A stretch of 64,000 nucleotides of DNA from an uncultured Oscillospiraceae bacterium (GTDB lineage Bacteria; Bacillota; Clostridia; Oscillospirales; Oscillospiraceae). Shown one piece after another: positions 1-64,000 of the stretch (position 1 is the stretch's first letter; each line of letters opens with the position of its first letter). The notes below the pieces were generated by a model. The model searched no databases, had not been told where the DNA came from, and was given only the letters and a program-made list of their open reading frames with translations. The DNA lies in contig CANQBC010000001.1 of the NCBI GenBank assembly GCA_947589225.1, positions 1 to 64,000 of the forward strand, in the 5' to 3' direction. The translations under genes and the position numbers were made by a program.

Positions 1-74
1 CACTTTTTCTCTTATTTTACCATTCCTTCCCTTCTTGTGCAAGCTGTATATTTTTTGCTGTTTTCAGATACGCC

Positions 75-230
75 CTAATATCTAATTAAAACAAGCCATT
101 CGCGACGGTCTTTTTTGCGTCAAGCGGCGTCAGCCGCCTTGACAATACATACAGTATTCCCTGCGGCGTCTTCCTTGCCTGACGCAAAAAATCCTCGCCG
201 CTCGGTGTCTTCTTTTAATTGGATATTAGT
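75..230. repeat. MITE-like palindromic repeat element
   Basis: Imperfect terminal inverted repeats (CTAATATCTAATTAAAA at 75-91 against the reverse complement of the bases ending at 230) enclose nested palindromes. TTTTTTGCGTCA (111-122) pairs with TGACGCAAAAAA (180-191), and a GC hairpin GTCAAGCGGC/GCCGCCTTGAC lies at about 118-142. A 64-bp core (143-206) recurs in inverted orientation at 26673-26736. No ORF lies inside, so it looks like a small non-autonomous element or intergenic repeat. Bases 1-74 are AT-rich and show no gene. Confidence 0.6.
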
Positions 231-271
231 ATAAAAAGATTATATACTATTCCTCCTAAAAATGCAAGGGG

Positions 272-787
272 TCAGGGCAGATTCTTTATCGGTACGCGGA
301 TAAGCGCCTCCGGAGGCTCCTCCAGGGCGCATATGGCGGCGGCGTGGCCCTCCACGGCGTAGACCCGTGCCCGCACGCCCGGATCAGATGCGGCAATGGC
401 GCCGCCGGCACGGCGGAACACCATATCCCGGTATGGGGTAAAACGCCCGCGCAGCTTTATGAGGCTCTCCTTCAGCGTCCACAGCTCAAAAAAGTCGAAC
501 TCCGCAAGCTCATCCTCCCCGCAGGCGTATTTTACGGCGCTTTCCCGCACCGGCCGTATAAGCTCGATGTCGCACCCGCAGGGCGCGGAGCCCAGGCACA
601 CCATGGTCATACTCTTCGTGTGGCTCAGGGAGAAAAACACATCGGGCCGGCGGGGAAAGCAGGGCTTCCCTTCCGGCGTTTTCGCGATTTCGGGGCAGGG
701 GAGGGCGTAGAGACGTCCAAAGGCGTATTCCAGCAGCCTGTACGCGTCGCCTTTCTCCCGCAGCGCTGAGTAAAACGCCGTCACCAT
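272..787 (-). CDS. 4'-phosphopantetheinyl transferase (Sfp-type)
   Basis: This enzyme transfers the 4'-phosphopantetheine arm of CoA to a serine of an acyl- or peptidyl-carrier protein in the cytoplasm. The 171-aa product shows the family signatures: FSLSH at about residues 52-56, the Mg-binding CDIE at 72-75 (D73, E75) and WTLKES at 103-108. It is shorter than Sfp (about 220 aa), mainly at the N-terminus, and closer in size to compact PPTases. The start ATG (785-787) has no strong Shine-Dalgarno, so the start is uncertain. It is divergently oriented to the lipoprotein gene and no carrier-protein or NRPS/PKS gene is nearby, so the target is unknown. Confidence 0.8.
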   Translation of the reverse strand: MVTAFYSALREKGDAYRLLEYAFGRLYALPCPEIAKTPEGKPCFPRRPDVFFSLSHTKSMTMVCLGSAPCGCDIELIRPVRESAVKYACGEDELAEFDFFELWTLKESLIKLRGRFTPYRDMVFRRAGGAIAASDPGVRARVYAVEGHAAAICALEEPPEALIRVPIKNLP

Positions 788-868
788 GCCAGTGCGCCCC
801 CGTTCAAGAATTTTTTACATTGTACCACAAATCCAAAGCGAAAAACACTACCCAAACAGATTTATTTG

Positions 869-877
869 TGTTATAAT
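869..877 (+). promoter_or_regulatory. Extended -10 promoter of the lipoprotein/two-component operon
   Basis: TGT-TATAAT is an extended -10 element (TG at 869-870, TATAAT at 872-877) about 38 bases upstream of the GTG start at 915. No good -35 lies 17 bases further up, as is common for extended -10 promoters. Confidence 0.5.
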
Positions 878-914
878 TACCATGTATTTTTGCGCGAAGG
901 AGGTGTCCGCGACA

Positions 915-2243
915 GTGAAAAGGATCCTTGCCGTTTTTTTGACGGCGTTTGCGTTGGCGCTCATGCTCGCCGGATGCATGGAGACCTCGGCGGACGACCT
1001 CTACGCGCTGCCGCAGCTGTCGGAGGGGTATCTGAAGCTGCAGGGCGCCATCGACTCTGTGCTGTCCTCCGGCGCGGAATACGCCGCTCCCTCGTCGGGC
1101 GCCAACCGCCAACCCATACAACGGGAGGATCTGGACGGCGACGGGATCAGGGAGGTCATCGCCTTTTTTAATTTCGCCGGCACGGACAGGCCGCTTAAAA
1201 TTATCATCTTCCAGGAAGAAGAGGGGGATTACAGTGAGATCGCCCGCATCGAGGGCGAGGGAAGCGGTATCGACAGCGTCTCCTACCTTGACATGGACTC
1301 GGACGGCATCCGCGAGGTGGCCGTGGGCTGGCAGATGGGCGCGGGGATCAACATGCTGTCCATCTATTCGATAAAGGGCTGGCAGGTGAACCAGCTTGTG
1401 AACACAAATTATTCCGAATTTACCGTCTGCACTCTGGATTCCGAACAGGGAAGCGAGGTGCTGGTGCTGCGTCTGTCCCCGTCGGAGCTCTCCGGCGAGG
1501 CGGAGCACTACTCCCTCACCGGGGACGGAGAGGTGGTCACCGCCACGGCGCGCCTGTCCTCCGGTATCGAGGCGCTTTTGCGCGTGAGAAGCACGTCGCT
1601 CCTTGGCGGCACGCCGGCCATTCTTGTGGAGAGCACCATCGGCGGCACCGGCATTGTCACCGATTTGCTGGCCTGGAACGGCGGGAAGTTTTCCAATATA
1701 ACGATGGACGAAAACTCCGGCCGGAGCGAGGATACCGTGCGTCTCAGCTACGCGCCCTACTGCCGGGACATAAACGCCGACGGAGTCATTGACATACCCC
1801 GCGCCACGGCCCTTCCGGCCACGACGGAGGGGACCACATATTACACCATAGACTGGTACTCCTGTTACTCCAGCGGACGAAAAAAGCTCGTGAGCACTAC
1901 CTACTCCAATTTCACCGACTCCTGGTATCTGAAGATCCCGGATGAGTGGAAGGGCAGGATAACAGTCCGGCGCGAGGAGGGTATGTCGGGAGAGAGAATG
2001 ATTATCTTTTCCTCCGTGGGCGACGGGGACACGGGCGGCACGGACTTTCTGGCGGTATACACTCTCACCGGCGCGAACCGGGCCGAGCGCGCCGTGGCGT
2101 CGGGCAGATTTATTCTCCTCACGGCTGAGGAGACCGTTTACGCGGCCAGAATATTGTCGGAGGACGTTCTCCCCGTCACCCGGGACATGCTCAAAGAGAA
2201 CTTTGGACTCATCTACTCCGAGTGGGTGACCGGTGAGACCTGA
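915..2243 (+). CDS. Lipoprotein with VCBS/FG-GAP-like repeats
   Basis: A 442-aa predicted lipoprotein. The GTG start at 915 is chosen because AAGGAGG lies at 897-903 and the product then begins with a classic lipoprotein signal: a short basic start, a hydrophobic stretch and the lipobox LAGC (Cys near residue 21). The upstream in-frame extension to 786 would bury this signal. Two Asp-rich motifs, DLDGDGIREV and DMDSDGIREV, resemble calcium-binding loops of VCBS/FG-GAP beta-propellers. The gene ends 24 bases before a response regulator and kinase, so it is probably cotranscribed and may modulate that sensor at the membrane surface. That role is inferred; I do not recognise a named family for the whole protein. 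Confidence 0.75.
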   Translation: MKRILAVFLTAFALALMLAGCMETSADDLYALPQLSEGYLKLQGAIDSVLSSGAEYAAPSSGANRQPIQREDLDGDGIREVIAFFNFAGTDRPLKIIIFQEEEGDYSEIARIEGEGSGIDSVSYLDMDSDGIREVAVGWQMGAGINMLSIYSIKGWQVNQLVNTNYSEFTVCTLDSEQGSEVLVLRLSPSELSGEAEHYSLTGDGEVVTATARLSSGIEALLRVRSTSLLGGTPAILVESTIGGTGIVTDLLAWNGGKFSNITMDENSGRSEDTVRLSYAPYCRDINADGVIDIPRATALPATTEGTTYYTIDWYSCYSSGRKKLVSTTYSNFTDSWYLKIPDEWKGRITVRREEGMSGERMIIFSSVGDGDTGGTDFLAVYTLTGANRAERAVASGRFILLTAEETVYAARILSEDVLPVTRDMLKENFGLIYSEWVTGET

Positions 2244-2267
2244 TCGGGATTTAAGGAAGGAAGGACT

Positions 2268-2954
2268 ATGAAAAAGGTACTTGTACTTGAGGATGAGACA
2301 AGCATAAGAAGCTTTGTGGTCATAAACCTGAAGCGCTCCGGCTACGATCCCATTGAGGCCGGCACCGGCGCCGAGGCGCTTCGACAGATGGATCTGAACC
2401 CGGACATAAAGGTGGCGCTCCTGGATATCATGCTCCCGGATATGGACGGGTTTGAGGTGTGCCGGCAGATACGCGCCACAAATTCCAAAATCGGCATCAT
2501 CATGCTCACCGCCCGCACCCAGGAGATGGACAAGGTCACCGGACTTATGACGGGCGCCGACGACTACGTCACCAAGCCATTTTCCCCCGCCGAGCTCACC
2601 GCCCGTATCGACGCGCTCTACCGCCGGGTGGGTGAGAGCGACGACACCCCCTCCGATGAGGTGGTGCAGGGCCCCTTCAAGCTTAATTTCCGCAACCGCA
2701 CCCTGGAGAAAAACGGCGAGCGGGTGAGACTCACGCAGGTGGAGTACTCCATTATCAAGCTCTTCATGGACAACCCCGGCAGGGCCCTTTCACGCGAGGA
2801 CATACTTTACAGCGTGTGGGGCCGGGATTATTTTGGGGAACTTAAGATCGTGGATGTCAACATCCGCAGGCTCCGCATTAAAATAGAGGACGACCCCACA
2901 AACCCGACTTATATTACGACGGTATGGGGCTACGGCTACAAGTGGGGGATCTGA
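2268..2954 (+). CDS. OmpR/PhoB-family response regulator
   Basis: A 228-aa two-component response regulator that binds DNA when phosphorylated. The receiver domain (about 1-120) has the acidic pair E8/D9, phospho-acceptor D53 in LLDIMLPDMDG, T81 and K103 in VTKPF. The C-terminal winged-helix Trans_reg_C domain (about 130-228) ends with the typical TVWGYGYKW motif. The RBS AAGGAAGG precedes the ATG at 2268. It lies between the lipoprotein gene and the cognate kinase in one transcription unit. Nothing in the sequence gives the regulon; PhoP/WalR-like envelope regulation is only a guess from the neighbours. Confidence 0.92.
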   Translation: MKKVLVLEDETSIRSFVVINLKRSGYDPIEAGTGAEALRQMDLNPDIKVALLDIMLPDMDGFEVCRQIRATNSKIGIIMLTARTQEMDKVTGLMTGADDYVTKPFSPAELTARIDALYRRVGESDDTPSDEVVQGPFKLNFRNRTLEKNGERVRLTQVEYSIIKLFMDNPGRALSREDILYSVWGRDYFGELKIVDVNIRRLRIKIEDDPTNPTYITTVWGYGYKWGI

Positions 2955-3041
2955 AAGATCAAACGCCGGCCCGGGGTATCGGGCCGTGTCTGGAGGCAGG
3001 GGCCGCCGCGAGAAAAACAGGGGAGAAAGGAGACGACGCGC

Positions 3042-4484
3042 ATGGCGAAAAACGCGAAAAGCCACTTATTGAAGATCCGCGGCCTTCGCAAGCGATATAT
3101 GATGACTACGATGCTCGTCATCTTCCTCATCGTGGTGGTGGCCGTGACGGCCTATTCCCTGTCCATGATGAACTCCGTGTACATGAATCTGCGCGAGGGC
3201 CTTTACGCCAAGGCCAAGACGGCCACGGACTTCTTCGCCAATTACATCACCCGCACCTACGCCGAGTACTATGACAGCGCCAACATGTACGTCAATAACT
3301 TTGACGATGTGAACCGCCTTGAGCTGCAATTCATCAACACCGCAGGGCGCATCGAACTGAGCTCCCACTCCATGACCGCCGGCAGTATGCCCGGCACACA
3401 GGACATAGCCGACGCCCTCTCCACCGGAAAAATTTCCCCCTGGGAGGGATATTCGGACACCACGGGAGAGCACCTTATGAGCGTGTCGGCCCCCATGACC
3501 TACTCCAACGGCCAGATCATCGGCGTCATGCGCTACGTCACAAGCCTGAAGCCGGCGGACGGGCTGGTGCGTACGAACGTCCTTGTGGCCTCCGCGGCGG
3601 GGCTGGCGGTGATGTTCATTGTCGCCGTGATCAGCATGGTGTTCCTGAGCTCGGTGGTGGAACCCATGCGGGAGATCACCGCGGCGGCCAAGCAGATATC
3701 CGGCGGCAGCTACGGCATACAGATCGGCAAGCACTACCGGGACGAGATGGGCGACATGGTCAAGGCCATCAACGAGATGAGTCTGAAGATCAGCCAGTCC
3801 GAAAAGGCCCAGACGGAGTTTATCTCCTCCGTCTCCCACGAACTCAGGACGCCCCTCACGGCAATAACGGGATGGGCTGAGACCATCATATACGACGAGA
3901 ATTTGGACGAGGAGACAAAGCGCGGCATCGGCATCATCCTCCAGGAGGCCCGGAGGCTCACCAAGATGGTGGAGGAGCTTCTGGAATTCACGCGTATGCA
4001 GGACGGCCGATTTACCCTGAACGCCCGTCCCATCGACGTGACGGCCGAGCTGGAGGACTCCATCTTCGCCTACCGGGAGCTTCTCAAACAGGACGATATG
4101 CGCATCGAGTACGAGCCGTGCGAGGAGGAGCTGCCCCTTATAAACGGCGACCCGGCGCGCCTTCGACAAGTATTTTACAATATTTTCGACAACGCCGCGA
4201 AGTATGCCCGCGAGGGCAAACGCATCAACGTGTCGGCAAGAACCGACGGGGAGAACGTGTTCCTTTACTTCCGGGACTACGGCCCCGGCGTGCCGGAGGA
4301 CGAGCTGGAGCGGGTGAAGATGAAGTTTTATAAGGGGAGCTCCAAGGAGCGCGGCAGCGGCATCGGTCTTGCCGTCTGCGACGAAATTATAAAATACCAC
4401 GGCGGCGACCTGACCCTCTCCAACGCCAGGGGCGGGGGACTGCTGGTGACCATAAGAATACCCATCGAGCCCACGTTTGAGTGA
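3042..4484 (+). CDS. Membrane sensor histidine kinase
   Basis: A 480-aa kinase partner of the upstream response regulator. TM1 spans about residues 22-43, an extracytoplasmic sensor region about 44-180, and TM2 about 182-208. A HAMP linker follows, then HisKA with phospho-acceptor H266 in SVSHELRTPL, then HATPase_c with N-box NIFDNAAKY, G1 DYGPGVP and G2 GSGIGLAV. The RBS GGAGAAAGGAG lies upstream of the ATG at 3042. The 3' end overlaps the upstream in-frame extension of yqhQ but not its chosen TTG start. The sensor domain shows no signature I recognise. Confidence 0.92.
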   Translation: MAKNAKSHLLKIRGLRKRYMMTTMLVIFLIVVVAVTAYSLSMMNSVYMNLREGLYAKAKTATDFFANYITRTYAEYYDSANMYVNNFDDVNRLELQFINTAGRIELSSHSMTAGSMPGTQDIADALSTGKISPWEGYSDTTGEHLMSVSAPMTYSNGQIIGVMRYVTSLKPADGLVRTNVLVASAAGLAVMFIVAVISMVFLSSVVEPMREITAAAKQISGGSYGIQIGKHYRDEMGDMVKAINEMSLKISQSEKAQTEFISSVSHELRTPLTAITGWAETIIYDENLDEETKRGIGIILQEARRLTKMVEELLEFTRMQDGRFTLNARPIDVTAELEDSIFAYRELLKQDDMRIEYEPCEEELPLINGDPARLRQVFYNIFDNAAKYAREGKRINVSARTDGENVFLYFRDYGPGVPEDELERVKMKFYKGSSKERGSGIGLAVCDEIIKYHGGDLTLSNARGGGLLVTIRIPIEPTFE

Positions 4485-4554
4485 GAAAGAAAGACCCGCC
4501 GGGGAGAGAAGATCCGGCAGGGCGCGGCGGACGATCATATCAGGAGGCACTACA

Positions 4555-5496
4555 TTGAGTGAAAAAGTAAAATTCCGTACCTCCATCGGCGGACAGGCGC
4601 TGATGGAGGGGATACTGATGCGGGGCGTGGACAAGCAGGCCGTCGTCATCCGCAAGCCGGACGGGGAGCTTGAGCGAAAGGTGGAGCCCATAAAGGCCCT
4701 CCGCCAGAAGTACCCCATCCTGGGCTGGCCCTTTATCCGGGGCAGCGTGAATTTCGTGGAGACCCTGGTTAACGGAGTGAAGGCCCTGACGTACTCGGCG
4801 AGCTTTCTCCCGGAGGAGGAGCAGGAGGAGCCGTCAAAGCTGGACAAATGGTTCGAAAAGCACCTCTCCGGCGAAAAGGCCGAGAAGGCCGTCATCGGCG
4901 TCTCGGTGTTTCTGGGCCTTCTCCTCGCCGTGGGGCTCTTCTTCATGCTCCCCACCGTCCTCGCCGGCCTCTTTTCCGGCCTTGTTGAGAGCCGTATACT
5001 GCGCAATCTCATAGAGGGTGTTATCCGCATAGTCATTTTCCTGGCCTATATCATCCTCGCCTCGAAGATGAAGGAGATCAAGCGGGTCTGGATGTACCAC
5101 GGGGCCGAGCACAAGACCATCTTCTGCTACGAAAAGGGCAGAGAGCTCAATGTGGAGAACGCCCGCGAACAGCCCCGCCTGCACCCCCGCTGCGGCACCA
5201 GCTTCCTCTTTATCGTCATGATCGTCAGCATCCTGGTCACCAGCGTGGTCAGCTGGTCCACGGTGTGGATACGCCTCCTTCTGCGCCTTGCGCTCCTGCC
5301 CGTCATCGTGGGGATCAGCTACGAGATCATCAAATACGCCGGCCGCCACGACAACTGGCTGACAAAGATCCTCTCCGCCCCCGGAAAGGCCCTGCAGCTG
5401 GTGACCACAGCCGAGCCCGACGACTCCATGCTGGAGGTGGCGATCGAAGCTTTGAAGCTTGTCCTCCCCGACGAGAAGGGCAGCGACAGGTGGTAA
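4555..5496 (+). CDS. yqhQ: YqhQ-like DUF1385 membrane protein
   Basis: A 313-aa protein of the DUF1385 family (B. subtilis YqhQ). The TTG start at 4555 is chosen because AGGAGG (4542-4547) sits 7 bases upstream and the product then begins at the conserved FRTSIGGQALMEGILMRG region. The ATG at 4477 would add a non-conserved basic leader overlapping the kinase gene. Conserved features are the GGQAxMEGVxMRG-type N-terminus, the central MYHGAEHKT motif and Cys/His residues in HPRCGTSF, with hydrophobic segments near residues 115-180 and 225-265. The molecular function is unknown. Adjacency to prmC is a well-known firmicute arrangement, often with rpmE, which is absent here. Confidence 0.88.
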   Translation: MSEKVKFRTSIGGQALMEGILMRGVDKQAVVIRKPDGELERKVEPIKALRQKYPILGWPFIRGSVNFVETLVNGVKALTYSASFLPEEEQEEPSKLDKWFEKHLSGEKAEKAVIGVSVFLGLLLAVGLFFMLPTVLAGLFSGLVESRILRNLIEGVIRIVIFLAYIILASKMKEIKRVWMYHGAEHKTIFCYEKGRELNVENAREQPRLHPRCGTSFLFIVMIVSILVTSVVSWSTVWIRLLLRLALLPVIVGISYEIIKYAGRHDNWLTKILSAPGKALQLVTTAEPDDSMLEVAIEALKLVLPDEKGSDRW

Positions 5497-5554
5497 TCGA
5501 TAGAGAAATACCGGATCGAAGCCCGGCGAAGCGGATTCGAGCCAGAGAGGAGGA

Positions 5555-5607
5555 GTGGACCCGGCGACTGAGGGGCGACGAAGGAGCCCCGAGGCAGAGC
5601 GGGTTTC
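5555..5607 (+). ncRNA. Candidate structured RNA in the yqhQ-prmC spacer
   Basis: The 119-bp spacer (5497-5615) can fold as an outer helix ACCCG (5559-5563)/CGGGT (5600-5604), two purine-rich internal strands (GCGACTGA and GAGGCAGAG), an inner helix GGGGC (5572-5576)/GCCCC (5586-5590) and the loop GACGAAGGA. The element ends just before the prmC start. GA-rich symmetrical internal loops are typical of conserved cis-RNAs. No family is assigned and the fold is by eye only. Confidence 0.4.
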
Positions 5608-5615
5608 ACGACGAC

Positions 5616-6473
5616 GTGAAAACATATAACGACATGTATCTGGATCTGCGCCGCACACTGAAGGCCGGCGGAGTGGAGGACTACAATCTGGAGGCGCGGC
5701 TGATGATCTGCGCCGCTTCCGGCAAGACCCGCGAGGAGCTTGTGCGCGACATGAAGCTCTATGCCTTCGACGAGACGGAGACGGCCCTGGCCGCCATGGT
5801 GGAGCGCAGGCTGCGCGGGGAGCCCATCGCCTACGTGCTGGGCGAGTGGGAGTTCATGGGACTGAATTTTAATGTGGATCCCAAGGTGCTTATCCCGCGG
5901 GCCGACACGGAGCTTCTGGCGGAGCTGGCGATAAAGCTCCTCCGGCGCCGGGAAGGGGAGGGGATACGCGTGCTCGACCTGTGCTGCGGCACCGGCTGTA
6001 TCGGTATCTCCATCGCCAAGACCGTTCAGAGCTGCCGGGTGGTGCTGGTGGACAATTCCATGCCCGCCCTGCGGGTCGCCCGCGCCAATGTCGCCAGAAA
6101 CAACGTCTCAGGCAATTCCGTCTGTATCGAGGCCGACGCAAAGAAAACGCCGCCGGTGCTGCTGGGCAAATTCGACCTCATTGTCTGCAACCCGCCCTAT
6201 GTGCCCACCGGGGAGATCCCGGGCCTCGACCGGGGCGTGAAGGACTTCGAACCTCACGCGGCGCTGGACGGGGGAGCGGACGGCCTGGATTTTTACCGGG
6301 CCATCATCCCCAACTGGAGGACCATCCTCAAGGACTCCGGCTGCATGATGTTTGAGTGCGGCGAGGGACAGTCTTTCGCCATAGCGGATATGCTCACGGA
6401 GAACGGCTTTGAGAGCGTGGCCAGCTTTCCGGATCTGGCGGGAACGCCCCGGGTGGTTGCCGGGGTGCTTTGA
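5616..6473 (+). CDS. prmC: Peptide chain release factor N5-glutamine methyltransferase PrmC
   Basis: PrmC methylates the Gln of the GGQ loop in release factors RF1 and RF2 using S-adenosylmethionine. The 285-aa product (GTG start at 5616) has the N-terminal helical release-factor-recognition domain (about 1-85) and then a Rossmann methyltransferase with [14 protein letters not shown] as SAM motif I and the catalytic NPPYVPTGE. The GTG gives the usual PrmC length. No clear Shine-Dalgarno precedes it, because the spacer is occupied by a hairpin-rich element, and ATG 5634 is an alternative. The open frame extends upstream to 5265 inside yqhQ, but that extension shows no homology. It lies 35 bases before recA and is probably in the same transcript. 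Confidence 0.93.
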
Positions 6474-6508
6474 CTTTAGAAAAAAAGAAAGTACAGGAGG
6501 ACATACAC

Positions 6509-7615
6509 ATGGCTACAAAGAAAACCGCCCCGACGCCGGTGACTATCCCCGCCGACAACGACGCCAGGAAAAAGGCGCTTGAGACGGCGATCTCTCAGAT
6601 AGAAAAAAGCTACGGCAAGGGCTCCATCATGCGGCTGGGACAGGGCCTTCAGGTGAACGTGGAGGCCCTTCCCACGGGATCCCTCGCCTTGGACTTCGCG
6701 CTGGGCATCGGCGGCGTCCCCAAGGGGCGCATCATCGAGATCTACGGTCCCGAGTCCTGCGGAAAGACGACCCTTGCCCTGCACATCGTGGCCCAGGCCC
6801 AGAAGCGGGGCGGCGAGGCCGCGTATATCGACGTGGAGCACGCCCTGGAGCCGGCCTACGCCCGGGCCCTGGGGGTGAACATCGAAAACCTCCTCATTTC
6901 CCAGCCCGACACCGGCGAGGACGCCCTGTCCATCACCGAGACGCTTGTGAGAAGCGGCGCCGTGGACGTGGTGGTGGTGGACTCCGTGGCCGCCCTGGTG
7001 CCGAGAACGGAGATCGAGGGCGAGATGGGCGACTCCAGCGTGGGCGTGGTGGCGCGGCTCATGAGCCAGGCCCTCCGCAAGCTTGCCGGCGTCATCTCCA
7101 AGACAAACTGCGTCGTCATTTTCATCAACCAGCTCAGGGAGAAGATCGGCGTCATGTACGGAAACCCGGAGACCACCCCCGGCGGGCGCGCCCTCAAGTA
7201 TTTCGCCTCCGTGCGCATCGACATGCGCCGCATCGAGACCTTGAAGAACGGCTCCGAGGTGGTGGGCAACCGCACCCGCGCTAAAATTGTCAAGAACAAG
7301 GTGGCGCCCCCCTTCCGGGAGGCGGAGTTCGACATCATGTACGGCGAGGGCATCTCCCGCTTTGGGGAGTTGGTGGATCTGGGCGTGAAGCTGGATCTCA
7401 TCGAAAAGGGCGGCGCCTGGTTCACCTACGGGGACGTGCGCATCCAGGGCAAGGACGGCATGCGCCAGTACCTCGTAGACAACCCGGAGGAGGCGGACAA
7501 GCTGGAGGAGCAGATACGGGCCAACGCCTTCAAGCTCCTCTCCCCCCAGGCCCAGGTGGCGGCAAAGGCCGCGGGCCGGGCGGTGGACGTGTCCGCCGAG
7601 GATTTTGAGGGCTGA
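6509..7615 (+). CDS. recA: Recombinase RecA
   Basis: RecA polymerises on single-stranded DNA, drives homologous strand exchange and stimulates LexA self-cleavage. The 368-aa product starts at ATG 6509 behind AGGAGG (6495-6500). The in-frame start at 6470 is non-conserved. Visible features are a MAW-type region near the N-terminus, Walker [10 protein letters not shown] at about residues 80-88, Walker [11 protein letters not shown], the L1 loop region, [14 protein letters not shown] and [11 protein letters not shown]. It overlaps recX by 1 base (TGATG). No separate promoter or obvious LexA operator is seen in the short prmC-recA gap, so expression may depend on upstream transcription. Confidence 0.97.
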
Positions 7616-8247
7616 TGGCGCACACCGTTTCGAAGCTGACGGAATCAAAAAAAATCAAGGACCGCTGGTACGCGGACTTCGACACCGGCGAGTCCCTTGA
7701 GGTCGGGCTCTCCGTTATCGCGGATCACTCCCTGTTCACGGGACGGGTGTACACCGACGAGGAATTCGCGGCCCTGAAGGCCGACGTGTCCCGGCTGGGC
7801 GCCCGGGCCCGCGCCCTGCGGCTGCTGGGCGTCCGGGCCATGTCCCGCCGGGAGCTGATCGACCGGCTCACGGAGAAGGGGGAGAGCCAGGAGGACGCCG
7901 CCGGCGCGGCGGACTACCTGGAGAGCGTGGGCTACCTGGACGACGCCCGGTACGCCGGGAGCGTCGTGCGCCACTACGCCCAAAAGGGCTACGGCGTCGC
8001 CAGGATCCGGCAGGAGCTTTTCCGCCGGGGCGTACCCAGGGAGCTTTGGGAGGCGGCGCTGGAGGAGCTTCCAGAGGACACGGAGACCATCGACGCCCTT
8101 GTGGACCGGCGGCTCCACGGCGAAAAGCCCGATAAAAAGGAGCTTAAACGCCTGGCCGATATGCTCCTGCGCCGGGGCTTTTCCTGGGGGGAGATCAAAT
8201 CGGCCCTGTCAAGATACGATTTTTCGGAAGGAATGGAAGATGAGTAA
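7615..8247 (+). CDS. recX: RecX, RecA modulator
   Basis: RecX binds RecA filaments and modulates their growth. The 210-aa helical protein has tandem three-helix RecX repeats. The motifs LRLLGVRAMSRRELIDRL and YLESVGYLDDARYA mark the first two repeats, with further repeats to the C-terminus. The ATG overlaps the recA stop by 1 base, indicating translational coupling, and the 3' end overlaps rimO by 8 bases. The N-terminal 60 residues form a beta-rich extension common in firmicute RecX. Confidence 0.92.
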   Translation: MAHTVSKLTESKKIKDRWYADFDTGESLEVGLSVIADHSLFTGRVYTDEEFAALKADVSRLGARARALRLLGVRAMSRRELIDRLTEKGESQEDAAGAADYLESVGYLDDARYAGSVVRHYAQKGYGVARIRQELFRRGVPRELWEAALEELPEDTETIDALVDRRLHGEKPDKKELKRLADMLLRRGFSWGEIKSALSRYDFSEGMEDE

Positions 8248-9571
8248 GGTTTGCCTCATTTCTCTCGGCTGTGCCAAGAACCTCATCGACTCCGAACAGA
8301 TGCTCTCGCTTCTGGACGGAGCCGGGTACGAGCTGACGGACGACCCCGGCGAGGCCGACGCGGCCATCGTCAACACCTGCGCCTTTATCGAGAGCGCCAA
8401 GAGCGAGGCCATTGAAAACATCCTGGCCATGGGGGAACTCAAAAAGACGGGAAAACTCAAAAAACTGGTGGTCGCCGGGTGCCTTGCCCAGCGGTACAAG
8501 GAGGAGCTTTTAGCGGAGATGCCGGAGATCGACGCGCTTCTGGGTACCGGCAGCGTCTCGGAGATCGTGAAGGCGCTTCAGGACGCCGGGGACAGAAAGC
8601 CGGAGCTTTTCGGGGACATCAACGCCCCCCTGGACGATGCCGGGCGCGTGGTCTCCACCGGGCCGGGCTGGGCGTACATCAAGATCGCCGAGGGCTGCTC
8701 CAACAACTGCGCCTACTGCGTTATCCCCTCCATCCGGGGGCGCTACCGCTCGCGGCCCATGGAGAACATCCTCTCCGAGGCGAAGGCCCTGGCGGAAACG
8801 GGCATCAAGGAGCTCATCGTGGTGGCCCAGGATCCCACCATGTACGGGATGGACCTCTATCACCGGCGGGCGCTGGCGGAGTTGACGCGGAAGCTGTGCC
8901 AAATCGACGGCGTGGAGTGGGTCCGGCTTCACTACCTCTACCCCGACGGGCTGACGGAGGAGCTTATCGATACCATCGCCTCGGAACCCAAGGTGCTGAA
9001 GTACCTGGACATCCCCATCCAGCACATCAACAACAAGATCTTGAAGGACATGAAGCGCCGGGGCACCGGGGACGACATCCGGGCGCTCCTGCCCAAGCTC
9101 CGGGAGCGCATACCGGGGCTTGTCCTGCGCACCAGCCTCATCACCGGCCTTCCCGGCGAGGGGGAGGCGGAGTTTGAGGAGCTGTGCGAATTCCTGCGGG
9201 AGGCGAAGATCGAGCGGGCCGGCGTTTTCCCCTTCTCCCCGGAGGAGGGAACCCCCGCCTTCGATATGCCCCATGTGGACTCCGCCGAGGCCGTGCGCCG
9301 GGCGGGCCTTGTGGAGGAGCTTCAGGCGGAGGTGATGGAGGCGTTCAACGCCTCCCGCGTCGGCTCCACCGTCCGCGTTTTGTGCGAGGGCTTTGACCGG
9401 GACGTGGGCCTCTACGTGGGCCGCAGCTTCGCCGAGAGCCCCGACGTGGACGGGTACATCTATTTCGGAAGCCCGGAGGAGTGCGTCCCCGGCGAGATGG
9501 TCGATGTGGTGATAAGAGGCGACTTGGACGGAGATCTGGCAGGCGAGGTCGTCGTCGCGGAACACGCTTAA
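8240..9571 (+). CDS. rimO: Ribosomal protein S12 methylthiotransferase RimO
   Basis: RimO is a radical-SAM enzyme that methylthiolates an Asp of ribosomal protein S12. The 443-aa product starts at ATG 8240, behind GGAAGGAATG and overlapping recX. The N-terminal UPF0004 domain carries the auxiliary cluster cysteines (C11 in SLGCAKN, one in NTCAF, one in AGCLAQRY). The radical-SAM motif CSNNCAYC lies at residues 153-160, and a TRAM domain lies at the C-terminus. The last 18 bases, encoding VAEHA and the stop, are part of a 204-bp tandem repeat that continues downstream. RimO rather than MiaB is preferred from the N-terminal SLGCAKNLIDSE signature. Confidence 0.95.
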   Translation: MSKVCLISLGCAKNLIDSEQMLSLLDGAGYELTDDPGEADAAIVNTCAFIESAKSEAIENILAMGELKKTGKLKKLVVAGCLAQRYKEELLAEMPEIDALLGTGSVSEIVKALQDAGDRKPELFGDINAPLDDAGRVVSTGPGWAYIKIAEGCSNNCAYCVIPSIRGRYRSRPMENILSEAKALAETGIKELIVVAQDPTMYGMDLYHRRALAELTRKLCQIDGVEWVRLHYLYPDGLTEELIDTIASEPKVLKYLDIPIQHINNKILKDMKRRGTGDDIRALLPKLRERIPGLVLRTSLITGLPGEGEAEFEELCEFLREAKIERAGVFPFSPEEGTPAFDMPHVDSAEAVRRAGLVEELQAEVMEAFNASRVGSTVRVLCEGFDRDVGLYVGRSFAESPDVDGYIYFGSPEECVPGEMVDVVIRGDLDGDLAGEVVVAEHA

Positions 9572-9958
9572 CCTCGCCCCATCGTCCTCACATGAGCCGC
9601 TTTACCTCAGGCTCCCTTTAGTCGCCTTCGGGCGCTGGCTCAGCTCGTCCTCTCCCCAACAGACCTTGTCTGTTGGGGACCCCATGTAGGGTTCAGGCGC
9701 TGTGTTCGCTCCTCCTCTCCCCACACGATTTTCAATCGTGCGGGGGCCCGTTTCATGGTCGCGGAACACGCTTAACCTCGCCCCATCGTCCTCACATGAG
9801 CCGCTTTACCTCAGGCTCCCTTTAGTCGCCTTCGGGCGCTGGCTCAGCTCGTCCTCTCCCCAACAGACCTTGTCTGTCGGGGATCCCATGTAGGACTCAG
9901 GCGCTGTGTTCGCTCCTCCTCTCCCCATACGATTTTCAATCGTGCGGGGGCCCCGTTT
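9554..9958. repeat. Two-copy 204-bp tandem repeat
   Basis: The sequence starting GTCGCGGAACACGCTTAACC occurs at 9554 and again at 9758, an exact 204-base offset, with few mismatches (for example GGGGACC against GGGGATC in the middle). Each copy holds hairpins CCCCAACAGA/TCTGTTGGGG (one mismatch in copy 2) and CCCCACACGATT/AATCGTGCGGGG. Copy 1 begins inside rimO, so copy 2 carries a second rimO tail. Parts of the unit recur at 60158-60268 and 29306-29341. No gene lies in the repeat. Confidence 0.9.
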
Positions 9959-9976
9959 GAAAGGAGATTTGAAAAA

Positions 9977-10519
9977 ATGAATTTACCCAATAAGCTGACT
10001 GTGCTTCGGATGCTCTTAGTGCCCGTGTTTATGGCGGTGCTGCTGCTTTGGAACCGCTGGGTGGCGCTGGGCATCTTCATCGTGGCGTCCCTCACGGACT
10101 TTGTGGACGGGAAGATCGCCCGTTCAAAGGGCCTCGTCACCAACTTTGGCAAGTTTATGGACCCTCTGGCGGACAAGCTCCTGGTGATTTCGGCCATGGT
10201 GATCTTCGTGGAGCAGGGGCGGATGCCCTCCTGGGTCTGCATGGTGGTCGTCGCCCGGGAGCTGGCCGTCTCCGGCCTTCGCATGGTGGCTGCCTCCGAG
10301 GGCGTCGTCATGGCCGCCGGCTGGAGCGGGAAGATCAAGACCGCTTGCACCATGGTGGGCCTGTGCGTCATGATGGTGCCCCAGGCGGCGGACATTGCCA
10401 TCGCGGGCTCCTTCACCGTGAATACCCTCATGTGGCTCGTGATCCTGGCCACCACCGTCGTCTCCGGCGTTGAATATTTCGCCAAAAACGGCTCGGTGCT
10501 GGTGAAGGGCGCGCTGTAA
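9977..10519 (+). CDS. pgsA: CDP-diacylglycerol--glycerol-3-phosphate 3-phosphatidyltransferase
   Basis: PgsA condenses CDP-diacylglycerol with glycerol-3-phosphate to form phosphatidylglycerol phosphate, the committed step of anionic phospholipid synthesis, in the cytoplasmic membrane. The 180-aa protein has the CDP-alcohol phosphotransferase signature DG-x2-AR-x8-G-x3-D-x3-D, visible from DGKIARSKG to DPLADK (about residues 38-60), and several hydrophobic helices. The RBS AAGGAG precedes ATG 9977. It follows the tandem repeat, so it may be separated transcriptionally from rimO by the repeat hairpins. Confidence 0.94.
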   Translation: MNLPNKLTVLRMLLVPVFMAVLLLWNRWVALGIFIVASLTDFVDGKIARSKGLVTNFGKFMDPLADKLLVISAMVIFVEQGRMPSWVCMVVVARELAVSGLRMVAASEGVVMAAGWSGKIKTACTMVGLCVMMVPQAADIAIAGSFTVNTLMWLVILATTVVSGVEYFAKNGSVLVKGAL

Positions 10520-10614
10520 GGGCCGCCGGGAGGCTTTCACGCGGGCGGCGCGGAGCGCCGCCTGGGCGTACAGAAAAAACTCCGGCGGCGGGGTGGATCC
10601 AGGCAAAATTTCTC

Positions 10615-10643
10615 TTGACGATTTTCACCCCATCTGCTACACT
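10615..10643 (+). promoter_or_regulatory. Sigma-A promoter of the cysE-cysS T-box operon
   Basis: TTGACG (10615-10620), a 17-base spacer and TACACT (10638-10643) lie just upstream of the T-box leader, giving a predicted start near 10650. Confidence 0.75.
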
Positions 10644-10649
10644 GACATA

Positions 10650-10890
10650 CAATGAAATACCGCGATGAACGGGAAGAGTAACGCCGGCAAGGTCACAGAG
10701 AGGGTGCGCATAGGCTGAAAGCGCGCCTGACGGAGCTTGCGTGAAGTGCGCCCGGGAGCGGGAGGGCAGGAAATGGCTCTCCGTGACGCCGCGTTAAGGC
10801 GGGGGCCGGTGTGAGCCGGCAAGTGATAAACGGGAGTGGAACCGCGCATCCGCGCCTCCCATGGGTCGACCCATGGGAGGTTTTTGTTTT
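10650..10890 (+). promoter_or_regulatory. tRNA-Cys T-box riboswitch
   Basis: The leader carries the T-box hallmarks: a Stem I region with AGAGAGGGTG, the motif GTGAAGTGCGCCCGGGAG placing a TGC (Cys) specifier at 10747-10749, and the antiterminator box GGGAGTGGAACCGCGC. Its TGGA (10837-10840) would pair with a UCCA tRNA end; U as discriminator fits tRNA-Cys. A terminator hairpin follows. Uncharged tRNA-Cys should stabilise the antiterminator and switch on cysE and cysS. The specifier was assigned by eye, and both downstream genes match it. Confidence 0.9.
10855..10885 (+). terminator. T-box regulated terminator
   Basis: A perfect palindrome CCTCCCATGGGTC/GACCCATGGGAGG (10855-10880) is followed by TTTTTG. 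Its left arm overlaps the 3' part of the antiterminator, as expected for T-box switching. Confidence 0.88.
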
Positions 10891-10911
10891 GCCCCGGAAA
10901 GGAACTTTGAA

Positions 10912-11556
10912 ATGTTTGAAAAGACCCGAGAGACAATTGAAGCCTACAAGGCCCGGGATCCGGCGGCCCGATCGGCCTTTGAGATCCTGATGCTCTACCC
11001 CGGCCCCCGGGCCGAGCGGGCATATCGCAGGGCGCACTGGTGGTGGGTTCACGGACACCCGACCATCGCCCGCATGATATCCGAGCGCGCCAAGCGCCGC
11101 ACGGGCATTGAGATACACCCCGGGGCGACGATAGGCAGGAGACTGGTCATCGACCACGGTACCGGCATCGTCATCGGCGAGACCGCCGAGCTCGGCGACG
11201 ACGTCCTCCTCTACCAGGGCGTCACCCTGGGCGGCACCGGCAAGGATCACGGGAAAAGACATCCCACCGTCGGAAACAACGTGCTTATCGGCGCGGGGGC
11301 GAAGCTCCTCGGCCCCTTCACGGTGGGGGACAACGCCCGCATCGCCGCGGGCGCCGTGGTGCTCTCCGCCGTCCCGCCCGACTCCACCGCCGTGGGCGTC
11401 CCCGCCCGCGTGGTGCGCATCGCCGGCGAGAGGGTAAACTACGCCGGAGAGATCGACCAGATAAGCGTAACCGACCCGGTGAAGGCTGAGCTCTGCGCCC
11501 TCCGCGCCCGCGTCGACGAGCTGTCACAGCAGATAAAAACTCAAAAAGGAGAGTAA
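10912..11556 (+). CDS. cysE: Serine O-acetyltransferase
   Basis: CysE acetylates L-serine with acetyl-CoA to O-acetylserine, the precursor for cysteine. The 214-aa product starts at ATG 10912 with GGAAAGGA upstream. The in-frame ATG at 10861 lies inside the terminator stem and is unlikely. Helical N-terminus about 1-60, then left-handed beta-helix hexapeptide repeats including IHPGATIGRRLVIDHGTG and VTLGGTGKDHGKRHPTVG with the catalytic His residues. It is the first gene of the T-box-controlled unit, 3 bases upstream of cysS, coupling cysteine synthesis to tRNA-Cys charging. Confidence 0.95.
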   Translation: MFEKTRETIEAYKARDPAARSAFEILMLYPGPRAERAYRRAHWWWVHGHPTIARMISERAKRRTGIEIHPGATIGRRLVIDHGTGIVIGETAELGDDVLLYQGVTLGGTGKDHGKRHPTVGNNVLIGAGAKLLGPFTVGDNARIAAGAVVLSAVPPDSTAVGVPARVVRIAGERVNYAGEIDQISVTDPVKAELCALRARVDELSQQIKTQKGE

Positions 11557-11559
11557 AAT

Positions 11560-13011
11560 ATGTACCTCTATAACTCAGCGACCCGTAAAAAGGAGCTTTT
11601 TAAGACCCATATTCCCGGACATGTGGAGATGTACACCTGCGGTCCCACCGTCTACCACTTTGCCCACATCGGCAATCTGCGCTCCTACATCATGGAGGAC
11701 GCTCTGGAAAAATTCCTCAGGTACGAGGGCTACGACGTGAACCGCGTCATGAACATCACCGACGTGGGCCACCTCTCCTCCGACGCCGACACCGGCGAGG
11801 ACAAGATGCTCAAGGGCGCGCGCCGTGAGCACAAAACCGTCATGGAGATCGCCAAATTCTATACCGACGCCTTCTTTGACGACTGCCGGAAGCTGAACAT
11901 CAAGACCCCGGACACCGTACAGCCCGCCACCGGGCTCATTCCGGAGTTTATAAAGATGGTTGAGGGCCTTCTGGACAAGGGCTTTGCCTACATCGCGGGG
12001 GGCAATGTCTACTTCGACACCTCGAAGCTTGAACGCTACCACATCTTCTTTGACCATGACGAGGAGGATCTTGCCGTGGGCGTCCGGGAGGGTGTGGAGG
12101 AGGACCTGAGCAAGCGGAACAAAAATGATTTTGTCCTCTGGTTCACCAAGTCCAAATTTGAGGATCAGGCCCTCAAGTGGGACTCCCCCTGGGGCGTGGG
12201 CTACCCCGGCTGGCACATCGAGTGCTCCGCCATCTCCCTCAAATATAACGGGGAGTACCTGGACCTCCACTGCGGCGGCATCGACAACGCCTTCCCCCAC
12301 CACACCAACGAGATCGCCCAGTCGGAGAGCTACCTGGGCCACCCCTGGTGCCCCTGGTGGTTCCATGTCCACCACCTGAACACGGGCGACGGCAAGATGT
12401 CCAAGTCCAAAGGCGAGTTTCTGACCGTCTCCCTCCTGGAGGAGAAGGGGTACGACCCCCTGGCCTACCGCTTCTTCTGCCTCCAGAGCCACTACCGCAA
12501 GGCCCTGGTGTTCACCTGGGAGAACCTGGACAACGCCCAGGGCGCGTACCGCAAGCTTATCGCCCGCGTGGCGGCGCTCCGCCCCGGCGACGGCCCGGTG
12601 GACGAGGCCGCGGTGGCGGCGCAGCGGGAGAAATTCAAGGGGGCCGTGGGCAACGACCTCAACACCTCCCTGGGGGTCACGGCGGTCTACGACGCTTTGA
12701 AGCTGGCGGTGAACGACGCCACGAAGCTTGCGGTGCTGGACGACTTTGACCGCGTTCTGAGCCTGGATCTCACGGCCAAGGCCGCGAAGAAGCGGGAGGA
12801 GGATGCGCTCCTTGCCGCCCGCGCGAAGGACGAGGCGGGCTTCACCGTCACCGGCGAGGGGGATCCCGAGATCGACGCGCTGGTTTTGAAGCGGGCCGAG
12901 GCCAAGAAGGCCAGGAATTTCGCCGAGGCCGACCGCATCCGCGACGAGCTGAAGCGCATTGGCGTCGAGCTCACCGACGTCCCCGGCGGCGTCGTGTGGA
13001 AAAGGATATGA
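11560..13011 (+). CDS. cysS: Cysteinyl-tRNA synthetase
   Basis: CysS charges tRNA-Cys with cysteine. The 483-aa class I synthetase shows the zinc-ligand Cys in TCGPTVY, the HIGH-type motif [18 protein letters not shown], the His-rich HHTNEIAQ and the KMSKS motif [10 protein letters not shown]-terminal DALR/anticodon-binding region follows. AAAGGAGAG precedes ATG 11560. It is cotranscribed with cysE under the Cys T-box, and a strong terminator follows at 13021-13048. Confidence 0.97.
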
Positions 13012-13020
13012 GCTTTTCAC

Positions 13021-13048
13021 GCTCCTCTCTTTTGAGAGGGGCTTTTTT
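13021..13048 (+). terminator. Intrinsic terminator after cysS
   Basis: Hairpin CCTCTC-TTTT-GAGAGG (13024-13039), extended by GC pairs, followed by GGCTTTTTT. Confidence 0.85.
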
Positions 13049-13207
13049 GTGACGTCCGCGCATTTTCGGTGAGTATGGTGAGGATCCTCGTAAAAAAGAG
13101 AAGGAAGGCGACGCGTTGGAGGACGGGCGGGCCGCTGTCGAGACACAGGCAAAATACGGCGCCTACCGCCGTGTCCGCGCCAATTTTATCTTTTCTTCCT
13201 CTTGTTC

Positions 13208-13237
13208 TTTACATTTCCGCCCCAAAGGTGGTAAAAT
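13208..13237 (+). promoter_or_regulatory. Sigma-A promoter of polA-rimI-tsaD
   Basis: TTTACA (13208-13213), an 18-base spacer ending in TGG, and TAAAAT (13232-13237) form an extended -10 promoter with a start near 13244. The stretch 13049-13207 between the cysS terminator and this promoter shows no gene. Confidence 0.65.
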
Positions 13238-13241
13238 ATAA

Positions 13242-13373
13242 AGGTTATTACTCTGGCGATTCAATAACCACGGGAGTAATATTGGCCGAGTCTTGCGGCT
13301 GCCGCGCAGCGGCGAGCAAAACGGCCCTTAAAACTGTTATTAAATCGGCAAATTAAATTGCCGATTTAATAAC
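13242..13373 (+). promoter_or_regulatory. Hairpin-rich polA leader
   Basis: A perfect 16-bp inverted repeat, GTTATTAAATCGGCAA (13336-13351) and its complement (13358-13373) around a 6-base loop, ends 4 bases before the polA Shine-Dalgarno. Upstream, GGTTATT (13242-13248) can pair with AATAACC, and ATTACTC with GAGTAAT, sharing bases and so mutually exclusive. A GC-rich hairpin lies between them. There is no poly-U after the last stem, so control of ribosome access or RNA stability is more likely than termination. Function is inferred. Confidence 0.45.
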
Positions 13374-13390
13374 AACAAGAGGTGATACAC

Positions 13391-16054
13391 ATGAAGCTTG
13401 TGGTGCTTGACGGCAACAGCATAGTGAACCGGGCGTTTTTCGGGGTCCGGCTGCTGACTGCCTCCGACGGGACGCCCACCAACGCCGTTTTTGGGTTTAT
13501 CAGCATCCTCCGCCGAATTCTCTCCGAGGAGAGGCCGGACGCGGTGTGCGTCACCTTTGATCTGCCGGAACCCACCTTCCGGCACCTCAAATATGACGGC
13601 TACAAGGCCACCCGTCACAAAATGCCGGAGGAGCTTGCCGCCCAGATGCCCATTTTGAAGGATACCCTGGACGCCATGAATATCCGCCGCTATGAGCTGG
13701 CCGGCTGGGAGGCCGACGATCTTTTGGGTACCATCGCCTCAAGGTGCGCCGCCTCCGGCTGGGAGTGTGTGGTCTGCACCGGCGACCGGGACAGCCTCCA
13801 GCTGGTGTCCGACACCACCACCGTGGATCTCATCACCACCAGTAAGGGCCAGACCAACACGAAACGAGTCACCCCTGAGGTGTTCCGTGCCGATTACGGC
13901 TTTGATCCCGTCCACATGATCGACCTGAAGGCCCTGATGGGCGACGCCTCCGACAACATCCCCGGCGTCCGGGGCGTGGGGGAAAAGACCGCCATGGGCC
14001 TTGTGCGGCTCTACGGCGACGTGGAGCACCTCTATGACCACATGCCGGACATCTGTCAGGCGCCGGAGAGGCCCGCAAGCCCTTCCCTCATAAAAAAGCT
14101 TGACGAGGGGAGGGAGATGGCCGCTTTGTCCCGCGACCTTGCCACCATCCGCTGCGATGCGCCGCTGGAGTTTACCCCGGAGGAGAACAGGATAAAGCCC
14201 GTGGACAACGACCGGCTCTACGAGATCTTCACCCGCCTTGAGTTCAGAAAGCTCATCGAGACCTATAAGCTCACCTCACCGGCTGTCGCCGGGGAGGAGA
14301 CGCCCATGGAGTTTTCGGGGGAGTGCGTCTCGGTGACCGTGACGGACGGGGACTCTCTGGAGGAGTTCAAAAAAGCCCTCTGCGCGGGCACCGCATGCGT
14401 GCGGTTTTCCTCCGACGGGGCACTATGTGCCGTAAGCATGGACAGCGACGGCCCCGAGGGCCTGGGCTTCCTCCTTGGCGAGGATTCCCCCGTCTTTCGT
14501 CCGGCGCTGGAGGCCCTCTGCGCGCCGGAGGTCAAAAAGATCGGCCACGACATCAAGGACACCCTCCGTATGCTGGGTTTCATGGGCCTTCCCATGGAGG
14601 GCTGGGTCTTTGACTCCGCCGTCGCCGCCTACCTTCTGGATCCCACCGCCAGCCGGTACGAGCTGGGGGAGCTTACGCGGCGGTACTGCGGCTTTACCGT
14701 CATGGACGGCGCCGACGAGGACGGGCAGTTCTCCCTTCTTGACGACGGGGTGAAGCTCTCCGGGCGGCTTCTCTCCGAGGCCGCCGCCGTGGCATGCCTG
14801 CGGGAGCGGCTGACAGGAAAGCTTGAGGAGAACGGCCTTGCCTGGCTTTTTGAGAACGTCGAGATGCCCCTGTGCCCCGTGCTTGCCAGAATGGAGCTCG
14901 AGGGCTTTCTGGTGGATGAAAAGGCCCTTTCGAATCTCGGAAAGACGCTCTCCACTCAGATAAGCGCGCTTACAGATGAGATCTACGCCCTCGCCGGCAC
15001 GAAATTCAACATAAACTCCCCCAAACAGCTGGGAGAGATCCTGTTCGACAAGTTCCTGCTTCCCGCGCCGAAAAAGACCCGGACGGGGTATTCCACGAGC
15101 GCGGACGTTCTGGAAAAGCTCCGGCCCATGCACCCCATCGTGGGGAAGGTGCTGGAGTTCCGGGAGCTTTCAAAGCTCAAATCCACGTACGCCGACGGCC
15201 TTTCCAAGGTCATCGGCCCGGACGGGCGGATCCACACGAATTTTCAGATGACCGTCACCGCCACGGGACGCCTCAGCTCCACGGAGCCGAATCTTCAGAA
15301 CATCCCCGTCCGGCGGGAGCTGGGGGGCGAGATCAGGAAGATGTTCGTCGCCCCGGAGGGCCGCGCGCTGGTGGACGCCGACTACAGCCAGATCGAGCTT
15401 CGCATCCTGGCCCACATCTCCGGGGACGAGAACATGAAAAACGCCTTCCTGGCCGACGAGGACATCCACCGCTCCACCGCCGCCCAGGTGCTGGGTATCG
15501 CGCCGGAGGAGGTCACCGCCGAGCAGCGCCGTCACGCCAAGGCGGTCAACTTCGGCATCGTCTACGGCATCTCCGCGTTCTCCCTGGCCGAGGACATCGG
15601 CGTCTCCGTGGCCGAGGCCCGGGCGTATATAAACACCTATATGTCCACCTATAAGGGCGTTGCCGCGTATATGGAGCGGGTCATCGCCGAGGCGAAGGAG
15701 ACCGGCGTAGCCAGGACGATTTACGGGCGGCTGCGCCCCATGCCGGAGCTGAAGGCGTCCAATTTCACCGTCCGCTCCTTCGGGGAGCGGGTGGCCCGGA
15801 ATATGCCCATCCAGGGCGCCGCGGCGGACATCATGAAGATCGCCATGATAAACGTGGATCGGGCGCTGCGGGAGTCGGGCCTTGACGCCAAGCTCCTGCT
15901 GCAGGTTCACGACGAGCTCATTGTGGAGTGCGCGGAGAAGGACATTGAAACTGTCAGAGAGCTTATCCGGCGGGAGATGGAGGGCGCGGCGTCGCTCTCC
16001 GTCCCCCTGACCGTGGAGGCCCACGCCGGCCGGAATTGGTACGAGGCGAAATGA
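13391..16054 (+). CDS. polA: DNA polymerase I
   Basis: Pol I fills gaps and removes RNA primers during replication and repair. The 887-aa product starts at ATG 13391 (AGAGGTG at 13378-13384). Domains: 5'-3' nuclease (about 1-290, with DGNSIVNRAFFG and GWEADDLLGT), a 3'-5' exonuclease-fold domain (about 310-470) and a family A polymerase (about 480-887) with DYSQIELRILAH (motif A), the O-helix RRHAKAVNFGIVYG and QVHDELIVE (motif C). In the middle domain the FDTET-type Asp/Glu pair of E. coli appears replaced by FSSDG, so proofreading is probably lost, as in Bacillus and Thermus enzymes. The 3' end overlaps rimI by 4 bases. Confidence 0.96.
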   Translation: MKLVVLDGNSIVNRAFFGVRLLTASDGTPTNAVFGFISILRRILSEERPDAVCVTFDLPEPTFRHLKYDGYKATRHKMPEELAAQMPILKDTLDAMNIRRYELAGWEADDLLGTIASRCAASGWECVVCTGDRDSLQLVSDTTTVDLITTSKGQTNTKRVTPEVFRADYGFDPVHMIDLKALMGDASDNIPGVRGVGEKTAMGLVRLYGDVEHLYDHMPDICQAPERPASPSLIKKLDEGREMAALSRDLATIRCDAPLEFTPEENRIKPVDNDRLYEIFTRLEFRKLIETYKLTSPAVAGEETPMEFSGECVSVTVTDGDSLEEFKKALCAGTACVRFSSDGALCAVSMDSDGPEGLGFLLGEDSPVFRPALEALCAPEVKKIGHDIKDTLRMLGFMGLPMEGWVFDSAVAAYLLDPTASRYELGELTRRYCGFTVMDGADEDGQFSLLDDGVKLSGRLLSEAAAVACLRERLTGKLEENGLAWLFENVEMPLCPVLARMELEGFLVDEKALSNLGKTLSTQISALTDEIYALAGTKFNINSPKQLGEILFDKFLLPAPKKTRTGYSTSADVLEKLRPMHPIVGKVLEFRELSKLKSTYADGLSKVIGPDGRIHTNFQMTVTATGRLSSTEPNLQNIPVRRELGGEIRKMFVAPEGRALVDADYSQIELRILAHISGDENMKNAFLADEDIHRSTAAQVLGIAPEEVTAEQRRHAKAVNFGIVYGISAFSLAEDIGVSVAEARAYINTYMSTYKGVAAYMERVIAEAKETGVARTIYGRLRPMPELKASNFTVRSFGERVARNMPIQGAAADIMKIAMINVDRALRESGLDAKLLLQVHDELIVECAEKDIETVRELIRREMEGAASLSVPLTVEAHAGRNWYEAK

Positions 16055-16485
16055 GAATTGTAAACGCCACGGAACGCCACCTGGACGGCATCATGGACAT
16101 TGAGACCCGCAGTTTCACCGACGCCTGGTCCAGGGAGGGTGTCGCGGATTACCTGGACGCGCCGGACGGGGAGCTGCTGGTCATGGAGGACGGGGACGAG
16201 GCGGTGGGCTTTGCCATCTACCACGTCTCCTTTGAGGACGCGGAGCTCTACAACCTGGCCGTCCGCCCGGACTGCCGCCGCCGAGGCGCGGGCAGGGCGC
16301 TGCTCAACGCCGCGCTGGAGGGCGCGGCCTCGCGGGGCGCACGGCGGATGTTCCTGGAGGTGCGCCGCTCCAACGACGCCGCCAGGGCCCTCTACAAGTC
16401 CGCCGGCTTCGCCGTCTGCGGCGTGAGAAGAAACTACTACGACTCCCCCCGCGAGGACGCCGTACTGATGGATTTTACACTTTGA
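16051..16485 (+). CDS. rimI: Ribosomal-protein-alanine N-acetyltransferase RimI
   Basis: A 144-aa GNAT enzyme expected to acetylate the N-terminal alanine of ribosomal protein S18 using acetyl-CoA. The ATG at 16051 overlaps the polA stop (ATGA). The GNAT core includes the acetyl-CoA loop region RPDCRRRGAGRALLNAAL and the C-terminal LEVRRSNDAARALYKSAGF typical of RimI. Being directly upstream of tsaD matches the common tsaB-rimI-tsaD order, although tsaB is absent at this site. Confidence 0.9.
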   Translation: MRIVNATERHLDGIMDIETRSFTDAWSREGVADYLDAPDGELLVMEDGDEAVGFAIYHVSFEDAELYNLAVRPDCRRRGAGRALLNAALEGAASRGARRMFLEVRRSNDAARALYKSAGFAVCGVRRNYYDSPREDAVLMDFTL

Positions 16486-16496
16486 CGGAGAAAGAA

Positions 16497-17513
16497 ATGA
16501 ATATACTTGGGATCGAATCCTCCTGCGACGAGACCGCCGCGGCCGTTGTCCGCGACGGGCGGGAGATACTTTCAAACGAGATCTTTTCTCAGGCGGACAT
16601 GCACGCCATCTACGGCGGCGTGGTTCCGGAGATAGCCTCCCGAAACCACATCACGGTGATATCACGCCTTGCCGGGGAGGCCGTCAGGAAAGCGGGACTT
16701 TCAAAATCCGACATTGACGCCATCGCCGTCACCGCCGCGCCGGGGCTTATCGGGGCGCTTTTGGTGGGCGTAAACTTCGCCAAGGGCGCCGCCATGGCGC
16801 TGGACGTGCCGCTCATCCCCGTCCACCACGTTCGGGGCCACATCGCCGCCAACTACCTGGCCTTCCCGGAGCTGGAGCCGCCCTTTTTGTGCCTGGCCAT
16901 CTCCGGCGGCAACACGGCCCTTGTGGACGTGCGCGGCTACACCGATATGACGGTGCTGGGCGCCACCCGCGACGACGCGGCGGGGGAGTGCTTTGATAAG
17001 GCCGCCCGCGTGCTGGGCCTTCCCTACCCCGGCGGACTGCCCCTCCAGAATCTGGCCGAGGGCGGGGACGACGCGGCCTTCCGGCTGCCCCACGCCCGCA
17101 TTGAGGGCCACCCCTACGATATGTCCTTCTCCGGCCTAAAAACCGCCGTGGTGAACATCGTCCACAACGCCCAGCAAAAGGGCGAGCCCCTTGACCGGGC
17201 GGGCCTCGCGGCCTCCTTCCAACGGGCCGTCAGCGAGACGCTGGTGCCCCGCGCCATGGACGCGGTTCGAGATCTGGGCTATAAGACCGTGGTGGTCGCC
17301 GGCGGCGTCGCCGCCAACAAGCGCGTCCGCGCCGACTTCCAGGCCGTTTGCCGGCGGGAAAAGTTAAAGCTTTATATTCCCCCATTAAAGCTTTGCGGTG
17401 ATAACGGCGCTATGATAGCCTGCCAGGGATATTACGAGTATTTATCGGGCGTCCGGGCCGGGCAGGAGCTCAACGCCTACGCCACCATGGATTTGGACAA
17501 GGTCGCTTTCTGA
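16497..17513 (+). CDS. tsaD: tRNA threonylcarbamoyladenosine transferase TsaD
   Basis: TsaD transfers the threonylcarbamoyl group to A37 of ANN-decoding tRNAs to form t6A, working with TsaB and TsaE. The 338-aa ASKHA-fold protein starts at ATG 16497 (GGAG at 16487-16490). Visible motifs are GIESSCDETA at the N-terminus, the metal-binding HVRGHIAANYL (HxxxH), ISGGNTAL and VVAGGVAANKRVR. The in-frame TTG at 16482 has no better RBS. It is the last gene of the polA-rimI-tsaD unit. Confidence 0.96.
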   Translation: MNILGIESSCDETAAAVVRDGREILSNEIFSQADMHAIYGGVVPEIASRNHITVISRLAGEAVRKAGLSKSDIDAIAVTAAPGLIGALLVGVNFAKGAAMALDVPLIPVHHVRGHIAANYLAFPELEPPFLCLAISGGNTALVDVRGYTDMTVLGATRDDAAGECFDKAARVLGLPYPGGLPLQNLAEGGDDAAFRLPHARIEGHPYDMSFSGLKTAVVNIVHNAQQKGEPLDRAGLAASFQRAVSETLVPRAMDAVRDLGYKTVVVAGGVAANKRVRADFQAVCRREKLKLYIPPLKLCGDNGAMIACQGYYEYLSGVRAGQELNAYATMDLDKVAF

Positions 17514-17607
17514 CGAAAATTATGTCCCTTTCCGCTTCAAAAATGACGGTTTGCGGGGCTTGACGGCGGCGAAAAGGGTCTTATGTCAAACACGCTCCCA
17601 AAAGAGG

Positions 17608-17717
17608 TTTTCCACAAATTACGTCTCCGGGATTTGGAAAATACAGGCAAAAATGGCCGTTTCCCTAGGGCAAAGCGGGGTTTTGCCTGTGGAAAACCTT
17701 GTGGAAAATGTGAATAA
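17608..17717. promoter_or_regulatory. Cluster of four DnaA-box consensus matches
   Basis: Four 9-mers match TTWTNCACA: TTTTCCACA (17608-17616, plus) and, on the minus strand, 17688-17696, 17700-17708 and 17709-17717 (the last as TTATTCACA). Three are almost contiguous. A 10-bp inverted repeat ACAGGCAAAA/TTTTGCCTGT (17643-17652 and 17681-17690) links the groups. The 416-bp interval 17514-17929 has no convincing gene. It could be a DnaA-titration or DnaA-regulated site; function is inferred. Confidence 0.55.
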
Positions 17718-17834
17718 CTTTATGTAAAGCCCGATACGCCGCGCATTTACGTAAACCGTTTTCGCTTTAGTTAAAAGGGAGGTATGGGCAAAAAAGTTAG
17801 AAATTCATCAAAAAACCGGTGGGTTTGGAAACCC

Positions 17835-17869
17835 GCCGCTTTTGACCGTCAAAGAGCGGCGCGGTTTTT
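17835..17869 (+). terminator. Intrinsic terminator upstream of radC
   Basis: GCCGCT-TTTGAC pairs with GTCAAA-G-AGCGGC and is followed by GCGGTTTTTA. A smaller hairpin GGGTTT/AAACCC lies just before it. It may end transcription from tsaD or from the DnaA-box region. Confidence 0.65.
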
Positions 17870-17929
17870 ATTCGCCGAAGATGCAGGAAATTTGCCAATG
17901 ATTACATTTTGTAATCAGAAGGAGGGACA

Positions 17930-18628
17930 ATGGCCGGACACAGCGGACACAGACAGCGCCGCCGGGAGCTTTACCGTCGGAGCGGAGGCGAGGGCTGGAG
18001 CGACGCGGAGCTTCTGGAATTGATGCTTTTTCGTATCATCCCCAGGGGCGACGTGTACCCCCTGGCCCAACGCCTTGTTGACCGTTTCGGCTCTCTTGAG
18101 GGCGTGCTGACCGCGAGAGCGGAGGAGCTCCGGGAGGAGCGGGGCGTCGGGGAAAAGACGGCGGAGTTTCTGACCTCCGCGCGGGAGGCGCTGGCGGGGG
18201 AGCTTGGCGAAGCCGAAAACGGCGGCGATACCGCCGTCCCTCCCGAGAGGCCGCGCCTGTCAGGCCCCCACGAGGCGGGCAGCTTCCTCATACCCTATTT
18301 TCTCGCCCGCCGGGAAGAGGCGGTATATCTCATCGGACTTGACGGCGAGTACCGCCTCACGGGTCTGCGTATCGCCGCTCTGGGCGGCGGGGATTCCGTC
18401 AGCGTGGATATGGAGGAGGTGGTCAGGATCAGCGAGGCCATGTGTCCCCGCTACATCGTGGCCGCCCACAACCACCCCAGCGGCATCGCCCTGCCGTCGG
18501 CCGCCGACGAGCGGGCCACCCGGATGCTCCGGGACGCCCTCGGGGCGGTGGGGATCACCCTGCTTGACCACCTTGTCGTCTCCGGAGACGACTTTGTTTC
18601 CCTGCGGGAGAACGGGCTCCTGCCCTGA
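17930..18628 (+). CDS. radC: RadC-like JAB-domain protein
   Basis: A 232-aa protein of the RadC (UPF0758) family. The N-terminal part has a helix-hairpin-helix-like region with GVGEKTAEFL (about residues 63-72). The C-terminal MPN/JAB domain carries the metal-binding signature HNHPSG (about 181-186) followed by a conserved Asp in DHLVVSGDDF. The RBS AAGGAGGG lies just upstream of ATG 17930. Its true biochemical role is unsettled; the early repair assignment in E. coli has been questioned. A short palindrome TGATTAC/GTAATCA (17899-17917) sits just before the RBS and could be an operator. Confidence 0.88.
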   Translation: MAGHSGHRQRRRELYRRSGGEGWSDAELLELMLFRIIPRGDVYPLAQRLVDRFGSLEGVLTARAEELREERGVGEKTAEFLTSAREALAGELGEAENGGDTAVPPERPRLSGPHEAGSFLIPYFLARREEAVYLIGLDGEYRLTGLRIAALGGGDSVSVDMEEVVRISEAMCPRYIVAAHNHPSGIALPSAADERATRMLRDALGAVGITLLDHLVVSGDDFVSLRENGLLP

Positions 18629-18701
18629 ATCCCGAAACGCCGTTTTTCCGCCGCCGCGGCCCGAAACATGGCTGACTTCACATGATTTTTGAGGATCCGA
18701 T

Positions 18702-20693
18702 ATGGAATTTAAACTTCACGCGCCCTACAAGCCCATGGGCGACCAGCCGGAGGCCATCGATACCCTGTGCCGGGGGCTGGAAATGGGCATCGACGAGCAG
18801 GTGCTCCTCGGCGTCACGGGCTCGGGCAAGACCTTTACCATGGCCAACGTCATCGCCCGCATGGGCCGCCCGACGCTGGTGCTGGCCCACAACAAGACGC
18901 TGGCAGCGCAGCTCTGCGCGGAATTTAAGGAGTTCTTCCCGGAGAACGCCGTGGAGTACTTTGTCTCCTACTACGACTACTACCAGCCTGAGGCGTACAT
19001 CCCCCACACGGACACGTACATCGAGAAGGACAGCTCCGTCAACGACGAGATCGACCGTCTGCGCCTCAGCGCCACGGCGTCGCTTTTGGAGCGCCGGGAC
19101 GTCATCGTGGTCTCCTCCGTCTCCTGCATCTACGGCCTGGGCGAGCCGGACGACTTCGAGGCCATGATGGTGCCCATTCGGGTGGGGATGGAGATCAAAA
19201 TTCCCGACCTTCTGAAAAAATTCGCGGACATCCGCTACGAGCGCAACGACCTGGCCTTTGAGCGCAATATGTTCCGGGTCCGGGGCGACACGGTGGAGGT
19301 CTGGCCGGCCTACTGGAAGGACACGGCGCTGAGGATCGAGTTCTTCGGGGACGAGGTGGACAGGATCAGCGAAATCAACACCGTCACCGGGGCCGTGGTT
19401 CGGCGTCTCACCAACATCCCCATCTGGCCCGCCACCCACTATGTCACCCCACGGGATAAGATGGATCGCGCCATTCAGGAGATTTTGCGGGAGTGCGACC
19501 AGCGCGTTGCGTGGTTTAAGGAGCACGACAAGCTCATCGAGGCCCAGCGCATCTACCAGCGCACCATGTACGACGTGGAGATGCTCCAGGAGCTGGGCTA
19601 CTGCTCCGGCATCGAAAACTACTCCCGCGTCATCTCAGGCCGCCCCGTGGGATCCGCGCCCATGACGCTTCTGGACTACTTCCCCAAGGACTTCATCCTT
19701 TTCGTGGACGAGTCCCATGTGACCCTGCCCCAGGTACGGGCCATGTACCGGGGCGACCGGGCGAGAAAAGAGTCCCTGGTGGAGTACGGCTTCCGCCTGC
19801 CCTCCGCCTTCGACAACCGGCCGCTCAAATTTGACGAATTTAACGAGCGGATAAATCAGGCCATCTATGTCTCCGCCACGCCCGCCGAGTACGAGCGGGA
19901 GCGGGCCGGCCAGATCGCCGAGCAGATCATCCGGCCCACGGGCCTTCTGGACCCCCGGGTGGAGGTACGGCCGGTGAACGGCCAGATAGACGACCTTATC
20001 GGCGAGATCAACGCCCGCACAGCCAAATCCGAGCGGGTTCTTGTCACCACCCTCACCAAGCGTATGGCGGAGGACCTGACGGCGTACCTCCAGAAGGCGG
20101 GCATCAAGGTGCGCTATATGCACCACGACATCGACGCCATCGAGCGCATGGAGATCATCCGCGACCTCAGGCTGGGGACCTTCGACGTGCTGGTGGGCAT
20201 CAACCTCCTCCGGGAGGGGCTGGATCTGCCGGAGGTCAGCTTAGTTGCCATCCTGGACGCGGACAAGGAGGGCTTTCTCCGATCCGAGACGAGTCTGATC
20301 CAGACCATCGGCCGCGCCGCCCGGAACGCGGAGGGCCTGGTCATCCTCTACGCCGACACCGTCACCCCCTCCATGCGCGCCGCCATGGACGAGACGGATC
20401 GCCGCCGGAAGAAGCAGGACGCCTACAACCGCGCCAACGGCATCGTCCCCAAAACCATCGTCAAGGACATCCGCTCCGTTCTGGAGCATGAGGAGGAGAA
20501 GCCCGCCCGGGGCGTTACCGACGACGACGGGCGCTACCTCACAAAGCGCGAGCGCGAGGAGACCATCGCAAAGCTGGAAAAGGAGATGCGCAAGGCAAGC
20601 CAGATGCTGGAGTTCGAGTACGCCGCCCTTTTGCGCGATCGGATCATCAAGCTGCGATCAGGCCCCGCCGCGTCCAGACATACTGAGAAATAG
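18702..20693 (+). CDS. uvrB: Excinuclease ABC subunit B
   Basis: UvrB is the damage-verifying helicase-like subunit of nucleotide excision repair. It receives DNA from UvrA and recruits UvrC. The 663-aa product starts at ATG 18702 (weak GAGG upstream). Walker A GVTGSGKT is at residues 37-44, the beta-hairpin region contains the [10 protein letters not shown] motif, DESH is the DEAD-type motif, the helicase motif near the end of domain 3 is QTIGRAARN, and a C-terminal UVR motif lies at about 618-653. The partner uvrA is about 40 kb away on the other strand. No LexA-type operator is obvious upstream. Confidence 0.97.
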
Positions 20694-20714
20694 CCGGGAG
20701 TGCGTGGAATAATG

Positions 20715-20880
20715 CCTTCCCCGCAGGGCGGGGAAGGTGTCGCCGTAGGCGACGGGATCAAATTAAACTACCTCTTTGGCTCCCTTTGATAAAGGGAGCT
20801 GTCACGCGCCAGCGTGACTGATTGAATCAAATTTCCGCTTTGGCTCCCTTCCCGCTTCGCGGCAAGGGCGCCATTTAGGT
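20715..20880. repeat. Intergenic hairpin repeat block
   Basis: A chain of perfect hairpins: CCTTCCCCGC/GCGGGGAAGG (20715-20737), GTCGCC/GGCGAC (20739-20753), GCTCCCTTT/AAAGGGAGC (20779-20799) and GTCACGC/GCGTGAC (20801-20818), then a second degenerate copy of the TTTGGCTCCCTT motif near 20840. Such mosaics are common dispersed repeats in gut Clostridia. The block may also terminate uvrB transcription. No gene is seen. Confidence 0.75.
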
Positions 20881-20939
20881 CTTACCGCCCTGGCACATAT
20901 GCCCCCTTTCCGGCATATTGTGACACTGGGGGTGGTTTT

Positions 20940-21263
20940 ATGATAGCTGAAACCGTACTTGGAGTGGCGATCGCCGCGGCGGTCATAGGGATCGTTTTGC
21001 TTGTGAGATCCGTTCTTCCGAAAAGTTACCCGGTTCCCGGTGTGGAGCGGGTGACGCTGCTTCGCTGTACCGGCGACGCCGCGGGGCTTGAGGCCGCCCT
21101 GCGGGAGCCCTGGGACGCAAAGGCGGAAATACGCATACTTGACGCGGGGATGACGGCGGAGGCCCTCAAAAGGGCGGAAATCCTCGCTCTCCGCTATGGG
21201 GCGGAGATAACGAAGGACACACTTTTTTCCAACGACACGGGGAGTACCGATGGACGAGAATGA
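20940..21263 (+). CDS. Small membrane-anchored protein of unknown function
   Basis: A 107-aa protein with one N-terminal transmembrane helix (about residues 5-25) followed by a small soluble alpha/beta domain of about 75 residues. I recognise no family. The ATG at 20940 has GGGGGTGG upstream, and the 3' end overlaps recD2 by 14 bases, so translational coupling to the helicase is likely. GGCACA, a 16-base gap and CATATTGT (about 20891-20920) resemble a late sporulation sigma-factor promoter, but only weakly. The overlap supports a real gene rather than a chance ORF. Confidence 0.6.
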   Translation: MIAETVLGVAIAAAVIGIVLLVRSVLPKSYPVPGVERVTLLRCTGDAAGLEAALREPWDAKAEIRILDAGMTAEALKRAEILALRYGAEITKDTLFSNDTGSTDGRE

Positions 21264-23550
21264 GATTGAGCTTACATGTATAGAGGGCACGGTGCAGGCG
21301 GTCATTTTTCAAAACCCGGAGAACGGCTACACCGTGCTGAAGGTGCGCGTGGGGGACGAGACGGTCACCGCCGTCGGGGCCCTCCCCGGCGTGACGGCTG
21401 GGGAGGGGCTGAGGCTTTACGGCGTCTGGACCTCCCACGCCTCCTACGGCCAGCAGTTCAAGGCTGAGCACGCCGAACGGAGCCTCCCCGAGGGCAGCGC
21501 CGCCATATACGACTACCTGGCCTCCGGCGCCGTCAAGGGCATCGGGGTAAAGCTGGCGCGGCTCATCGTCAACGAGTTTGGGGCCAGGAGCCTGGAGGTC
21601 ATTGAAAACGCCCCGGAGGAGCTGGCGAGGATACGCGGCATAACCCTCAAAAAGGCCGTGGAGATCCAGGAGCGCTTCCGCCAGCAGACGGGCCTTCGCC
21701 GGCTCATGGAGTTTTTGGTGGACAACGGCGTAAAACCCATTGCCGCCGCGCGGCTTTACCGGGTCTATGGTGACGAGGCCGAGAGCATCATCGCCGAAAA
21801 CCCGTACATACTGGCCGACCCCGCCTTCGGCCTTGACTTTTTCGCCGCGGACGGGCTTGCCCAGAGGATGGGATTCGCCCCGGATTCCCGGGAGCGCGTC
21901 AGCGCCGCCGTGATCTTCGAGCTGCGCCACAACGAGGGAAACGGCCACGTTTTTTTGCCCCGGGACAAGCTTTCCGCCGCCACGTCGCAGCTTCTCGGGA
22001 TCGAGTCCGACCCGGTGGAGAGCGCGCTGGATGAGCTTTACGGCGATGGCACGGTGACTGTCCAGCGGGTGGCCGGGGTGGAGGCGGTCTACATGCGGGA
22101 TATGTTCGAGGCCGAATGCGAGGTGGCCCGCCGTATCGGCCTCATGGCGCGCACGCCGGTGGACGACGTGCCGGGGCTGAAAATACTCATGGAGCGGGCC
22201 GAGTACCGCTGCGGGATCACCTTCGCGGACAAGCAGCGTATGGCCCTGGAGATGGCGGCGCTCGGCCGGGTCATGGTTCTCACGGGAGGGCCGGGCACCG
22301 GCAAGACCACCACGGTTCGGGGCATCATCGGCCTTTATGACGAGATGGGGTTGAATACCCTCCTCACCGCTCCCACCGGCAGGGCCGCAAAGCGCCTCAC
22401 CGAGCTTACGGGCCGGGAGGCCCAGACCGTCCACCGCCTCCTGGGCGCGGGGATGCCGGAGGCCGGGGAGCAGGGGCGGGAATTTGAAAAGTGCGCCGCC
22501 GACCCCCTGGAGTGCGACGCGGTGATTTTGGACGAGACCAGTATGGTTGACATAAAACTGATGGCGGCGCTGTTGGACGCCATGCCGGCGTCGTGCCGGC
22601 TGGTGATGGTGGGGGACGCCGACCAGCTGCCCAGCGTGGGGCCGGGGAATCTCTTTGGGGATATCATCAGAAGCCGCGCCGTGCCCGTCATTGGCCTTAC
22701 GGACATCTTCCGCCAGGCGCGGCAGAGCGGTATCGTGAAAAACGCCCACCTGATCAACCGGGGCGAGTTGCCCAGCCTCAAGAATACCGGCGGCGACTTC
22801 TTTTTTCTGAAGCGCGGCGACGCCGAGGCGGTGACAAGGACGGTGACGGAGCTTATCTCCCAGCGGCTCCCTAAAAACATGGGGATCCCGCCCACGGAGA
22901 TCCAGGTGCTCTCCCCCTCCCGCAAGTACGGCGGAGGTACGCGGGAGCTGAACGCCGCCATCCAGCAGGCGCTGAACCCCGCCGCGCCGGACAAAAAGGA
23001 AAAACCTGTTGGGCAGACGGTATTCCGCGTGGGCGATCGGGTGATGCAAACAAGAAACAATTATGATATTATGTGGGTGAAGGAGAATCCCGCCTTTCGC
23101 GGGACGGACACTTCCGCCCAGGATGAGTCCGCCTTCGAGGACGGCGCGGAGAGTCCGAGACAGGGCGGCGGAGAAGTGGGGGGCGGCATCTACAACGGCG
23201 ACGTGGGCTACATCGAGGACATGGACGAGGGCGCGGGGACGGCCTGGGTGCGCTTTGAGGACAAGCTTGTGGCCTACCCCTTTGAACAGCTCTCCGAGCT
23301 GGAGCTGGCCTACGCCGTCACCGTCCACAAGTCCCAGGGCAGCGAGTACAGGGCGGTCATTTTGGCCCTGCCCCAGTGCCCGCCCGGCCTTGTGACCAGG
23401 GGGGTGCTGTACACCGCCGTCACGCGGGCAAGGGAGCTTCTGGTCGTCGCCGGCGGGCCGGATGTGTTCTCCGCCATGGTGGCCAACGACCGCCGCCAGC
23501 GGCGCTATTCGGGCCTCCGGGCCCGCCTTTGCGGGGAGGTGGAGGCTTGA
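21250..23550 (+). CDS. recD2: RecD2-type ATP-dependent DNA helicase
   Basis: RecD2 is a 5'-3' superfamily 1B helicase of bacteria lacking RecBCD, acting in repair and fork maintenance. The 766-aa product has the N-terminal OB-like and helix-hairpin-helix regions (KGIGVKLARLIV, about residues 97-108), Walker A GGPGTGKTT at about 347-355, LDETSMVD as the DE motif, MVGDADQLPSVGPG and the C-terminal TVHKSQGSEY motif. About 35 residues near 620-650 (acidic and Gly-rich) form a low-complexity insertion. ATG 21250 lies in the preceding gene. The stop overlaps comF (TTGA). Confidence 0.94.
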   Translation: MDENEIELTCIEGTVQAVIFQNPENGYTVLKVRVGDETVTAVGALPGVTAGEGLRLYGVWTSHASYGQQFKAEHAERSLPEGSAAIYDYLASGAVKGIGVKLARLIVNEFGARSLEVIENAPEELARIRGITLKKAVEIQERFRQQTGLRRLMEFLVDNGVKPIAAARLYRVYGDEAESIIAENPYILADPAFGLDFFAADGLAQRMGFAPDSRERVSAAVIFELRHNEGNGHVFLPRDKLSAATSQLLGIESDPVESALDELYGDGTVTVQRVAGVEAVYMRDMFEAECEVARRIGLMARTPVDDVPGLKILMERAEYRCGITFADKQRMALEMAALGRVMVLTGGPGTGKTTTVRGIIGLYDEMGLNTLLTAPTGRAAKRLTELTGREAQTVHRLLGAGMPEAGEQGREFEKCAADPLECDAVILDETSMVDIKLMAALLDAMPASCRLVMVGDADQLPSVGPGNLFGDIIRSRAVPVIGLTDIFRQARQSGIVKNAHLINRGELPSLKNTGGDFFFLKRGDAEAVTRTVTELISQRLPKNMGIPPTEIQVLSPSRKYGGGTRELNAAIQQALNPAAPDKKEKPVGQTVFRVGDRVMQTRNNYDIMWVKENPAFRGTDTSAQDESAFEDGAESPRQGGGEVGGGIYNGDVGYIEDMDEGAGTAWVRFEDKLVAYPFEQLSELELAYAVTVHKSQGSEYRAVILALPQCPPGLVTRGVLYTAVTRARELLVVAGGPDVFSAMVANDRRQRRYSGLRARLCGEVEA

Positions 23551-24209
23551 AGTTTTTCAAGGCCCTCTCCGACCTCCTCTTCCCGCCCAGGTGCGTTTTT
23601 TGCCGCAAGCGCCTGGAGACGCAGGGCCTTTGCCCGGAGTGCGAGGCGCGGCTGCCCCGCTGCGGGGCCGTTGGAAGCGGAGGGGAGTTCTTCTCCAGCG
23701 CCGCGGCGCCCCTCTACTACGAGGGCGCGGTGCGCGCCGCCGTCCTGCGCTATAAATTCAAAAACCGGCGCGGCTACGCAAAGACCTTTTCGCGCCTCAT
23801 GGCATCATGCGCCGGGGAGGAGCTGGCGGGGCGGTTTGACATGATCACCTGGGTACCGGTGAGCCGGCAGCGGCTTCATAAGCGGGGCTTCGACCAGTCG
23901 GAGCTGCTGGCCAGGGGCGTGGCCGAAAATCTTGGCATGGAGCTGACGCCCGCATTGCGCAAACGGCGGCACACCGGGGCCAACTCCGCCCTGGACGGCC
24001 GCGAGGCCAGAGCCGCCAACGTCCTGGGGGCGTTTGAGGCGAGAGAACCCGGCCTTGTCCGGGGAAGGCGCGTTCTGCTGGTGGACGACATCTACACCAC
24101 CGGCGCGACCCTCTCCGAGTGCGCCAGGGTGCTGCTGATTGCGGGGGCCGAGGACGTGGTGTGCCTCACCTGCGCGGCGGCGCGTCACGCGAATAAAAAG
24201 GGAAAATAA
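23547..24209 (+). CDS. comF: ComF-family phosphoribosyltransferase-like protein
   Basis: ComF proteins take part in DNA uptake in naturally competent bacteria. The fold is that of type I phosphoribosyltransferases. The 220-aa product starts at TTG 23547, which overlaps the recD2 stop and has GGAGGTGGAGG immediately upstream. A zinc ribbon (CVFC at 16-19, CPEC at 29-32) precedes the PRTase domain with GFDQSELLA and the PRPP-binding loop VLLVDDIYTTGATL. The larger upstream frame lies within recD2 and is not conserved. Competence itself is not shown by this window. Confidence 0.9.
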   Translation: MKFFKALSDLLFPPRCVFCRKRLETQGLCPECEARLPRCGAVGSGGEFFSSAAAPLYYEGAVRAAVLRYKFKNRRGYAKTFSRLMASCAGEELAGRFDMITWVPVSRQRLHKRGFDQSELLARGVAENLGMELTPALRKRRHTGANSALDGREARAANVLGAFEAREPGLVRGRRVLLVDDIYTTGATLSECARVLLIAGAEDVVCLTCAAARHANKKGK

Positions 24210-24343
24210 TCCATACCTGTTGGGTATAATATATAGACCTGGCCCGGGGCCGATAATGGTAGATTTATTTAAAGATCTGTGGTATGCTTAATTAGAAACC
24301 GGGTTCCGCCCTGGCGCTCGGATCGGGATCTGTGGAGGAAGCT

Positions 24344-24961
24344 ATGTTAACAAGGGTGTATTTTATACGGCACGCGCAGCCGAAGCATGATCATGAGGAC
24401 GATCGAACCAGACCGCTCACAGGGGAGGGAATTGCCGATTCGGAAATCGTGCTGGATTTTTTAAAGGATAAGGGGATAGACGCTTTTTATTGCAGTCCGT
24501 ATAAGCGGAGCATAGATACGATCAAAAAGACGGCGGCTTATTTTAACAAAGAGATCCAATTGGATGAACGTCTGAGAGAGCGGGAAAAGGGCGTAAACGG
24601 GAACCGATACGGAATGTTTCAAAAACGATGGGCAGACCATAATTACCATGAGACGAACGGCGAGTCCATAGCGATGGTTCAAAAGCGTAATATAGAAGCG
24701 CTGAAAGAAATATTGGAAAACAACAGCGGAAAAACTATTGTAATAGGAACTCATGGAACCGCTCTTAGCAGCATTATCAATTACTATAAGCCGCAATTCG
24801 GATGCGATGATTTTTTGCGAATTATTGACTGGATGCCCTATATTTTGGAGATGGATTTCGATCGGCAGCAGTTCATTTCAATGACCGAGCATGGACATAT
24901 TGAAAAAGAGTTTAGGGGTACAAATCGTGCGGATAAAAACGATTTGGACTCTGATGGATAA
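24344..24961 (+). CDS. Histidine phosphatase family protein
   Basis: A 205-aa phosphoglycerate-mutase-like phosphatase. The catalytic RHAQP motif (phospho-accepting His near residue 10) is at the N-terminus, a second catalytic Arg region YCSPYKRSIDT follows, and the distal His is in IGTHGTALSS. ATG 24344 is chosen because GGAGG lies 5 bases upstream; GTG 24332 overlaps that RBS. The gene is clearly richer in A+T and in AAA/GAT-type codons than its neighbours, suggesting recent acquisition. It stands between comF and mreB with short gaps. The substrate cannot be deduced. Confidence 0.85.
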   Translation: MLTRVYFIRHAQPKHDHEDDRTRPLTGEGIADSEIVLDFLKDKGIDAFYCSPYKRSIDTIKKTAAYFNKEIQLDERLREREKGVNGNRYGMFQKRWADHNYHETNGESIAMVQKRNIEALKEILENNSGKTIVIGTHGTALSSIINYYKPQFGCDDFLRIIDWMPYILEMDFDRQQFISMTEHGHIEKEFRGTNRADKNDLDSDG

Positions 24962-25015
24962 GTATAGAGTATATTAAAATACTATCGGGCGCGAAGCGCA
25001 TGGAGGACTACTGAT

Positions 25016-26041
25016 ATGATTTTTGGACGAGATATTGGGATAGACCTGGGGACCGCCACGGTGGCCGTGGCCGTCAGGGGCAAGGGGATCGTGACCCGCG
25101 AGCCGTCTGTGGTGGCGATGGATAAGAATACCGGCAGGCTCCTGAAGGTGGGCGCGGCGGCTCAGAGGATGCTGGGCAGAACCCCCGGCAACATCGTGGC
25201 TATCCACCCCCTGCAGGGCGGCGTCATATCCGACTTCGACATGACGGAGCGCATGGTGCGGGAGCTTCTGCGGAAGGTCATATCCTTCAGCCTCTTAAAG
25301 CCCCGGGTGATCATCTCCGTCCCCTCCGGCATCACGGAGGTGGAGGAGCGCGCCGTGATCGACGCCGGCATCCGGGCCGGGGCGCGGAAGGTCTACCTGA
25401 TGGAGGCCCCCGTGGCCGCCGCGCTGGGGGCCGGAGTGGACATCTCCAAGGCCGAGGGCCACATGGTGGTGGACGTGGGTGCCGGCACCACGGACATAGC
25501 CGTGGTGTCCCTCTCAGGCGTCGTGCAGTCGGAGTCCATCAAGACCGCCGGCGACGCCTTTGACGAGGCGATCATCAAGTATATCCGCAAAAAGCACAAC
25601 CTGCTGGTGGGCAAGACCACGGCGGAGGAGCTGAAAAAGTCCATCGGCTGTGTGTTCCCGAAGCCCGACGAGATGAGCATAGAGGTGAAGGGCCGCTGCC
25701 TCATGACCGGCCTTCCCCGCATGGTCTCCGTCAGCTCCACGGAGATGATCGAGGCGTTCGACGAGGTCTCCGAGCAGATTTTGGAGGCCATACACCGGGT
25801 GCTGGAGAACACCCAGCCGGAGCTGGTGGCGGACATCTCCGAGAACGGCATCGTCATCACCGGCGGTGGGGCGCTCCTCTGGGGCTTCGACCGGCTCATC
25901 GAGAGCTCCACCAGCATCCGCACGCGCATCGCCGACGACGCGGACATGTGCGTGGCCTATGGGCTCCATAAGTCCCTGGAGATGATCGGCGAGATGCAGG
26001 AGGGACCGCTGAACCTCTCCCGCAGGAGGCAGCTGCGGTGA
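25016..26041 (+). CDS. mreB: MreB/Mbl-family rod-shape actin homologue
   Basis: A bacterial actin that polymerises under the membrane and guides lateral cell-wall synthesis. The 341-aa product has the actin-type phosphate-1 motif GIDLGTATV, the connecting and phosphate-2 region VVDVGAGTTDIAVV and the adenosine motif ITGGGALLWG. The RBS GGAGG lies upstream of ATG 25016. It is isolated from mreC/mreD/rodA, as Mbl or MreBH paralogues often are, so MreB against Mbl is undecided. The stop overlaps the HAD gene start (GTGA). Confidence 0.92.
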   Translation: MIFGRDIGIDLGTATVAVAVRGKGIVTREPSVVAMDKNTGRLLKVGAAAQRMLGRTPGNIVAIHPLQGGVISDFDMTERMVRELLRKVISFSLLKPRVIISVPSGITEVEERAVIDAGIRAGARKVYLMEAPVAAALGAGVDISKAEGHMVVDVGAGTTDIAVVSLSGVVQSESIKTAGDAFDEAIIKYIRKKHNLLVGKTTAEELKKSIGCVFPKPDEMSIEVKGRCLMTGLPRMVSVSSTEMIEAFDEVSEQILEAIHRVLENTQPELVADISENGIVITGGGALLWGFDRLIESSTSIRTRIADDADMCVAYGLHKSLEMIGEMQEGPLNLSRRRQLR

Positions 26042-26664
26042 TCACCCTTTTGTGGGATCTGGACGGGACGCTGCTGGACTCCTACAAGGTGATCTTGGAG
26101 AGCGTTCTGGCGGTGCTCTCCCGGGAGGGCATGACCCCGGATCCCGCAGAGACCTACAAGAGGCTTATCGAGACCTCCGTTAAGAGCTTTTTTGGGGAAG
26201 TGAGCGAATACCCGAACCGGCTCTGGGAGCGCTACCGCGCTCTCAACGCCGCCAGGGACGGGGAGATCCGGCTCATGGACGGGGCGGCGGAGACGCTCAG
26301 GGCCCTTACGGCAATGGGCGTCCCCAACTTCGTCTTTACCCACAAGGGGGAGACGGCGCGGGCCGTGCTGCGCAGGCTGGGCGTTCTTACGTACATCACC
26401 GACGTATTGTCCGCCGGGGGCGGCATCCCCAGAAAGCCCGCGCCGGACGGGATCGATCTGCTTATCGCCCGTCATAACCTGGACAGACGCCAAACCTTCT
26501 ACATCGGCGACCGCCCCATCGACATGGAGTGCGCCAAAAACGCCGGTGTGCGGGGGATCCTCTTCCTCCCCCCGTCGAGCCCCGCCTCCCCCACCGGGTT
26601 GGAGACGTACACGGTTTCGACCCTGACGGAGATACCGGAAATCGTGTATACTAATTTTCATTAA
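26038..26664 (+). CDS. HAD-superfamily hydrolase, phosphoglycolate-phosphatase-like
   Basis: A 208-aa HAD phosphatase. The N-terminal motif WDLDGTLLDS supplies the nucleophile and acid/base Asp; a helical cap follows, then motif II FTHKGE, a Lys in PRKPAPDG and motif IV YIGDRPIDMECAKNAG. The GTG start at 26038 overlaps the mreB stop by 4 bases, with AGGAGG 9 to 14 bases upstream, so the two are translationally coupled. Candidate substrates are small phosphosugars or phosphoglycolate; the sequence does not decide. Confidence 0.87.
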   Translation: MITLLWDLDGTLLDSYKVILESVLAVLSREGMTPDPAETYKRLIETSVKSFFGEVSEYPNRLWERYRALNAARDGEIRLMDGAAETLRALTAMGVPNFVFTHKGETARAVLRRLGVLTYITDVLSAGGGIPRKPAPDGIDLLIARHNLDRRQTFYIGDRPIDMECAKNAGVRGILFLPPSSPASPTGLETYTVSTLTEIPEIVYTNFH

Positions 26665-26672
26665 ACGCTTTA

Positions 26673-26736
26673 ACCGAGCGGCGAGGATTTTTCGCGTCAG
26701 GCGAGGAAAACGGCGCAGGGAATACTGTATGTATTG
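26673..26736. repeat. Second copy of the dispersed repeat core
   Basis: These 64 bases are the near-identical reverse complement of 143-206 (motifs CCGAGCGGCGAGGATTTTT and GCAGGGAATACTGTATG). The flanks differ: the terminal inverted repeats of the 75-230 copy are not intact here. Bases 26737-26828 are AT-rich and show no gene. Confidence 0.8.
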
Positions 26737-26828
26737 CCATTAGTATTAGATATATTAACGAAATAATTATAGCAAAAAAGTATACGCAAAGCGCGTAAAA
26801 CGAGATAGTTTAAATTATCGCGGAACAG

Positions 26829-26856
26829 AAAAAAGCCGGGCAAAGCCCGGCTTTTT
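26829..26856. terminator. Bidirectional intrinsic terminator
   Basis: AAAAAGCCGGGC-AAA-GCCCGGCTTTTT is a perfect stem with A-tract and T-tract on either side. It ends the minus-strand SLH gene and can also end the plus-strand mreB/HAD unit. Confidence 0.9.
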
Positions 26857-26872
26857 AATTGATCGGGGCGCC

Positions 26873-29260
26873 TTACTCCACCACCACGACGCGGATCTTA
26901 CCTCCGGTCTCGGGGGTGCGGTCGTAGTAGGCGGTGAAGGTGTTGGAGTAGACCAGAGCCTTTTCCAGGGAGTCGAACCACACGCCGGTCTTGGCGTCGT
27001 AGCACGTGACGCCGTCCGCGATGGGGAGAATAAGATTTCCCTGCATAAAGGTGCGGGAGGAGAGATTGAAGCTGGACTGGGTGACATTTTTTACCTCGGT
27101 AAGCGTCGCGGTGGACAGACATTTGTAAACATCATAATCGTCATAATCATCCGCGTCGTCATTCGGGTTTTCACTCACATGGCCTGACAATTCTGAGGAA
27201 ACCGCGACGCCGATAAAGCCGCCTTCTGTACCGTGGGAGCCCATGACGGTGACGACAGCGTCGGAACCGGGGCCGCTGATGACAGTGGTGACGGTGTTTT
27301 TTATATCCCCAAAGACGGTGCCGGACTCGGTGACCTTCTGCGAGATATTCACAAGCCCGTAGGCGTACCGGTCGCCGGTGACATCGTCCAGAATGAGGAT
27401 GTCCAGCTTGCTGTCGGCGTTCTGGTGGGCGTAGACCACCTTGGAAGAGGGGACCGCGGCGAGGTTCACGTCCGCAAGAGCGATGGGTGTGACGGGGCCG
27501 TTTCCCACACGCTCGAATATGGCGGCGTTGTCGGCAAGCGCCTTGCCGCCCACCGTGCGGGCGGTCACGTCAAGATCGCCCGCGGAGCTGGAGAGCTGCT
27601 TTGAAATGCTTATGGTGGAGATGGTTTTCCCGCTCTCCCTCTTTGTGCCGCCGGCTACGGTGACGACGCCGTCCATGTAGCTTGCAATGCCGGAGAAAGC
27701 GGGCTTACCGGAAAGGATCACCCGGCCGTTGTCGTCGGGGGCAATGGGGGAGTTTATCAGCTCCACCTTGATTTTGTCCTGGGTGGAGTCCGCCGTCAGG
27801 ACGCCCAGGGCGTTGGAGCCCACGTCTCCCAGCGGCCTGACGGAGGCGATCTTTCCGTCGGGGGTAAAGAGGGCGGTGACGACCTCGCCCACCTTCACCT
27901 CCTCCAGGGAGGGATAGGCGGAGGGCAGGACGTCAAACTCACGGCCAAAGAGGGTTATTTTGGTGGGCGCGTAGGGGTTGGGGGAGACGGCCTCGAAGAG
28001 GGCGGCCAGACGGAAGTCGGTGACGTAGAGGGTGTTGGACGAAGAGTCGAACATGCCCACATCCCATTTTTTCAGGGCGTTCTGGGTGACGGTGGAGCCG
28101 TTTTTCACGATTTTGCAGGAGTAGCTGCCGTTTATAACGGCGCTGAAGGCGTCGAGCCCATCGCTCTGCGCGATCACGGGTACGCCCGAGACGGCGCCGG
28201 CCTCACGCACGAAGATGTAGTCGACGGCGCCGGCGGGGGTGTAGCAGATGGTGACAACAAGGCCCGGACGGTTGAGTCCCCGGCTCACGTCGCCGAAGAT
28301 GTAATTCTCACCGCCGCGCAAAACGGTCGCCGCCTTGGGAACGGTGATCTTCGTCCCGTCAATGGCGGTGATGGTGGTGTCGGAGACGGAATCCACGGTC
28401 AGCGTGACGCTCCTGCTGCCGGAGTCGGGGATGAAGGTCAAAAACCGCCCGTCGGAGGCAAGAACCGCGGTGCCGCGCACGCCCAGCATGAAGGGGGCTG
28501 GCAGACTGGAGACGGGCTTAACGGGGGTATCCCGTTGGGTGGACAGCGTGACGGCGGGGGAGCCGTCGCCGGCAGGGGCGCTGACGGAGAGGAGGATGAC
28601 GTTATCAACGGCCGACCCCAGGGCGGAGGCGGCGTAGACGGAGCCGGAGGCCGTGGGCGTCAGAAGAAGGTTGCGGAAGAGCAGGGCCGCTTGGGCGCGG
28701 GTGACGGGGCCGCCGCCGGTGAAGCTTCCCAGGCCCGTATTGAGGCCCAGGGCGGCGGCCATGGTACGGGCGTCCGCCGGCCAGTTGTTCAGGATCTTCT
28801 GACCGTAGCCAAGTACGCGCAGGAGAATGGTGACGGCCTCGTCGTAGGAGATGAGATTGTCGGGGCAGAATTTCCCGTTGCCCACGCCCATGATGAGGCG
28901 TGTGCCGTCCACCTCCGTCTGAGAAGCCAGATTCACATATCCCCTCGCCCAGTGGGAGGAGGCGACATCGGAGAATATGGTGCGGTTCTCATAGGCCGCC
29001 ACGGTGTCGCCCTGCCCCATTACGAGAATGGCGATCTTGCAGAACTCCGCCCTTGTAAGGCTGCCGCCGGGGTAGTAGGAGCCGCCGGCGCCGCTGATGG
29101 CGCCCATTTCACGCAGAACCTCCACGGCCTGCCCCACAGCGGGATCTGTAATATCGGGGAAGGTGGAGACCTCCCCGGAGGCCGACGCGGAGAATGCCGT
29201 GAGGGAGAGCGTCAGCGCCAGGGTGAGGATCAGGGCTGATAACCTTTTTATCCGTTTCAT
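26873..29260 (-). CDS. Secreted S-layer-homology domain protein
   Basis: A 795-aa secreted protein probably bound to secondary cell-wall polymer. The signal peptide spans about residues 1-27 (basic start, Leu-rich core, AFSASA cleavage region). SLH repeats follow at about 32-80 (FPDITDPAVG...), 95-155 (FSDVASSHWARGY...) and 160-190. The remaining 600 residues are Ser/Thr/Val-rich beta structure with no family I recognise. AAGGAG precedes the ATG at 29258-29260. The bidirectional terminator at 26829-26856 follows. It stands next to the minus-strand MacAB-like operon but is separated from it by a repeat hairpin. Confidence 0.88.
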   Translation of the reverse strand: MKRIKRLSALILTLALTLSLTAFSASASGEVSTFPDITDPAVGQAVEVLREMGAISGAGGSYYPGGSLTRAEFCKIAILVMGQGDTVAAYENRTIFSDVASSHWARGYVNLASQTEVDGTRLIMGVGNGKFCPDNLISYDEAVTILLRVLGYGQKILNNWPADARTMAAALGLNTGLGSFTGGGPVTRAQAALLFRNLLLTPTASGSVYAASALGSAVDNVILLSVSAPAGDGSPAVTLSTQRDTPVKPVSSLPAPFMLGVRGTAVLASDGRFLTFIPDSGSRSVTLTVDSVSDTTITAIDGTKITVPKAATVLRGGENYIFGDVSRGLNRPGLVVTICYTPAGAVDYIFVREAGAVSGVPVIAQSDGLDAFSAVINGSYSCKIVKNGSTVTQNALKKWDVGMFDSSSNTLYVTDFRLAALFEAVSPNPYAPTKITLFGREFDVLPSAYPSLEEVKVGEVVTALFTPDGKIASVRPLGDVGSNALGVLTADSTQDKIKVELINSPIAPDDNGRVILSGKPAFSGIASYMDGVVTVAGGTKRESGKTISTISISKQLSSSAGDLDVTARTVGGKALADNAAIFERVGNGPVTPIALADVNLAAVPSSKVVYAHQNADSKLDILILDDVTGDRYAYGLVNISQKVTESGTVFGDIKNTVTTVISGPGSDAVVTVMGSHGTEGGFIGVAVSSELSGHVSENPNDDADDYDDYDVYKCLSTATLTEVKNVTQSSFNLSSRTFMQGNLILPIADGVTCYDAKTGVWFDSLEKALVYSNTFTAYYDRTPETGGKIRVVVVE

Positions 29261-29305
29261 ACTTCAAACTCCTTATCTGTAAAACCTGCATTTCTTAATA
29301 AATCG

Positions 29306-29341
29306 GAGCCCCCGCGCGATGGGTGATCGCGTGGGGAAAGG
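29306..29341. repeat. Short copy of the GGCCCCCGCGC repeat hairpin
   Basis: GCCCCCGCGCGAT/ATCGCGTGGGG with a short loop matches the hairpin at 60158-60190 and, in reverse complement, the one in the 9554-9958 repeat. It lies immediately 3' of the minus-strand permease gene and may end its transcript. Confidence 0.6.
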
Positions 29342-29345
29342 AGGG

Positions 29346-30635
29346 TCAATCGGCCCGCAGCGCCTCCACCGGCTGGAGCCGGGACGCCTTGGCGGCGGGA
29401 TAGAGGCCGAAGATGAGTCCCAGCGCCACGGATATGGCAAAGGCCCCCACGGTGATCCCCGCGCCGGGAATAAGGATGATCTTAAAGGCCAGCTTGCCCA
29501 CGATGAGCGTCCCCAGATACCCCACGATGATGCCCAGGATCCCGCCGATGCCGCAGATCATGGCGGCCTCGATGAGAAACTGCGTGATGATGCTCTTCCT
29601 CTCGGCGCCGATGGCCTTGCGGATGCCGATCTCCCGGGTGCGTTCGGTGACGGTGACCAGCATGATGTTCATAATGCCCACGCCGCCCACAATGAGGGAT
29701 ATGGCGGCGATGCCGCCCAGGAAATACTGCTGCAGCTTGTTGGCCTCGTTCTCTTCCTCCTGGTAAACTGTCTGGTTTACCACGTCCACATAGCCCGAAT
29801 CGCCCAGGATACCCTCCAGGAAGCTCTTGATGAGCGTGGCGGCCATTCTGGTGGATTTGGAATCCCGGGCTTTCACGGTGTACTCGTCGATGGACTGATT
29901 GTTGTTGAGGATGCGCGTCAGGGTGTGGGGAAAGACCACGATGTTGTCCATGCGGCTCATGGCCACCTCCTGCCAGTTGTCCCCGTTTTCGTTATACTCG
30001 GTGACGCCGTTGCCCTTGGGGGCGTACACGCCGATGACGGTGAAGGGTATGCCGTTGACGGAGACGGTCTCTCCCACAGGGTCGATCATGCCAAAGAGGG
30101 ACTGAGCCACGGAGGCTCCCAGGACGCAGACCTGGTTCATGCGCTCAATATCCATGCAGCTGATGTCCCGGCCCTTCGCCAGTATGTAGTTATTGCACAG
30201 GGAGAACTGGTCGTTGCCCAAATAGAAGGTGGGGGGCTCCACGTAGCTCCCGCCGCCTCCGCCGTCCACAATGACCATTCCGCCGCCGTTGTTGCTTTGC
30301 CCCAGGGTCTGGACACCGTAGGAGATGGTCAGACCGCTCCAGATCTGCCCGTTGGGGGTGACGCCGGAGACGTAGTCGGAGATGCGCTGGCAGTAGTTGT
30401 AGAGCTCGTCGTTCACGTCCACGCTGCCGTCCCAGCTATAGGCGTAGACGTTCAGCTTGTTCTCGCCCAGGCTCTCATAATATTTCTGCATGGCGAGGTT
30501 CTGGCCCTGGGCGTAGGAGACCAGGATAATGACGGCGGCAAGGCCGATGATGACGCCCAGCATGGTGAGGGCCGAACGGCCCTTGTTGGCGGAGATGGAC
30601 TTGGCGGCCATCTTCAGCGCCTGTGTGAGCTTCAT
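29346..30635 (-). CDS. MacB-like ABC transporter permease (FtsX fold)
   Basis: A 429-aa permease of the MacB/lipoprotein-translocating type. TM1 is near residues 20-45, a large extracytoplasmic MacB_PCD domain spans about 46-300, and three C-terminal helices with FtsX-domain motifs (RTREIGIRKAIGA) lie at about 305-425. It overlaps the ATPase gene by 4 bases. With the adaptor and ATPase it forms a tripartite exporter acting at the cytoplasmic membrane. In Gram-positives such sets often export peptides or antimicrobial compounds; the substrate here is unknown. Confidence 0.92.
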   Translation of the reverse strand: MKLTQALKMAAKSISANKGRSALTMLGVIIGLAAVIILVSYAQGQNLAMQKYYESLGENKLNVYAYSWDGSVDVNDELYNYCQRISDYVSGVTPNGQIWSGLTISYGVQTLGQSNNGGGMVIVDGGGGGSYVEPPTFYLGNDQFSLCNNYILAKGRDISCMDIERMNQVCVLGASVAQSLFGMIDPVGETVSVNGIPFTVIGVYAPKGNGVTEYNENGDNWQEVAMSRMDNIVVFPHTLTRILNNNQSIDEYTVKARDSKSTRMAATLIKSFLEGILGDSGYVDVVNQTVYQEEENEANKLQQYFLGGIAAISLIVGGVGIMNIMLVTVTERTREIGIRKAIGAERKSIITQFLIEAAMICGIGGILGIIVGYLGTLIVGKLAFKIILIPGAGITVGAFAISVALGLIFGLYPAAKASRLQPVEALRAD

Positions 30636-31363
30636 GAACCCGCTCCCCCTTCCCGGGCGACCTCCGCCTGGAGGTTCCCGCCGTTTTTGGAATCCGCCAC
30701 GATCCTTCCGTCGGAGATGCGCACGATCCGGTGGGCCGTGGCGGCGATGGAGTTGTCGTGGGTGATAAGGATGATGGTGGTGCCCGCCTCCTCGTGGAGG
30801 GTGTGGAGGATCTCCAAAACGTGTTTGCCGGTCCTGGAGTCCAAGGCGCCGGTGGGCTCGTCGGCCATGATGATGGGGGGCCTGGCGGCGATGGCCCGGG
30901 CAATGGCCACGCGCTGCTGCTGGCCGCCGGACATCTCCGAGGGCTTATGCTTTGCCCGATCCGCCATTTTCACCCGCTCCAGGGCGTCCATCACCAGATC
31001 CTCCCGCTTCAAAAGGCCCACGCCCTGGTAGATAAGGGGCAGCTCCACATTTTCATAGGCGTTGAGGGCCGATATGAGGTTGTAGCCCTGGAAGATAAAT
31101 CCAATCTCCCGGTTGCGGATGCGGGCCAGCTCCTTATCCGAAAGCTCCGTCACGTCCGTGCCGTCCAGGGTGTAGCCGCCGTAGGAGGGGATGTCCAGAC
31201 AGCCCAGAATGTTCATGAGGGTGGATTTCCCCGAGCCGGAGGCCCCGATGATGGCCACGAACTCCCCCCGGTCGATCTGAAGGGAGACGCCGTCCAGCGC
31301 CCGCACCTCGCTCTCAAGCCCCTCGTTATAAATTTTATAGACGTTTTTTATATCAATGAGCAT
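30632..31363 (-). CDS. MacB-like ABC transporter ATP-binding protein
   Basis: A 243-aa ATPase of the MacB/LolD group that energises the FtsX-type permease. Walker A GASGSGKST, Q-loop, signature MSGGQQQRVAIARA, Walker B PPIIMADEPTGALD and H-loop ITHD are all present, so it should be active. It is cotranscribed with the adaptor gene upstream (10-base gap) and overlaps the permease downstream by 4 bases. Confidence 0.95.
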   Translation of the reverse strand: MLIDIKNVYKIYNEGLESEVRALDGVSLQIDRGEFVAIIGASGSGKSTLMNILGCLDIPSYGGYTLDGTDVTELSDKELARIRNREIGFIFQGYNLISALNAYENVELPLIYQGVGLLKREDLVMDALERVKMADRAKHKPSEMSGGQQQRVAIARAIAARPPIIMADEPTGALDSRTGKHVLEILHTLHEEAGTTIILITHDNSIAATAHRIVRISDGRIVADSKNGGNLQAEVAREGGAGS

Positions 31364-31373
31364 GGCTTCATCC

Positions 31374-33164
31374 TCAGTAGGAGTACGCGCCTGTCATCAT
31401 ATAGGCGTTGAAGATCTCGGTGTCCGCCTCAAGGCCGGAGGTGATCTCCAGATTGTACCGGTCGGAGAGACCGGTCTCCACGGGTACGGGCCAGTAGCCC
31501 TCCTCCCCGGAGGGATAGGGGGGATACTCGCCGTAATACTCGGGCATATCAAACTCCACGGCGTTATCCGGCTTTTCGTCTGCCTTTATGAACACCACCT
31601 TCTGGGGGTTTCCGTCGGTGTCCACGATGCTCTTGACACACTGGATAGGCACGGTGACGCAGTCCACGGTCTCGCTGGTGACAAAGGAGTAGTTGAGTCC
31701 CATGCCGGGCTGGAGGGCGCCGCTGAGGTTGTCCACCGTCAGTGTCACGGGGTAGGTGGACATGCCGGTGCCCATCTGCGCGCCCTCAATGTCGATCTTG
31801 GTAACCACGCCGATGAAGCTGTTGCCGTTCCAGTCGGTGAGCTCCACCTCCATGCCGGGGTTTATGTAGGAGATATTCCGGTCGTCCACGGAGATCTCCA
31901 CGGTCATGTTGGTGGTGTCGGATATGGTGATGACGGTGGCGCCTGCCTCCACCTCCTGATCGGGGACGATGGCGCAGGAGGTGATCGTGCCGGAGATGGG
32001 GGCGACCACCTCCGAGTTCTGCGCGGCCAGCTGGGCGTCGGCCAGGGTCGTCTGAAGCTCGGCAAGCCGGGCCTCGTCATCGGACACGCGCTTTTCGGCG
32101 CTCTCAACATTGGCCTCCAGGGCCTCCAGCTGTTCCTCGAAGGACTCCCTGGACTGGGTGAGCAGCACCTCGCCGGCCTCCACGTTTGTGTAATTGCGAA
32201 GCGTACCCACGGAGCTGACGGCACCGGGGAGGGAGGCGCTCACCTGGGCTGTCTCGGAATAGGCCAGCGTTCCGCCGGAGTAGGGATAGACCTCCGCGCC
32301 GGAGGCGGACTTCATGATGGCCGAGGCGTCCATTTTCTCGGTGAGGGTGCCGGGGTTGGGAACCAGGATGTCCACCTCAAAAAAGAGGCCGCCTTCCGGG
32401 GAGACAAAGCTGACCTTATAGATGGCCTCCACCTTGCCGTTGGTCACCAGCATCAGGGAGGGGACGGAGACGCTCACGTCCTGCCCCACATAGATGTCGT
32501 TTTCGTAGGCGTAGCTGAAATAGAGCGTCAGGCGCATCTGCCTGTCGTTGACCAGGGTGGCGATGGGGGTTCCGGCTTCCAGCATCTGGCCGTGGGTGAT
32601 GTCCTGGACGTCCAGGAGCTTCCCGGCGAAGGGCGCGGTGACCGTGAGCTTGGAAGCGTCGGCGCGAAGTTCCGCCAGATCGCGCTGGGCGCTTTCCCGG
32701 GCCTTTACGGCGTCGTCCAGCTCCTTCTGGGCGTTGTTTACGTCGTCCTGGGCCTTCTGTACCTGCGACTGGGCGTCGGGACTGAAGATGGAGTAGAGGG
32801 GCTGGCCCTCAAAGACGACGTCGCCCACGCCCGCGTAGACATCCTGAATGACGCCCTTGAGAGCCACGGAGACGGCGGCGTTGCCGCCGGCCCGGGCGGA
32901 GCCGTATCCCTGGACGGTGCTCTGGATGGTGCCGATCTGGGACATGGCGGAGAGGATATCCCCCTCTTCCTTCTTCTCGCGGAATACAAAAAACCATATG
33001 GCAAAGGCAACGGCGGCGATCACAAGTACGGTGACGCTGATGACAACGACGCGCTTTATGGCTTTGCCGTGTTTCTTCTTTTTCGGAGCCTGACGGGGCT
33101 GACCGGGGGACGGGGGCGCCTCCGGGACTGTTGGGGTGGGAATGTTCATTTCTTCGGGTGTCAT
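31374..33164 (-). CDS. HlyD/MacA-like membrane-fusion adaptor protein
   Basis: A 596-aa adaptor for the MacB-like transporter. A Lys-rich start and one TM helix (about residues 33-58) anchor it. Split biotinyl-lipoyl-like and beta-barrel domains flank a coiled coil predicted near 125-160, and a second coiled coil at about 335-395 (EALEANVESAEKRV...) is followed by another lipoyl-like region (SGTITSCAIVPDQEV). It is longer than classical MacA (about 370 aa), apparently because hairpin and lipoyl parts are duplicated. It is the first gene of the minus-strand operon with its own promoter. Gram-positive adaptors of this type serve ABC exporters without an outer-membrane channel. Confidence 0.88.
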   Translation of the reverse strand: MTPEEMNIPTPTVPEAPPSPGQPRQAPKKKKHGKAIKRVVVISVTVLVIAAVAFAIWFFVFREKKEEGDILSAMSQIGTIQSTVQGYGSARAGGNAAVSVALKGVIQDVYAGVGDVVFEGQPLYSIFSPDAQSQVQKAQDDVNNAQKELDDAVKARESAQRDLAELRADASKLTVTAPFAGKLLDVQDITHGQMLEAGTPIATLVNDRQMRLTLYFSYAYENDIYVGQDVSVSVPSLMLVTNGKVEAIYKVSFVSPEGGLFFEVDILVPNPGTLTEKMDASAIMKSASGAEVYPYSGGTLAYSETAQVSASLPGAVSSVGTLRNYTNVEAGEVLLTQSRESFEEQLEALEANVESAEKRVSDDEARLAELQTTLADAQLAAQNSEVVAPISGTITSCAIVPDQEVEAGATVITISDTTNMTVEISVDDRNISYINPGMEVELTDWNGNSFIGVVTKIDIEGAQMGTGMSTYPVTLTVDNLSGALQPGMGLNYSFVTSETVDCVTVPIQCVKSIVDTDGNPQKVVFIKADEKPDNAVEFDMPEYYGEYPPYPSGEEGYWPVPVETGLSDRYNLEITSGLEADTEIFNAYMMTGAYSY

Positions 33165-33269
33165 CGATTGCGCTCCTTCCGGCCCGCGTCAGGCGGGCAA
33201 GTTGATCCGTAAAGCGTTGGGGGCCGGATCCGCGCGGATCCGATCCCCGCCGCCCTAATGTACAATGGC

Positions 33270-33298
33270 AGTATAATACAATTAAAAAGAATTTGCAA
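33270..33298 (-). promoter_or_regulatory. Sigma-A promoter of the MacA/MacB-like operon
   Basis: On the minus strand TTGCAA (33293-33298), a 17-base spacer and TATACT (33270-33275) predict a start near 33263. A perfect 16-bp palindrome GGATCCGCGCGGATCC (33226-33241) lies in the 5' leader and could be an operator or hairpin. Confidence 0.75.
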
Positions 33299-33420
33299 GA
33301 AGAGTTAACATAATGTAAAAAAATTTAAACTTTTGATGCTGTTTTGTTACAGATGAAAAAACTGCCGCGTCAGCCTTTTTGGGCGGGCGGCCTGGAAAAG
33401 AGAAAAAATGGTTTTCTCAC

Positions 33421-33449
33421 TTTACTTTTCAGCCGGGGTGTGATATACT
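33421..33449 (+). promoter_or_regulatory. Promoter driving the riboswitch-like leader
   Basis: TTTACT (33421-33426), a 17-base spacer ending in TGA, and TATACT (33444-33449) form an extended -10 promoter. The predicted start, about 33456, coincides with the first base pair of the downstream nested structure. Confidence 0.75.
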
Positions 33450-33456
33450 TTTCCTG

Positions 33457-33598
33457 CCACACAGCTAAATACATATTCAGACGGGGCATACTATGGGTAA
33501 AAACGTATGCCTTGACCGTAATCCTGTCTGGATATAACTGTGTGGCAACAGAGGTCGGGCCGCGTTTTTCGCGCGCGGCTTTTGCCGCGCGTTTTTTT
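33457..33598 (+). promoter_or_regulatory. Riboswitch-like leader with regulated terminator
   Basis: Nested helices: P1 CCACACAG (33457-33464)/CTGTGTGG (33538-33545); P2 CAGAC (33478-33482)/GTCTG (33526-33530), extended by GG/CC; P3 GGCATAC (33485-33491)/GTATGCC (33505-33511) with a 13-base loop. Large unpaired A/U-rich strands flank P2, and an 11-base bulge contains GACC. Downstream, GCCGCG (33559-33564) can pair with CGCGGC (33574-33579), or that strand forms the terminator CGCGCGGC-TTTT-GCCGCGCG plus T7 (33572-33598). This is the architecture of a transcription-terminating riboswitch. I cannot match it to a class I know. The ligand is unknown. Confidence 0.65.
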
Positions 33599-33638
33599 AT
33601 GCAGTCCGGCTTACAGATACAGATGGGAGGCATACCTG

Positions 33639-34358
33639 ATGCTTGACGTCGAGCATGTCACAAAACGATACGGCAAGGTCACGGCCTGCGACGATGTGAG
33701 CTTCCGGCTGGAGCCGGGGAGCGTGACGGTGCTGTTGGGGCCCAACGGGGCGGGAAAGAGCACCATAATAAAGTCCGTGGCGGGGTTTCTCAAATACGAG
33801 GGGAAGATCACCGTGGGCGGGTTCCCCAACAAGAGCGTGGAGGCGCGCCGGCTTTTGGGGTACATACCGGAGATGCCCTCGCTCTACCCCAACCTGACGG
33901 TCTCGGAGCACATGGAATTTCTGGCGCGGGCATACAGGCTGACGGACTACGCCGGGCGTGTGGACGAGCTTTTCCGCCGGCTTGAGCTGGAGGACAAGCG
34001 GCGCAAATTCGGAGACGAGCTTTCAAAGGGTATGCAGCAGAAGCTCAATATTTGCCTGGGACTTTTGCCGGAGCCGAAGCTCATCCTTCTGGACGAACCC
34101 ATGATCGGGCTGGACCCCCACGCCATCAAGGAGCTGAAGCTGATCATCGAGGAGCTTCGCGCCCAGGGCCGCACGATGCTGGTGAGCACCCACATCATCG
34201 ACAGCGTGGATATGCTGTGGGATCGGACGGTCATCATGGACGGCGGGCGCGTCCGGGCCAACGTCACAAGGAGCGAGCTTGAAAAGGACGGGCGCACCTT
34301 AGAGCAGCTCTTTTTCGAGGTCACCGAGGGGACGGCCCCGGAGGGCGGGGAAGCATGA
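33639..34358 (+). CDS. ABC transporter ATP-binding protein
   Basis: A 239-aa ATPase of the ABC-2 exporter type. Walker A GPNGAGKST, signature LSKGMQQKLNICLGLL, Walker B LILLDEPMIGLDPHA and H-loop VSTHI are intact. ATG 33639 follows GGGAGG at 33625-33630, and the longer frame upstream lies in the leader. It overlaps the membrane partner by 4 bases (ATGA). Its expression is probably gated by the leader terminator at 33572-33598. The substrate is unknown; this family includes drug, bacteriocin and lipid exporters. Confidence 0.93.
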   Translation: MLDVEHVTKRYGKVTACDDVSFRLEPGSVTVLLGPNGAGKSTIIKSVAGFLKYEGKITVGGFPNKSVEARRLLGYIPEMPSLYPNLTVSEHMEFLARAYRLTDYAGRVDELFRRLELEDKRRKFGDELSKGMQQKLNICLGLLPEPKLILLDEPMIGLDPHAIKELKLIIEELRAQGRTMLVSTHIIDSVDMLWDRTVIMDGGRVRANVTRSELEKDGRTLEQLFFEVTEGTAPEGGEA

Positions 34359-35989
34359 GACTGTTTGCCTATTACGCCCTCCACACCTTTAAAAACCAGC
34401 TGAGAAAGCTCCTCAAGACGTGGGTGATGGTTTTCTTCCTGGTCTGCTTCGTGCTGGGCATCGGCATCGGCGCGATTTTTGTGTTTGTGGACGAAGCCGG
34501 CGAGCCGGAGGAACCCGTCGAGGACGCGGAGGAGCCGGAGGGGCCGTCGTTTTTCGAGGAACAGGGGATAGAGAAAAGCGAGCTTATCGAGCTTGTGGCC
34601 GGGGGCGCGGCGCTTCTCCTGTTTGCGTTTTACGCGGTGAACGCGGATAAAAACGGGGCGCGGATCTTTCTGCCCGCCGATGTGAACCTCCTGTTCCCGT
34701 CGCCCATGAAGCCCCAGTCGGTGCTGATGTTCCGGCTCGCCACACAGGTGGGGGTCGGCGTCCTGGGCGGCGCCTATATGCTCTTCCAGCTTCCCAACCT
34801 GATCCTGAACGCGGGCCTTTCCGTGTGGGCGGCGCTGGCGCTGGCGGCGGCCTGGGGCCTTGCCGTGATCTTTTGCATCCTCATACAGCTGTCGCTCTAC
34901 ACCCTCTCGAACACATACCCCGCCGTGAAGCGGTATCTGCGCCGGGGCGTCTATCTCGTCCTGGCGGCGCTGGCGGTGGGCTTTGCCGCCTTCGCCTCGC
35001 GGAGCGGGGAGGGGTGGCTCAAAGCCGCCGTGGCTTTCTTCAACGCCCCCGGCACCAGGTTTATCCCCATCTGGGGCTGGCTCAAGGGCTTTTGCGGCTT
35101 CGCGGCGGAGGGGAACCTTGCGGGGGCGCTTCTGGAGCTTCTGGCCATGCTCCTGGGCGGCGCGGCGCTGGCGGCCTTCATCTGGCGCATCAAGGCGGAT
35201 TTCTATGAGGACGCCATGGCCCGGTCCGAGGAGACGGCGGAGCTTCTGGCCGCCGCCCAGGCGGAGAACGCCACCGGCCTTGTCCGCAGGAAGAAGGACA
35301 GGAGCGAGAAGCTTACGCGGGACGGCCTCCGGCACGGCGCGGGTGCCAACGTGTACTTCTTCAAGACCCTCTACAACCGCCGGCGCTTCGCGCACCTGGG
35401 GGTGTTCACAAAGACCATGGAGACGTATCTGGCCGCCGCCCTGCTTGTGGGCGTGATCTGCCGCTTCACCGGCACCCCCGGCAGCGTCCCCGTGGCCCTG
35501 ACGCTGGGCGCTCTGGCCTTCTTCCGCTCCCTGGGCAACCCCCTGGAGCAGGACACCGGGACGGACTGGTTTAAGACCATCCCGGAGTCGGCCTGGGCAA
35601 AGCTCTTCTGGTCGCTGCTGGGCGGGACGGCGTGCTGTCTCCTGGATGTGCTGCCGGCCCTTCTCGCCGGAGCTCTCGCCGCCGGATCGAACCCCCTGAC
35701 AGCCCTGCTTCCGCTCCCGCTGATCGTCTCCGTGGATCTCTACGCCACGGCGGTGGGGGCGTTCATCGGCCTGTCCGTGCCGGTGTCCGCCGGAAAGACC
35801 ATCAAGCAGGTGGTTCAGATCATGTTCGTCTATTTCGGACTTCTGCCCGATGTGGTTTTCGCCGTGGTGGGGCTGGCCCTGGGGCATACCGGCACGGCCC
35901 TGATCCTGGCCGCGGCGGTGAATTTTGGGCTGGGCCTCGCTTTCCTCGGCCTGTCGACCGTTTTCCTCGAGCCGGGGGGCGGAAAATGA
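34355..35989 (+). CDS. Putative ABC exporter membrane subunit
   Basis: A 544-aa integral membrane protein cotranscribed with the ATPase through an ATGA overlap. Hydrophobic segments lie near residues 25-48, 85-100, 125-205, 260-285 and 360-540, about twelve or more helices in all. An acidic linker (EEPVEDAEEPE) follows the first helix. It resembles the firmicute putative ABC exporter family rather than classical two-component ABC-2 permeases. The pair probably forms an efflux system; the neighbouring CPBP protease could mature or protect against an exported peptide, which is inference. Confidence 0.8.
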   Translation: MRLFAYYALHTFKNQLRKLLKTWVMVFFLVCFVLGIGIGAIFVFVDEAGEPEEPVEDAEEPEGPSFFEEQGIEKSELIELVAGGAALLLFAFYAVNADKNGARIFLPADVNLLFPSPMKPQSVLMFRLATQVGVGVLGGAYMLFQLPNLILNAGLSVWAALALAAAWGLAVIFCILIQLSLYTLSNTYPAVKRYLRRGVYLVLAALAVGFAAFASRSGEGWLKAAVAFFNAPGTRFIPIWGWLKGFCGFAAEGNLAGALLELLAMLLGGAALAAFIWRIKADFYEDAMARSEETAELLAAAQAENATGLVRRKKDRSEKLTRDGLRHGAGANVYFFKTLYNRRRFAHLGVFTKTMETYLAAALLVGVICRFTGTPGSVPVALTLGALAFFRSLGNPLEQDTGTDWFKTIPESAWAKLFWSLLGGTACCLLDVLPALLAGALAAGSNPLTALLPLPLIVSVDLYATAVGAFIGLSVPVSAGKTIKQVVQIMFVYFGLLPDVVFAVVGLALGHTGTALILAAAVNFGLGLAFLGLSTVFLEPGGGK

Positions 35990-36041
35990 GCTTAAAAATA
36001 GAATCAAATAAATAGAATAAAAAATTGGAGGCGGTATTAAA

Positions 36042-37004
36042 ATGGCAAAAAAGCAATTTTCACGTCTTGGTTTTGGAGTCCTGACCATACTCCTTTCGGC
36101 AAGCGTCTTTCAGGCCGTCGCGGCGGTGGCGGCTGTGCTGGTGTGGCCGGACGAGGGGACGCGGCCGGGGTGGCTTATGTGGGCGGCGACCTTTGCGCCC
36201 ATGTATCTTTTGGCGGTGCCCCTGGGCCTTCTCGTGATGCGCAAGGCCCCCGCGACGCCGCGCCAGCAGCACCCCATGACGGCGAAGGAGTTTGTCACCG
36301 CGGGACTTATCAGCGTATTTCTCATGTACGCGGGCAACATCATCGGCAGCGTCATACTGACGGTCATCCAGGCCGTGGCGGGCACGACGGCGGAGAACCC
36401 GCTCCTGACCTACGCCATGGACGACAATCTCCTTCTCCGGGTGCTGGTCATGGTGGTGATCGCCCCGGTCATCGAGGAGTACATCTTCCGCAAGCAGCTC
36501 ATCGACAGGATGAACGCCTACGGGGAAAAGCTGGCGGTGGTGACCTCGGCTCTGATATTCGGACTTTTCCACGGGAACCTCAGCCAGTTCTTTTACGCCT
36601 TCGCCCTGGGGCTGGTGTTCGGGTACGTCTATTTGAGGACCGGAAGGCTCCGCTACTCCGCCGCGCTTCATATGTTCATAAACTTCCTTGGCAGCGTGGT
36701 CGCGCCTGCGGTTCTCGCGAGCGTGGACGTGGACGCTGTGAGCAGTTTGGATTTTGTCGATTTCGAGGCGCTGGCGGCATACCTTGTCACCCTGGTGCCG
36801 CTGATGGTCTACGGGCTCGTGATGTTTGGGCTTGTGATCGCGGGACTGGTGCTGTTTTGCCTCAACGTGCGAAAGACTTCCTTCGACCCGGCCCCGATGG
36901 AGCTTGAGCGGAGCGAGAGATTTAAAACGGCTTTCCTGAATCCCGGAATGATCCTCTTCGCTATCCTGTGCCTGGCGTCCATAGTGCTGACGTTCCTGGT
37001 ATAA
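36042..37004 (+). CDS. CPBP-family intramembrane glutamic endopeptidase
   Basis: A 320-aa membrane protease of the CPBP (Abi/CAAX) family. Motif 1 EEYIFRKQ (EExxxR) near residue 146, motif 2 FGLFHGN near 170 and motif 3 HMFINF near 208 supply the catalytic Glu/His/Asn set. About eight helices are predicted. The RBS TTGGAGGCGG lies upstream of ATG 36042. The family includes prenyl-protein processing, bacteriocin self-immunity and peptide-maturation enzymes. The position behind an ABC exporter fits bacteriocin or peptide handling, but no precursor peptide is recognisable. A terminator overlaps its stop codon. Confidence 0.9.
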   Translation: MAKKQFSRLGFGVLTILLSASVFQAVAAVAAVLVWPDEGTRPGWLMWAATFAPMYLLAVPLGLLVMRKAPATPRQQHPMTAKEFVTAGLISVFLMYAGNIIGSVILTVIQAVAGTTAENPLLTYAMDDNLLLRVLVMVVIAPVIEEYIFRKQLIDRMNAYGEKLAVVTSALIFGLFHGNLSQFFYAFALGLVFGYVYLRTGRLRYSAALHMFINFLGSVVAPAVLASVDVDAVSSLDFVDFEALAAYLVTLVPLMVYGLVMFGLVIAGLVLFCLNVRKTSFDPAPMELERSERFKTAFLNPGMILFAILCLASIVLTFLV

Positions 37005-37025
37005 TAATCGCTTTGCGATTATTAT
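37001..37025 (+). terminator. Hairpin overlapping the CPBP stop codon
   Basis: ATAATAATCGC-TTT-GCGATTATTAT is a perfect stem that includes the stop codon and is followed by ATTTG. It has only a weak T-tract, so it may act as a 3' stabiliser as much as a terminator. Confidence 0.6.
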
Positions 37026-37136
37026 ATTTGATTTTCAGCCGTCCCGCTCCCGCCCTGACGGGCGGAACCGCGGGACATGGCGGATATACCATAAAGCCGT
37101 AAGCTTTATGAGACGGCGTCGCTCCCAAACAGAGCC

Positions 37137-37209
37137 CGGCGGCCCCCGCGCTTTGTCAAAGCGCGGGGGCCGCCGACAGCTTCAAGCGGCCGGGGAATAC
37201 CCGGCCGCT
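37137..37209. repeat. Two adjacent very strong GC hairpins
   Basis: CGGCGGCCCCCGCGCTTTG (37137-37155) is perfectly complementary to 37157-37175, and AGCGGCCGGG (37185-37194) to 37200-37209. They sit between converging genes (CPBP plus, GNAT minus), so a transcription barrier or terminator pair is likely. The rest of 37026-37264 shows no gene. Confidence 0.75.
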
Positions 37210-37264
37210 CCGTTATATTCGAGCCGCTTGCCCCGGCGGGGTACGGGAGAAAAAAGCGGGCGCT

Positions 37265-37822
37265 TTATTTCTCCCGTACCTCCGGGAAAGGTACAAAAGC
37301 CTCCGGCGCCGAATCGTTCTCCTTCAGGATCTTCTGCATCCACACCACGTCCACCCAGCTCCCCATCTTGAACGCGCACTTTGAAAAACGCGCTACGCGC
37401 TCAAAATCGAGGCTTGAGTGGAACTTTATGCTCTCCTTGTTGGGGTAGGAGATGCACGCGTCGATGCTGGCGATGTTCTGCAGCCGGAGATACCGCTCCA
37501 GCTGGGTATAGAGCATCCGCCCGATGCCGTGCCTGTGCATGTCCCGCCGTACGTAGACGCTGGCCTCGCAGCACCAGATGTAGGCGACGCGCTCACGGAA
37601 CTCCCCGGCGTAGGCATAACCCACGATCTGACCGCCCGCCTCAGCAACGAGATAGGGGTAACGGGCGAGCGTCCGGCGGATCCTGCCCTCAAATTCGGCA
37701 ACCGACGGCACGTCGTACTCAAAGGTCACCGTGGTGTTCTCCACATACCAGGAGTATATCCCCAAAAGCGCCTCGGCGTCCTCCGGCCTCGCGATCCTCA
37801 GGGCAACAGCTTCTTCGCTCAT
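37265..37822 (-). CDS. GNAT-family N-acetyltransferase
   Basis: A 185-aa acetyltransferase. Start ATG 37820-37822 is chosen because GGGGATAAAT lies upstream and the GNAT fold begins at once (LRIARPEDAEALLGIY). Features include the FEYDVPS segment, central strands with VAEAGGQIVGYAYA and the acetyl-CoA loop DMHRHGIGRMLYTQL. The architecture and FxxxxPS-type motif recall phosphinothricin/methionine-sulfoximine acetyltransferases, but substrate residues cannot be verified by eye. The upstream in-frame extension to 38029 overlaps the divergent small gene and is not conserved. Confidence 0.85.
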   Translation of the reverse strand: MSEEAVALRIARPEDAEALLGIYSWYVENTTVTFEYDVPSVAEFEGRIRRTLARYPYLVAEAGGQIVGYAYAGEFRERVAYIWCCEASVYVRRDMHRHGIGRMLYTQLERYLRLQNIASIDACISYPNKESIKFHSSLDFERVARFSKCAFKMGSWVDVVWMQKILKENDSAPEAFVPFPEVREK

Positions 37823-37933
37823 ATTTATCCCCTTTATCCCCCAAAAAATGATCGTCCATAGTATAAAGCAAAAACCGGGGGAATGAAAGTGTAAAAATCG
37901 CAAAAGCTTGAAAATCCCCCTGTGAAAAATTTG

Positions 37934-37962
37934 TTGACTTGACAATGCGGAGGCATTAAAAT
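37934..37962 (+). promoter_or_regulatory. Sigma-A promoter of the small zinc-ribbon gene
   Basis: TTGACT (37934-37939), a 17-base spacer and TAAAAT (37957-37962). The predicted start (about 37969) falls at the Shine-Dalgarno, giving a very short leader. Confidence 0.65.
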
Positions 37963-37982
37963 AGGAGGAGAGGAGGCGTGCC

Positions 37983-38279
37983 ATGAAATACATATACGTT
38001 CTCGACATCCTATTGGAATACATCTTCATGTTCGCCTTCGCCGTCTTCCTGGTGCTTGGCGTTTTTAACTGGCGATTCTTTATCGCCGCCGGCGCGGCGC
38101 TGGTGCTCTATGTGATCTGGGCCCTCGCCCGTCTGCGCTGTCCCTGGTGCCACAGCGGTGTGGAGCTGGGAGAGCTTGCCAGGGCCCGCCGTCATGGCTG
38201 CCACTGTCCCGCCTGCGGCCACGAGATAACCGTGGTCACCCGCGTCAACAAAAACCCGCGCGGGCGGCGCGGAGAGTGA
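37983..38279 (+). CDS. Small membrane protein with a zinc ribbon
   Basis: A 98-aa protein. Two hydrophobic segments (about residues 8-28 and 30-49) are followed by a cytoplasmic zinc-ribbon-like knuckle pair, CPWC (53-56) and C73/CPAC (75-78), and a basic tail. GAGAGGAGG precedes ATG 37983. I do not recognise a named family. Similar small zinc-ribbon membrane proteins occur widely in Clostridia. It runs divergently from GNAT and converges on rsmI. Confidence 0.7.
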   Translation: MKYIYVLDILLEYIFMFAFAVFLVLGVFNWRFFIAAGAALVLYVIWALARLRCPWCHSGVELGELARARRHGCHCPACGHEITVVTRVNKNPRGRRGE

Positions 38280-38312
38280 CCGTGGGCCACGGATCGATAC
38301 CGCCCTCCCTTT

Positions 38313-39140
38313 TTATTTTTCGACTGCCCCGTCGTATATGGCGTTTTTTGGCTGTCCGGTGCGCTGGCTGGCGCGCTTCGCCGCGTCCTTGAGGCTCATG
38401 CCCGACCGGCGCAGCTCCAGCGCCATATTTATCGCGTCCTCAAGGGTGGCCGCCGGCGCGATGTCCGCCTTCGCGCCCTCCACCACCAGTACGAACTCGC
38501 CCCGGGGCGTGTTGTTTTTGTAGTATTCCGCCGCCTCGGCCAGCGTCGTCCGCACCGTCTCCTCGTGTATCTTCGTAAGCTCCCGGCACAGGGCGATCCT
38601 CCGGTCGCCCAGCACCTCCAGCATGTCGCGCAGGGTGTCCGCCAGCTTGTGAGGCGCCTCGTAAAAGACCATGGTGCGCGCCTCCCCGCGCAGGGAGTCC
38701 AGATGCTCAAACCGAGCGCTCTTATTGACGGACAGGAATCCCTCGAATGTGAATCTCCCTGTGGGAAGGGCCGACAGGGCCAGGGCGGAGATCACGGCGC
38801 TGGGCCCTGGCACCACCCGCACGTCCACGCCCGCCCCGGCGCACAGCCGCACCAGATCCTCGCCGGGGTCGGAGATGGCCGGCATCCCGGCGTCCGTCAC
38901 CAGCGCGCAGCTCTCGCCCGCCTTGAGACGGGCGAGGATGGCCCTGCCGCTCTCGGCCTTGTTGTGCTCGTAGTAGCTGACAAGCGGCTTGCGAAGGCCG
39001 AAATGGGTCAGGAGCTTCAGCGTCACCCGCGTGTCCTCCGCGGCCACGAAATCGGCCTGCTTAAGGGCCTCCACCGCCCGCGGGGACATGTCCCCCAGGT
39101 TGCCGATGGGCGTCCCCACCACATAAAGAGTCCCGGTCAT
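38313..39140 (-). CDS. rsmI: 16S rRNA (cytidine1402-2'-O)-methyltransferase
   Basis: RsmI 2'-O-methylates C1402 of 16S rRNA near the P site. The 275-aa tetrapyrrole-methylase-fold protein has the hallmark N-terminus LYVVGTPIGNLGDMSPRA, the AEDTR motif, the GMPAISDPG loop and VVPGPSAVISALALSALP. The ATG lies 4 bases inside the end of the upstream methyltransferase gene, indicating coupling. The same pairing (yabB...rsmI) is seen in Bacillus. Confidence 0.95.
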   Translation of the reverse strand: MTGTLYVVGTPIGNLGDMSPRAVEALKQADFVAAEDTRVTLKLLTHFGLRKPLVSYYEHNKAESGRAILARLKAGESCALVTDAGMPAISDPGEDLVRLCAGAGVDVRVVPGPSAVISALALSALPTGRFTFEGFLSVNKSARFEHLDSLRGEARTMVFYEAPHKLADTLRDMLEVLGDRRIALCRELTKIHEETVRTTLAEAAEYYKNNTPRGEFVLVVEGAKADIAPAATLEDAINMALELRRSGMSLKDAAKRASQRTGQPKNAIYDGAVEK

Positions 39141-39859
39141 AGTTCCTCCTGTTCAAGGCGGTATATCCGCCGCGTCTCCCCGGTGTCCGTTCCGTCCGGG
39201 TTTTTCAAAATGAGAGCCGGCTCCACCCGCACACCGGGCCGGCCATTTTTTCTGCACTCGATGAGCGCCACGCTCGGCGCTCTTCCGGTGCGCGCCTGTA
39301 CCAGCCGGAGTCTTTTCGGCTCCAGCCGCGCCCCGGTGAGCGTCACCAGCGCCCGGCTGAGCTTCCCGCAGGGGTAGACCAGGGCGAACCTCCCCCCGTC
39401 CCCCAGAAGCCGAGAGGCGGAGTCCGCCAGCTCCTCCAGGGTACACGTCCGCTCCTGCCGGGCGTTCCGCCGCTCCTCCGCCGGGTCGGAGCCGGCGCCC
39501 GTGGCGAAATAAGGGGGATTTGAGACGATCAGGTGGTAGCGCCCCATCTCCGCCTCCCGGAGGGTGCGCAGATCCCGGTTGTACACCGTAAGCCGCAAGT
39601 CCAGGCCGTTGCGCTCCACGTTCCGCCGCGCCAGCGCGGCGGCGGCCTCATCCAGCTCCACAAGGTCGATGTGTACGGTTTCCGAGCGGGATGCCAAAAT
39701 CAGCGACAGGATCCCGCTTCCCGCCCCGAGATCCGCCGCGCGCGAGACGCCGTTCAGAGACGGGAAATGACCCAGCAGCACGGAGTCCGTACACACCGGT
39801 TCCGCGTCCGGTGATACCTCCATGCTCGGCCCGCCCGGCCACAGTAAAAAGTCCTCCAT
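39137..39859 (-). CDS. yabB: tRNA1(Val) (adenine37-N6)-methyltransferase-like enzyme
   Basis: A 240-aa class I SAM-dependent methyltransferase of the YfiC/TrmN6 (YabB) family, expected to make m6A37 in tRNA-Val. The SAM motif DLGAGSGILSLILA is near residues 42-55, the acidic VELDEAAAALA follows, and the catalytic NPPYFATG motif lies near 112. AAGGAGGCGGGAGG precedes the ATG at 39857-39859, with a strong promoter upstream. It is translationally coupled to rsmI. Confidence 0.9.
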   Translation of the reverse strand: MEDFLLWPGGPSMEVSPDAEPVCTDSVLLGHFPSLNGVSRAADLGAGSGILSLILASRSETVHIDLVELDEAAAALARRNVERNGLDLRLTVYNRDLRTLREAEMGRYHLIVSNPPYFATGAGSDPAEERRNARQERTCTLEELADSASRLLGDGGRFALVYPCGKLSRALVTLTGARLEPKRLRLVQARTGRAPSVALIECRKNGRPGVRVEPALILKNPDGTDTGETRRIYRLEQEEL

Positions 39860-39891
39860 CCTCCCGCCTCCTTCCCGTTTCCGTGCTTATG

Positions 39892-39920
39892 ATTATAGCC
39901 CATACGGGCAAAAAATGCAA
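39892..39920 (-). promoter_or_regulatory. Sigma-A promoter of yabB-rsmI
   Basis: On the minus strand TTGCAT (39915-39920), a 17-base spacer and TATAAT (39892-39897), with a start near 39885. Confidence 0.8.
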
Positions 39921-39966
39921 CAGCGCGCCGCCGGGATCCCGGGCATCGAGATCCGCGCCGGAAAAC

Positions 39967-39994
39967 AAAAAAGGCCGCCGGCAACCGGACGGCC
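39967..39994 (-). terminator. Minus-strand intrinsic terminator
   Basis: Read on the minus strand, GGCCGTCCGG-TTG-CCGGCGGCC is followed by TTTTTTG. It insulates the yabB promoter from the remnant genes upstream on that strand. Confidence 0.75.
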
Positions 39995-40043
39995 CAATAA
40001 GGAAGCAACTTCGACAAGCTGAATTTCCGGCATTGTAAAGGCC

Positions 40044-40090
40044 AAAACGCTCAGAAAGGCAGAAATGCTTTTCTGAGCGTTTTCTTTTTC
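40044..40090. terminator. 14-bp-arm hairpin with T-tract
   Basis: AAAACGCTCAGAAA (40044-40057) pairs perfectly with 40070-40083, followed by CTTTTT on the plus strand and by AAAA-complement on the minus strand. It marks the border between the core methyltransferase genes and the decayed region that follows. Bases 39995-40153 otherwise show no gene. Confidence 0.7.
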
Positions 40091-40153
40091 GCAAATTCGT
40101 CTTTGAGAGCGGTATCTGCTACAATGAGGCCATCACAGAAAGGAGGTCAAAAA

Positions 40154-40275
40154 TTGAGTGTAAAGCTGACGTACCACCGGGAGGGCGACTACCTGATCCC
40201 AAACCTGGCTGTCCCGGAGGACATATCCACGGGTGTCTGGAGCATAAGACGGATGGATTACCTGAAGCGGCACCG
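40154..40275 (+). pseudogene. tnpV: Truncated TnpV (transposon-encoded protein), N-terminal fragment
   Basis: TTG 40154 has an excellent RBS (AGGAGG, 40141-40146). The product starts like TnpV proteins of clostridial transposons, with LTYHREGDYLIPNL and a YLKRHR motif. After about 41 residues similarity ends abruptly, and the frame runs to 40372 through sequence that is antisense to a restriction-enzyme remnant. Intact TnpV is about 120 aa, so roughly two thirds are missing. It marks one end of an old mobile-element insertion or deletion. Confidence 0.75.
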
Positions 40276-40284
40276 CATACAAAT

Positions 40285-40676
40285 TCATAACTTCTGGCTC
40301 TGCTTATCCTCCCGTACAAAGCCACTCTTGGTTTCGATGATCCAAATCTCGCCGCGAACGCTGATCACATAGTTCGGGAAAAAAGACTTCTGCTTGCTAA
40401 AGCCGTCCAAATACACAATGGAAAATATTCTGCACCCTTGTCGCCGTTCTTATAGACCCAGTCCACCGCATCGCAGGTCTCGCAGAAACGCTCAAATTTC
40501 TTCTCGGAGACGGAGCGCACTTCTGCCGAGGCCAGATAGCCGATATACACGTTCTTTTCCATCACCGCCTGGGATTTTGCCGTTCCGTCATAGGCGAACA
40601 GGCAGGACGGGTGAATGTGGAACGGTACGGTTATGATGGCCGAGGCCTTGATAATCTGCTGATCCAGCAAGGCGGC
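40285..40676 (-). pseudogene. C-terminal remnant of a restriction/DEAD-helicase subunit
   Basis: The minus strand encodes ALLDQQIIKASAI...FHIHPSCLFAYDG...EKNVYIGYLASAEVR, then after a frameshift near 40430 the continuation SIVYLDGFSKQKSFFPNYV and GEIWIIETK, ending at the TGA at 40285-40287. This is the look of the C-terminal nuclease part of type III-like restriction or helicase proteins, where the ETK triad is typical. The N-terminal helicase is gone; the fragment is fused in frame to preA and also frameshifted, so it is a pseudogene. The family call rests on motif memory, not a search. Confidence 0.65.
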
Positions 40677-41490
40677 CATTTTAGGTTTTCTGGCTTCATC
40701 AAGAACCAGCGCTTTGTGACCGCCGTCCGCGCAAGAAATAACGCACCTGCCGCAGCCAAGACACTGCTTACGATTAAACACGGGAAATTCAGCAGTTTCG
40801 CGGTCCAACTCGTCTGCGCTTACGATATTTCTGCTTGCTAGGCCTATGATTTCTTTAATGCTTTTAAAGCCGTGTTCTGACAAAAATCGCTTTGTTCCGT
40901 CTGTCATATCCTCGATTATGCGATAGCCGTACTGCATAACCGCCGTTGTCACCTGAATAATTGAACAACCCAGCGCAATAAATTCCAGCGCGTCCTGCCA
41001 GTTCTCAATGCCGCCTATTCCCGAAAGCGGAACACCGAAAAGGTCACGGCAGCCCGCAAGATCCGAAATAAACCTAAGCGCCACAGGCTTTACGGCTTTT
41101 CCCGAATAACCCGAAACAGCGCATTTTCCGTTTATTGACGGCTTTGCGCACATTTCATCAAGGTCTATCCCGGTAAGGCATTTTATCGTGTTTATTGCGG
41201 CTATTCCGTCCGCCTTGGCGTTTATCGCCGCAACAGCGGGTATGGTAATATCGGTTATGTTCGGCGTCATTTTCGCAAGTATCGGCAAGTTTGTTCCGCG
41301 CCTCACAGCCTGTGTATATTTTTCCACAAGCGCGGGGTTTGTTCCTACATCACTGCCCATTCCCTCGCCGACCATTTGCGGACAGGAAAAGTTGCATTCG
41401 ATAATATCAGCTCCCGCGTCCTCTGACAGCTTTGCAAGCCGCGTCCATTCGTCTTCATCGCTTCCCATAATAGAGGAAATAATAACCTTT
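40677..41490 (-). pseudogene. preA: Dihydropyrimidine dehydrogenase (PreA-like) fragment
   Basis: Flavoprotein PreA reduces uracil/thymine to dihydropyrimidines together with PreT. The fragment contains DADIIECNFSCP-type and NLPILAKMTPNITD motifs of the dihydroorotate-dehydrogenase-like barrel, GIDLDEMCAKPSINGK, and one ferredoxin-like motif CLGCGRCVISC. Its first 100 or so residues are missing: at about 41490 the sequence KVIISSIMGSD is joined, in another frame, to an ABC permease. Its C-terminus is replaced after KPKM by restriction-enzyme sequence. The substrate-binding core is nearly complete, but the FMN-proximal start and second Fe-S motif are lost. Confidence 0.8.
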
Positions 41491-42031
41491 TTGCGAAAAC
41501 AACGGTTTTTGGAGCTGCATAGCTTTTCATAAGATCTTCTGAAAACGGTTTAAGTTCTGTCAGCCCTCTGTATGCGTTTACGCTCATTGAGGCGGTGCAG
41601 AAGATCGTCACAACTATTATTTTTGCGGCGGTACTGCGAACGTCCACCACATCGCTCATATCTCTTGTCCAGTTATTTACGACGGGAGCGAGAGCAACTA
41701 TGGGAATTGCGTTGAATGCTGACACAAGCGCCAGACCTCCCGCACCCCATTTTCTGAAAACTGCGGCGAATACCGCAATCAGATAGCCGAGTATCGAGCC
41801 TGCCAAAAGCCCGCCGACAGCCACCGTAAGCGTGATTTTCGTGTGCTCGGCAATGGACTGTGAATTTGCACGAATTATCTCTCCTATTCGTGAGGGCAAC
41901 GGCAATGTCACCGTGTCCACGCCGATCAAACGATGAAGTATTTCCGTTTGCCAGAGAATGTATATCAACGCCCCAAACGCTAACGGCAGAACAAAGCTCG
42001 ACACAAGCGATAACAATCTTTTCGCTTTCAT
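41491..42031 (-). pseudogene. ABC transporter permease, 3'-truncated
   Basis: About 180 residues of a TauC/SsuC-type permease. The start is good (GAGGAGGTGAAAAATG). It has a TM helix at about 7-28, further helices, and the beginning of the EAA-loop region (FSEDLMKSYAAPKTVVFAK). There it stops matching and runs into preA in another frame. The family usually needs the complete EAA loop and two more helices (about 250 aa), so it is probably inactive. It lies 11 bases downstream of an intact paralogous permease gene. Confidence 0.8.
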
Positions 42032-42042
42032 TTTTCACCTCC

Positions 42043-42858
42043 TCAGTCGGGCCTTTTCGTGCGCTTATACGGACAGATAAGTTTTTCGACAAGTCCCATT
42101 ATCTGATAGCTTAAAATGCCGATTGTCGCGCTGATAAGCACAATATCCCAGAAAACAAGCCTTGTCATACCGCCTTTAAGCGACTGTGAAAGCATACACC
42201 CCAGACCGTTTCCGCCCTGAAGAGTATCCACGAGGATTGAAGCGGTTATCGCCATAGGCGCGGAGATCTTAAGCCCCGTAAAGAAATACGGAATACAAGA
42301 GGGGATAAGCGTTTTTATGTAAAGCTGAAACCGGCTTGACGCGTAGGAGTACATAAGCTCACATTTTTCGCGCTCTACGGCTTTAAATCCCGCGAGAGTA
42401 TTCGCCGAAACGGGATAAAACGTAAGTATCGCAGCTATAACTATACGCGATGTATTTATGTCGCCCGTTATTGAAAGAATTATTGGCGCCATTCCGAGAA
42501 TAGGTATCATTTGAATAAGCATAAGATACGGAAAAGCGATTTTCTCGACTATCCGTGATAGGTTCATAAAAAGCGCCAGGAGATAGCCCAAAACCGTTCC
42601 TATCGCAAAGCCTATTGCCGCTCTTAAAAGCGTCTCTTGACAGGCCGTTCCGACAAGCTCGAACATCGTCATTTTTCCCGAAACCTTCTTGCCGCTGAAA
42701 AAAGCCTCGATGATCTGCCAAAGATGCGGAAGAACATTTACGGGCGTGCGCTTTGTCGCGGCTACAACAAATGCGAAAATCTCCCATACTGCGGCAATTC
42801 CCAGAACCCATACAAAAATAATAAACTTTTGTGAGGAAAAGAATTTCTTAATTTTCAC
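42043..42858 (-). CDS. ABC transporter permease (nitrate/taurine/pyrimidine type)
   Basis: A 271-aa permease with an N-terminal TM (about 12-33), five more helices and the EAA-type loop (KCELMYSYASSRFQLYIKTLIPSCIPYFFTGL, spoken of here by region: residues about 165-200) that contacts the ATPase. It is intact and lies 3 bases after the ATPase gene on the minus strand. The preA-like remnant downstream suggests that the original operon imported a pyrimidine or related N-heterocycle. No substrate-binding protein gene remains here. Codons are less GC-biased than in the core genes. Confidence 0.85.
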   Translation of the reverse strand: MKIKKFFSSQKFIIFVWVLGIAAVWEIFAFVVAATKRTPVNVLPHLWQIIEAFFSGKKVSGKMTMFELVGTACQETLLRAAIGFAIGTVLGYLLALFMNLSRIVEKIAFPYLMLIQMIPILGMAPIILSITGDINTSRIVIAAILTFYPVSANTLAGFKAVEREKCELMYSYASSRFQLYIKTLIPSCIPYFFTGLKISAPMAITASILVDTLQGGNGLGCMLSQSLKGGMTRLVFWDIVLISATIGILSYQIMGLVEKLICPYKRTKRPD

Positions 42859-42861
42859 AGG

Positions 42862-43638
42862 CTATACCCCCTCGAAACTGCCGCGGACTTTAGCGACAAG
42901 CGCGGTAAATTCGGGCGTACTTTTAAGCTTCGCCGTTCTCGGGCGCGGCAGATCAATATCAACGACCGCCGAAAGCCGCCCCGGGTGTGGTGAAAGCACA
43001 CAGACCCTGTCGGAAAGATATACCGCCTCGGAAATGTTGTGCGTTACGAAAACGACAGTTTTGTTTGTCTTGCGCCATATTCTCAGCAAATCATCATGGA
43101 GCTTTTCGCGGGTGAATTCATCAAGTGCGGAAAACGGTTCGTCCATAAGCAGAATTTCGGGGCGAATTGCAAGCGCTCTCGCAATTCCCACACGCTGCTG
43201 CATACCGCCCGAAAGCTGCTGTGGATAGTGATTTGCAAAGTCCGACAGTCCCACAAGTTCAAGCATTTTGTCCGCCCGTTCAAGCCGTTCTGGTTTCGGA
43301 ACGTGCATTATTTCAAGCGGGAGCATAACGTTTTTTCTGACTGTTCGCCAATCGTAAAGCACGGCACTCTGAAAAACTATGCCGTAACGCTGTTTAAGGC
43401 GCGCCTGTCGGGGAGTTTCTCCGCCAACCGTGATGCTTCCCTGTGTTGGCGTAAGCAGGTCAGCAATAATTCTCAGAAGCGTTGTTTTTCCACAGCCCGA
43501 CGGCCCTAAAAGAGAAATAAACTCGCCTTTTCTGATATTAAGCGTCACACTTGTAAGCGCTGTCACATCGCGCCCGTCATTTGTCTTATAGGTCATACCT
43601 ATGTTATCAAGCATTATCTCTTCTGCTCTTTCGTCCAT
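42862..43638 (-). CDS. ABC transporter ATP-binding protein (nitrate/taurine/pyrimidine type)
   Basis: A 258-aa ATPase of the SsuB/TauB/ThiZ group. Walker A GPSGCGKTT, signature LSGGMQQRVGIARALA, Walker B ILLMDEPFSALDE and H-loop VTHNI are all present. ATG 43636-43638 is preferred because GGAAG lies upstream and the fold begins directly; the longer frame covers an attenuator hairpin. It heads the minus-strand operon under a near-consensus promoter, so the truncated transporter is probably still transcribed. Confidence 0.9.
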   Translation of the reverse strand: MDERAEEIMLDNIGMTYKTNDGRDVTALTSVTLNIRKGEFISLLGPSGCGKTTLLRIIADLLTPTQGSITVGGETPRQARLKQRYGIVFQSAVLYDWRTVRKNVMLPLEIMHVPKPERLERADKMLELVGLSDFANHYPQQLSGGMQQRVGIARALAIRPEILLMDEPFSALDEFTREKLHDDLLRIWRKTNKTVVFVTHNISEAVYLSDRVCVLSPHPGRLSAVVDIDLPRPRTAKLKSTPEFTALVAKVRGSFEGV

Positions 43639-43663
43639 TTCTACACTTCCTTTTGGTATAATA

Positions 43664-43700
43664 AAAATCAGACAAGACATGGACGTCATTGTCTGATTTT
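43664..43700. terminator. Attenuator-like hairpin in the ABC operon leader
   Basis: AAAATCAGACAA (43664-43675) pairs perfectly with 43689-43700. On the minus strand the stem is followed by TATTAT and lies between promoter (43745-43772) and ATPase start (43638), so readthrough must be controlled or inefficient. Confidence 0.65.
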
Positions 43701-43744
43701 TTGAATTATTATTTCTTTTGCCTTGCATTTTTCCTTACAAGTTT

Positions 43745-43772
43745 ATTATAACAAATTGAGTTGGCGTGTCAA
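43745..43772 (-). promoter_or_regulatory. Near-consensus promoter of the decayed ABC operon
   Basis: On the minus strand TTGACA (43767-43772), a 16-base spacer and TATAAT (43745-43750); both hexamers are perfect. Confidence 0.85.
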
Positions 43773-44139
43773 TGAGGAAATTCATGATTAGCAATTATTT
43801 GTGATTTTCAACAGATATTTTGCGCGTTTTATCTAAGATTCAACAATTTTAATAATTTTCGAGGGCGGCTTCAGCACATTTTTCAGCTTGAAGTATTCGA
43901 TACGTTGTGCTAAAGCACAAAGAGATTTTGCAAGTTCTTTGCATTTTAAAATTCATTTTCGGACATTTTAATATCCCTCAGGCAATCCCGACGGCGCGGG
44001 ATAAATTTTTTGAAAATCAAGCGAAAAAACAAACGAAGGATTTACCGAAGATTGGATATAGTTTTGTCTGTAACATTGAGGATCGCATAACCCGTCGTGA
44101 AATAATGCGGTCGAATATGACTTTTGGGCGTAAGGTTGC
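43773..44139. other. AT-rich gap without a recognisable gene
   Basis: A 367-bp AT-rich stretch. Short open frames here (for example the one starting at 43907) have no good RBS and show no family resemblance. It separates the pyrimidine-type transporter from the glucosidase fragment and may be decayed coding DNA. Confidence 0.6.
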
Positions 44140-44337
44140 GTGAGTGAATTGGCAGTTAGCCGAAAACCGGACGCGGAACGCCTCCTGGTCATCTGCAACA
44201 TGTCCGGCGACGCGCGCAAATACACCGTCCCGGCCGGCTTCGAGAACGCGGAAATCCTGATCGGAAATTACAAAGGCGTCTCGGACGTCCTGCGCCCCTG
44301 GGAGGCGCGGATGATGTATGAGGGAGGGACAAGATGA
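44140..44337 (+). pseudogene. C-terminal fragment of a GH13 alpha-glucosidase
   Basis: The 65-codon frame contains RLLVICNMSGDARKY, FENAEILIGNYKG and LRPWEARMMY. This is the C-terminal beta-domain ending seen in oligo-1,6-glucosidase/alpha-glucosidase enzymes of family GH13. More than 450 residues, including the catalytic barrel, are absent. The stop overlaps the next remnant's ATG by 4 bases, preserving the old operon junction. Assigned by motif resemblance, not by search. Confidence 0.65.
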
Positions 44338-44543
44338 GCTTTCAAAACGTGATCTTTGACCTCTACGGTACGCTGATCGACATCCGTACCGACGAGCAAA
44401 GCCCCGGGCTCTGGGCGGAGATGGCCCGCGTGTATGCCGAAAACGGCCGCCCCAATATATCCCCCGATGAGCCGGCGCCGGAGGCGGATCTGGCACTCCC
44501 GGAAATGGATCTTTCAAGGGTGCGGGACTTTCTCCTGGACTGA
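44334..44543 (+). pseudogene. Internally deleted HAD-family phosphatase
   Basis: ATG 44334 overlaps the glucosidase tail and has GGGAGGG upstream. The product opens like a HAD hydrolase (NVIFDLYGTLIDIRTDE, D9 as nucleophile), keeps about 45 N-terminal residues, and then jumps to what looks like the normal C-terminal end (ALPEMDLSRVRDFLLD). About 130-150 residues, including motifs II-IV, are missing, so it cannot be catalytic. It was probably a partner in a sugar operon with the GH13 gene. Confidence 0.65.
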
Positions 44544-44573
44544 GAGCCTCCGGTCGGGCGAACATAAGCGGAA

Positions 44574-44607
44574 ATCACTCCGGCGATTATTGGATCGCCG
44601 GAGTGAT
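44574..44607. repeat. 14-bp inverted repeat with a third copy nearby
   Basis: ATCACTCCGGCGAT (44574-44587) and its complement (44594-44607) form a hairpin. The right arm with one extra base, GATCGCCGGAGTGAT, recurs as a direct repeat at 44768-44782, exactly where the GntR-like reading frame is broken. Confidence 0.8.
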
Positions 44608-44688
44608 AAAGTATTATAGAGATTTTCCCCTCTTTGTCAAGACATACCCCGGCTCTGTGCCGGCCCAATAAAAAATTTGTTTTTTCTC

Positions 44689-44728
44689 TTGACAAGCCGT
44701 ACATACTGTGTATACTGTATATATACAG
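44689..44728 (+). promoter_or_regulatory. Orphan promoter with palindromic GntR-type operator
   Basis: TTGACA (44689-44694), a 16-base spacer and TATACT (44711-44716) form a strong promoter. A perfect 14-bp palindrome CTGTATATATACAG (44715-44728) overlaps the -10 and start region, as in autoregulated YtrA-type GntR genes. Confidence 0.75.
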
Positions 44729-44746
44729 GCGACTGTGAGGGATGCC

Positions 44747-44770
44747 ATGAATATCATCATATCCAATGAT
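44747..44770 (+). pseudogene. Stub of a YtrA-type GntR regulator gene
   Basis: ATG 44747 (GAGGG upstream) encodes MNIIISND, the usual opening of YtrA-subfamily GntR repressors. After 8 codons the sequence changes at the direct repeat GATCGCCGGAGTGAT into unrelated DNA. The frame stays open to 45304 but is antisense to a response-regulator fragment and the LytTR gene. Recognition rests on a very short match supported by the promoter and operator. Confidence 0.5.
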
Positions 44771-44799
44771 CGCCGGAGTGATCGCGTCCGTCGGTTTTT

Positions 44800-45080
44800 C
44801 TCTGTCCTATCTGCCGGAAGGGCCTGTATTTTGGCAATCAGCACCGCGGAGTCAAAGGGCTTGGCAATAAAATCGTCCGCGCCAAGCCCCATGGCCATGA
44901 CGATATTCATGTTGTCGGAGGTGAAGGAGATGAAAATGATCGGCACTTTGGAAACCTTGCGGATCTCGCCGCGCCAATGGTATCCGCTGAGTACCGGAAG
45001 GCCGATGTCCAGCGGGACGATATGCGGCCGGCACTCGGCAAAATCCGTCATCACCTCACGAAAAATCCCCACAACGCGGC
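44800..45080 (-). pseudogene. Response-regulator receiver fragment (BceR-like)
   Basis: The minus strand encodes about 90 residues of a receiver domain: LDIGLPVLSGYHW with the phospho-accepting Asp, SKVPIIFISF, the MNIVMAMGLGADDFIAKPF segment with the conserved Lys, and AKIQAL. Both the N-terminal strand with the acidic pair and the C-terminal DNA-binding domain are missing. The wording of these motifs resembles BceR-type regulators of peptide-antibiotic resistance. No matching kinase or ABC pair is nearby. Confidence 0.7.
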
Positions 45081-45173
45081 ATTCGAGGGCCCACATTCTG
45101 TGCTTTTTCTTTTATCGCTCCGAAATGCCGTGGTCAACCTCCACGATCAATTATTTTCGCGGGGGCGGAACCG

Positions 45174-45986
45174 TCATTTTTCCTCGCCTTCCTGTAAGAG
45201 CAGTTTTTTTATGTGGGTATATTTCTTCTCCGGGATGGGCAGCTCCGTCCCGTCCGACAGGGACACGGAGAAGCGGCGGATCTCCCGCACATGGGAGGGA
45301 TTGAGCAGATAGCCGGCGTGCGCGCGCAGAAAAAGCCCCGGATATTTCTTTTCAAAACCGGGCAGCGTTTCGTTTATGGTGACCACGCCTCTTACGGTGT
45401 GTATCTGCAGCTTTGCTGAACGCTTAACGGTTTCAATATACAGGATACTGGCCGCCGCGATGCGGTGTACGCTCATGTCCGACGCTTTTACGGTCACATA
45501 TTTCTCCGGTCCTTCGAGGAGACGAACCGGCGTGTGTACTTCCTCATAGTGGACGGGATAAATGGTGTCCCGGCTGTCGTACTTCCACAGGTTGCTGATG
45601 TGCAGCATGACGATCTCCTGCCTGGATACCCATCCGTCGGCGGTTTTCGCCCGCTTCTCCCGCCAGGTATAGTGCAGCAGCTGGTCGTGCAGATCCGTGT
45701 TGCCGCTGGGGTAATGGGTGTAAATGTCGTAATGCAGAAGGATCTCCTTCACATGGCTGTGCGGAGAAACGCACAGGGCCTTAATGCTGCCCATGGTAAA
45801 GGTCAGGGAATGTTCTTCCTCCGCAAAGATCCGCGTCAGGTTTTCCCTGCCCTGTATCTGCTGCCTCTGGGCGGGCCCAAGCCATACGATGTCGTCGCTG
45901 ATGCTTTCAAAAAACGGCTCTAAATTGTTCTTGTAGTACTCCGTGATAATATAAATGGAGCGATTAATAAGCTCATCCGTTTTCAT
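45174..45986 (-). CDS. LytTR transcription factor with SnoaL-like N-terminal domain
   Basis: A 270-aa regulator. ATG 45984-45986 is chosen for its RBS (GGGGGTGATG). Residues about 1-130 resemble a SnoaL/NTF2-like fold (YYKNNLEPFFESISDDIVWLG region, with a central RENLTRIF), a possible ligand-binding module in place of a receiver. Residues about 165-265 are a LytTR DNA-binding domain (ILYIETVKRSAKLQIHT and FLRAHAGYLLNPSHVREI). No kinase partner is adjacent. It faces the giant SLH gene, with both promoters in a ~100-bp region, so control of that surface protein and autoregulation are the obvious hypotheses. Confidence 0.8.
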   Translation of the reverse strand: MKTDELINRSIYIITEYYKNNLEPFFESISDDIVWLGPAQRQQIQGRENLTRIFAEEEHSLTFTMGSIKALCVSPHSHVKEILLHYDIYTHYPSGNTDLHDQLLHYTWREKRAKTADGWVSRQEIVMLHISNLWKYDSRDTIYPVHYEEVHTPVRLLEGPEKYVTVKASDMSVHRIAAASILYIETVKRSAKLQIHTVRGVVTINETLPGFEKKYPGLFLRAHAGYLLNPSHVREIRRFSVSLSDGTELPIPEKKYTHIKKLLLQEGEEK

Positions 45987-46026
45987 GACATCACCCCCAG
46001 ACCGAAATATACAGGCGTTTTTTCCT

Positions 46027-46055
46027 ATTATACGCCGCAAGCCGTAAAAAAACAA
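46027..46055 (-). promoter_or_regulatory. Sigma-A promoter of the LytTR gene
   Basis: On the minus strand TTGTTT (46050-46055), a 17-base spacer and TATAAT (46027-46032), 41 bases before the start codon. Confidence 0.75.
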
Positions 46056-46095
46056 GTGATTTAACATAAAAGACGGGCGAAAAAAATAAAAATTG

Positions 46096-46124
46096 TTGAA
46101 AATAAAAGCGCAAAACACTATAAT
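46096..46124 (+). promoter_or_regulatory. Sigma-A promoter of the giant SLH gene
   Basis: TTGAAA (46096-46101), a 17-base spacer and TATAAT (46119-46124); predicted start near 46131, leaving a 5' leader of about 175 bases. Confidence 0.8.
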
Positions 46125-46218
46125 CAATCTATTATACCAGACTGTGGATGCTCGGCGTGATCATCCGCGCGGTCACAGGTATCGTGATTGTATAGGAAGG
46201 TATTGGGGCCGTTTTGAC

Positions 46219-46259
46219 GGCACGGGCCCCGTGCCGCTCCATGGGGGCCTCCCCCATGG
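46219..46259 (+). promoter_or_regulatory. Two GC hairpins in the giant-gene leader
   Basis: GGCACGGG/CCCCGTGCC (46219-46235) and CCATGGGGG-CCT-CCCCCATGG (46239-46259) lie back to back, 31 bases upstream of the AAAGGAGGAG Shine-Dalgarno. There is no T-tract, so they may stabilise the mRNA rather than terminate it. Confidence 0.6.
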
Positions 46260-46306
46260 GACCGCCCTCCGGAAAGCATGAAAAATCTCAAAAGGAGGAG
46301 ATCCTC

Positions 46307-49300
46307 ATGAAGAAAAGACTGCTCAGCCTGTTCCTGGCTCTGGTCATGACAACGTCTCTGCTCCCGGTGCTCTCGACGCCGGCAGCGGCGGCGGAGCCAA
46401 CGAAGGGCGCCTTCGGCCTCTCGCCGGAGGAACCGCTGACCGAAGCTGAAAAGTGGAAGTATCTGGCCAGCGCCCCCTTTGGCGCCATCAATCAGAGCAA
46501 TCAGGACGAAAACATCACCCTGAACCAGAAAAGCGAGCTCTTCCTGAGCTACGGCTGGGACGTGAACAAGGGGGGCGCCGCCAACTGGATGCGCACCTTT
46601 GACGCCAGCCCCGGCGGCGAGAGCGTGGGCGATCTTCAGGAACTGGTGAATGTGGACAACAGATACACCACCGCCGCGTCCAACAAGACCGACTGGAAAG
46701 CCTACTTTGCCGACAGCGCCGGCTTCAACCCGGGTTCGGGCAAAGACCAGTACATCGCCTATTTGTACTTTACTGCCGGCGGGCCGGTCCACCTGAAGGT
46801 GCTGGACAGAGGTCTGAACCAAAAGGCCGATGTTTATGTCAGCAACAACCATGTGTCCCCCAGCAAGATCGACTCCTATGAGGGCGGCGGTATGCTGGCC
46901 GTAGTGGGCGGCGACTTCGACAGGGATGGCAAGGATACCATCGTCATCAACACCGCCGGCGAAGGTCTGCGGGAATACAGCTTCAGCGGCAGCAGCCTGT
47001 CACCGGTGGTGAACAGGATCTCCGCCCCGACCATCGACTCGATTCTGAATAACGGCAGAACCTTCGTGAAGCTGGTGGCAGAGGACGTGGATCGGGACGG
47101 CTATGACGAACTGGTGGCCTCCACCAGCTCGGGAAATGGCGGCTCCGGTTCCTACCTGTGTGTCTTGGACAAGATAGACGGCGCATGGAGCGAGACCTAT
47201 GCTCGCCAGTTTTCAGAGGCCACCGGCTTCTCCGCCGACGTGGGCAACGTGATTGCCTCCGCCTCCGAGGATATGCCCGAGATCGTCGCCGCCGGCTTCA
47301 CGCCGGGCAGAGATGACAAATTTAAATATTTCGTCCTCGGGTTCGATGGCTGGCAGTCCCAGCTGGCCAACGGGGAAAACTGGACCGCCAACTATAAGAT
47401 CATCATGAGCGGCGAGACCGACAGCAACGACTTTACCGAGGGCGGCCACTACCACGGCGATGGCTACATACATCCCATCCAGGTGGCCTGCTTCAACTAC
47501 CAGGGCGGCGCCAACGCCGAGGCGGCCTTCATCTCCGGCTCTGTGTACACCTTCTCCAACGCCGGGGAGAGCGGGGACTACACCATGAGCAAAGCGTACA
47601 CCTACGGCTACTTCAATGACGACGATGACGGCCGCGACGGCTGGCTGGTCGCCAATAACCAGATCGAGGACGTTGCCGTCGGCAATTTCGACGGCAACAA
47701 CAGCGGCCGGGAACAGGTAGCTTTTGTTACCCTGGCAAAGCAGAGCGGCCGTAACAACAGCTGGTCCTTCATGGCCATATACAAGTACACGCCCAAGGTC
47801 GAGAACGACGTCACCCAGGGCGGCGACTGGTCGGCCGTGGACGGCAACTGGTTTATTGGCAGGAAGGGCAAGAGCTTCGTGACCCTCACCTCCTTCGATG
47901 ACGATACCGACAGCGTCGTCGCCAAATACAGCGGTCTGGAGAAGACCTACTCCAAGCCCGACGTCCTGGCCGTGCTGGAGACCTTCCCCTACTTCGAGGA
48001 GCTGGGGGACGACGCCTGGGGCGAGAGCACCGTGACCTACTCCACCAAGACCGGCGGCGGCTCCTCCATCTCCAACTCCCACAGCCTCCACACCAGCATC
48101 GTCGCCGGTTTTGAGTACACCGACCCCATCACCGGCAGTGGCGGCGGCATAGAGTCCACCATCGAAAACAACTTCACCTGGGCCACGGAGAAGGAGACTA
48201 CCCGGGAATATGCCCTGGAGTTCGCCAACAACTCCGGTCAGAACCAGGTGGTGGTCTACCGCACCCCGGTGCTGGACTATACCTATAAAAATGTAAACGG
48301 CGGCTCGCCCATACATATCCAAAAAGCGCTGGATCCGGAGTATGCCATGATCCCCCTGGAGGATTACAATGCCCAGGCTGCCAACTATGACATGACCATC
48401 ATCGACGAGTCCAAGCTCTGCGAGCCGGGCAACCCCTTCTCCTATCCCGCCAACTGGTCCGGCGCCACCGCGGCGGACATGGTGAACGGCAAGGATGCCG
48501 ACGTGGGCACCAACTGGGTGGCATACTCTACCAACGGCAACATCACCCAGGGCTTCGAGTACGAGGAGACCAACACGAAATCCTTCACCTATGACCTGTC
48601 CGTGGACTTCTCCGCCTACGCCATCTGCCTGGGCATCAAGTTTGGCTACGGCGCCGGCTACGGCTATGAGTACACCACCAGCACCATCAATACCAACGGC
48701 GTGGATAAGTCCGGCACCATCAACGGCATCGGGAACGACTACCCGGGCTATGACTTCCAGTGGCGCTTCGCCCACTGGATGGCGGATTTCTCAGGCGACA
48801 AGATCCCCGTGCTGGGCTTCCTGGTTCAGAACCAGACCGCGCCTCCCTCCCCCGCCGTCAACCTGAGCGGTTCGGACATCACTACCGACTCCTTCACCCT
48901 TACCTGGGATGAGGGCTCCCGCCCCGCCAACGAGTACCGGGTCTACATCCAGTACGGCGAGGACGACTATGAGCTCCTGGGCGTGGTAGACCGGCCCGAA
49001 TTCGGCGCCGACTACGGGTATAAGGTCGACGGCCTCCAGCCCGGCGAGACCTATACCTTCGTGGTTCGCGGCTACGGCGACGGCAAGGAGTCTGTGGACA
49101 GCGAGAGCTACACCCTCACCACCAATGCCGACTCCGAGCAGCGTGTCAACATCAACAAAGTGGATGATGTGACCGTCCCCGTGGGCGGCACCGCCACCTT
49201 CCGGACCACCGTGGATCTCGTCAGCGCCCAGAGCGTATCCTACCACTGGCAGTACCGGGAGAAGGGCAAGAACGTCTGGCAGGACGTCACCGGCGTAAAT

Positions 49301-52300
49301 TCAACCCTCACACTCCCCAATGTGACCAAGGAGATGGACGGCAACCAGTACCGTCTGATGGTGACGGCCCGTGTGGGCGTCACCCGCTACACCTATTACA
49401 GCAACACCGCCACCCTGACCATCGGCGCCAATCCCACCGAGGCAACGGTGTCGATGAGAGGCTTTACCGATGGCAGCGGAACCAAGGAAGCCCCGTACAC
49501 CGGCCAGGGTTCCTATATCGGCACCACGGAAAAGACCGAGCCGCAGGAGCAGACTTTCAACGGTGCTTTCGAGCATAACGGCCACACCGACCCGGTCTAC
49601 ACCGTGGATGGTAAGCAGGTCGCCGTCTGCACCATCACCGACCCGGATACCAAGGTCTCCACGAAAACGTATTATGAGGTCGCCCTTGCCGAGGACAAGA
49701 GCGTCTCACCCGAGGGTTACCGGGAGCTTCCCACCTCGACGAAGTGGGTCACAGGCGACGACGATGCAGATGTGGAAACATCGGATCTGGTGGACTTCGA
49801 CGGCGAGACCGTCTCCAAAGTCGTGGGCAGCGACACCTACTACCAGATGGCCGAGTGGATAGAGACGGATGGGGCCATCACCCCCGGCAGCGTCAAGACC
49901 TACTGGATAAAGCTGAGCGACGCGGAGACAAAGTATTATGACGAGGCCGAGGGCGGCAGCTTCACGGAATCCGCGTTCTCGCCCTCTATGGACGAAAACG
50001 CCTATACCTCCCCCGTGTACAAAGGCTCTACGGCCCTCAAGCTCATCCTGACCGAGGATGACGGTATGTTCGCCATGGATATATCCGGCGCCGACCTGAA
50101 GACCGGCGCCAACGGGGCCAGAGACCCGTCCTTCCAGAAAGTCCGCGCCAAGGTTGTCATTAATGTGGGCGGCACGGAAGTGGATGTGGACACAGTTACC
50201 CAGATGTACACCTACACTCAGCAGGTCATGGTGACCACCACTGAGGAGAAATCCAGCACCGGCAATGAGCTCACCCTCAACGGAGTGCTGCGATATCAAA
50301 ACAGCGGTGCGGCTCTGCCCGCGGGCACTGCGGGCAGCTTCGTCATCGTCAACATGAACACCGGTACGGCCGCCACCATCAACGCCACCGTGTCCGGCAA
50401 CCAGGGGAGGATGAGCTCCACCTGGATCGCGCCCACCCCGGGCCTGTACGCCATCCGGGCCACCACTCCCAGCACCTCCACCCTGGGCGCCGCCGTCTCT
50501 ACAAACACCATTTACTATCAGGCGGGCGGCGACCCGGATGCCACAGAGTACCGCATCGTCACCGCCGGTACCCAGGTCTCTCCGGAGTCTGTGATCTACG
50601 GGAACTCCGCCATTCTGGAGCTCAGCACCCGCACCGGCAGCACCGGCTCCTGGAGCAATGTGAGTGACCTGAGCGGGAAATACATCGAACTGATCACCCC
50701 GGATCGGGAGAGCGAGAAGCTGGATACCCTCACCCTGAGTACCTCCGGCCGCCCCGCGGGCACCTATACCGTCCGCGTCTGGGCCAGCGAAAGCGAGTAT
50801 GATCAGTACCACCTCTCCAGTCCGGCCAAGGCCCTGGCCAGCGCCTCCATCCGGATCGACTACGCCAAAGTGACCATCTCTCCGGACAGGAAAGATGTGG
50901 CCCTGCCCACGAATCTGAATCAGATCGGCGTGAAACAGACGCACGAGGGCGGTGTGGATACAGATTTCAACGAGCTCAGCCAGCATATCGAGGTGGTCTG
51001 CGGCCTGTACGAGAAAGACGGCAGTATGCCGGCGGATCGGTTCGGCCGCTACACCGTATTCCTTCAGTGGAAGGAAGACGATGCTTCCCAGAAATATAAG
51101 GAGAAGATAGAGGCGTCCTACCAGGTGACCCTCGAGAGTGACAGCATTGAGCGTCTGGTGGAGATCGCCCCCGTGAACTTCCAGAGCGGCGTGGGCGGCT
51201 CTATTTCCGGCGCCGTGACCTCGGACAATTCCACCCTGAACTTTGCCAGCGGCCAGAGCCAGCGCTTTGGCTCCACCCTGCAGTTCACCGCCCATCCCAC
51301 GGACAATCATTATGTCAGCGAGTGGAAGTTCAACGGCCAGGTTCTGGACAAGAGTGAACTGCCCGTTGGCGTGACCATCACCGAGATGGGCTCCAGCTCC
51401 AGCGAGGTTCTGCGGATCGACAGCTTCGGTCAGGATCACCTGGCGGAGGCCGACGGCAGTACCCCCGAGGGACAGCTCACCGTGGAGGTCAGCTTCACCA
51501 ACCAGCGGGCCCGTGTACAGTACGGCTCCAACGGCGGCGGTAATCTGACCGCGGCCCTGAGCAGCGGTTCCGGCCTGGAGAACGGCGCCAACATCAACTA
51601 CGGCGCCACCATCGTGTTCACCGCCGCCCCCAACGCCGGGCAGATGGTGGAGTCCTGGACCGTGAACGGCGACATGTACAAATATTCCAGCGGTGAAACC
51701 TACCGGGAGAATACCCTCACCCTGTCGGACATCCAGCAGGCCGACGTGATGGACGGCACCCTCACGGTCACCGTCACCTTCACGACCGAGAAGAAGGTCA
51801 ATGTGAACTACTCCATGGTTGCCCAGGCGGCGGAGAGCGAGGACTGGGTGATCTTCTCCGGCGGCAGCATCAGTGTCACCACTTCTGACGGCAGGTTGAT
51901 CCCGGGTCATGTCCCCGGTAACTCCGGTACCCTCACCTCGACCCAGGGCAAGGCCCTCACCTTCACGGCCGAGATCAGCGAGGCCGACCAAAACGCGGTT
52001 CGGCAGTGGCAGTTCCGGACCAGCGCCGAAGGCGATTGGGTCACCGTGGAGGACTCCAACGGTCAGAACAGCTTCACCTACGAGAACCCCGACACCGACA
52101 CGCTGGAGGTTCGGGTCTGCATCGACCGCGCTCAGGTGTACAGCCTGAGCTGGGGGATCAAGATGAAGGACAACAGTGAGGTTCCCGAGGAGGCGCAAGC
52201 CGAGCTCACCGCCATGAGCAACAGCCAGCCCATCGAGCAGACGAGCCACACCGCCCACATTGCCGTGGACTTCACCCTGTCCCTCAGCGACGACTACTAT

Positions 52301-55300
52301 GTGGTCGGCTGGGAGGGAGCCGAGGGCGCCAAGTACTCCAAGACGGCGAAAATCTCCGCCCTGACACAGGACACCGAGGTCACCGTTACCATCGCGGAGA
52401 AGCCGAAGGTGACCCTGCCGGAAGTTGGAAACGGCAACAGCGTCACGGTCACCGGCACCTACAACGGCATAGGCAATGTCACCTTCCCGCATGATACCGG
52501 GAACCTCCACTTTGATCCAGGCACCAGCTTCACGGTCAAGGCCGTGCCGGCGGACGACTATTACGTGGCTGAGATCCTGGGCGAGCCGTTTACCCCCGCT
52601 CACGGAGAGCAGACGTATACAAGCGCCCAGCAGACAGAGGATTTCACTATCACTGTGGTCTTTAAAGAGAAGCCCAGGCTGACCCTGCCGGAGACGTATG
52701 AAAACGGCACGCTGACGGTGAAAGGCACCTTCAACGGCGCAGAGAAGACCTGGACCGTGTCGGGTTCGGACAAAACGGGAGCAGACAACCTGCACTACGA
52801 CCCGGGCACGGGCATCACCGTCACGGTGGAGCCGAACATGGGCTATGTGCTGAACCGGCAGACAGGGTGGACGATCTCGCCCAACAGCGACGACGCCACC
52901 AGAACCTACACAATGGATCAGACCGCGAACGGTCTGGACATCAACACCAGCAATCCCACGCTGCGCCAGCTCGGCAAGATCACCGTCCACTTCTTCGTCA
53001 TCAGCGAGGGCGGCTGGAAGGGCCCGGAGGACGAGTCCGCCGTGGCACACGGCACGTTGAGCGCTGAGGTCAGCCGCAAGGGAATTGCGGAATATGCCGC
53101 CGACGGAAAGACAAGCGGGGAAGAAACCGACAATATCGACGATTACACGGTGGATCTCTACGAGGACGGCAGCATCACCCTCACCGCCGAGGGCATCACC
53201 GGCACGTCGGACGCCCAGACACAGGCGCACAGCGTGGACTTCTGGAGTACGGATAAGGATGGGGATTTTGGCAAGCACTTCCAGGTCGGCGGCCGTGACT
53301 ACATCGACAACGAGCTGACAAGAACGTATAATCAGGTCAAGACCCTCGCCGGAGAGAGCAATGAGCTGTACATCGGCGTCTGCTTCTCCCCCGCCGGCAC
53401 ACGAGTCTCCTTCGGCATGGTCGAGGAACAGGAGGAGCTGGGCAGCGTCAAAGCGGCGATTGACACAGGGGATGAGATCGCCAACGGAAACGACATCGGC
53501 GCGAACGCAAGGGTGACATTCACCGGCACGATCAACGATCCCGAACACTACGAGGTCAAATACTGGTGGGTGGGCGACGAGCCCAGGGAGGAAGAGACCG
53601 GAATTGAGTTCAGCTGCGCCGCCGAGGGCCGCAACCTGTCGGTGAGCCTTGAGCTCCAGGGCAAGGTGCTGGAGCACTTTGCTACCGCGACGGATAACGA
53701 GCACGGCAAAGCGAGCTTCACGCCCAGCGGCGACGCGGTGCGCTACAAGGAGAGCGTCACCCTCACCGCCGAGCCCGATCCCGGCTACGAGTTCGACGGC
53801 TGGTACTATGACGGCCAACCGGTCGACGGGGCCACCACGGCGGAGTATGTGCTGACAGAGCCGAACGACGGCACCTACACAGCCCACTTCAAGCCCAAAG
53901 AGGGTCTTTCCCTCAACTTCGAGGTCAACGGCGAGGGCGGCGCCATAACGGCCAAAGTCGAAGGCGGGGCCGACTATACCAGCGGCCAGCCCACCCTCCT
54001 GGGCGGCCAGGTGGTCACCCTCACCCTGACCCTTGAGGACGGCTACCGGCTGAAAAAGACAGGTGCCTGGACCGGTCTGCCCGAGGACGCCGAGGTGTCC
54101 GAGGACGGCCTCACCGTCACCCTTCCCGCCCTGACCGACAGCCTCAGCGAGACCATCACGGCCAACGTGGAGAAGATCCCCGAGTACACGGTGACTGTCG
54201 AGCAGCCGCAGCAGTCTTTGAAGATCAGCGCCTATGTGGACAACGAACTTCAGGACAGCACCTCCTTCATGGTGCGGGAGGGGACGCAGGTCACCTTCAA
54301 ATACACCTATGTGGAAGGCCCGTCCTACGTATTCAGCGGCTGGCTGGTGGATGGAGAGCCCGGCGGCTCCGACCCTGAGCTGACCTTGACGGTCACCAAG
54401 GCCGTCACCGTCAGTGCCAACACAACCATTGGCCTGATGTATAGGCTGGAGATCAAAGCGGAAGGCACGGGTAATGTGACAGGCGTGGCAAAGGGCCTTG
54501 ACGCCGCCTACGGCAACGGTACTTATAACCTGCCCAAGGATTCCCTCATTACTTTCACCGCCGCGCCGGGCGAGGGCCAGATGCTCGATTCCTGGACCGT
54601 GAACGACGAGGTGCAGAACACCGACGCCGGCCGGCCCAACCTGGAGCTGACCCTGCCGGAGTATAAGCTGGATCAGGACACCACCGTCACGGTCAAGTTT
54701 ACGGAGAAAAAGGAGTACGAATACCCGGAAACGCAGAATGAAGCCGTTTACACGGTTGACAACGTATCCAGCTACCCCAGCGGCGAGAACAGCGGCGTCA
54801 CCGATGGCAATTACCGCGTGGGCGGCGACCTTAAATTCACCATCAAGCCCGCCGAAGGTGCCGAAAAAGAACTGATGATGCCCTATATCGACGGCTTTAC
54901 GGCTCTGGGCGAGGAAGTCAGCGTCACCGAAAACGAAAACGGCGGCTGGGATGTGGAGATCCACGGCGTCAAGGACGAAGTCAAGTTGCCCAGCTTCCGG
55001 GTGAAGCTGGAGGACAGCATCCCGGACGACGCGATAACCGGCTTAAAGACCGACGATGTGTTTGCGGCTCTTCAGGAATACCTGCCGGAAGATGTGACAC
55101 AGGCGTCTGAGATCACCGGTCAGGTCATTGAGGACGTTATGACCCAGGTGGTGACCAAGGCCATGCCCGGCGCGTCCGACGACAACGTGCAAATCTACGA
55201 TGTTGCGCTCCAGCAATACGATGAAAACCACTGGGAGACCATCACCAGCGTGGAGGACTTCCCCGAGGACGGCCTCACGGTGATCCTGCCCTACCCCGAG

Positions 55301-56353
55301 GGTACCGACAGCGGGGACACTTTCACGGTGATCCACATGTTCACCGTTGAAAGTAAAGATAAGACTCACAATCCCGGCGACCGGGAGACCTTTACCAAGG
55401 CGGATGGAACGCTCCAGAACACAGCTGCGGGCCTCCAGTTCCATGTATCCAGCCTGTCGCCCATTGCGGTGGCCTGGATCAAGTATGTGGCGCCCTCTGG
55501 CGGCGGTGGCGGCTTCGGCGGCGGAGCCGAGGAGGCCAACCCCGTCACCGTGCCGGAGAATGTGCCGGGCGGCGTTGTCAGCGCCGACAAGGAGGAGGCC
55601 GCCCCGGAGGAGGAGGTCACCCTGACGGTCACCCCCAACAGCGGTTTTACCGTGGGTGCTCTGAAAGTTACCGACGCCAACGGGGAGTCTGTTGAGGTCA
55701 CCGACAACGGTGACGGAACCTATACCTTCCGGATGCCGGACACCGGCGTCCAGGTGACGGCCGCTTTCGTACTGGACTGCCTGCGGGACGATACCTGCCC
55801 CATGCTGCCTTTTGTGGACGCGAGCCGGCAGGCGTGGTATCATGACGGAGTCCACTACTGCGTCAAACACAGCCTGATGCGCGGCCTCAGCACCACCATC
55901 TTCGCGCCTGAGGACGCCACCAACCGCGCTATGGTCGTGACGATCCTCTACCGTCTGGAGAACGAACCCGACGCCGGGAACAGCGCCTTTGTGGATGTGC
56001 CCGCCGGCGCGTGGTACGCGAATGCGGTCGCCTGGGCAGCCGCCAACGGCATCGTCGATGGATACACCGACACCGTATTCGGCCCCGAGGATCCCGTCAC
56101 CCGGGAGCAGATAGCCGCCATCCTGTACCGCTACGCCAAGTATAAGCGCTATGATGTGTCCCGGCAGGCGGATCTGTCCTGCTACACGGACGACGACCGT
56201 GTGAGCGGTTACGCTGTCGCCGGCATACGCTGGGCCGTTGCCGAGGGCCTGATCGAGGGGACGAGCGCGACTACCCTCACCCCCACCGGCAATTCCACCC
56301 GCGCTCAGGTTGCGACGATCCTCATGCGTTTCTGCGAGGGCGTTGCGAAGTAA
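46307..56353 (+). CDS. Giant SLH-anchored modular surface protein (3348 aa)
   Basis: ATG 46307 follows AAAGGAGGAG (46290-46299). Signal peptide about 1-31 (KKRLLSLFLALVMTTSLLP... ending in AAAA). Residues about 200-485 hold FG-GAP/VCBS-like Asp loops (GGDFDRDGKD, AEDVDRDGYD, VGNFDGNN). About 560-845 is a Gly/aromatic-rich region I cannot name. About 848-942 is a fibronectin type III domain (Y/W-rich, TLTWDEGSRPANEYRV) and 945-1042 an Ig-like domain. About 1620-2900 is an array of divergent InlB-B-type or bacterial repeats (YxFxGWYYDGQPVDG-like units). A Gly-rich hinge GGGGGFGGGAEE (about 3065) and a last repeat precede three C-terminal SLH domains (about 3160-3348). Likely a wall-attached adhesin or enzyme scaffold; no catalytic motif was recognised. 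Confidence 0.85.
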   Translation: MKKRLLSLFLALVMTTSLLPVLSTPAAAAEPTKGAFGLSPEEPLTEAEKWKYLASAPFGAINQSNQDENITLNQKSELFLSYGWDVNKGGAANWMRTFDASPGGESVGDLQELVNVDNRYTTAASNKTDWKAYFADSAGFNPGSGKDQYIAYLYFTAGGPVHLKVLDRGLNQKADVYVSNNHVSPSKIDSYEGGGMLAVVGGDFDRDGKDTIVINTAGEGLREYSFSGSSLSPVVNRISAPTIDSILNNGRTFVKLVAEDVDRDGYDELVASTSSGNGGSGSYLCVLDKIDGAWSETYARQFSEATGFSADVGNVIASASEDMPEIVAAGFTPGRDDKFKYFVLGFDGWQSQLANGENWTANYKIIMSGETDSNDFTEGGHYHGDGYIHPIQVACFNYQGGANAEAAFISGSVYTFSNAGESGDYTMSKAYTYGYFNDDDDGRDGWLVANNQIEDVAVGNFDGNNSGREQVAFVTLAKQSGRNNSWSFMAIYKYTPKVENDVTQGGDWSAVDGNWFIGRKGKSFVTLTSFDDDTDSVVAKYSGLEKTYSKPDVLAVLETFPYFEELGDDAWGESTVTYSTKTGGGSSISNSHSLHTSIVAGFEYTDPITGSGGGIESTIENNFTWATEKETTREYALEFANNSGQNQVVVYRTPVLDYTYKNVNGGSPIHIQKALDPEYAMIPLEDYNAQAANYDMTIIDESKLCEPGNPFSYPANWSGATAADMVNGKDADVGTNWVAYSTNGNITQGFEYEETNTKSFTYDLSVDFSAYAICLGIKFGYGAGYGYEYTTSTINTNGVDKSGTINGIGNDYPGYDFQWRFAHWMADFSGDKIPVLGFLVQNQTAPPSPAVNLSGSDITTDSFTLTWDEGSRPANEYRVYIQYGEDDYELLGVVDRPEFGADYGYKVDGLQPGETYTFVVRGYGDGKESVDSESYTLTTNADSEQRVNINKVDDVTVPVGGTATFRTTVDLVSAQSVSYHWQYREKGKNVWQDVTGVNSTLTLPNVTKEMDGNQYRLMVTARVGVTRYTYYSNTATLTIGANPTEATVSMRGFTDGSGTKEAPYTGQGSYIGTTEKTEPQEQTFNGAFEHNGHTDPVYTVDGKQVAVCTITDPDTKVSTKTYYEVALAEDKSVSPEGYRELPTSTKWVTGDDDADVETSDLVDFDGETVSKVVGSDTYYQMAEWIETDGAITPGSVKTYWIKLSDAETKYYDEAEGGSFTESAFSPSMDENAYTSPVYKGSTALKLILTEDDGMFAMDISGADLKTGANGARDPSFQKVRAKVVINVGGTEVDVDTVTQMYTYTQQVMVTTTEEKSSTGNELTLNGVLRYQNSGAALPAGTAGSFVIVNMNTGTAATINATVSGNQGRMSSTWIAPTPGLYAIRATTPSTSTLGAAVSTNTIYYQAGGDPDATEYRIVTAGTQVSPESVIYGNSAILELSTRTGSTGSWSNVSDLSGKYIELITPDRESEKLDTLTLSTSGRPAGTYTVRVWASESEYDQYHLSSPAKALASASIRIDYAKVTISPDRKDVALPTNLNQIGVKQTHEGGVDTDFNELSQHIEVVCGLYEKDGSMPADRFGRYTVFLQWKEDDASQKYKEKIEASYQVTLESDSIERLVEIAPVNFQSGVGGSISGAVTSDNSTLNFASGQSQRFGSTLQFTAHPTDNHYVSEWKFNGQVLDKSELPVGVTITEMGSSSSEVLRIDSFGQDHLAEADGSTPEGQLTVEVSFTNQRARVQYGSNGGGNLTAALSSGSGLENGANINYGATIVFTAAPNAGQMVESWTVNGDMYKYSSGETYRENTLTLSDIQQADVMDGTLTVTVTFTTEKKVNVNYSMVAQAAESEDWVIFSGGSISVTTSDGRLIPGHVPGNSGTLTSTQGKALTFTAEISEADQNAVRQWQFRTSAEGDWVTVEDSNGQNSFTYENPDTDTLEVRVCIDRAQVYSLSWGIKMKDNSEVPEEAQAELTAMSNSQPIEQTSHTAHIAVDFTLSLSDDYYVVGWEGAEGAKYSKTAKISALTQDTEVTVTIAEKPKVTLPEVGNGNSVTVTGTYNGIGNVTFPHDTGNLHFDPGTSFTVKAVPADDYYVAEILGEPFTPAHGEQTYTSAQQTEDFTITVVFKEKPRLTLPETYENGTLTVKGTFNGAEKTWTVSGSDKTGADNLHYDPGTGITVTVEPNMGYVLNRQTGWTISPNSDDATRTYTMDQTANGLDINTSNPTLRQLGKITVHFFVISEGGWKGPEDESAVAHGTLSAEVSRKGIAEYAADGKTSGEETDNIDDYTVDLYEDGSITLTAEGITGTSDAQTQAHSVDFWSTDKDGDFGKHFQVGGRDYIDNELTRTYNQVKTLAGESNELYIGVCFSPAGTRVSFGMVEEQEELGSVKAAIDTGDEIANGNDIGANARVTFTGTINDPEHYEVKYWWVGDEPREEETGIEFSCAAEGRNLSVSLELQGKVLEHFATATDNEHGKASFTPSGDAVRYKESVTLTAEPDPGYEFDGWYYDGQPVDGATTAEYVLTEPNDGTYTAHFKPKEGLSLNFEVNGEGGAITAKVEGGADYTSGQPTLLGGQVVTLTLTLEDGYRLKKTGAWTGLPEDAEVSEDGLTVTLPALTDSLSETITANVEKIPEYTVTVEQPQQSLKISAYVDNELQDSTSFMVREGTQVTFKYTYVEGPSYVFSGWLVDGEPGGSDPELTLTVTKAVTVSANTTIGLMYRLEIKAEGTGNVTGVAKGLDAAYGNGTYNLPKDSLITFTAAPGEGQMLDSWTVNDEVQNTDAGRPNLELTLPEYKLDQDTTVTVKFTEKKEYEYPETQNEAVYTVDNVSSYPSGENSGVTDGNYRVGGDLKFTIKPAEGAEKELMMPYIDGFTALGEEVSVTENENGGWDVEIHGVKDEVKLPSFRVKLEDSIPDDAITGLKTDDVFAALQEYLPEDVTQASEITGQVIEDVMTQVVTKAMPGASDDNVQIYDVALQQYDENHWETITSVEDFPEDGLTVILPYPEGTDSGDTFTVIHMFTVESKDKTHNPGDRETFTKADGTLQNTAAGLQFHVSSLSPIAVAWIKYVAPSGGGGGFGGGAEEANPVTVPENVPGGVVSADKEEAAPEEEVTLTVTPNSGFTVGALKVTDANGESVEVTDNGDGTYTFRMPDTGVQVTAAFVLDCLRDDTCPMLPFVDASRQAWYHDGVHYCVKHSLMRGLSTTIFAPEDATNRAMVVTILYRLENEPDAGNSAFVDVPAGAWYANAVAWAAANGIVDGYTDTVFGPEDPVTREQIAAILYRYAKYKRYDVSRQADLSCYTDDDRVSGYAVAGIRWAVAEGLIEGTSATTLTPTGNSTRAQVATILMRFCEGVAK

Positions 56354-56372
56354 TTGCTTATAGCTTATAGCG

Positions 56373-56400
56373 AAGGGCGGGGCTTCGGCCCCGCCCTTTC
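56373..56400 (+). terminator. Intrinsic terminator of the giant SLH gene
   Basis: AAGGGCGGGGC-TTC-GGCCCCGCCCTTTCTTG, a strong stem 20 bases after the stop codon. Confidence 0.88.
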
Positions 56401-56593
56401 TTGTTGGAAAAAATAGAGAGAAGCTGCGGACTCTCTCAGTGTTTCCTTTCAGAAATTACGAATGCTAATCCCTGCTTTAGAGACGGGGGATGCACCAAAA
56501 ACAACAGGTAGAGGTTGTACCGCTCTGATATGGCACAGTCCCTGTCGGTTTTACCATAAATATTGCGCTGTTTTGATATTTCTCCCTTGACAA

Positions 56594-56734
56594 ATGCTAT
56601 CTGAGGATAGCATATCCGGCAAGCTCTCCGTAGATATCTACTTCACCGCCGTCGGCATGATCAACATCCCCACGAAGCAGGAATTGGAGCGGCTCCTCCG
56701 GGCCGACTACCTAAAGAGGATGCAGTCCGCATAA
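56594..56734 (+). pseudogene. C-terminal tail of a large serine recombinase
   Basis: A 46-codon frame ending at TAA 56732-56734 contains GKLSVDIYFTAVGMINIPT, the characteristic end of clostridial large serine recombinases with a DUF4368-type C-terminus. The catalytic and zinc domains are gone. An 8-bp palindrome ATGCTATC/GATAGCAT overlaps its first codons. The 190 bases before it (56403-56593) show no gene. It is a scar of a lost integrative element next to the giant gene. Confidence 0.65.
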
Positions 56735-56738
56735 AAAG

Positions 56739-56772
56739 GACAAGGTGCAGTCCCGAATGACTGCACCTTGTC
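56739..56772 (-). terminator. Terminator of the UgpC/MsmX-type ATPase gene
   Basis: GACAAGGTGCAGTC (56739-56752) pairs perfectly with 56759-56772; on the minus strand it is followed by CTTTTTAT. Confidence 0.85.
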
Positions 56773-56844
56773 TTACATAATAAATACTTCCTTATAGGGC
56801 GGGCCCAAATGCCGGCGGCCTTTTGAGGGATATATAGAAAAATC

Positions 56845-58023
56845 TTACAGAAGGTTGTTGCCGTCCGGGCCAAAGAGGTGGGCGAGGGCGGGGTTGAACG
56901 CGAAGTTCACGGTCTTGCCGATGGAGTGAGCGGAAACGTCGAGACCTGCGGTGGGGATAACGGCAACCACGTCGCTGCCCTGAACGTCCATGTGCAGATG
57001 CAGCTCGGAGCCCATCATCTCGCTGACCTCGATCTTGCCGGTGAAGCCGCCCTCATCCAGCGTCATATGTACGGGACGGATACCCAGGGTGACGGTGCAG
57101 GGCTTCACACCCTTGGCCGCCAGCGCCTTCTGCTGCCCCTCCGTGAGAACGACCTTCTTGCCCAGCACCTCTACGGCGTACTTCCCGCCGTCCACAACAA
57201 GGCTGCAGTTCTCGAAGAAGTTCATCTGAGGCGTGCCGATGAAGCCCGCCACGAACAGGTTCACAGGGTGGTTGAACACCTCCTGAGGCGTCCCGATCTG
57301 CTGAATGAACCCGTCCTTCATAATGACGATCCGGTCGCCCAGCGTCATGGCCTCCGTCTGGTCGTGGGTAACATAGATGAACGTGGTGTGGATCTTCTGG
57401 CGGAGCTTGATGATCTCCGCGCGCATCTGGTTGCGCAGCTTCGCGTCCAGGTTGGACAGCGGCTCATCCATCAGCAGCACCTGGGGGCTGCGGACAATGG
57501 CGCGTCCGATGGCCACACGCTGCCTCTGGCCGCCGGAGAGGGCCTTGGGCTTGCGATCCAGATACTGGGTGATGTCCAGGATCTCCGCCGCCTCGCGCAC
57601 CTTCTTGTCGATCTCCGCCTTCGGCGTCTTTTTCAGCTTCAGGGAGAAGGCCATGTTGTCATACACCGTCATGTGGGGATAAAGCGCGTAGGACTGAAAG
57701 ACCATGGCGATGTCCCTGTCCTTCGGCGCCACATCGTTGACCAGCCTGTCTCCGATGTACAGCTCGCCGGAGCTGATCTCCTCAAGACCGGCGATCATCC
57801 GCAGGGTCGTGGACTTTCCGCAGCCGGAGGGGCCGACCAAAACGATAAACTCCTGATCCGCGATGTCCAGAGAGAACTGCTGAACGGCGACAACGCCCTC
57901 GTCCGTGATCTGGAGATTCGCTTTCTGCTTCTCGGGCTCGTCGCCCTTCTTCTTTTTCTTCGGCTTCTTCTCTTCGCTGTTGGGGTAGACCTTCTTGATG
58001 TCTTTCAGGGTAAGGCTTGCCAT
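56845..58023 (-). CDS. msmX: Multiple-sugar ABC transporter ATP-binding protein (UgpC/MsmX type)
   Basis: A 392-aa ATPase that typically energises several carbohydrate importers whose permeases are encoded elsewhere. Walker [11 protein letters not shown], signature [16 protein letters not shown], Walker [16 protein letters not shown] and H-loop VTHDQTEA are intact, and a TOBE/MOP-like regulatory domain occupies about residues 255-385. A Lys-rich insertion ([15 protein letters not shown], about 20-45) splits the first strand region, unlike Bacillus MsmX. The gene stands alone with its own promoter and operator-like palindrome, and its own RBS is weak. Confidence 0.93.
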
Positions 58024-58205
58024 AGTTTTCTTGCTCTGACACAGGAGCCTCCGCTAGCCTGTGCCTCACGTCTGTAGCAAAATACAGTCCGTTTATACGA
58101 CAGGTCTCCACACTGCCGCACCGTGAGCAAACGGTTTTTTTCCTCCTTTTTTCGGGCTCACCGACGCTATATTGTGGAGTAGCGCCGACGGCCTTAATTA
58201 AAGTT

Positions 58206-58224
58206 TGAGGTTTAACCTACCTCA
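58206..58224. promoter_or_regulatory. Operator-like palindrome at the msmX start site
   Basis: TGAGGT (58206-58211) and ACCTCA (58219-58224) form an interrupted palindrome at the predicted transcription start of msmX. A carbohydrate-responsive repressor is a plausible ligand. Confidence 0.45.
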
Positions 58225-58230
58225 TTTACC

Positions 58231-58259
58231 ATTTTAACCGTGAGTACCGTTGCTGTCAA
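58231..58259 (-). promoter_or_regulatory. Sigma-A promoter of msmX
   Basis: On the minus strand TTGACA (58254-58259), a 17-base spacer and TAAAAT (58231-58236). The leader is about 200 bases and includes a GTGAGC/GCTCAC stem around 58122-58161. Confidence 0.8.
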
Positions 58260-58323
58260 GAACTATTTTGCAAAAAAACTCAAAAATGAAACGTTTTTTC
58301 TCCGGCGCGGCCATTTGCCTCTC

Positions 58324-58352
58324 TTGTAATTTCAAGGAGGCTTTGGTATACT
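58324..58352 (+). promoter_or_regulatory. Promoter of the cyuA remnant and permease
   Basis: TTGTAA (58324-58329), a 17-base spacer ending in TGG, and TATACT (58347-58352), an extended -10 promoter. The 120-base leader that follows is GC-rich near 58420-58465. Confidence 0.65.
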
Positions 58353-58482
58353 CTATATGGTATTTTACAAGGGACGGAGACGCGACGGATATGACCCGAA
58401 CCGTTGCTCAGCCCGTCGGCGAGGCGGCACAGCCGCGGCCGCGCGCTTTTCGGCGCGGGATTAGATAAAACAGGGTGAGACG

Positions 58483-58926
58483 ATGAAAAAGACAGAGCTT
58501 TTGGATTCTTATACCGAAATATTAAAGAGCGAGCTGGTGCCCGCCATGGGGTGTACGGAGCCCATCGCCGTGGCCTACGCCGGCGCGCTGGCCGGGCGTG
58601 AGCTTGGGGCGCTTCCTGAGCGGGCGGAGCTTGTGGTCTCCGGGAACATCATTAAAAATGTCAAGAGCGTCGTCGTCCCCCACACCGGGGTCAACGCCCT
58701 GGCCATCAACTCCGGCATGATCTGCGACGGGGCCAGGGCCAGCTGCGCGGCCAAGATCGCCTCCGCGGTGGAGGCGGGGCTTCTGGGCTGGCAGATGAAC
58801 GTGGGCGGCGACGGCATCGTTATCAAGGGCGTGGAGAACACCATCGACGCCGTCTCGCGCCTGGCGCGGGAGGGGATGCGGGAGACGGACAACGAGATCT
58901 TGCGGCTTATGATGGAGGAGGAATGA
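58483..58926 (+). pseudogene. cyuA: Internally deleted L-cysteine desulfidase (UPF0597/CyuA-like)
   Basis: The 147-aa frame joins a CyuA N-terminus (SELVPAMGCTEPIAVAYA and SGNIIKNVKSVVVPHTG, residues about 16-70) directly to the family's C-terminus (SGMICDGARASCAAKIASAVEAG and GVENTIDAVSRLAREGMRETD). Full-length proteins have about 430 aa, so roughly 280 central residues are missing in frame. The N-terminal Cys and two C-terminal Cys survive, but at least one Fe-S ligand region is lost. It could be a pseudogene or a minimal derivative. GTGAG lies upstream of ATG 58483; the stop overlaps the permease start. Confidence 0.75.
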
Positions 58927-60041
58927 ACATGGGCGGGAAAATCGTGACCTTTTTCAAGGAGGAGACTGTCCTTGCCGTCTCAGCGGTGCTGGCGGTTGCC
59001 TCCTGCTTTCTCGTCCCGCCGGACAGGGAGTACCTGTCCTACATCAACTGGGACACCATCGTGGTGCTCTTCTGCCTCATGACCGTGGTGGCGGGGCTGA
59101 GCGAGCTGGGAGTTTTTCGCGTCCTGGCGGAGGGGCTTCTTCACCGGCTGAAGACCCGCCGGGCGCTGACCGCCGCCCTCACAGCCCTCTGCTTTCTAAG
59201 CTCCATGCTCATCACCAACGACGTGGCCCTCATCACCTTCGTGCCTCTGGCCATCCTGCTCCTGGACCTGGAGGGCGGCGGCCCGCTCTGCCTGACCGTG
59301 ACGCTGATGACCGTAGCGGCGAACCTGGGCAGTATGCTCACCCCCATCGGCAACCCCCAGAACCTCTACCTCTACTCCGTCTCCGGGATGTCCCTGGGGG
59401 AGTTTACCCTCACCGTGGCCCCCTTCGCCGCCCTCTCGGCGCTGCTTCTGGCCCTGTCCACCCTCCTTGTGAAAAATACCCCGGTGGAGGTGGACGTCCA
59501 CGGCGGTAAGCCGTCCATGCGGAAGGCGGACCTCGCCTTTTACGGCGTCCTCTTCCTCCTGTGCGTTCTGACGGTGGCAAAGCTCCTGCCCATCTGGCTC
59601 CTGCTCCCCGTGGTCGCGGCCGCGGTGGCGCTCAAAAACCGGCGGCTGCTCCTGAAGCCGGACTACAGCCTCCTGGCCACCTTCGCCTGCTTCTTCATCT
59701 TCATCGGCAACATGGGCCGCTTCGCCCCCTTTCGGAACGCCGTGCTCTCCGTCCTGGAGGGCCACGTCCTCACCGTCTCCGCCGCCCTCAGTCAGGTGAT
59801 CAGCAACGTCCCGGCGGCCCTGCTCCTAGGAAGCTTCACCACCCAGTGGAAGCCCCTGCTCCTGGGGGTGAACATCGGCGGGCTTGGCACCCTCATCGCC
59901 TCCATGGCGAGCCTCATCTCCTATAAGCACCTGGCCCGCCACGCCCCAAAGCTCAAGGGGAAGTACCTCCTCACCTTCACCCTCTGGAACGTGCTCTTCC
60001 TGGCGGCGCTGCTCCTTCCGGCGCTGATTTTCGTAAAATAA
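58923..60041 (+). CDS. SLC13/ArsB-like anion permease
   Basis: A 372-aa transporter with about ten hydrophobic helices. The segment SSMLITNDVALITFVPLAI and, in the second half, the QVISNVPAALLLG loop are the paired substrate/cation motifs of the ion-transporter superfamily (SLC13/CitMHS/ArsB/NhaD). ATG 58923 overlaps the cyuA remnant; ATG 58929 has the better spacing to GGAGG (58914-58918) and may be the true start. The ligand could be a dicarboxylate or other anion. Coupling to a cysteine desulfidase suggests a cysteine or sulfur-related substrate, which is inference. Confidence 0.82.
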   Translation: MNMGGKIVTFFKEETVLAVSAVLAVASCFLVPPDREYLSYINWDTIVVLFCLMTVVAGLSELGVFRVLAEGLLHRLKTRRALTAALTALCFLSSMLITNDVALITFVPLAILLLDLEGGGPLCLTVTLMTVAANLGSMLTPIGNPQNLYLYSVSGMSLGEFTLTVAPFAALSALLLALSTLLVKNTPVEVDVHGGKPSMRKADLAFYGVLFLLCVLTVAKLLPIWLLLPVVAAAVALKNRRLLLKPDYSLLATFACFFIFIGNMGRFAPFRNAVLSVLEGHVLTVSAALSQVISNVPAALLLGSFTTQWKPLLLGVNIGGLGTLIASMASLISYKHLARHAPKLKGKYLLTFTLWNVLFLAALLLPALIFVK

Positions 60042-60045
60042 AAAC

Positions 60046-60072
60046 CCCGCCGCATATTTGCGGCGGGATTTT
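60046..60072 (+). terminator. Intrinsic terminator after the permease
   Basis: CCCGCCGCA-TATT-TGCGGCGGG followed by ATTTT. Confidence 0.85.
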
Positions 60073-60157
60073 CAGCTTATCAAAAAACAATTTGATGATT
60101 TTTGCGGCGGTATGTACGTCGCAAAAATCCCCTCTTGTTTTGCAAGTGTGCCATAAT

Positions 60158-60268
60158 GGGGCCCCCGCGCAATCATAGATTGCGTGGGGAGAGGAGGAGC
60201 GATGCCCGCGCCTGAGCCTTTGCGCTTGCGCGGAGGCGAGGTTAAGCGGCATCCGCGACGACGAGGGC
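60158..60268. repeat. Dispersed repeat, inverted copy of the 9554-9958 unit
   Basis: GGGGCCCCCGCGCAATC...GATTGCGTGGGGAGAGGAGGAGCG, then CGCCTGAGCC, AGGCGAGGTTAAGCG and TCCGCGACGACGAGGGCG, match the reverse complement of parts of the rimO-pgsA repeat in the same order. It sits between converging permease and uvrA genes. A middle part is shorter than in the tandem copies. Confidence 0.8.
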
Positions 60269-60315
60269 GTGCGCGCGTATCCCCCTGGTCGAAAAAGGAC
60301 AAAGTCCTTTTTCGA

Positions 60316-63165
60316 CTATCTCTGTCCCGGGTGATCCTCATAGTATTTTTTCAGCACCTGCCCGGTGTAGCTGCCGGGACACTTGGCGCACTCCTCCGGC
60401 GTGCCGGTAAAGACGATCCGGCCTCCGCCGTCGCCGCCCTCCGGCCCCAGGTCGATGAGGTGGTCGGCGACCTTGATGACGTCCAGGTTGTGCTCGATGA
60501 CCACCACGGTGTTGCCCGCGTCCACCAGCCTGTTCAGCACGTCCACCAGCTTGCGCACGTCGTCCGTGTGAAGCCCCGTGGTGGGCTCGTCCAGCACGTA
60601 AAAGGTGGCGCCGGTGCTCCGCTTGGAAAGCTCGGTGGCCAGCTTCACCCGCTGCGCCTCGCCGCCGGAGAGGGTGGTGCTGGGCTGGCCCAGCTTGACA
60701 TAGCCCAGCCCCACGTCCTGGAGGGTCCTGAGCTTGTCGGCAATCTTTGGCACGTTTTCAAAGAACTCCACGGCCTCGTCTACGGTCGTTTCCAGCACCT
60801 CGTGGATGTTTTTGCCCTTGTAGCGGACCTCCAGCGTCTCCCGGTTGTAGCGCTTGCCCTTGCACACCTCGCAGGGGACGTAGATGTCCGGGAGAAAGTG
60901 CATTTCAATCTTGATGAGGCCGTCCCCCTGGCAGGCCTCGCACCGCCCGCCCCGGACATTGAAGGAGAAGCGCCCGGCGTTGTAGCCCCTGGCCCGGGCG
61001 TCCGGGGTCTGGGCGAAGAGGGTGCGGATGTCGTTGAACACCCCGGTGTACGTGGCGGGGTTGGAGCGGGGGGAGCGGCCGATGGGGGACTGGTCGATGT
61101 CGATGACCTTGTCGAGGTACTCCAGCCCCAAAACGCCGGTGTGCTTCCCGGCCCGGATGCGTGCGCGGTTCAGCTCGGAGGCCAGGGTCTTGTAGAGAAC
61201 CTCGGTGACAAGGCTGGATTTCCCGGAGCCGGAGACGCCGGTGACCACCGTCATGGCGCCCAGGGGGATGTCCACGTCGATGTTTTTCAGGTTATTTTCC
61301 GCCGCGCCTGTGATGCGCAGGAATTTCCCGCTGCCGGGGCGGTGCTCCTTTGGAATAGGGATGAATTTCCGCCCGGAGAGATACTGCCCCGTGATGGACT
61401 TCTCGTCCCGGAGAATCTCCCGGGGCGTGCCGGCAAAGACCACCTCACCCCCGTGGACGCCCGCGCCGGGGCCGATGTCCACGATGTAGTCGGCGGCCAG
61501 CATGGTGTCCTCGTCGTGCTCCACCACCAAAAGGGTGTTGCCCAGGTCCCGCAGACGCTCCAGAGTGGCGATGAGCTTGGCGTTGTCCCGCTGGTGAAGG
61601 CCGATGGACGGCTCGTCTAAAATATACAGCACGCCCATGAGGGAGGAGCCGATCTGCGTGGCCAGGCGTATGCGCTGGCTCTCGCCGCCGGAGAGCGTCC
61701 CGGCGGAGCGGGCCATGGTGAGGTACTGCAATCCCACGGATTCCAGAAAGCCCAGCCGGTCCCGAAGCTCCTTGAAGATGCGGTCGGCGATCATATGCTC
61801 CTTCTCGCTGAGGGTGGGCTGAACCTGATCCAGGAACCGAAGGGCGTCCGTGACGGACATCTCGCAAAACTCCGCGATGTTTTTCCCGCCCACGGTGACG
61901 GCCAGCACCTCGGGGCGCAGCCTCTTGCCGTGACAGGCCGGGCAGTCGTGGTCGGTCATGTACTGCTCCAGATCCCACTTGGCGTAGATGGAGTTGGACT
62001 CCCGGTAGCGCCGTTCCAGATTTGAAATGATCCCCTCGAAGGGGCGCGTCATGGTGGTGTGGCCCCGGTCGGTGGTGTAGTTGAGGGTCAGCGCCTCCCC
62101 CTTCGTGCCGTAGAGGAGCACGTCGATGACCTCGTCGGGCAGATCCCGCAGCGGGGTGTCCAGCCGGAAGTGGTAGCGTTTGGAGAGGGCCGTGAAGTAC
62201 ATCATGGCGATGGAGTCGTTTTTGATGTTGCCCCAGCCGCTGGCCTGTATGCCCCCGTCCAGAATGGAGAGGGTCATGTTGGGCATGATGATGCTGGGGT
62301 CCACCTGCCTCTGCACGCCCAGGCCGGAGCACTCCGGGCAGGCGCCTAAGGGCGCGTTGAAGGAGAAAAAGCGCGGGGACATCTCCTCGATGGAGATGCC
62401 GCACTCCTCGCAGGCGTAGTTCTGGGAATAGGTCACGTCCCGATCCTCTCCGGGGATATTCACCGTGACGATGCCGCCGGAGAGATTCGCCGCCGTCTCC
62501 ATGGAGTCGGTGAGCCGCTGCTGCAGCCCCTCCCGCACCACCAGGCGGTCGATGACGATGTCGACGCGGTGCTTTTTGTTTTTGTCGAGCTTGATCTCGT
62601 CCTCCAGGTCGTGGAGCTCCCCGTCCACTCTGGCCCGGACGTAGCCGGACTTCTTGGCGTCCTCAAAAATCTTGGTGTGCTCGCCCTTGCGCCCCCGGAC
62701 CACCGGGGCTATCACCATGATGCGGGTACCCTCGGGGAAGGCCATCACCTGATCTACCATCTGATCCACCGTCTGCTGGCGGATCTCCCGGCCGCACTTG
62801 GGGCAGTGGGGGATGCCGATGTTGGCATAGAGCAGCCTCAGATAGTCATATATTTCCGTGACGGTTCCCACGGTGGAGCGGGGGTTGTTGTTGGTGGTCT
62901 TTTGATCGATGGAGATGGCCGGCGAGAGGCCGTCGATGGCGTCCACGTCGGGCTTCTCCTTCTGGCCCAGAAACTGCCGGGCGTAAGCGGAAAGGCTCTC
63001 CACATAGCGCCTTTGCCCCTCGGCGTAGATGGTGTCAAAGGCCAGGCTTGACTTGCCCGACCCCGAAAGCCCGGTGAGCACCACCAGCTTGTCGCGGGGG
63101 ATCTCCAGATCGATGTTTTTCAGGTTGTTCTCTCTCGCCCCATGCACAAAAATACTGTCACGCAT
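60316..63165 (-). CDS. uvrA: Excinuclease ABC subunit A
   Basis: UvrA is the damage-sensing ATPase of nucleotide excision repair and loads UvrB. The 949-aa product starts at ATG 63163-63165 (GAGGAGA upstream). It contains two ABC modules: Walker [10 protein letters not shown] near residue 32 and GVSGSGKSS near 640, two LSGGE-type signatures, and zinc modules with CxxC pairs ([18 protein letters not shown]...CEVCKGKRY). Length matches the family. The upstream in-frame extension lies over the promoter. Partner uvrB is at 18702-20693. Confidence 0.97.
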
Positions 63166-63254
63166 AAAATTCTCCTCGCAGGATAAAAGATAAATCAAAA
63201 ACCGGGTTCCGAAAACCGTGAACCAAAAAGAAAACAATAATTGCAAACACGGTT

Positions 63255-63283
63255 ATTATACCAGCATATTCACAAAAATTAAA
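63255..63283 (-). promoter_or_regulatory. Extended -10 promoter of uvrA
   Basis: On the minus strand TTTAAT (63278-63283), a 17-base spacer ending in TGG, and TATAAT (63255-63260). No clear LexA operator is visible around it. Confidence 0.65.
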
Positions 63284-63388
63284 TCCCTGATTTTAAGAAT
63301 ATTTTTAGTTTGGTCATGAAATAGACATAAAATAAGTTTACTATGTAACCATTCCAGGGGGGAACAGACCCCAAAGGAGAGACAGGAT

Positions 63389-64000
63389 ATGCTTTATGAT
63401 GAAAATGAAAAAATAAACCCCGAAACGCCCGAGAGCATGGAGGACACGCCCGCCCAGCCGGAGTACGCCGCGCCGGATCCCACGGCCCCGGAAAATTCCG
63501 CTCCTGAGTCCATCCGCCGCCAGCCGGAGCCCGTCCGTCAGCCCTACGATCAGGAGCATGAGAGCTGGCGCGACCCTACCTTTGAGTCGGCCCCCGCCGG
63601 CGAGGGCGCATACAGCCCCGGACGGTACGCCTACGGCGCGCAGAATTACCAGCAGCCCGTCGTCGGGCCGGAGTCCGGCAAGCAGAAAAAAAAGCACAAG
63701 CACGGCTTTTTGAAGGCCGTCTGCCTTGTGGTCGTGTGCGCCCTCGTGTCCGGTCTGGCCAGCTGGGCCGTGGTGGATTATATGCTCGACCACAGCGATA
63801 GGCCCGCCGCGGGGAAGCAGGTCGTCCTCAACCAGGCCAGCACCATCGCCAACGACGATGCCGTCACCCCCACAGACGGAAGCGGACTGACGGGCCACCA
63901 GATCTATGAGCTGGGTCTCAGGCAGGTCGTCGGTGTGAACACCTCCCTGACCACCAACATCTTCGGGCAGACCTCCACCCAGGCCGTCTCCGGTTCCGGC
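63389..64000 (+). CDS. htrA: HtrA/DegP-like serine protease, 5' part
   Basis: The first 204 codons of a gene that runs off the window. ATG 63389 follows AAAGGAGA. A long Pro/Glu-rich cytoplasmic N-terminus (about 1-90) with a Lys/His cluster (KQKKKHKHG) precedes one TM helix (about 108-130). An extracytoplasmic linker follows, then ELGLRQVVGVNTSLTTNIFGQTSTQAVSGSG, described by region as the beginning of the trypsin-like protease domain of firmicute HtrA proteins. The catalytic triad and PDZ domain lie beyond the end. HtrA degrades misfolded proteins at the membrane surface. Confidence 0.85.
   Translation, partial: MLYDENEKINPETPESMEDTPAQPEYAAPDPTAPENSAPESIRRQPEPVRQPYDQEHESWRDPTFESAPAGEGAYSPGRYAYGAQNYQQPVVGPESGKQKKKHKHGFLKAVCLVVVCALVSGLASWAVVDYMLDHSDRPAAGKQVVLNQASTIANDDAVTPTDGSGLTGHQIYELGLRQVVGVNTSLTTNIFGQTSTQAVSGSG

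Follow-up and report, generated by a model that had tools for sequence, protein, structure and literature searches.

A probable undescribed class of cis-acting leader RNA in Oscillospiraceae and other Clostridia, with a sensor loop and a terminator strand as competing partners

The leader and its operon in the source window

The DNA analysed here is a window of 64,000 nt from an uncultured Oscillospiraceae bacterium (GCA_947589225.1, contig CANQBC010000001.1, positions 1-64,000, forward strand), and the coordinates of the leader and its genes are those of this window. On its plus strand lie genes that Pfam assigns to an ABC exporter ATPase (33639-34358; PF00005), an ABC exporter permease (34355-35989; PF16962, ABC_export) and a CPBP-type protease (36042-37004; PF02517, Rce1-like), and in front of them, on the same strand, is a leader RNA region at 33421-33638. 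We note that a divergent operon (29346-33164, minus strand) has its start facing the leader; it encodes an HlyD-type adaptor, an ABC ATPase and a permease that, judged by eye, is MacB/FtsX-like.

An earlier note on this DNA had described the region as a promoter followed by three nested helices, an antiterminator, a terminator with seven T and a ribosome-binding site (RBS), and all of these parts are present at the coordinates it gave. The promoter (33421-33449) reads TTTACT-17-TATACT with an extended -10 TG at 33441-33442; its -10 box ends 5 nt upstream of helix P1, and its position predicts a transcription start at about 33455. P1 pairs UGCCACACAG (33455-33464) with CUGUGUGGCA (33538-33547) and is thus 10 bp long, rather than the 8 bp claimed for the closing helix. 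Just 3' of its first strand is an unpaired AAUA (33468-33471), conserved in the alignments A3 and A7 described below. Within P1 lie P2, which pairs CAGACGGG (33478-33485) with CCUGUCUG (33523-33530), and the P3 hairpin (33485-33511), the weakest helix, in which GGCAUAC (33485-33491) and GUAUGCC (33505-33511) enclose the loop UAUGGGUAAAAAC. The 3' strands of P1 and P2 are supported by covariation.

Three further segments matter for what follows. S1, GGUAAAAACGU (33496-33506), is conserved in the P3 loop. S2, GCCGCGUUUUU (33559-33569), makes up the 5' strand and loop of the antiterminator and has, according to covariation and predicted folds, the alternative partners S1 and S3; the part of S3 that reads CGCGGC (33574-33579) is the 3' strand of the antiterminator and also lies within the 5' strand of the terminator. 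The antiterminator thus pairs GCCGCG with CGCGGC (33559-33564 with 33574-33579), while the intrinsic terminator (33571-33598), as read from the sequence, has a 9-bp stem (33571-33579 with 33584-33592), a UUUU loop and seven U (T-run 33592-33598). These two structures have one strand in common, which bears out their proposed mutual exclusion, and an RBS (GGGAGG) and an ATG start codon follow at 33625-33641. The most informative part of the leader was absent from the earlier note: in the window, the stretch AAAAACGU of the P3 loop (33499-33506) pairs with GCGUUUUU (33562-33569), in the antiterminator 5' strand and loop, through 8 bp that include five A-U pairs and one U-G.

The predicted folding energy of the domain is low for its composition, with -28 kcal/mol for the 88 nt at 33459-33546 (z -3.3; 1 of 200 shuffles as good) and a z of -3.9 for 33459-33602 (0 of 200 as good). 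The second stretch lacks the first four bases of P1, and its predicted fold loses P1, the 3' strand of which then pairs with the terminator region. The best single-sequence fold of the window domain has P1 and a longer P2 and no P3 (-38.2 kcal/mol); with P3 enforced it reaches -36.4, that is, 1.8 kcal/mol above the best, and P3 belongs to the best fold only at chain lengths of about 60-72 nt. The P3 of the earlier note is consequently missing from the best fold of the window itself, but it is found in the consensus of 13 relatives from the genus. Full-length energies of the window leader are close, at -60.4 kcal/mol with the terminator and -56.7 with the antiterminator. The S1:S2 pseudoknot is beyond the reach of such energies; when S1:S2 is folded as a nested helix with P1 removed, the result is about 12 kcal/mol worse, and S1:S2 must therefore form while P1 is closed.

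At gathering score, Rfam 15 has a sole match in the 64-kb window and none at the leader, in line with its earlier description as an unassigned riboswitch-like leader, and it has no match at the element in 40 relative loci from 28 genomes. The sole match is a malK-I RNA (RF03069; 58018-58197, minus strand; 135.6 bits), which is unrelated to the leader. Relaxed Rfam scans of two elements, the window leader among them, returned only low-scoring matches to families of small RNAs, snoRNAs, lncRNAs and microRNAs that are unrelated to the element, and none of these came up to its gathering score. A leader-peptide attenuator was considered and rejected: a closed frame of at least 8 codons occurs in 138 of 181 elements, and is preceded by an RBS in only 30 of the 181, at scattered positions.

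Relatives, covariation and distribution of the element

BLAST found 17 matches within the genus, spread over 15 of the 34 genomes searched; 13 of them were full leaders (12 genomes, the window included) and the other four short matches. N-terminal sequences place a window-like ABC ATPase and permease downstream of eight of the 13 leaders, and a different ABC ATPase with another permease downstream of the remaining five. Pfam was applied to the pair in the window and, to represent the second kind, to one of the five and the family locus L050; it assigns the second permease to ABC-2 (PF12698, on L050). Eight of the 13 leaders have C-G as the fourth pair of P1 and the other five have G-C, and P3 is kept in all, with six of its pairs invariant. 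The covariance model R1 was made from these 13 leaders (alignment A3). Because the P2 strand is shifted in the second gene group of A3, on which RNAalifold missed P2, R1 was used as a search model only.

R1 matched 37 of 400 family genomes at E <=0.01, and most of the 45 family matches listed belong to a longer form (about 110 nt) that keeps the layout. Forty of the 45 were used, four being already in the set and one (G080) being left out, and 36 of the 40 loci were aligned with MAFFT to give A7, from which L049-L052 were excluded as window-like. The covariance model R2 was built from A7, so that the window type formed no part of its training; it recovers the window leader with 63.9 bits (E 4.6e-11) and elsewhere in the window genome finds only the opposite strand of the leader (31.1 bits) and a chance-level match (E 2.2). 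The weak reverse-strand matches of both models arise because the element is near-palindromic, and the alignment cut-offs were set to exclude them.

Covariation was counted over 96 elements aligned to R2. P1 is 97.5-99.1% paired with double changes in 8 of 11 pairs, P2 is 90.4% paired with double changes in all 11, and the antiterminator S2:S3 is 91.2% paired with double changes in 8 of 11; since the alignment was fitted to these three helices, their figures lean towards it. S1:S2, in which GGUAAAAACGCAU-CUC faces GAG-AUGCGUUUUU, is a helix absent from the aligning model, and its two parts are 94.5% and 90.6% paired with 8 of 13 pairs double-changed; one of the 13 is poor, being unpaired in 30 of 82 cells. 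In A7, which MAFFT had aligned, the same helix is 93.7% paired. A further alignment, A9 (107 rows), holds 100 loci of which 80 had been chosen by the exact S2 pattern, and it was therefore left out when S1:S2 was counted. The covariation scores of P1, P2, S2:S3 and S1:S2 were reached by none of 500 shuffles, and weaker single measures by 4, 9 and 6 of 500 (A7 and 96-element controls). Sliding the 3' partner lowered pairing from 93-96% to 32-62%, and slid controls for P1, P2 and S2:S3 were 32-53% paired. Covariation offers weak support for P3, the U-rich and A-rich strands of which are 78.5% paired in the longer form as compared to up to 76.7% in the slid control. Covarying pairs, the absence of which among homologues would by the earlier note have refuted the structure, are thus present: P1 and P2 covary strongly in the relatives, whereas P3 is conserved and covaries only weakly. 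The terminator stem S3:S4 was read from the sequence and is not part of these counts.

S1:S2 and S2:S3 both covary and share S2, and S2 therefore has two covarying partners that are mutually exclusive. A comparison within genomes bears on whether the S1:S2 pairing occurs in cis. In 18 genomes with at least two copies (62 copies), S1 makes 679 Watson-Crick pairs with the S2 of its own copy as compared to a mean of 652 after permutation, and 0 of 10,000 permutations were as high; copy by copy, its own S2 fitted better in 40 of the 60 compared, worse in 13 and equally in 7. The A5 of S1 and the U5 of S2 are nearly invariant, and the core of S1 is conserved beyond the needs of pairing.

Predicted folds were obtained for 95 of the 96 aligned elements, one at a contig end being dropped. 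P1 is formed (at least 8 of 11 pairs) in all 95, each of which has a complete P1, and the antiterminator is formed in all 95 chains that stop where S3 ends. Of the 95 full-length chains, 69 are predicted to fold with the terminator and 26 with the antiterminator. Because the energies of terminator and antiterminator are close and P1 is always formed, the choice between them appears poised, and its likely lever is S1 rather than the opening of P1.

The element is widespread in its order, where R2 matched 140 of 394 genomes and 70 of 168 genera, and it was found in 89 of 341 genomes of the class. Across the phylum 1 of 299 genomes matched, the window's own, a result that serves as a negative control but was obtained under stricter filters. 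Only 7-10 candidates per genome were scored in these large scans, so that the copies they report are minimum numbers; in ten genomes that were selected because they had matches, full scoring gave 4 to 13 matches each at E <=0.001, one of the four in G003 being the reverse strand of another. The exact S2 pattern occurs in 86 stretches of named genomes, and the titles of the 80 of these that are listed (L161-L240) name Clostridia, Clostridiales, Clostridiaceae, Oscillospiraceae, Ruminococcaceae, Ruminococcus, Ruminiclostridium, Monoglobus, Eubacterium and, once, Bacillota. All 80 are described as metagenome-assembled or uncultured, and many come from named gut or rumen samples.

Viral contigs gave 0 matches to the exact pattern, and one element (L228) had no match in the plasmid and E. 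coli collections. Two records of a phage collection match, MT835845.1 and MT837627.1 (L247 and L248), both labelled 'Bacteriophage sp.'; they are 'UNVERIFIED' faecal scaffolds, and the genes of the first look chromosomal. Tandem copies of the element were seen at L060, L186, L153, L237, L158, L066 and L064. By eye, every copy in the first four of these comes with a separate promoter and terminator; the second -35 box of L060 lies directly 3' of the first T-run.

Promoters and genes associated with the element

The promoter of the window leader is a feature of the class. A promoter with at least 8 of 12 matches lies near P1 in 150 of 166 distinct upstream regions, and in 143 of the 166 its -10 box lies exactly 5 nt upstream of P1, as compared to 11 of 166 after shuffling. 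A TTG and the extended TG are conserved, and none of the upstream columns examined (-42 to -35) exceeds 55% identity.

Downstream, an ORF was called for 149 of 161 elements; seven of the 12 elements lacking one lie within 150 nt of the end of their sequence, which leaves 5 of 161 as true misses. The start codon falls 17-25 nt after the T-run in 80 of the 149 and within 30 nt in 92, and a start at 17-25 nt leaves no room there for a second promoter. A filter that called for an RBS, a start no more than 150 nt after the T-run and at least 50 aa kept 127 ORFs and dropped 22 of the 149; 120 of those kept are distinct. By a home-made signal-peptide rule, 68 of these 120 genes (34 of them lipoprotein-like) are predicted to be exported, as compared to 41 of 303 background ORFs (Fisher p 1.4e-18), the background coming from L161-L240 only and the 120 from all loci. 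Pfam, applied to the first 320 aa at most of each of the 120, found BspA-type LRR_5 in 22, AMP-binding in 8, SHOCT in 6 and ABC_tran in 2.

The ABC exporter and CPBP protease reported behind the leader are indeed there in the window, as Pfam confirms; that context is local, and the genes of the class are mostly of other kinds. Since many of the class-wide genes are predicted to be exported or match BspA-type repeats, an exporter substrate is not indicated as the ligand, and as the downstream genes lack a common pathway, no ligand is indicated by them. Several smaller groups were noticed along the way. For instance, the AMP-binding genes lie behind the elements of L052, L084, L135, L179, L196, L210, L213 and L225, and by eye seven of these eight (not L179) share an N-terminal motif resembling TGYPSID or TGFPSID. 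Short proteins of about 40-60 aa also recur behind the element in what appear by eye to be two families (L124/L181/L198/L223 and L064/L080/L186/L200), and Pfam gave no match for the one member of each that was searched (L124 and L064).

Interpretation, alternatives and relation to known leader RNAs

We consider it quite probable that the leader represents a class of cis-acting leader RNA, so far undescribed, that chooses between termination and read-through into the next gene. Two hallmarks of a riboswitch were found, a structured and conserved leader domain with covariation (P1 and P2; P3 weakly) and mutually exclusive helices in the expression platform (S2 being shared, and S3 lying also in the terminator); as far as sequence comparison goes, they support calling the leader riboswitch-like, and a candidate orphan riboswitch rather than a proven one. 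Our best reading is that it would act as an attenuator of riboswitch layout, with S1 and S3 competing for S2. Points that speak against this reading are the 8-bp S1:S2 of the window with its five A-U pairs and one U-G, the lack of P3 in the best fold of the window, the 13 of 60 copies whose S1 fits a sibling S2 better, the 5 of 161 elements that have sequence but no ORF behind them, and the 22 of 149 ORFs dropped by the filter.

From the position of the promoter, polymerase would start at about the first base of P1, and P1-P2-P3 is predicted to fold into a sensor domain closed by P1. The S1 of the P3 loop (GGUAAAAACG) could then pair with S2 (GCGUUUUU) just downstream; alternatively, S2 and S3 would form the antiterminator, and S3 and S4 the terminator. 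A signal acting on the conserved core, made up of the P3 loop and the P1 flank, would presumably tip the balance: one that favours S1:S2 would free S3, and transcription would stop, while one that hides S1 would let the antiterminator survive and the gene be transcribed. Because S1:S2 takes S2 and so favours the terminator, a ligand that stabilises S1:S2 would make the element an OFF switch and one that hides S1 an ON switch. We lean slightly towards the OFF switch, by analogy with pseudoknots that are stabilised by their ligands. The signal is most likely a small molecule common to many Clostridia; it may alternatively be a protein, temperature or the speed of the polymerase. The targets of the RNA in the window genome would be an ABC exporter and a CPBP protease.

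The conservation of the S1 core beyond what pairing needs would also be expected if a regulator bound the GGUAAAAACG loop or the P1 flank, the leader being a protein-binding attenuator or a processive-antitermination leader, and diverse genes that are often envelope-related would fit a global regulon of this kind. In our judgement the long covarying stems, the conserved internal core and the competing helices resemble an aptamer more, and we regard a protein-bound leader as possible though doubtful. A somewhat less probable alternative keeps the P3 loop and changes its role. Here the U5 loop of an intact antiterminator would be the only partner of the A5 in the P3 loop, and this kissing contact, comparable to those between loops in cobalamin riboswitches, would stabilise the antiterminator and give an ON switch; the U5 of S2 does lie within the antiterminator loop, and A5 and U5 are nearly invariant, but covariation runs on into the stem positions of S2 and the CUC/GAG pairs, which an intact antiterminator would not have available. 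We therefore think the kissing loop rather unlikely. That the surface genes of the class might answer to cyclic di-GMP is suggested by the exported and BspA-type genes behind the element, since the c-di-GMP regulon in Clostridia usually comprises surface genes, and by GGDEF matches in 13 of 20 element-bearing genomes, the window's own (1 match) among them. However, the other seven of the 20 have no GGDEF match, including genomes with 13, 9 and 8 matches to the element, which makes a new class of c-di-GMP riboswitch very improbable; the same search picked up GGDEF in 8 of the 14 genomes used as controls, and among 16 comparison genomes 6 were also without it.

Two other alternatives would take the element out of the category of cis-acting leaders. 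A promoter and a terminator together make a complete unit, carried separately, by eye, by each copy in the four printed tandems, and genomes hold many copies, some with no ORF behind them (5 of 161), so that a stand-alone gene for a trans-acting small RNA might be imagined, its S1 or S2 perhaps pairing with sibling copies. Such a gene is improbable: in 80 of 149 cases the next gene starts 17-25 nt after the T-run, where a second promoter has no room, and overall S1 fits its own S2 better than the S2 of siblings, which argues for pairing in cis. Still less credible, and about as remote as the c-di-GMP riboswitch, is a repeated mobile element, a MITE- or REP-like palindrome with no regulatory role. 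The arms of P1 could pass for terminal inverted repeats, copies are numerous, and four copies of one genome (G559) lie within about 50 bases of the start of a contig; yet P2 is widely divergent and stays paired through double changes, no upstream column (-42 to -35) exceeds 55% identity, and the element has a fixed link to a promoter and a usual one to an RBS and gene start.

Returning to a switching leader RNA, we find the element to be apparently an unreported class in which sensor loop and antiterminator are coupled in an unusual way, and an earlier sighting is possible. A literature search that included the available parts of PMC11109978, PMC8632094, PMC8040213 and PMC10043782 did not find the motif in them, and papers that share a motif word were unrelated, as judged by title. 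The available main text of PMC11109978 makes no mention of Ruminococc, Oscillospir or leucine-rich. PMC8040213, as far as available, reports 3161 candidates from human microbiomes, and an unnamed entry for the element may stand among its supplements. One reason why the element may have escaped notice is that its hosts are seldom grown in culture, as indicated by the 80 listed titles, which are without exception metagenome-assembled or uncultured. According to the available part of PMC10043782, riboswitch classes discovered more recently are generally less common than those found before; the present element, in 140 of 394 genomes of the order and with up to 13 matches in one genome, contrasts with this trend.

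We speculate, at about even chances, that the element makes up an orphan riboswitch class that is abundant in Clostridia, among them many gut bacteria. It would sense an unsuspected small molecule and, by means of a pseudoknot between loop and antiterminator, control a large number of surface proteins and lipoproteins as well as some exporters, in self-contained promoter-switch-terminator cassettes that can be stacked. If a ligand were found, it would reveal a signal by which these Clostridia control their surface, and also a switch design built on direct competition of the sensor loop for the antiterminator strand. With the covariation data as a guide, a handful of mutants would be enough to test the mechanism.

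Among known systems, the terminating riboswitches of Rfam have the same 5' leader position, a closed stem with a conserved core, competition of antiterminator and terminator and an RBS right after. The element differs from them in that its sensor and terminator are apparently linked by a pseudoknot from the P3 loop to the antiterminator and not by the opening of P1, and in having no Rfam 15 match and a promoter at a fixed distance. Pairing of a loop in the sensor domain with the expression platform is known from the cobalamin riboswitch (L5-L13) and other pseudoknotted riboswitches; compared with Rfam as the tool, the pairing of the element differs from L5-L13 in extending into the stem strand of the antiterminator, and thereby excluding the antiterminator.

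The trpB motif (SRC-39-1), as described in the available part of PMC11109978, is likewise an orphan Firmicutes leader with a terminator, found mostly before an uncharacterised ABC transporter gene; compared by this description and not by sequence, it differs in having at least two hairpins and its antiterminator in the right shoulder of P1. T-box leaders share with the element the alternative antiterminator and terminator and the many genes served per genome, and the T-box covariance model had no match at the elements of the window and its relatives, though the same scan found a T-box leader elsewhere in L131 (211-436, minus strand). Also away from the element, Rfam places a glycine riboswitch in L055 (3031-3110, plus strand).
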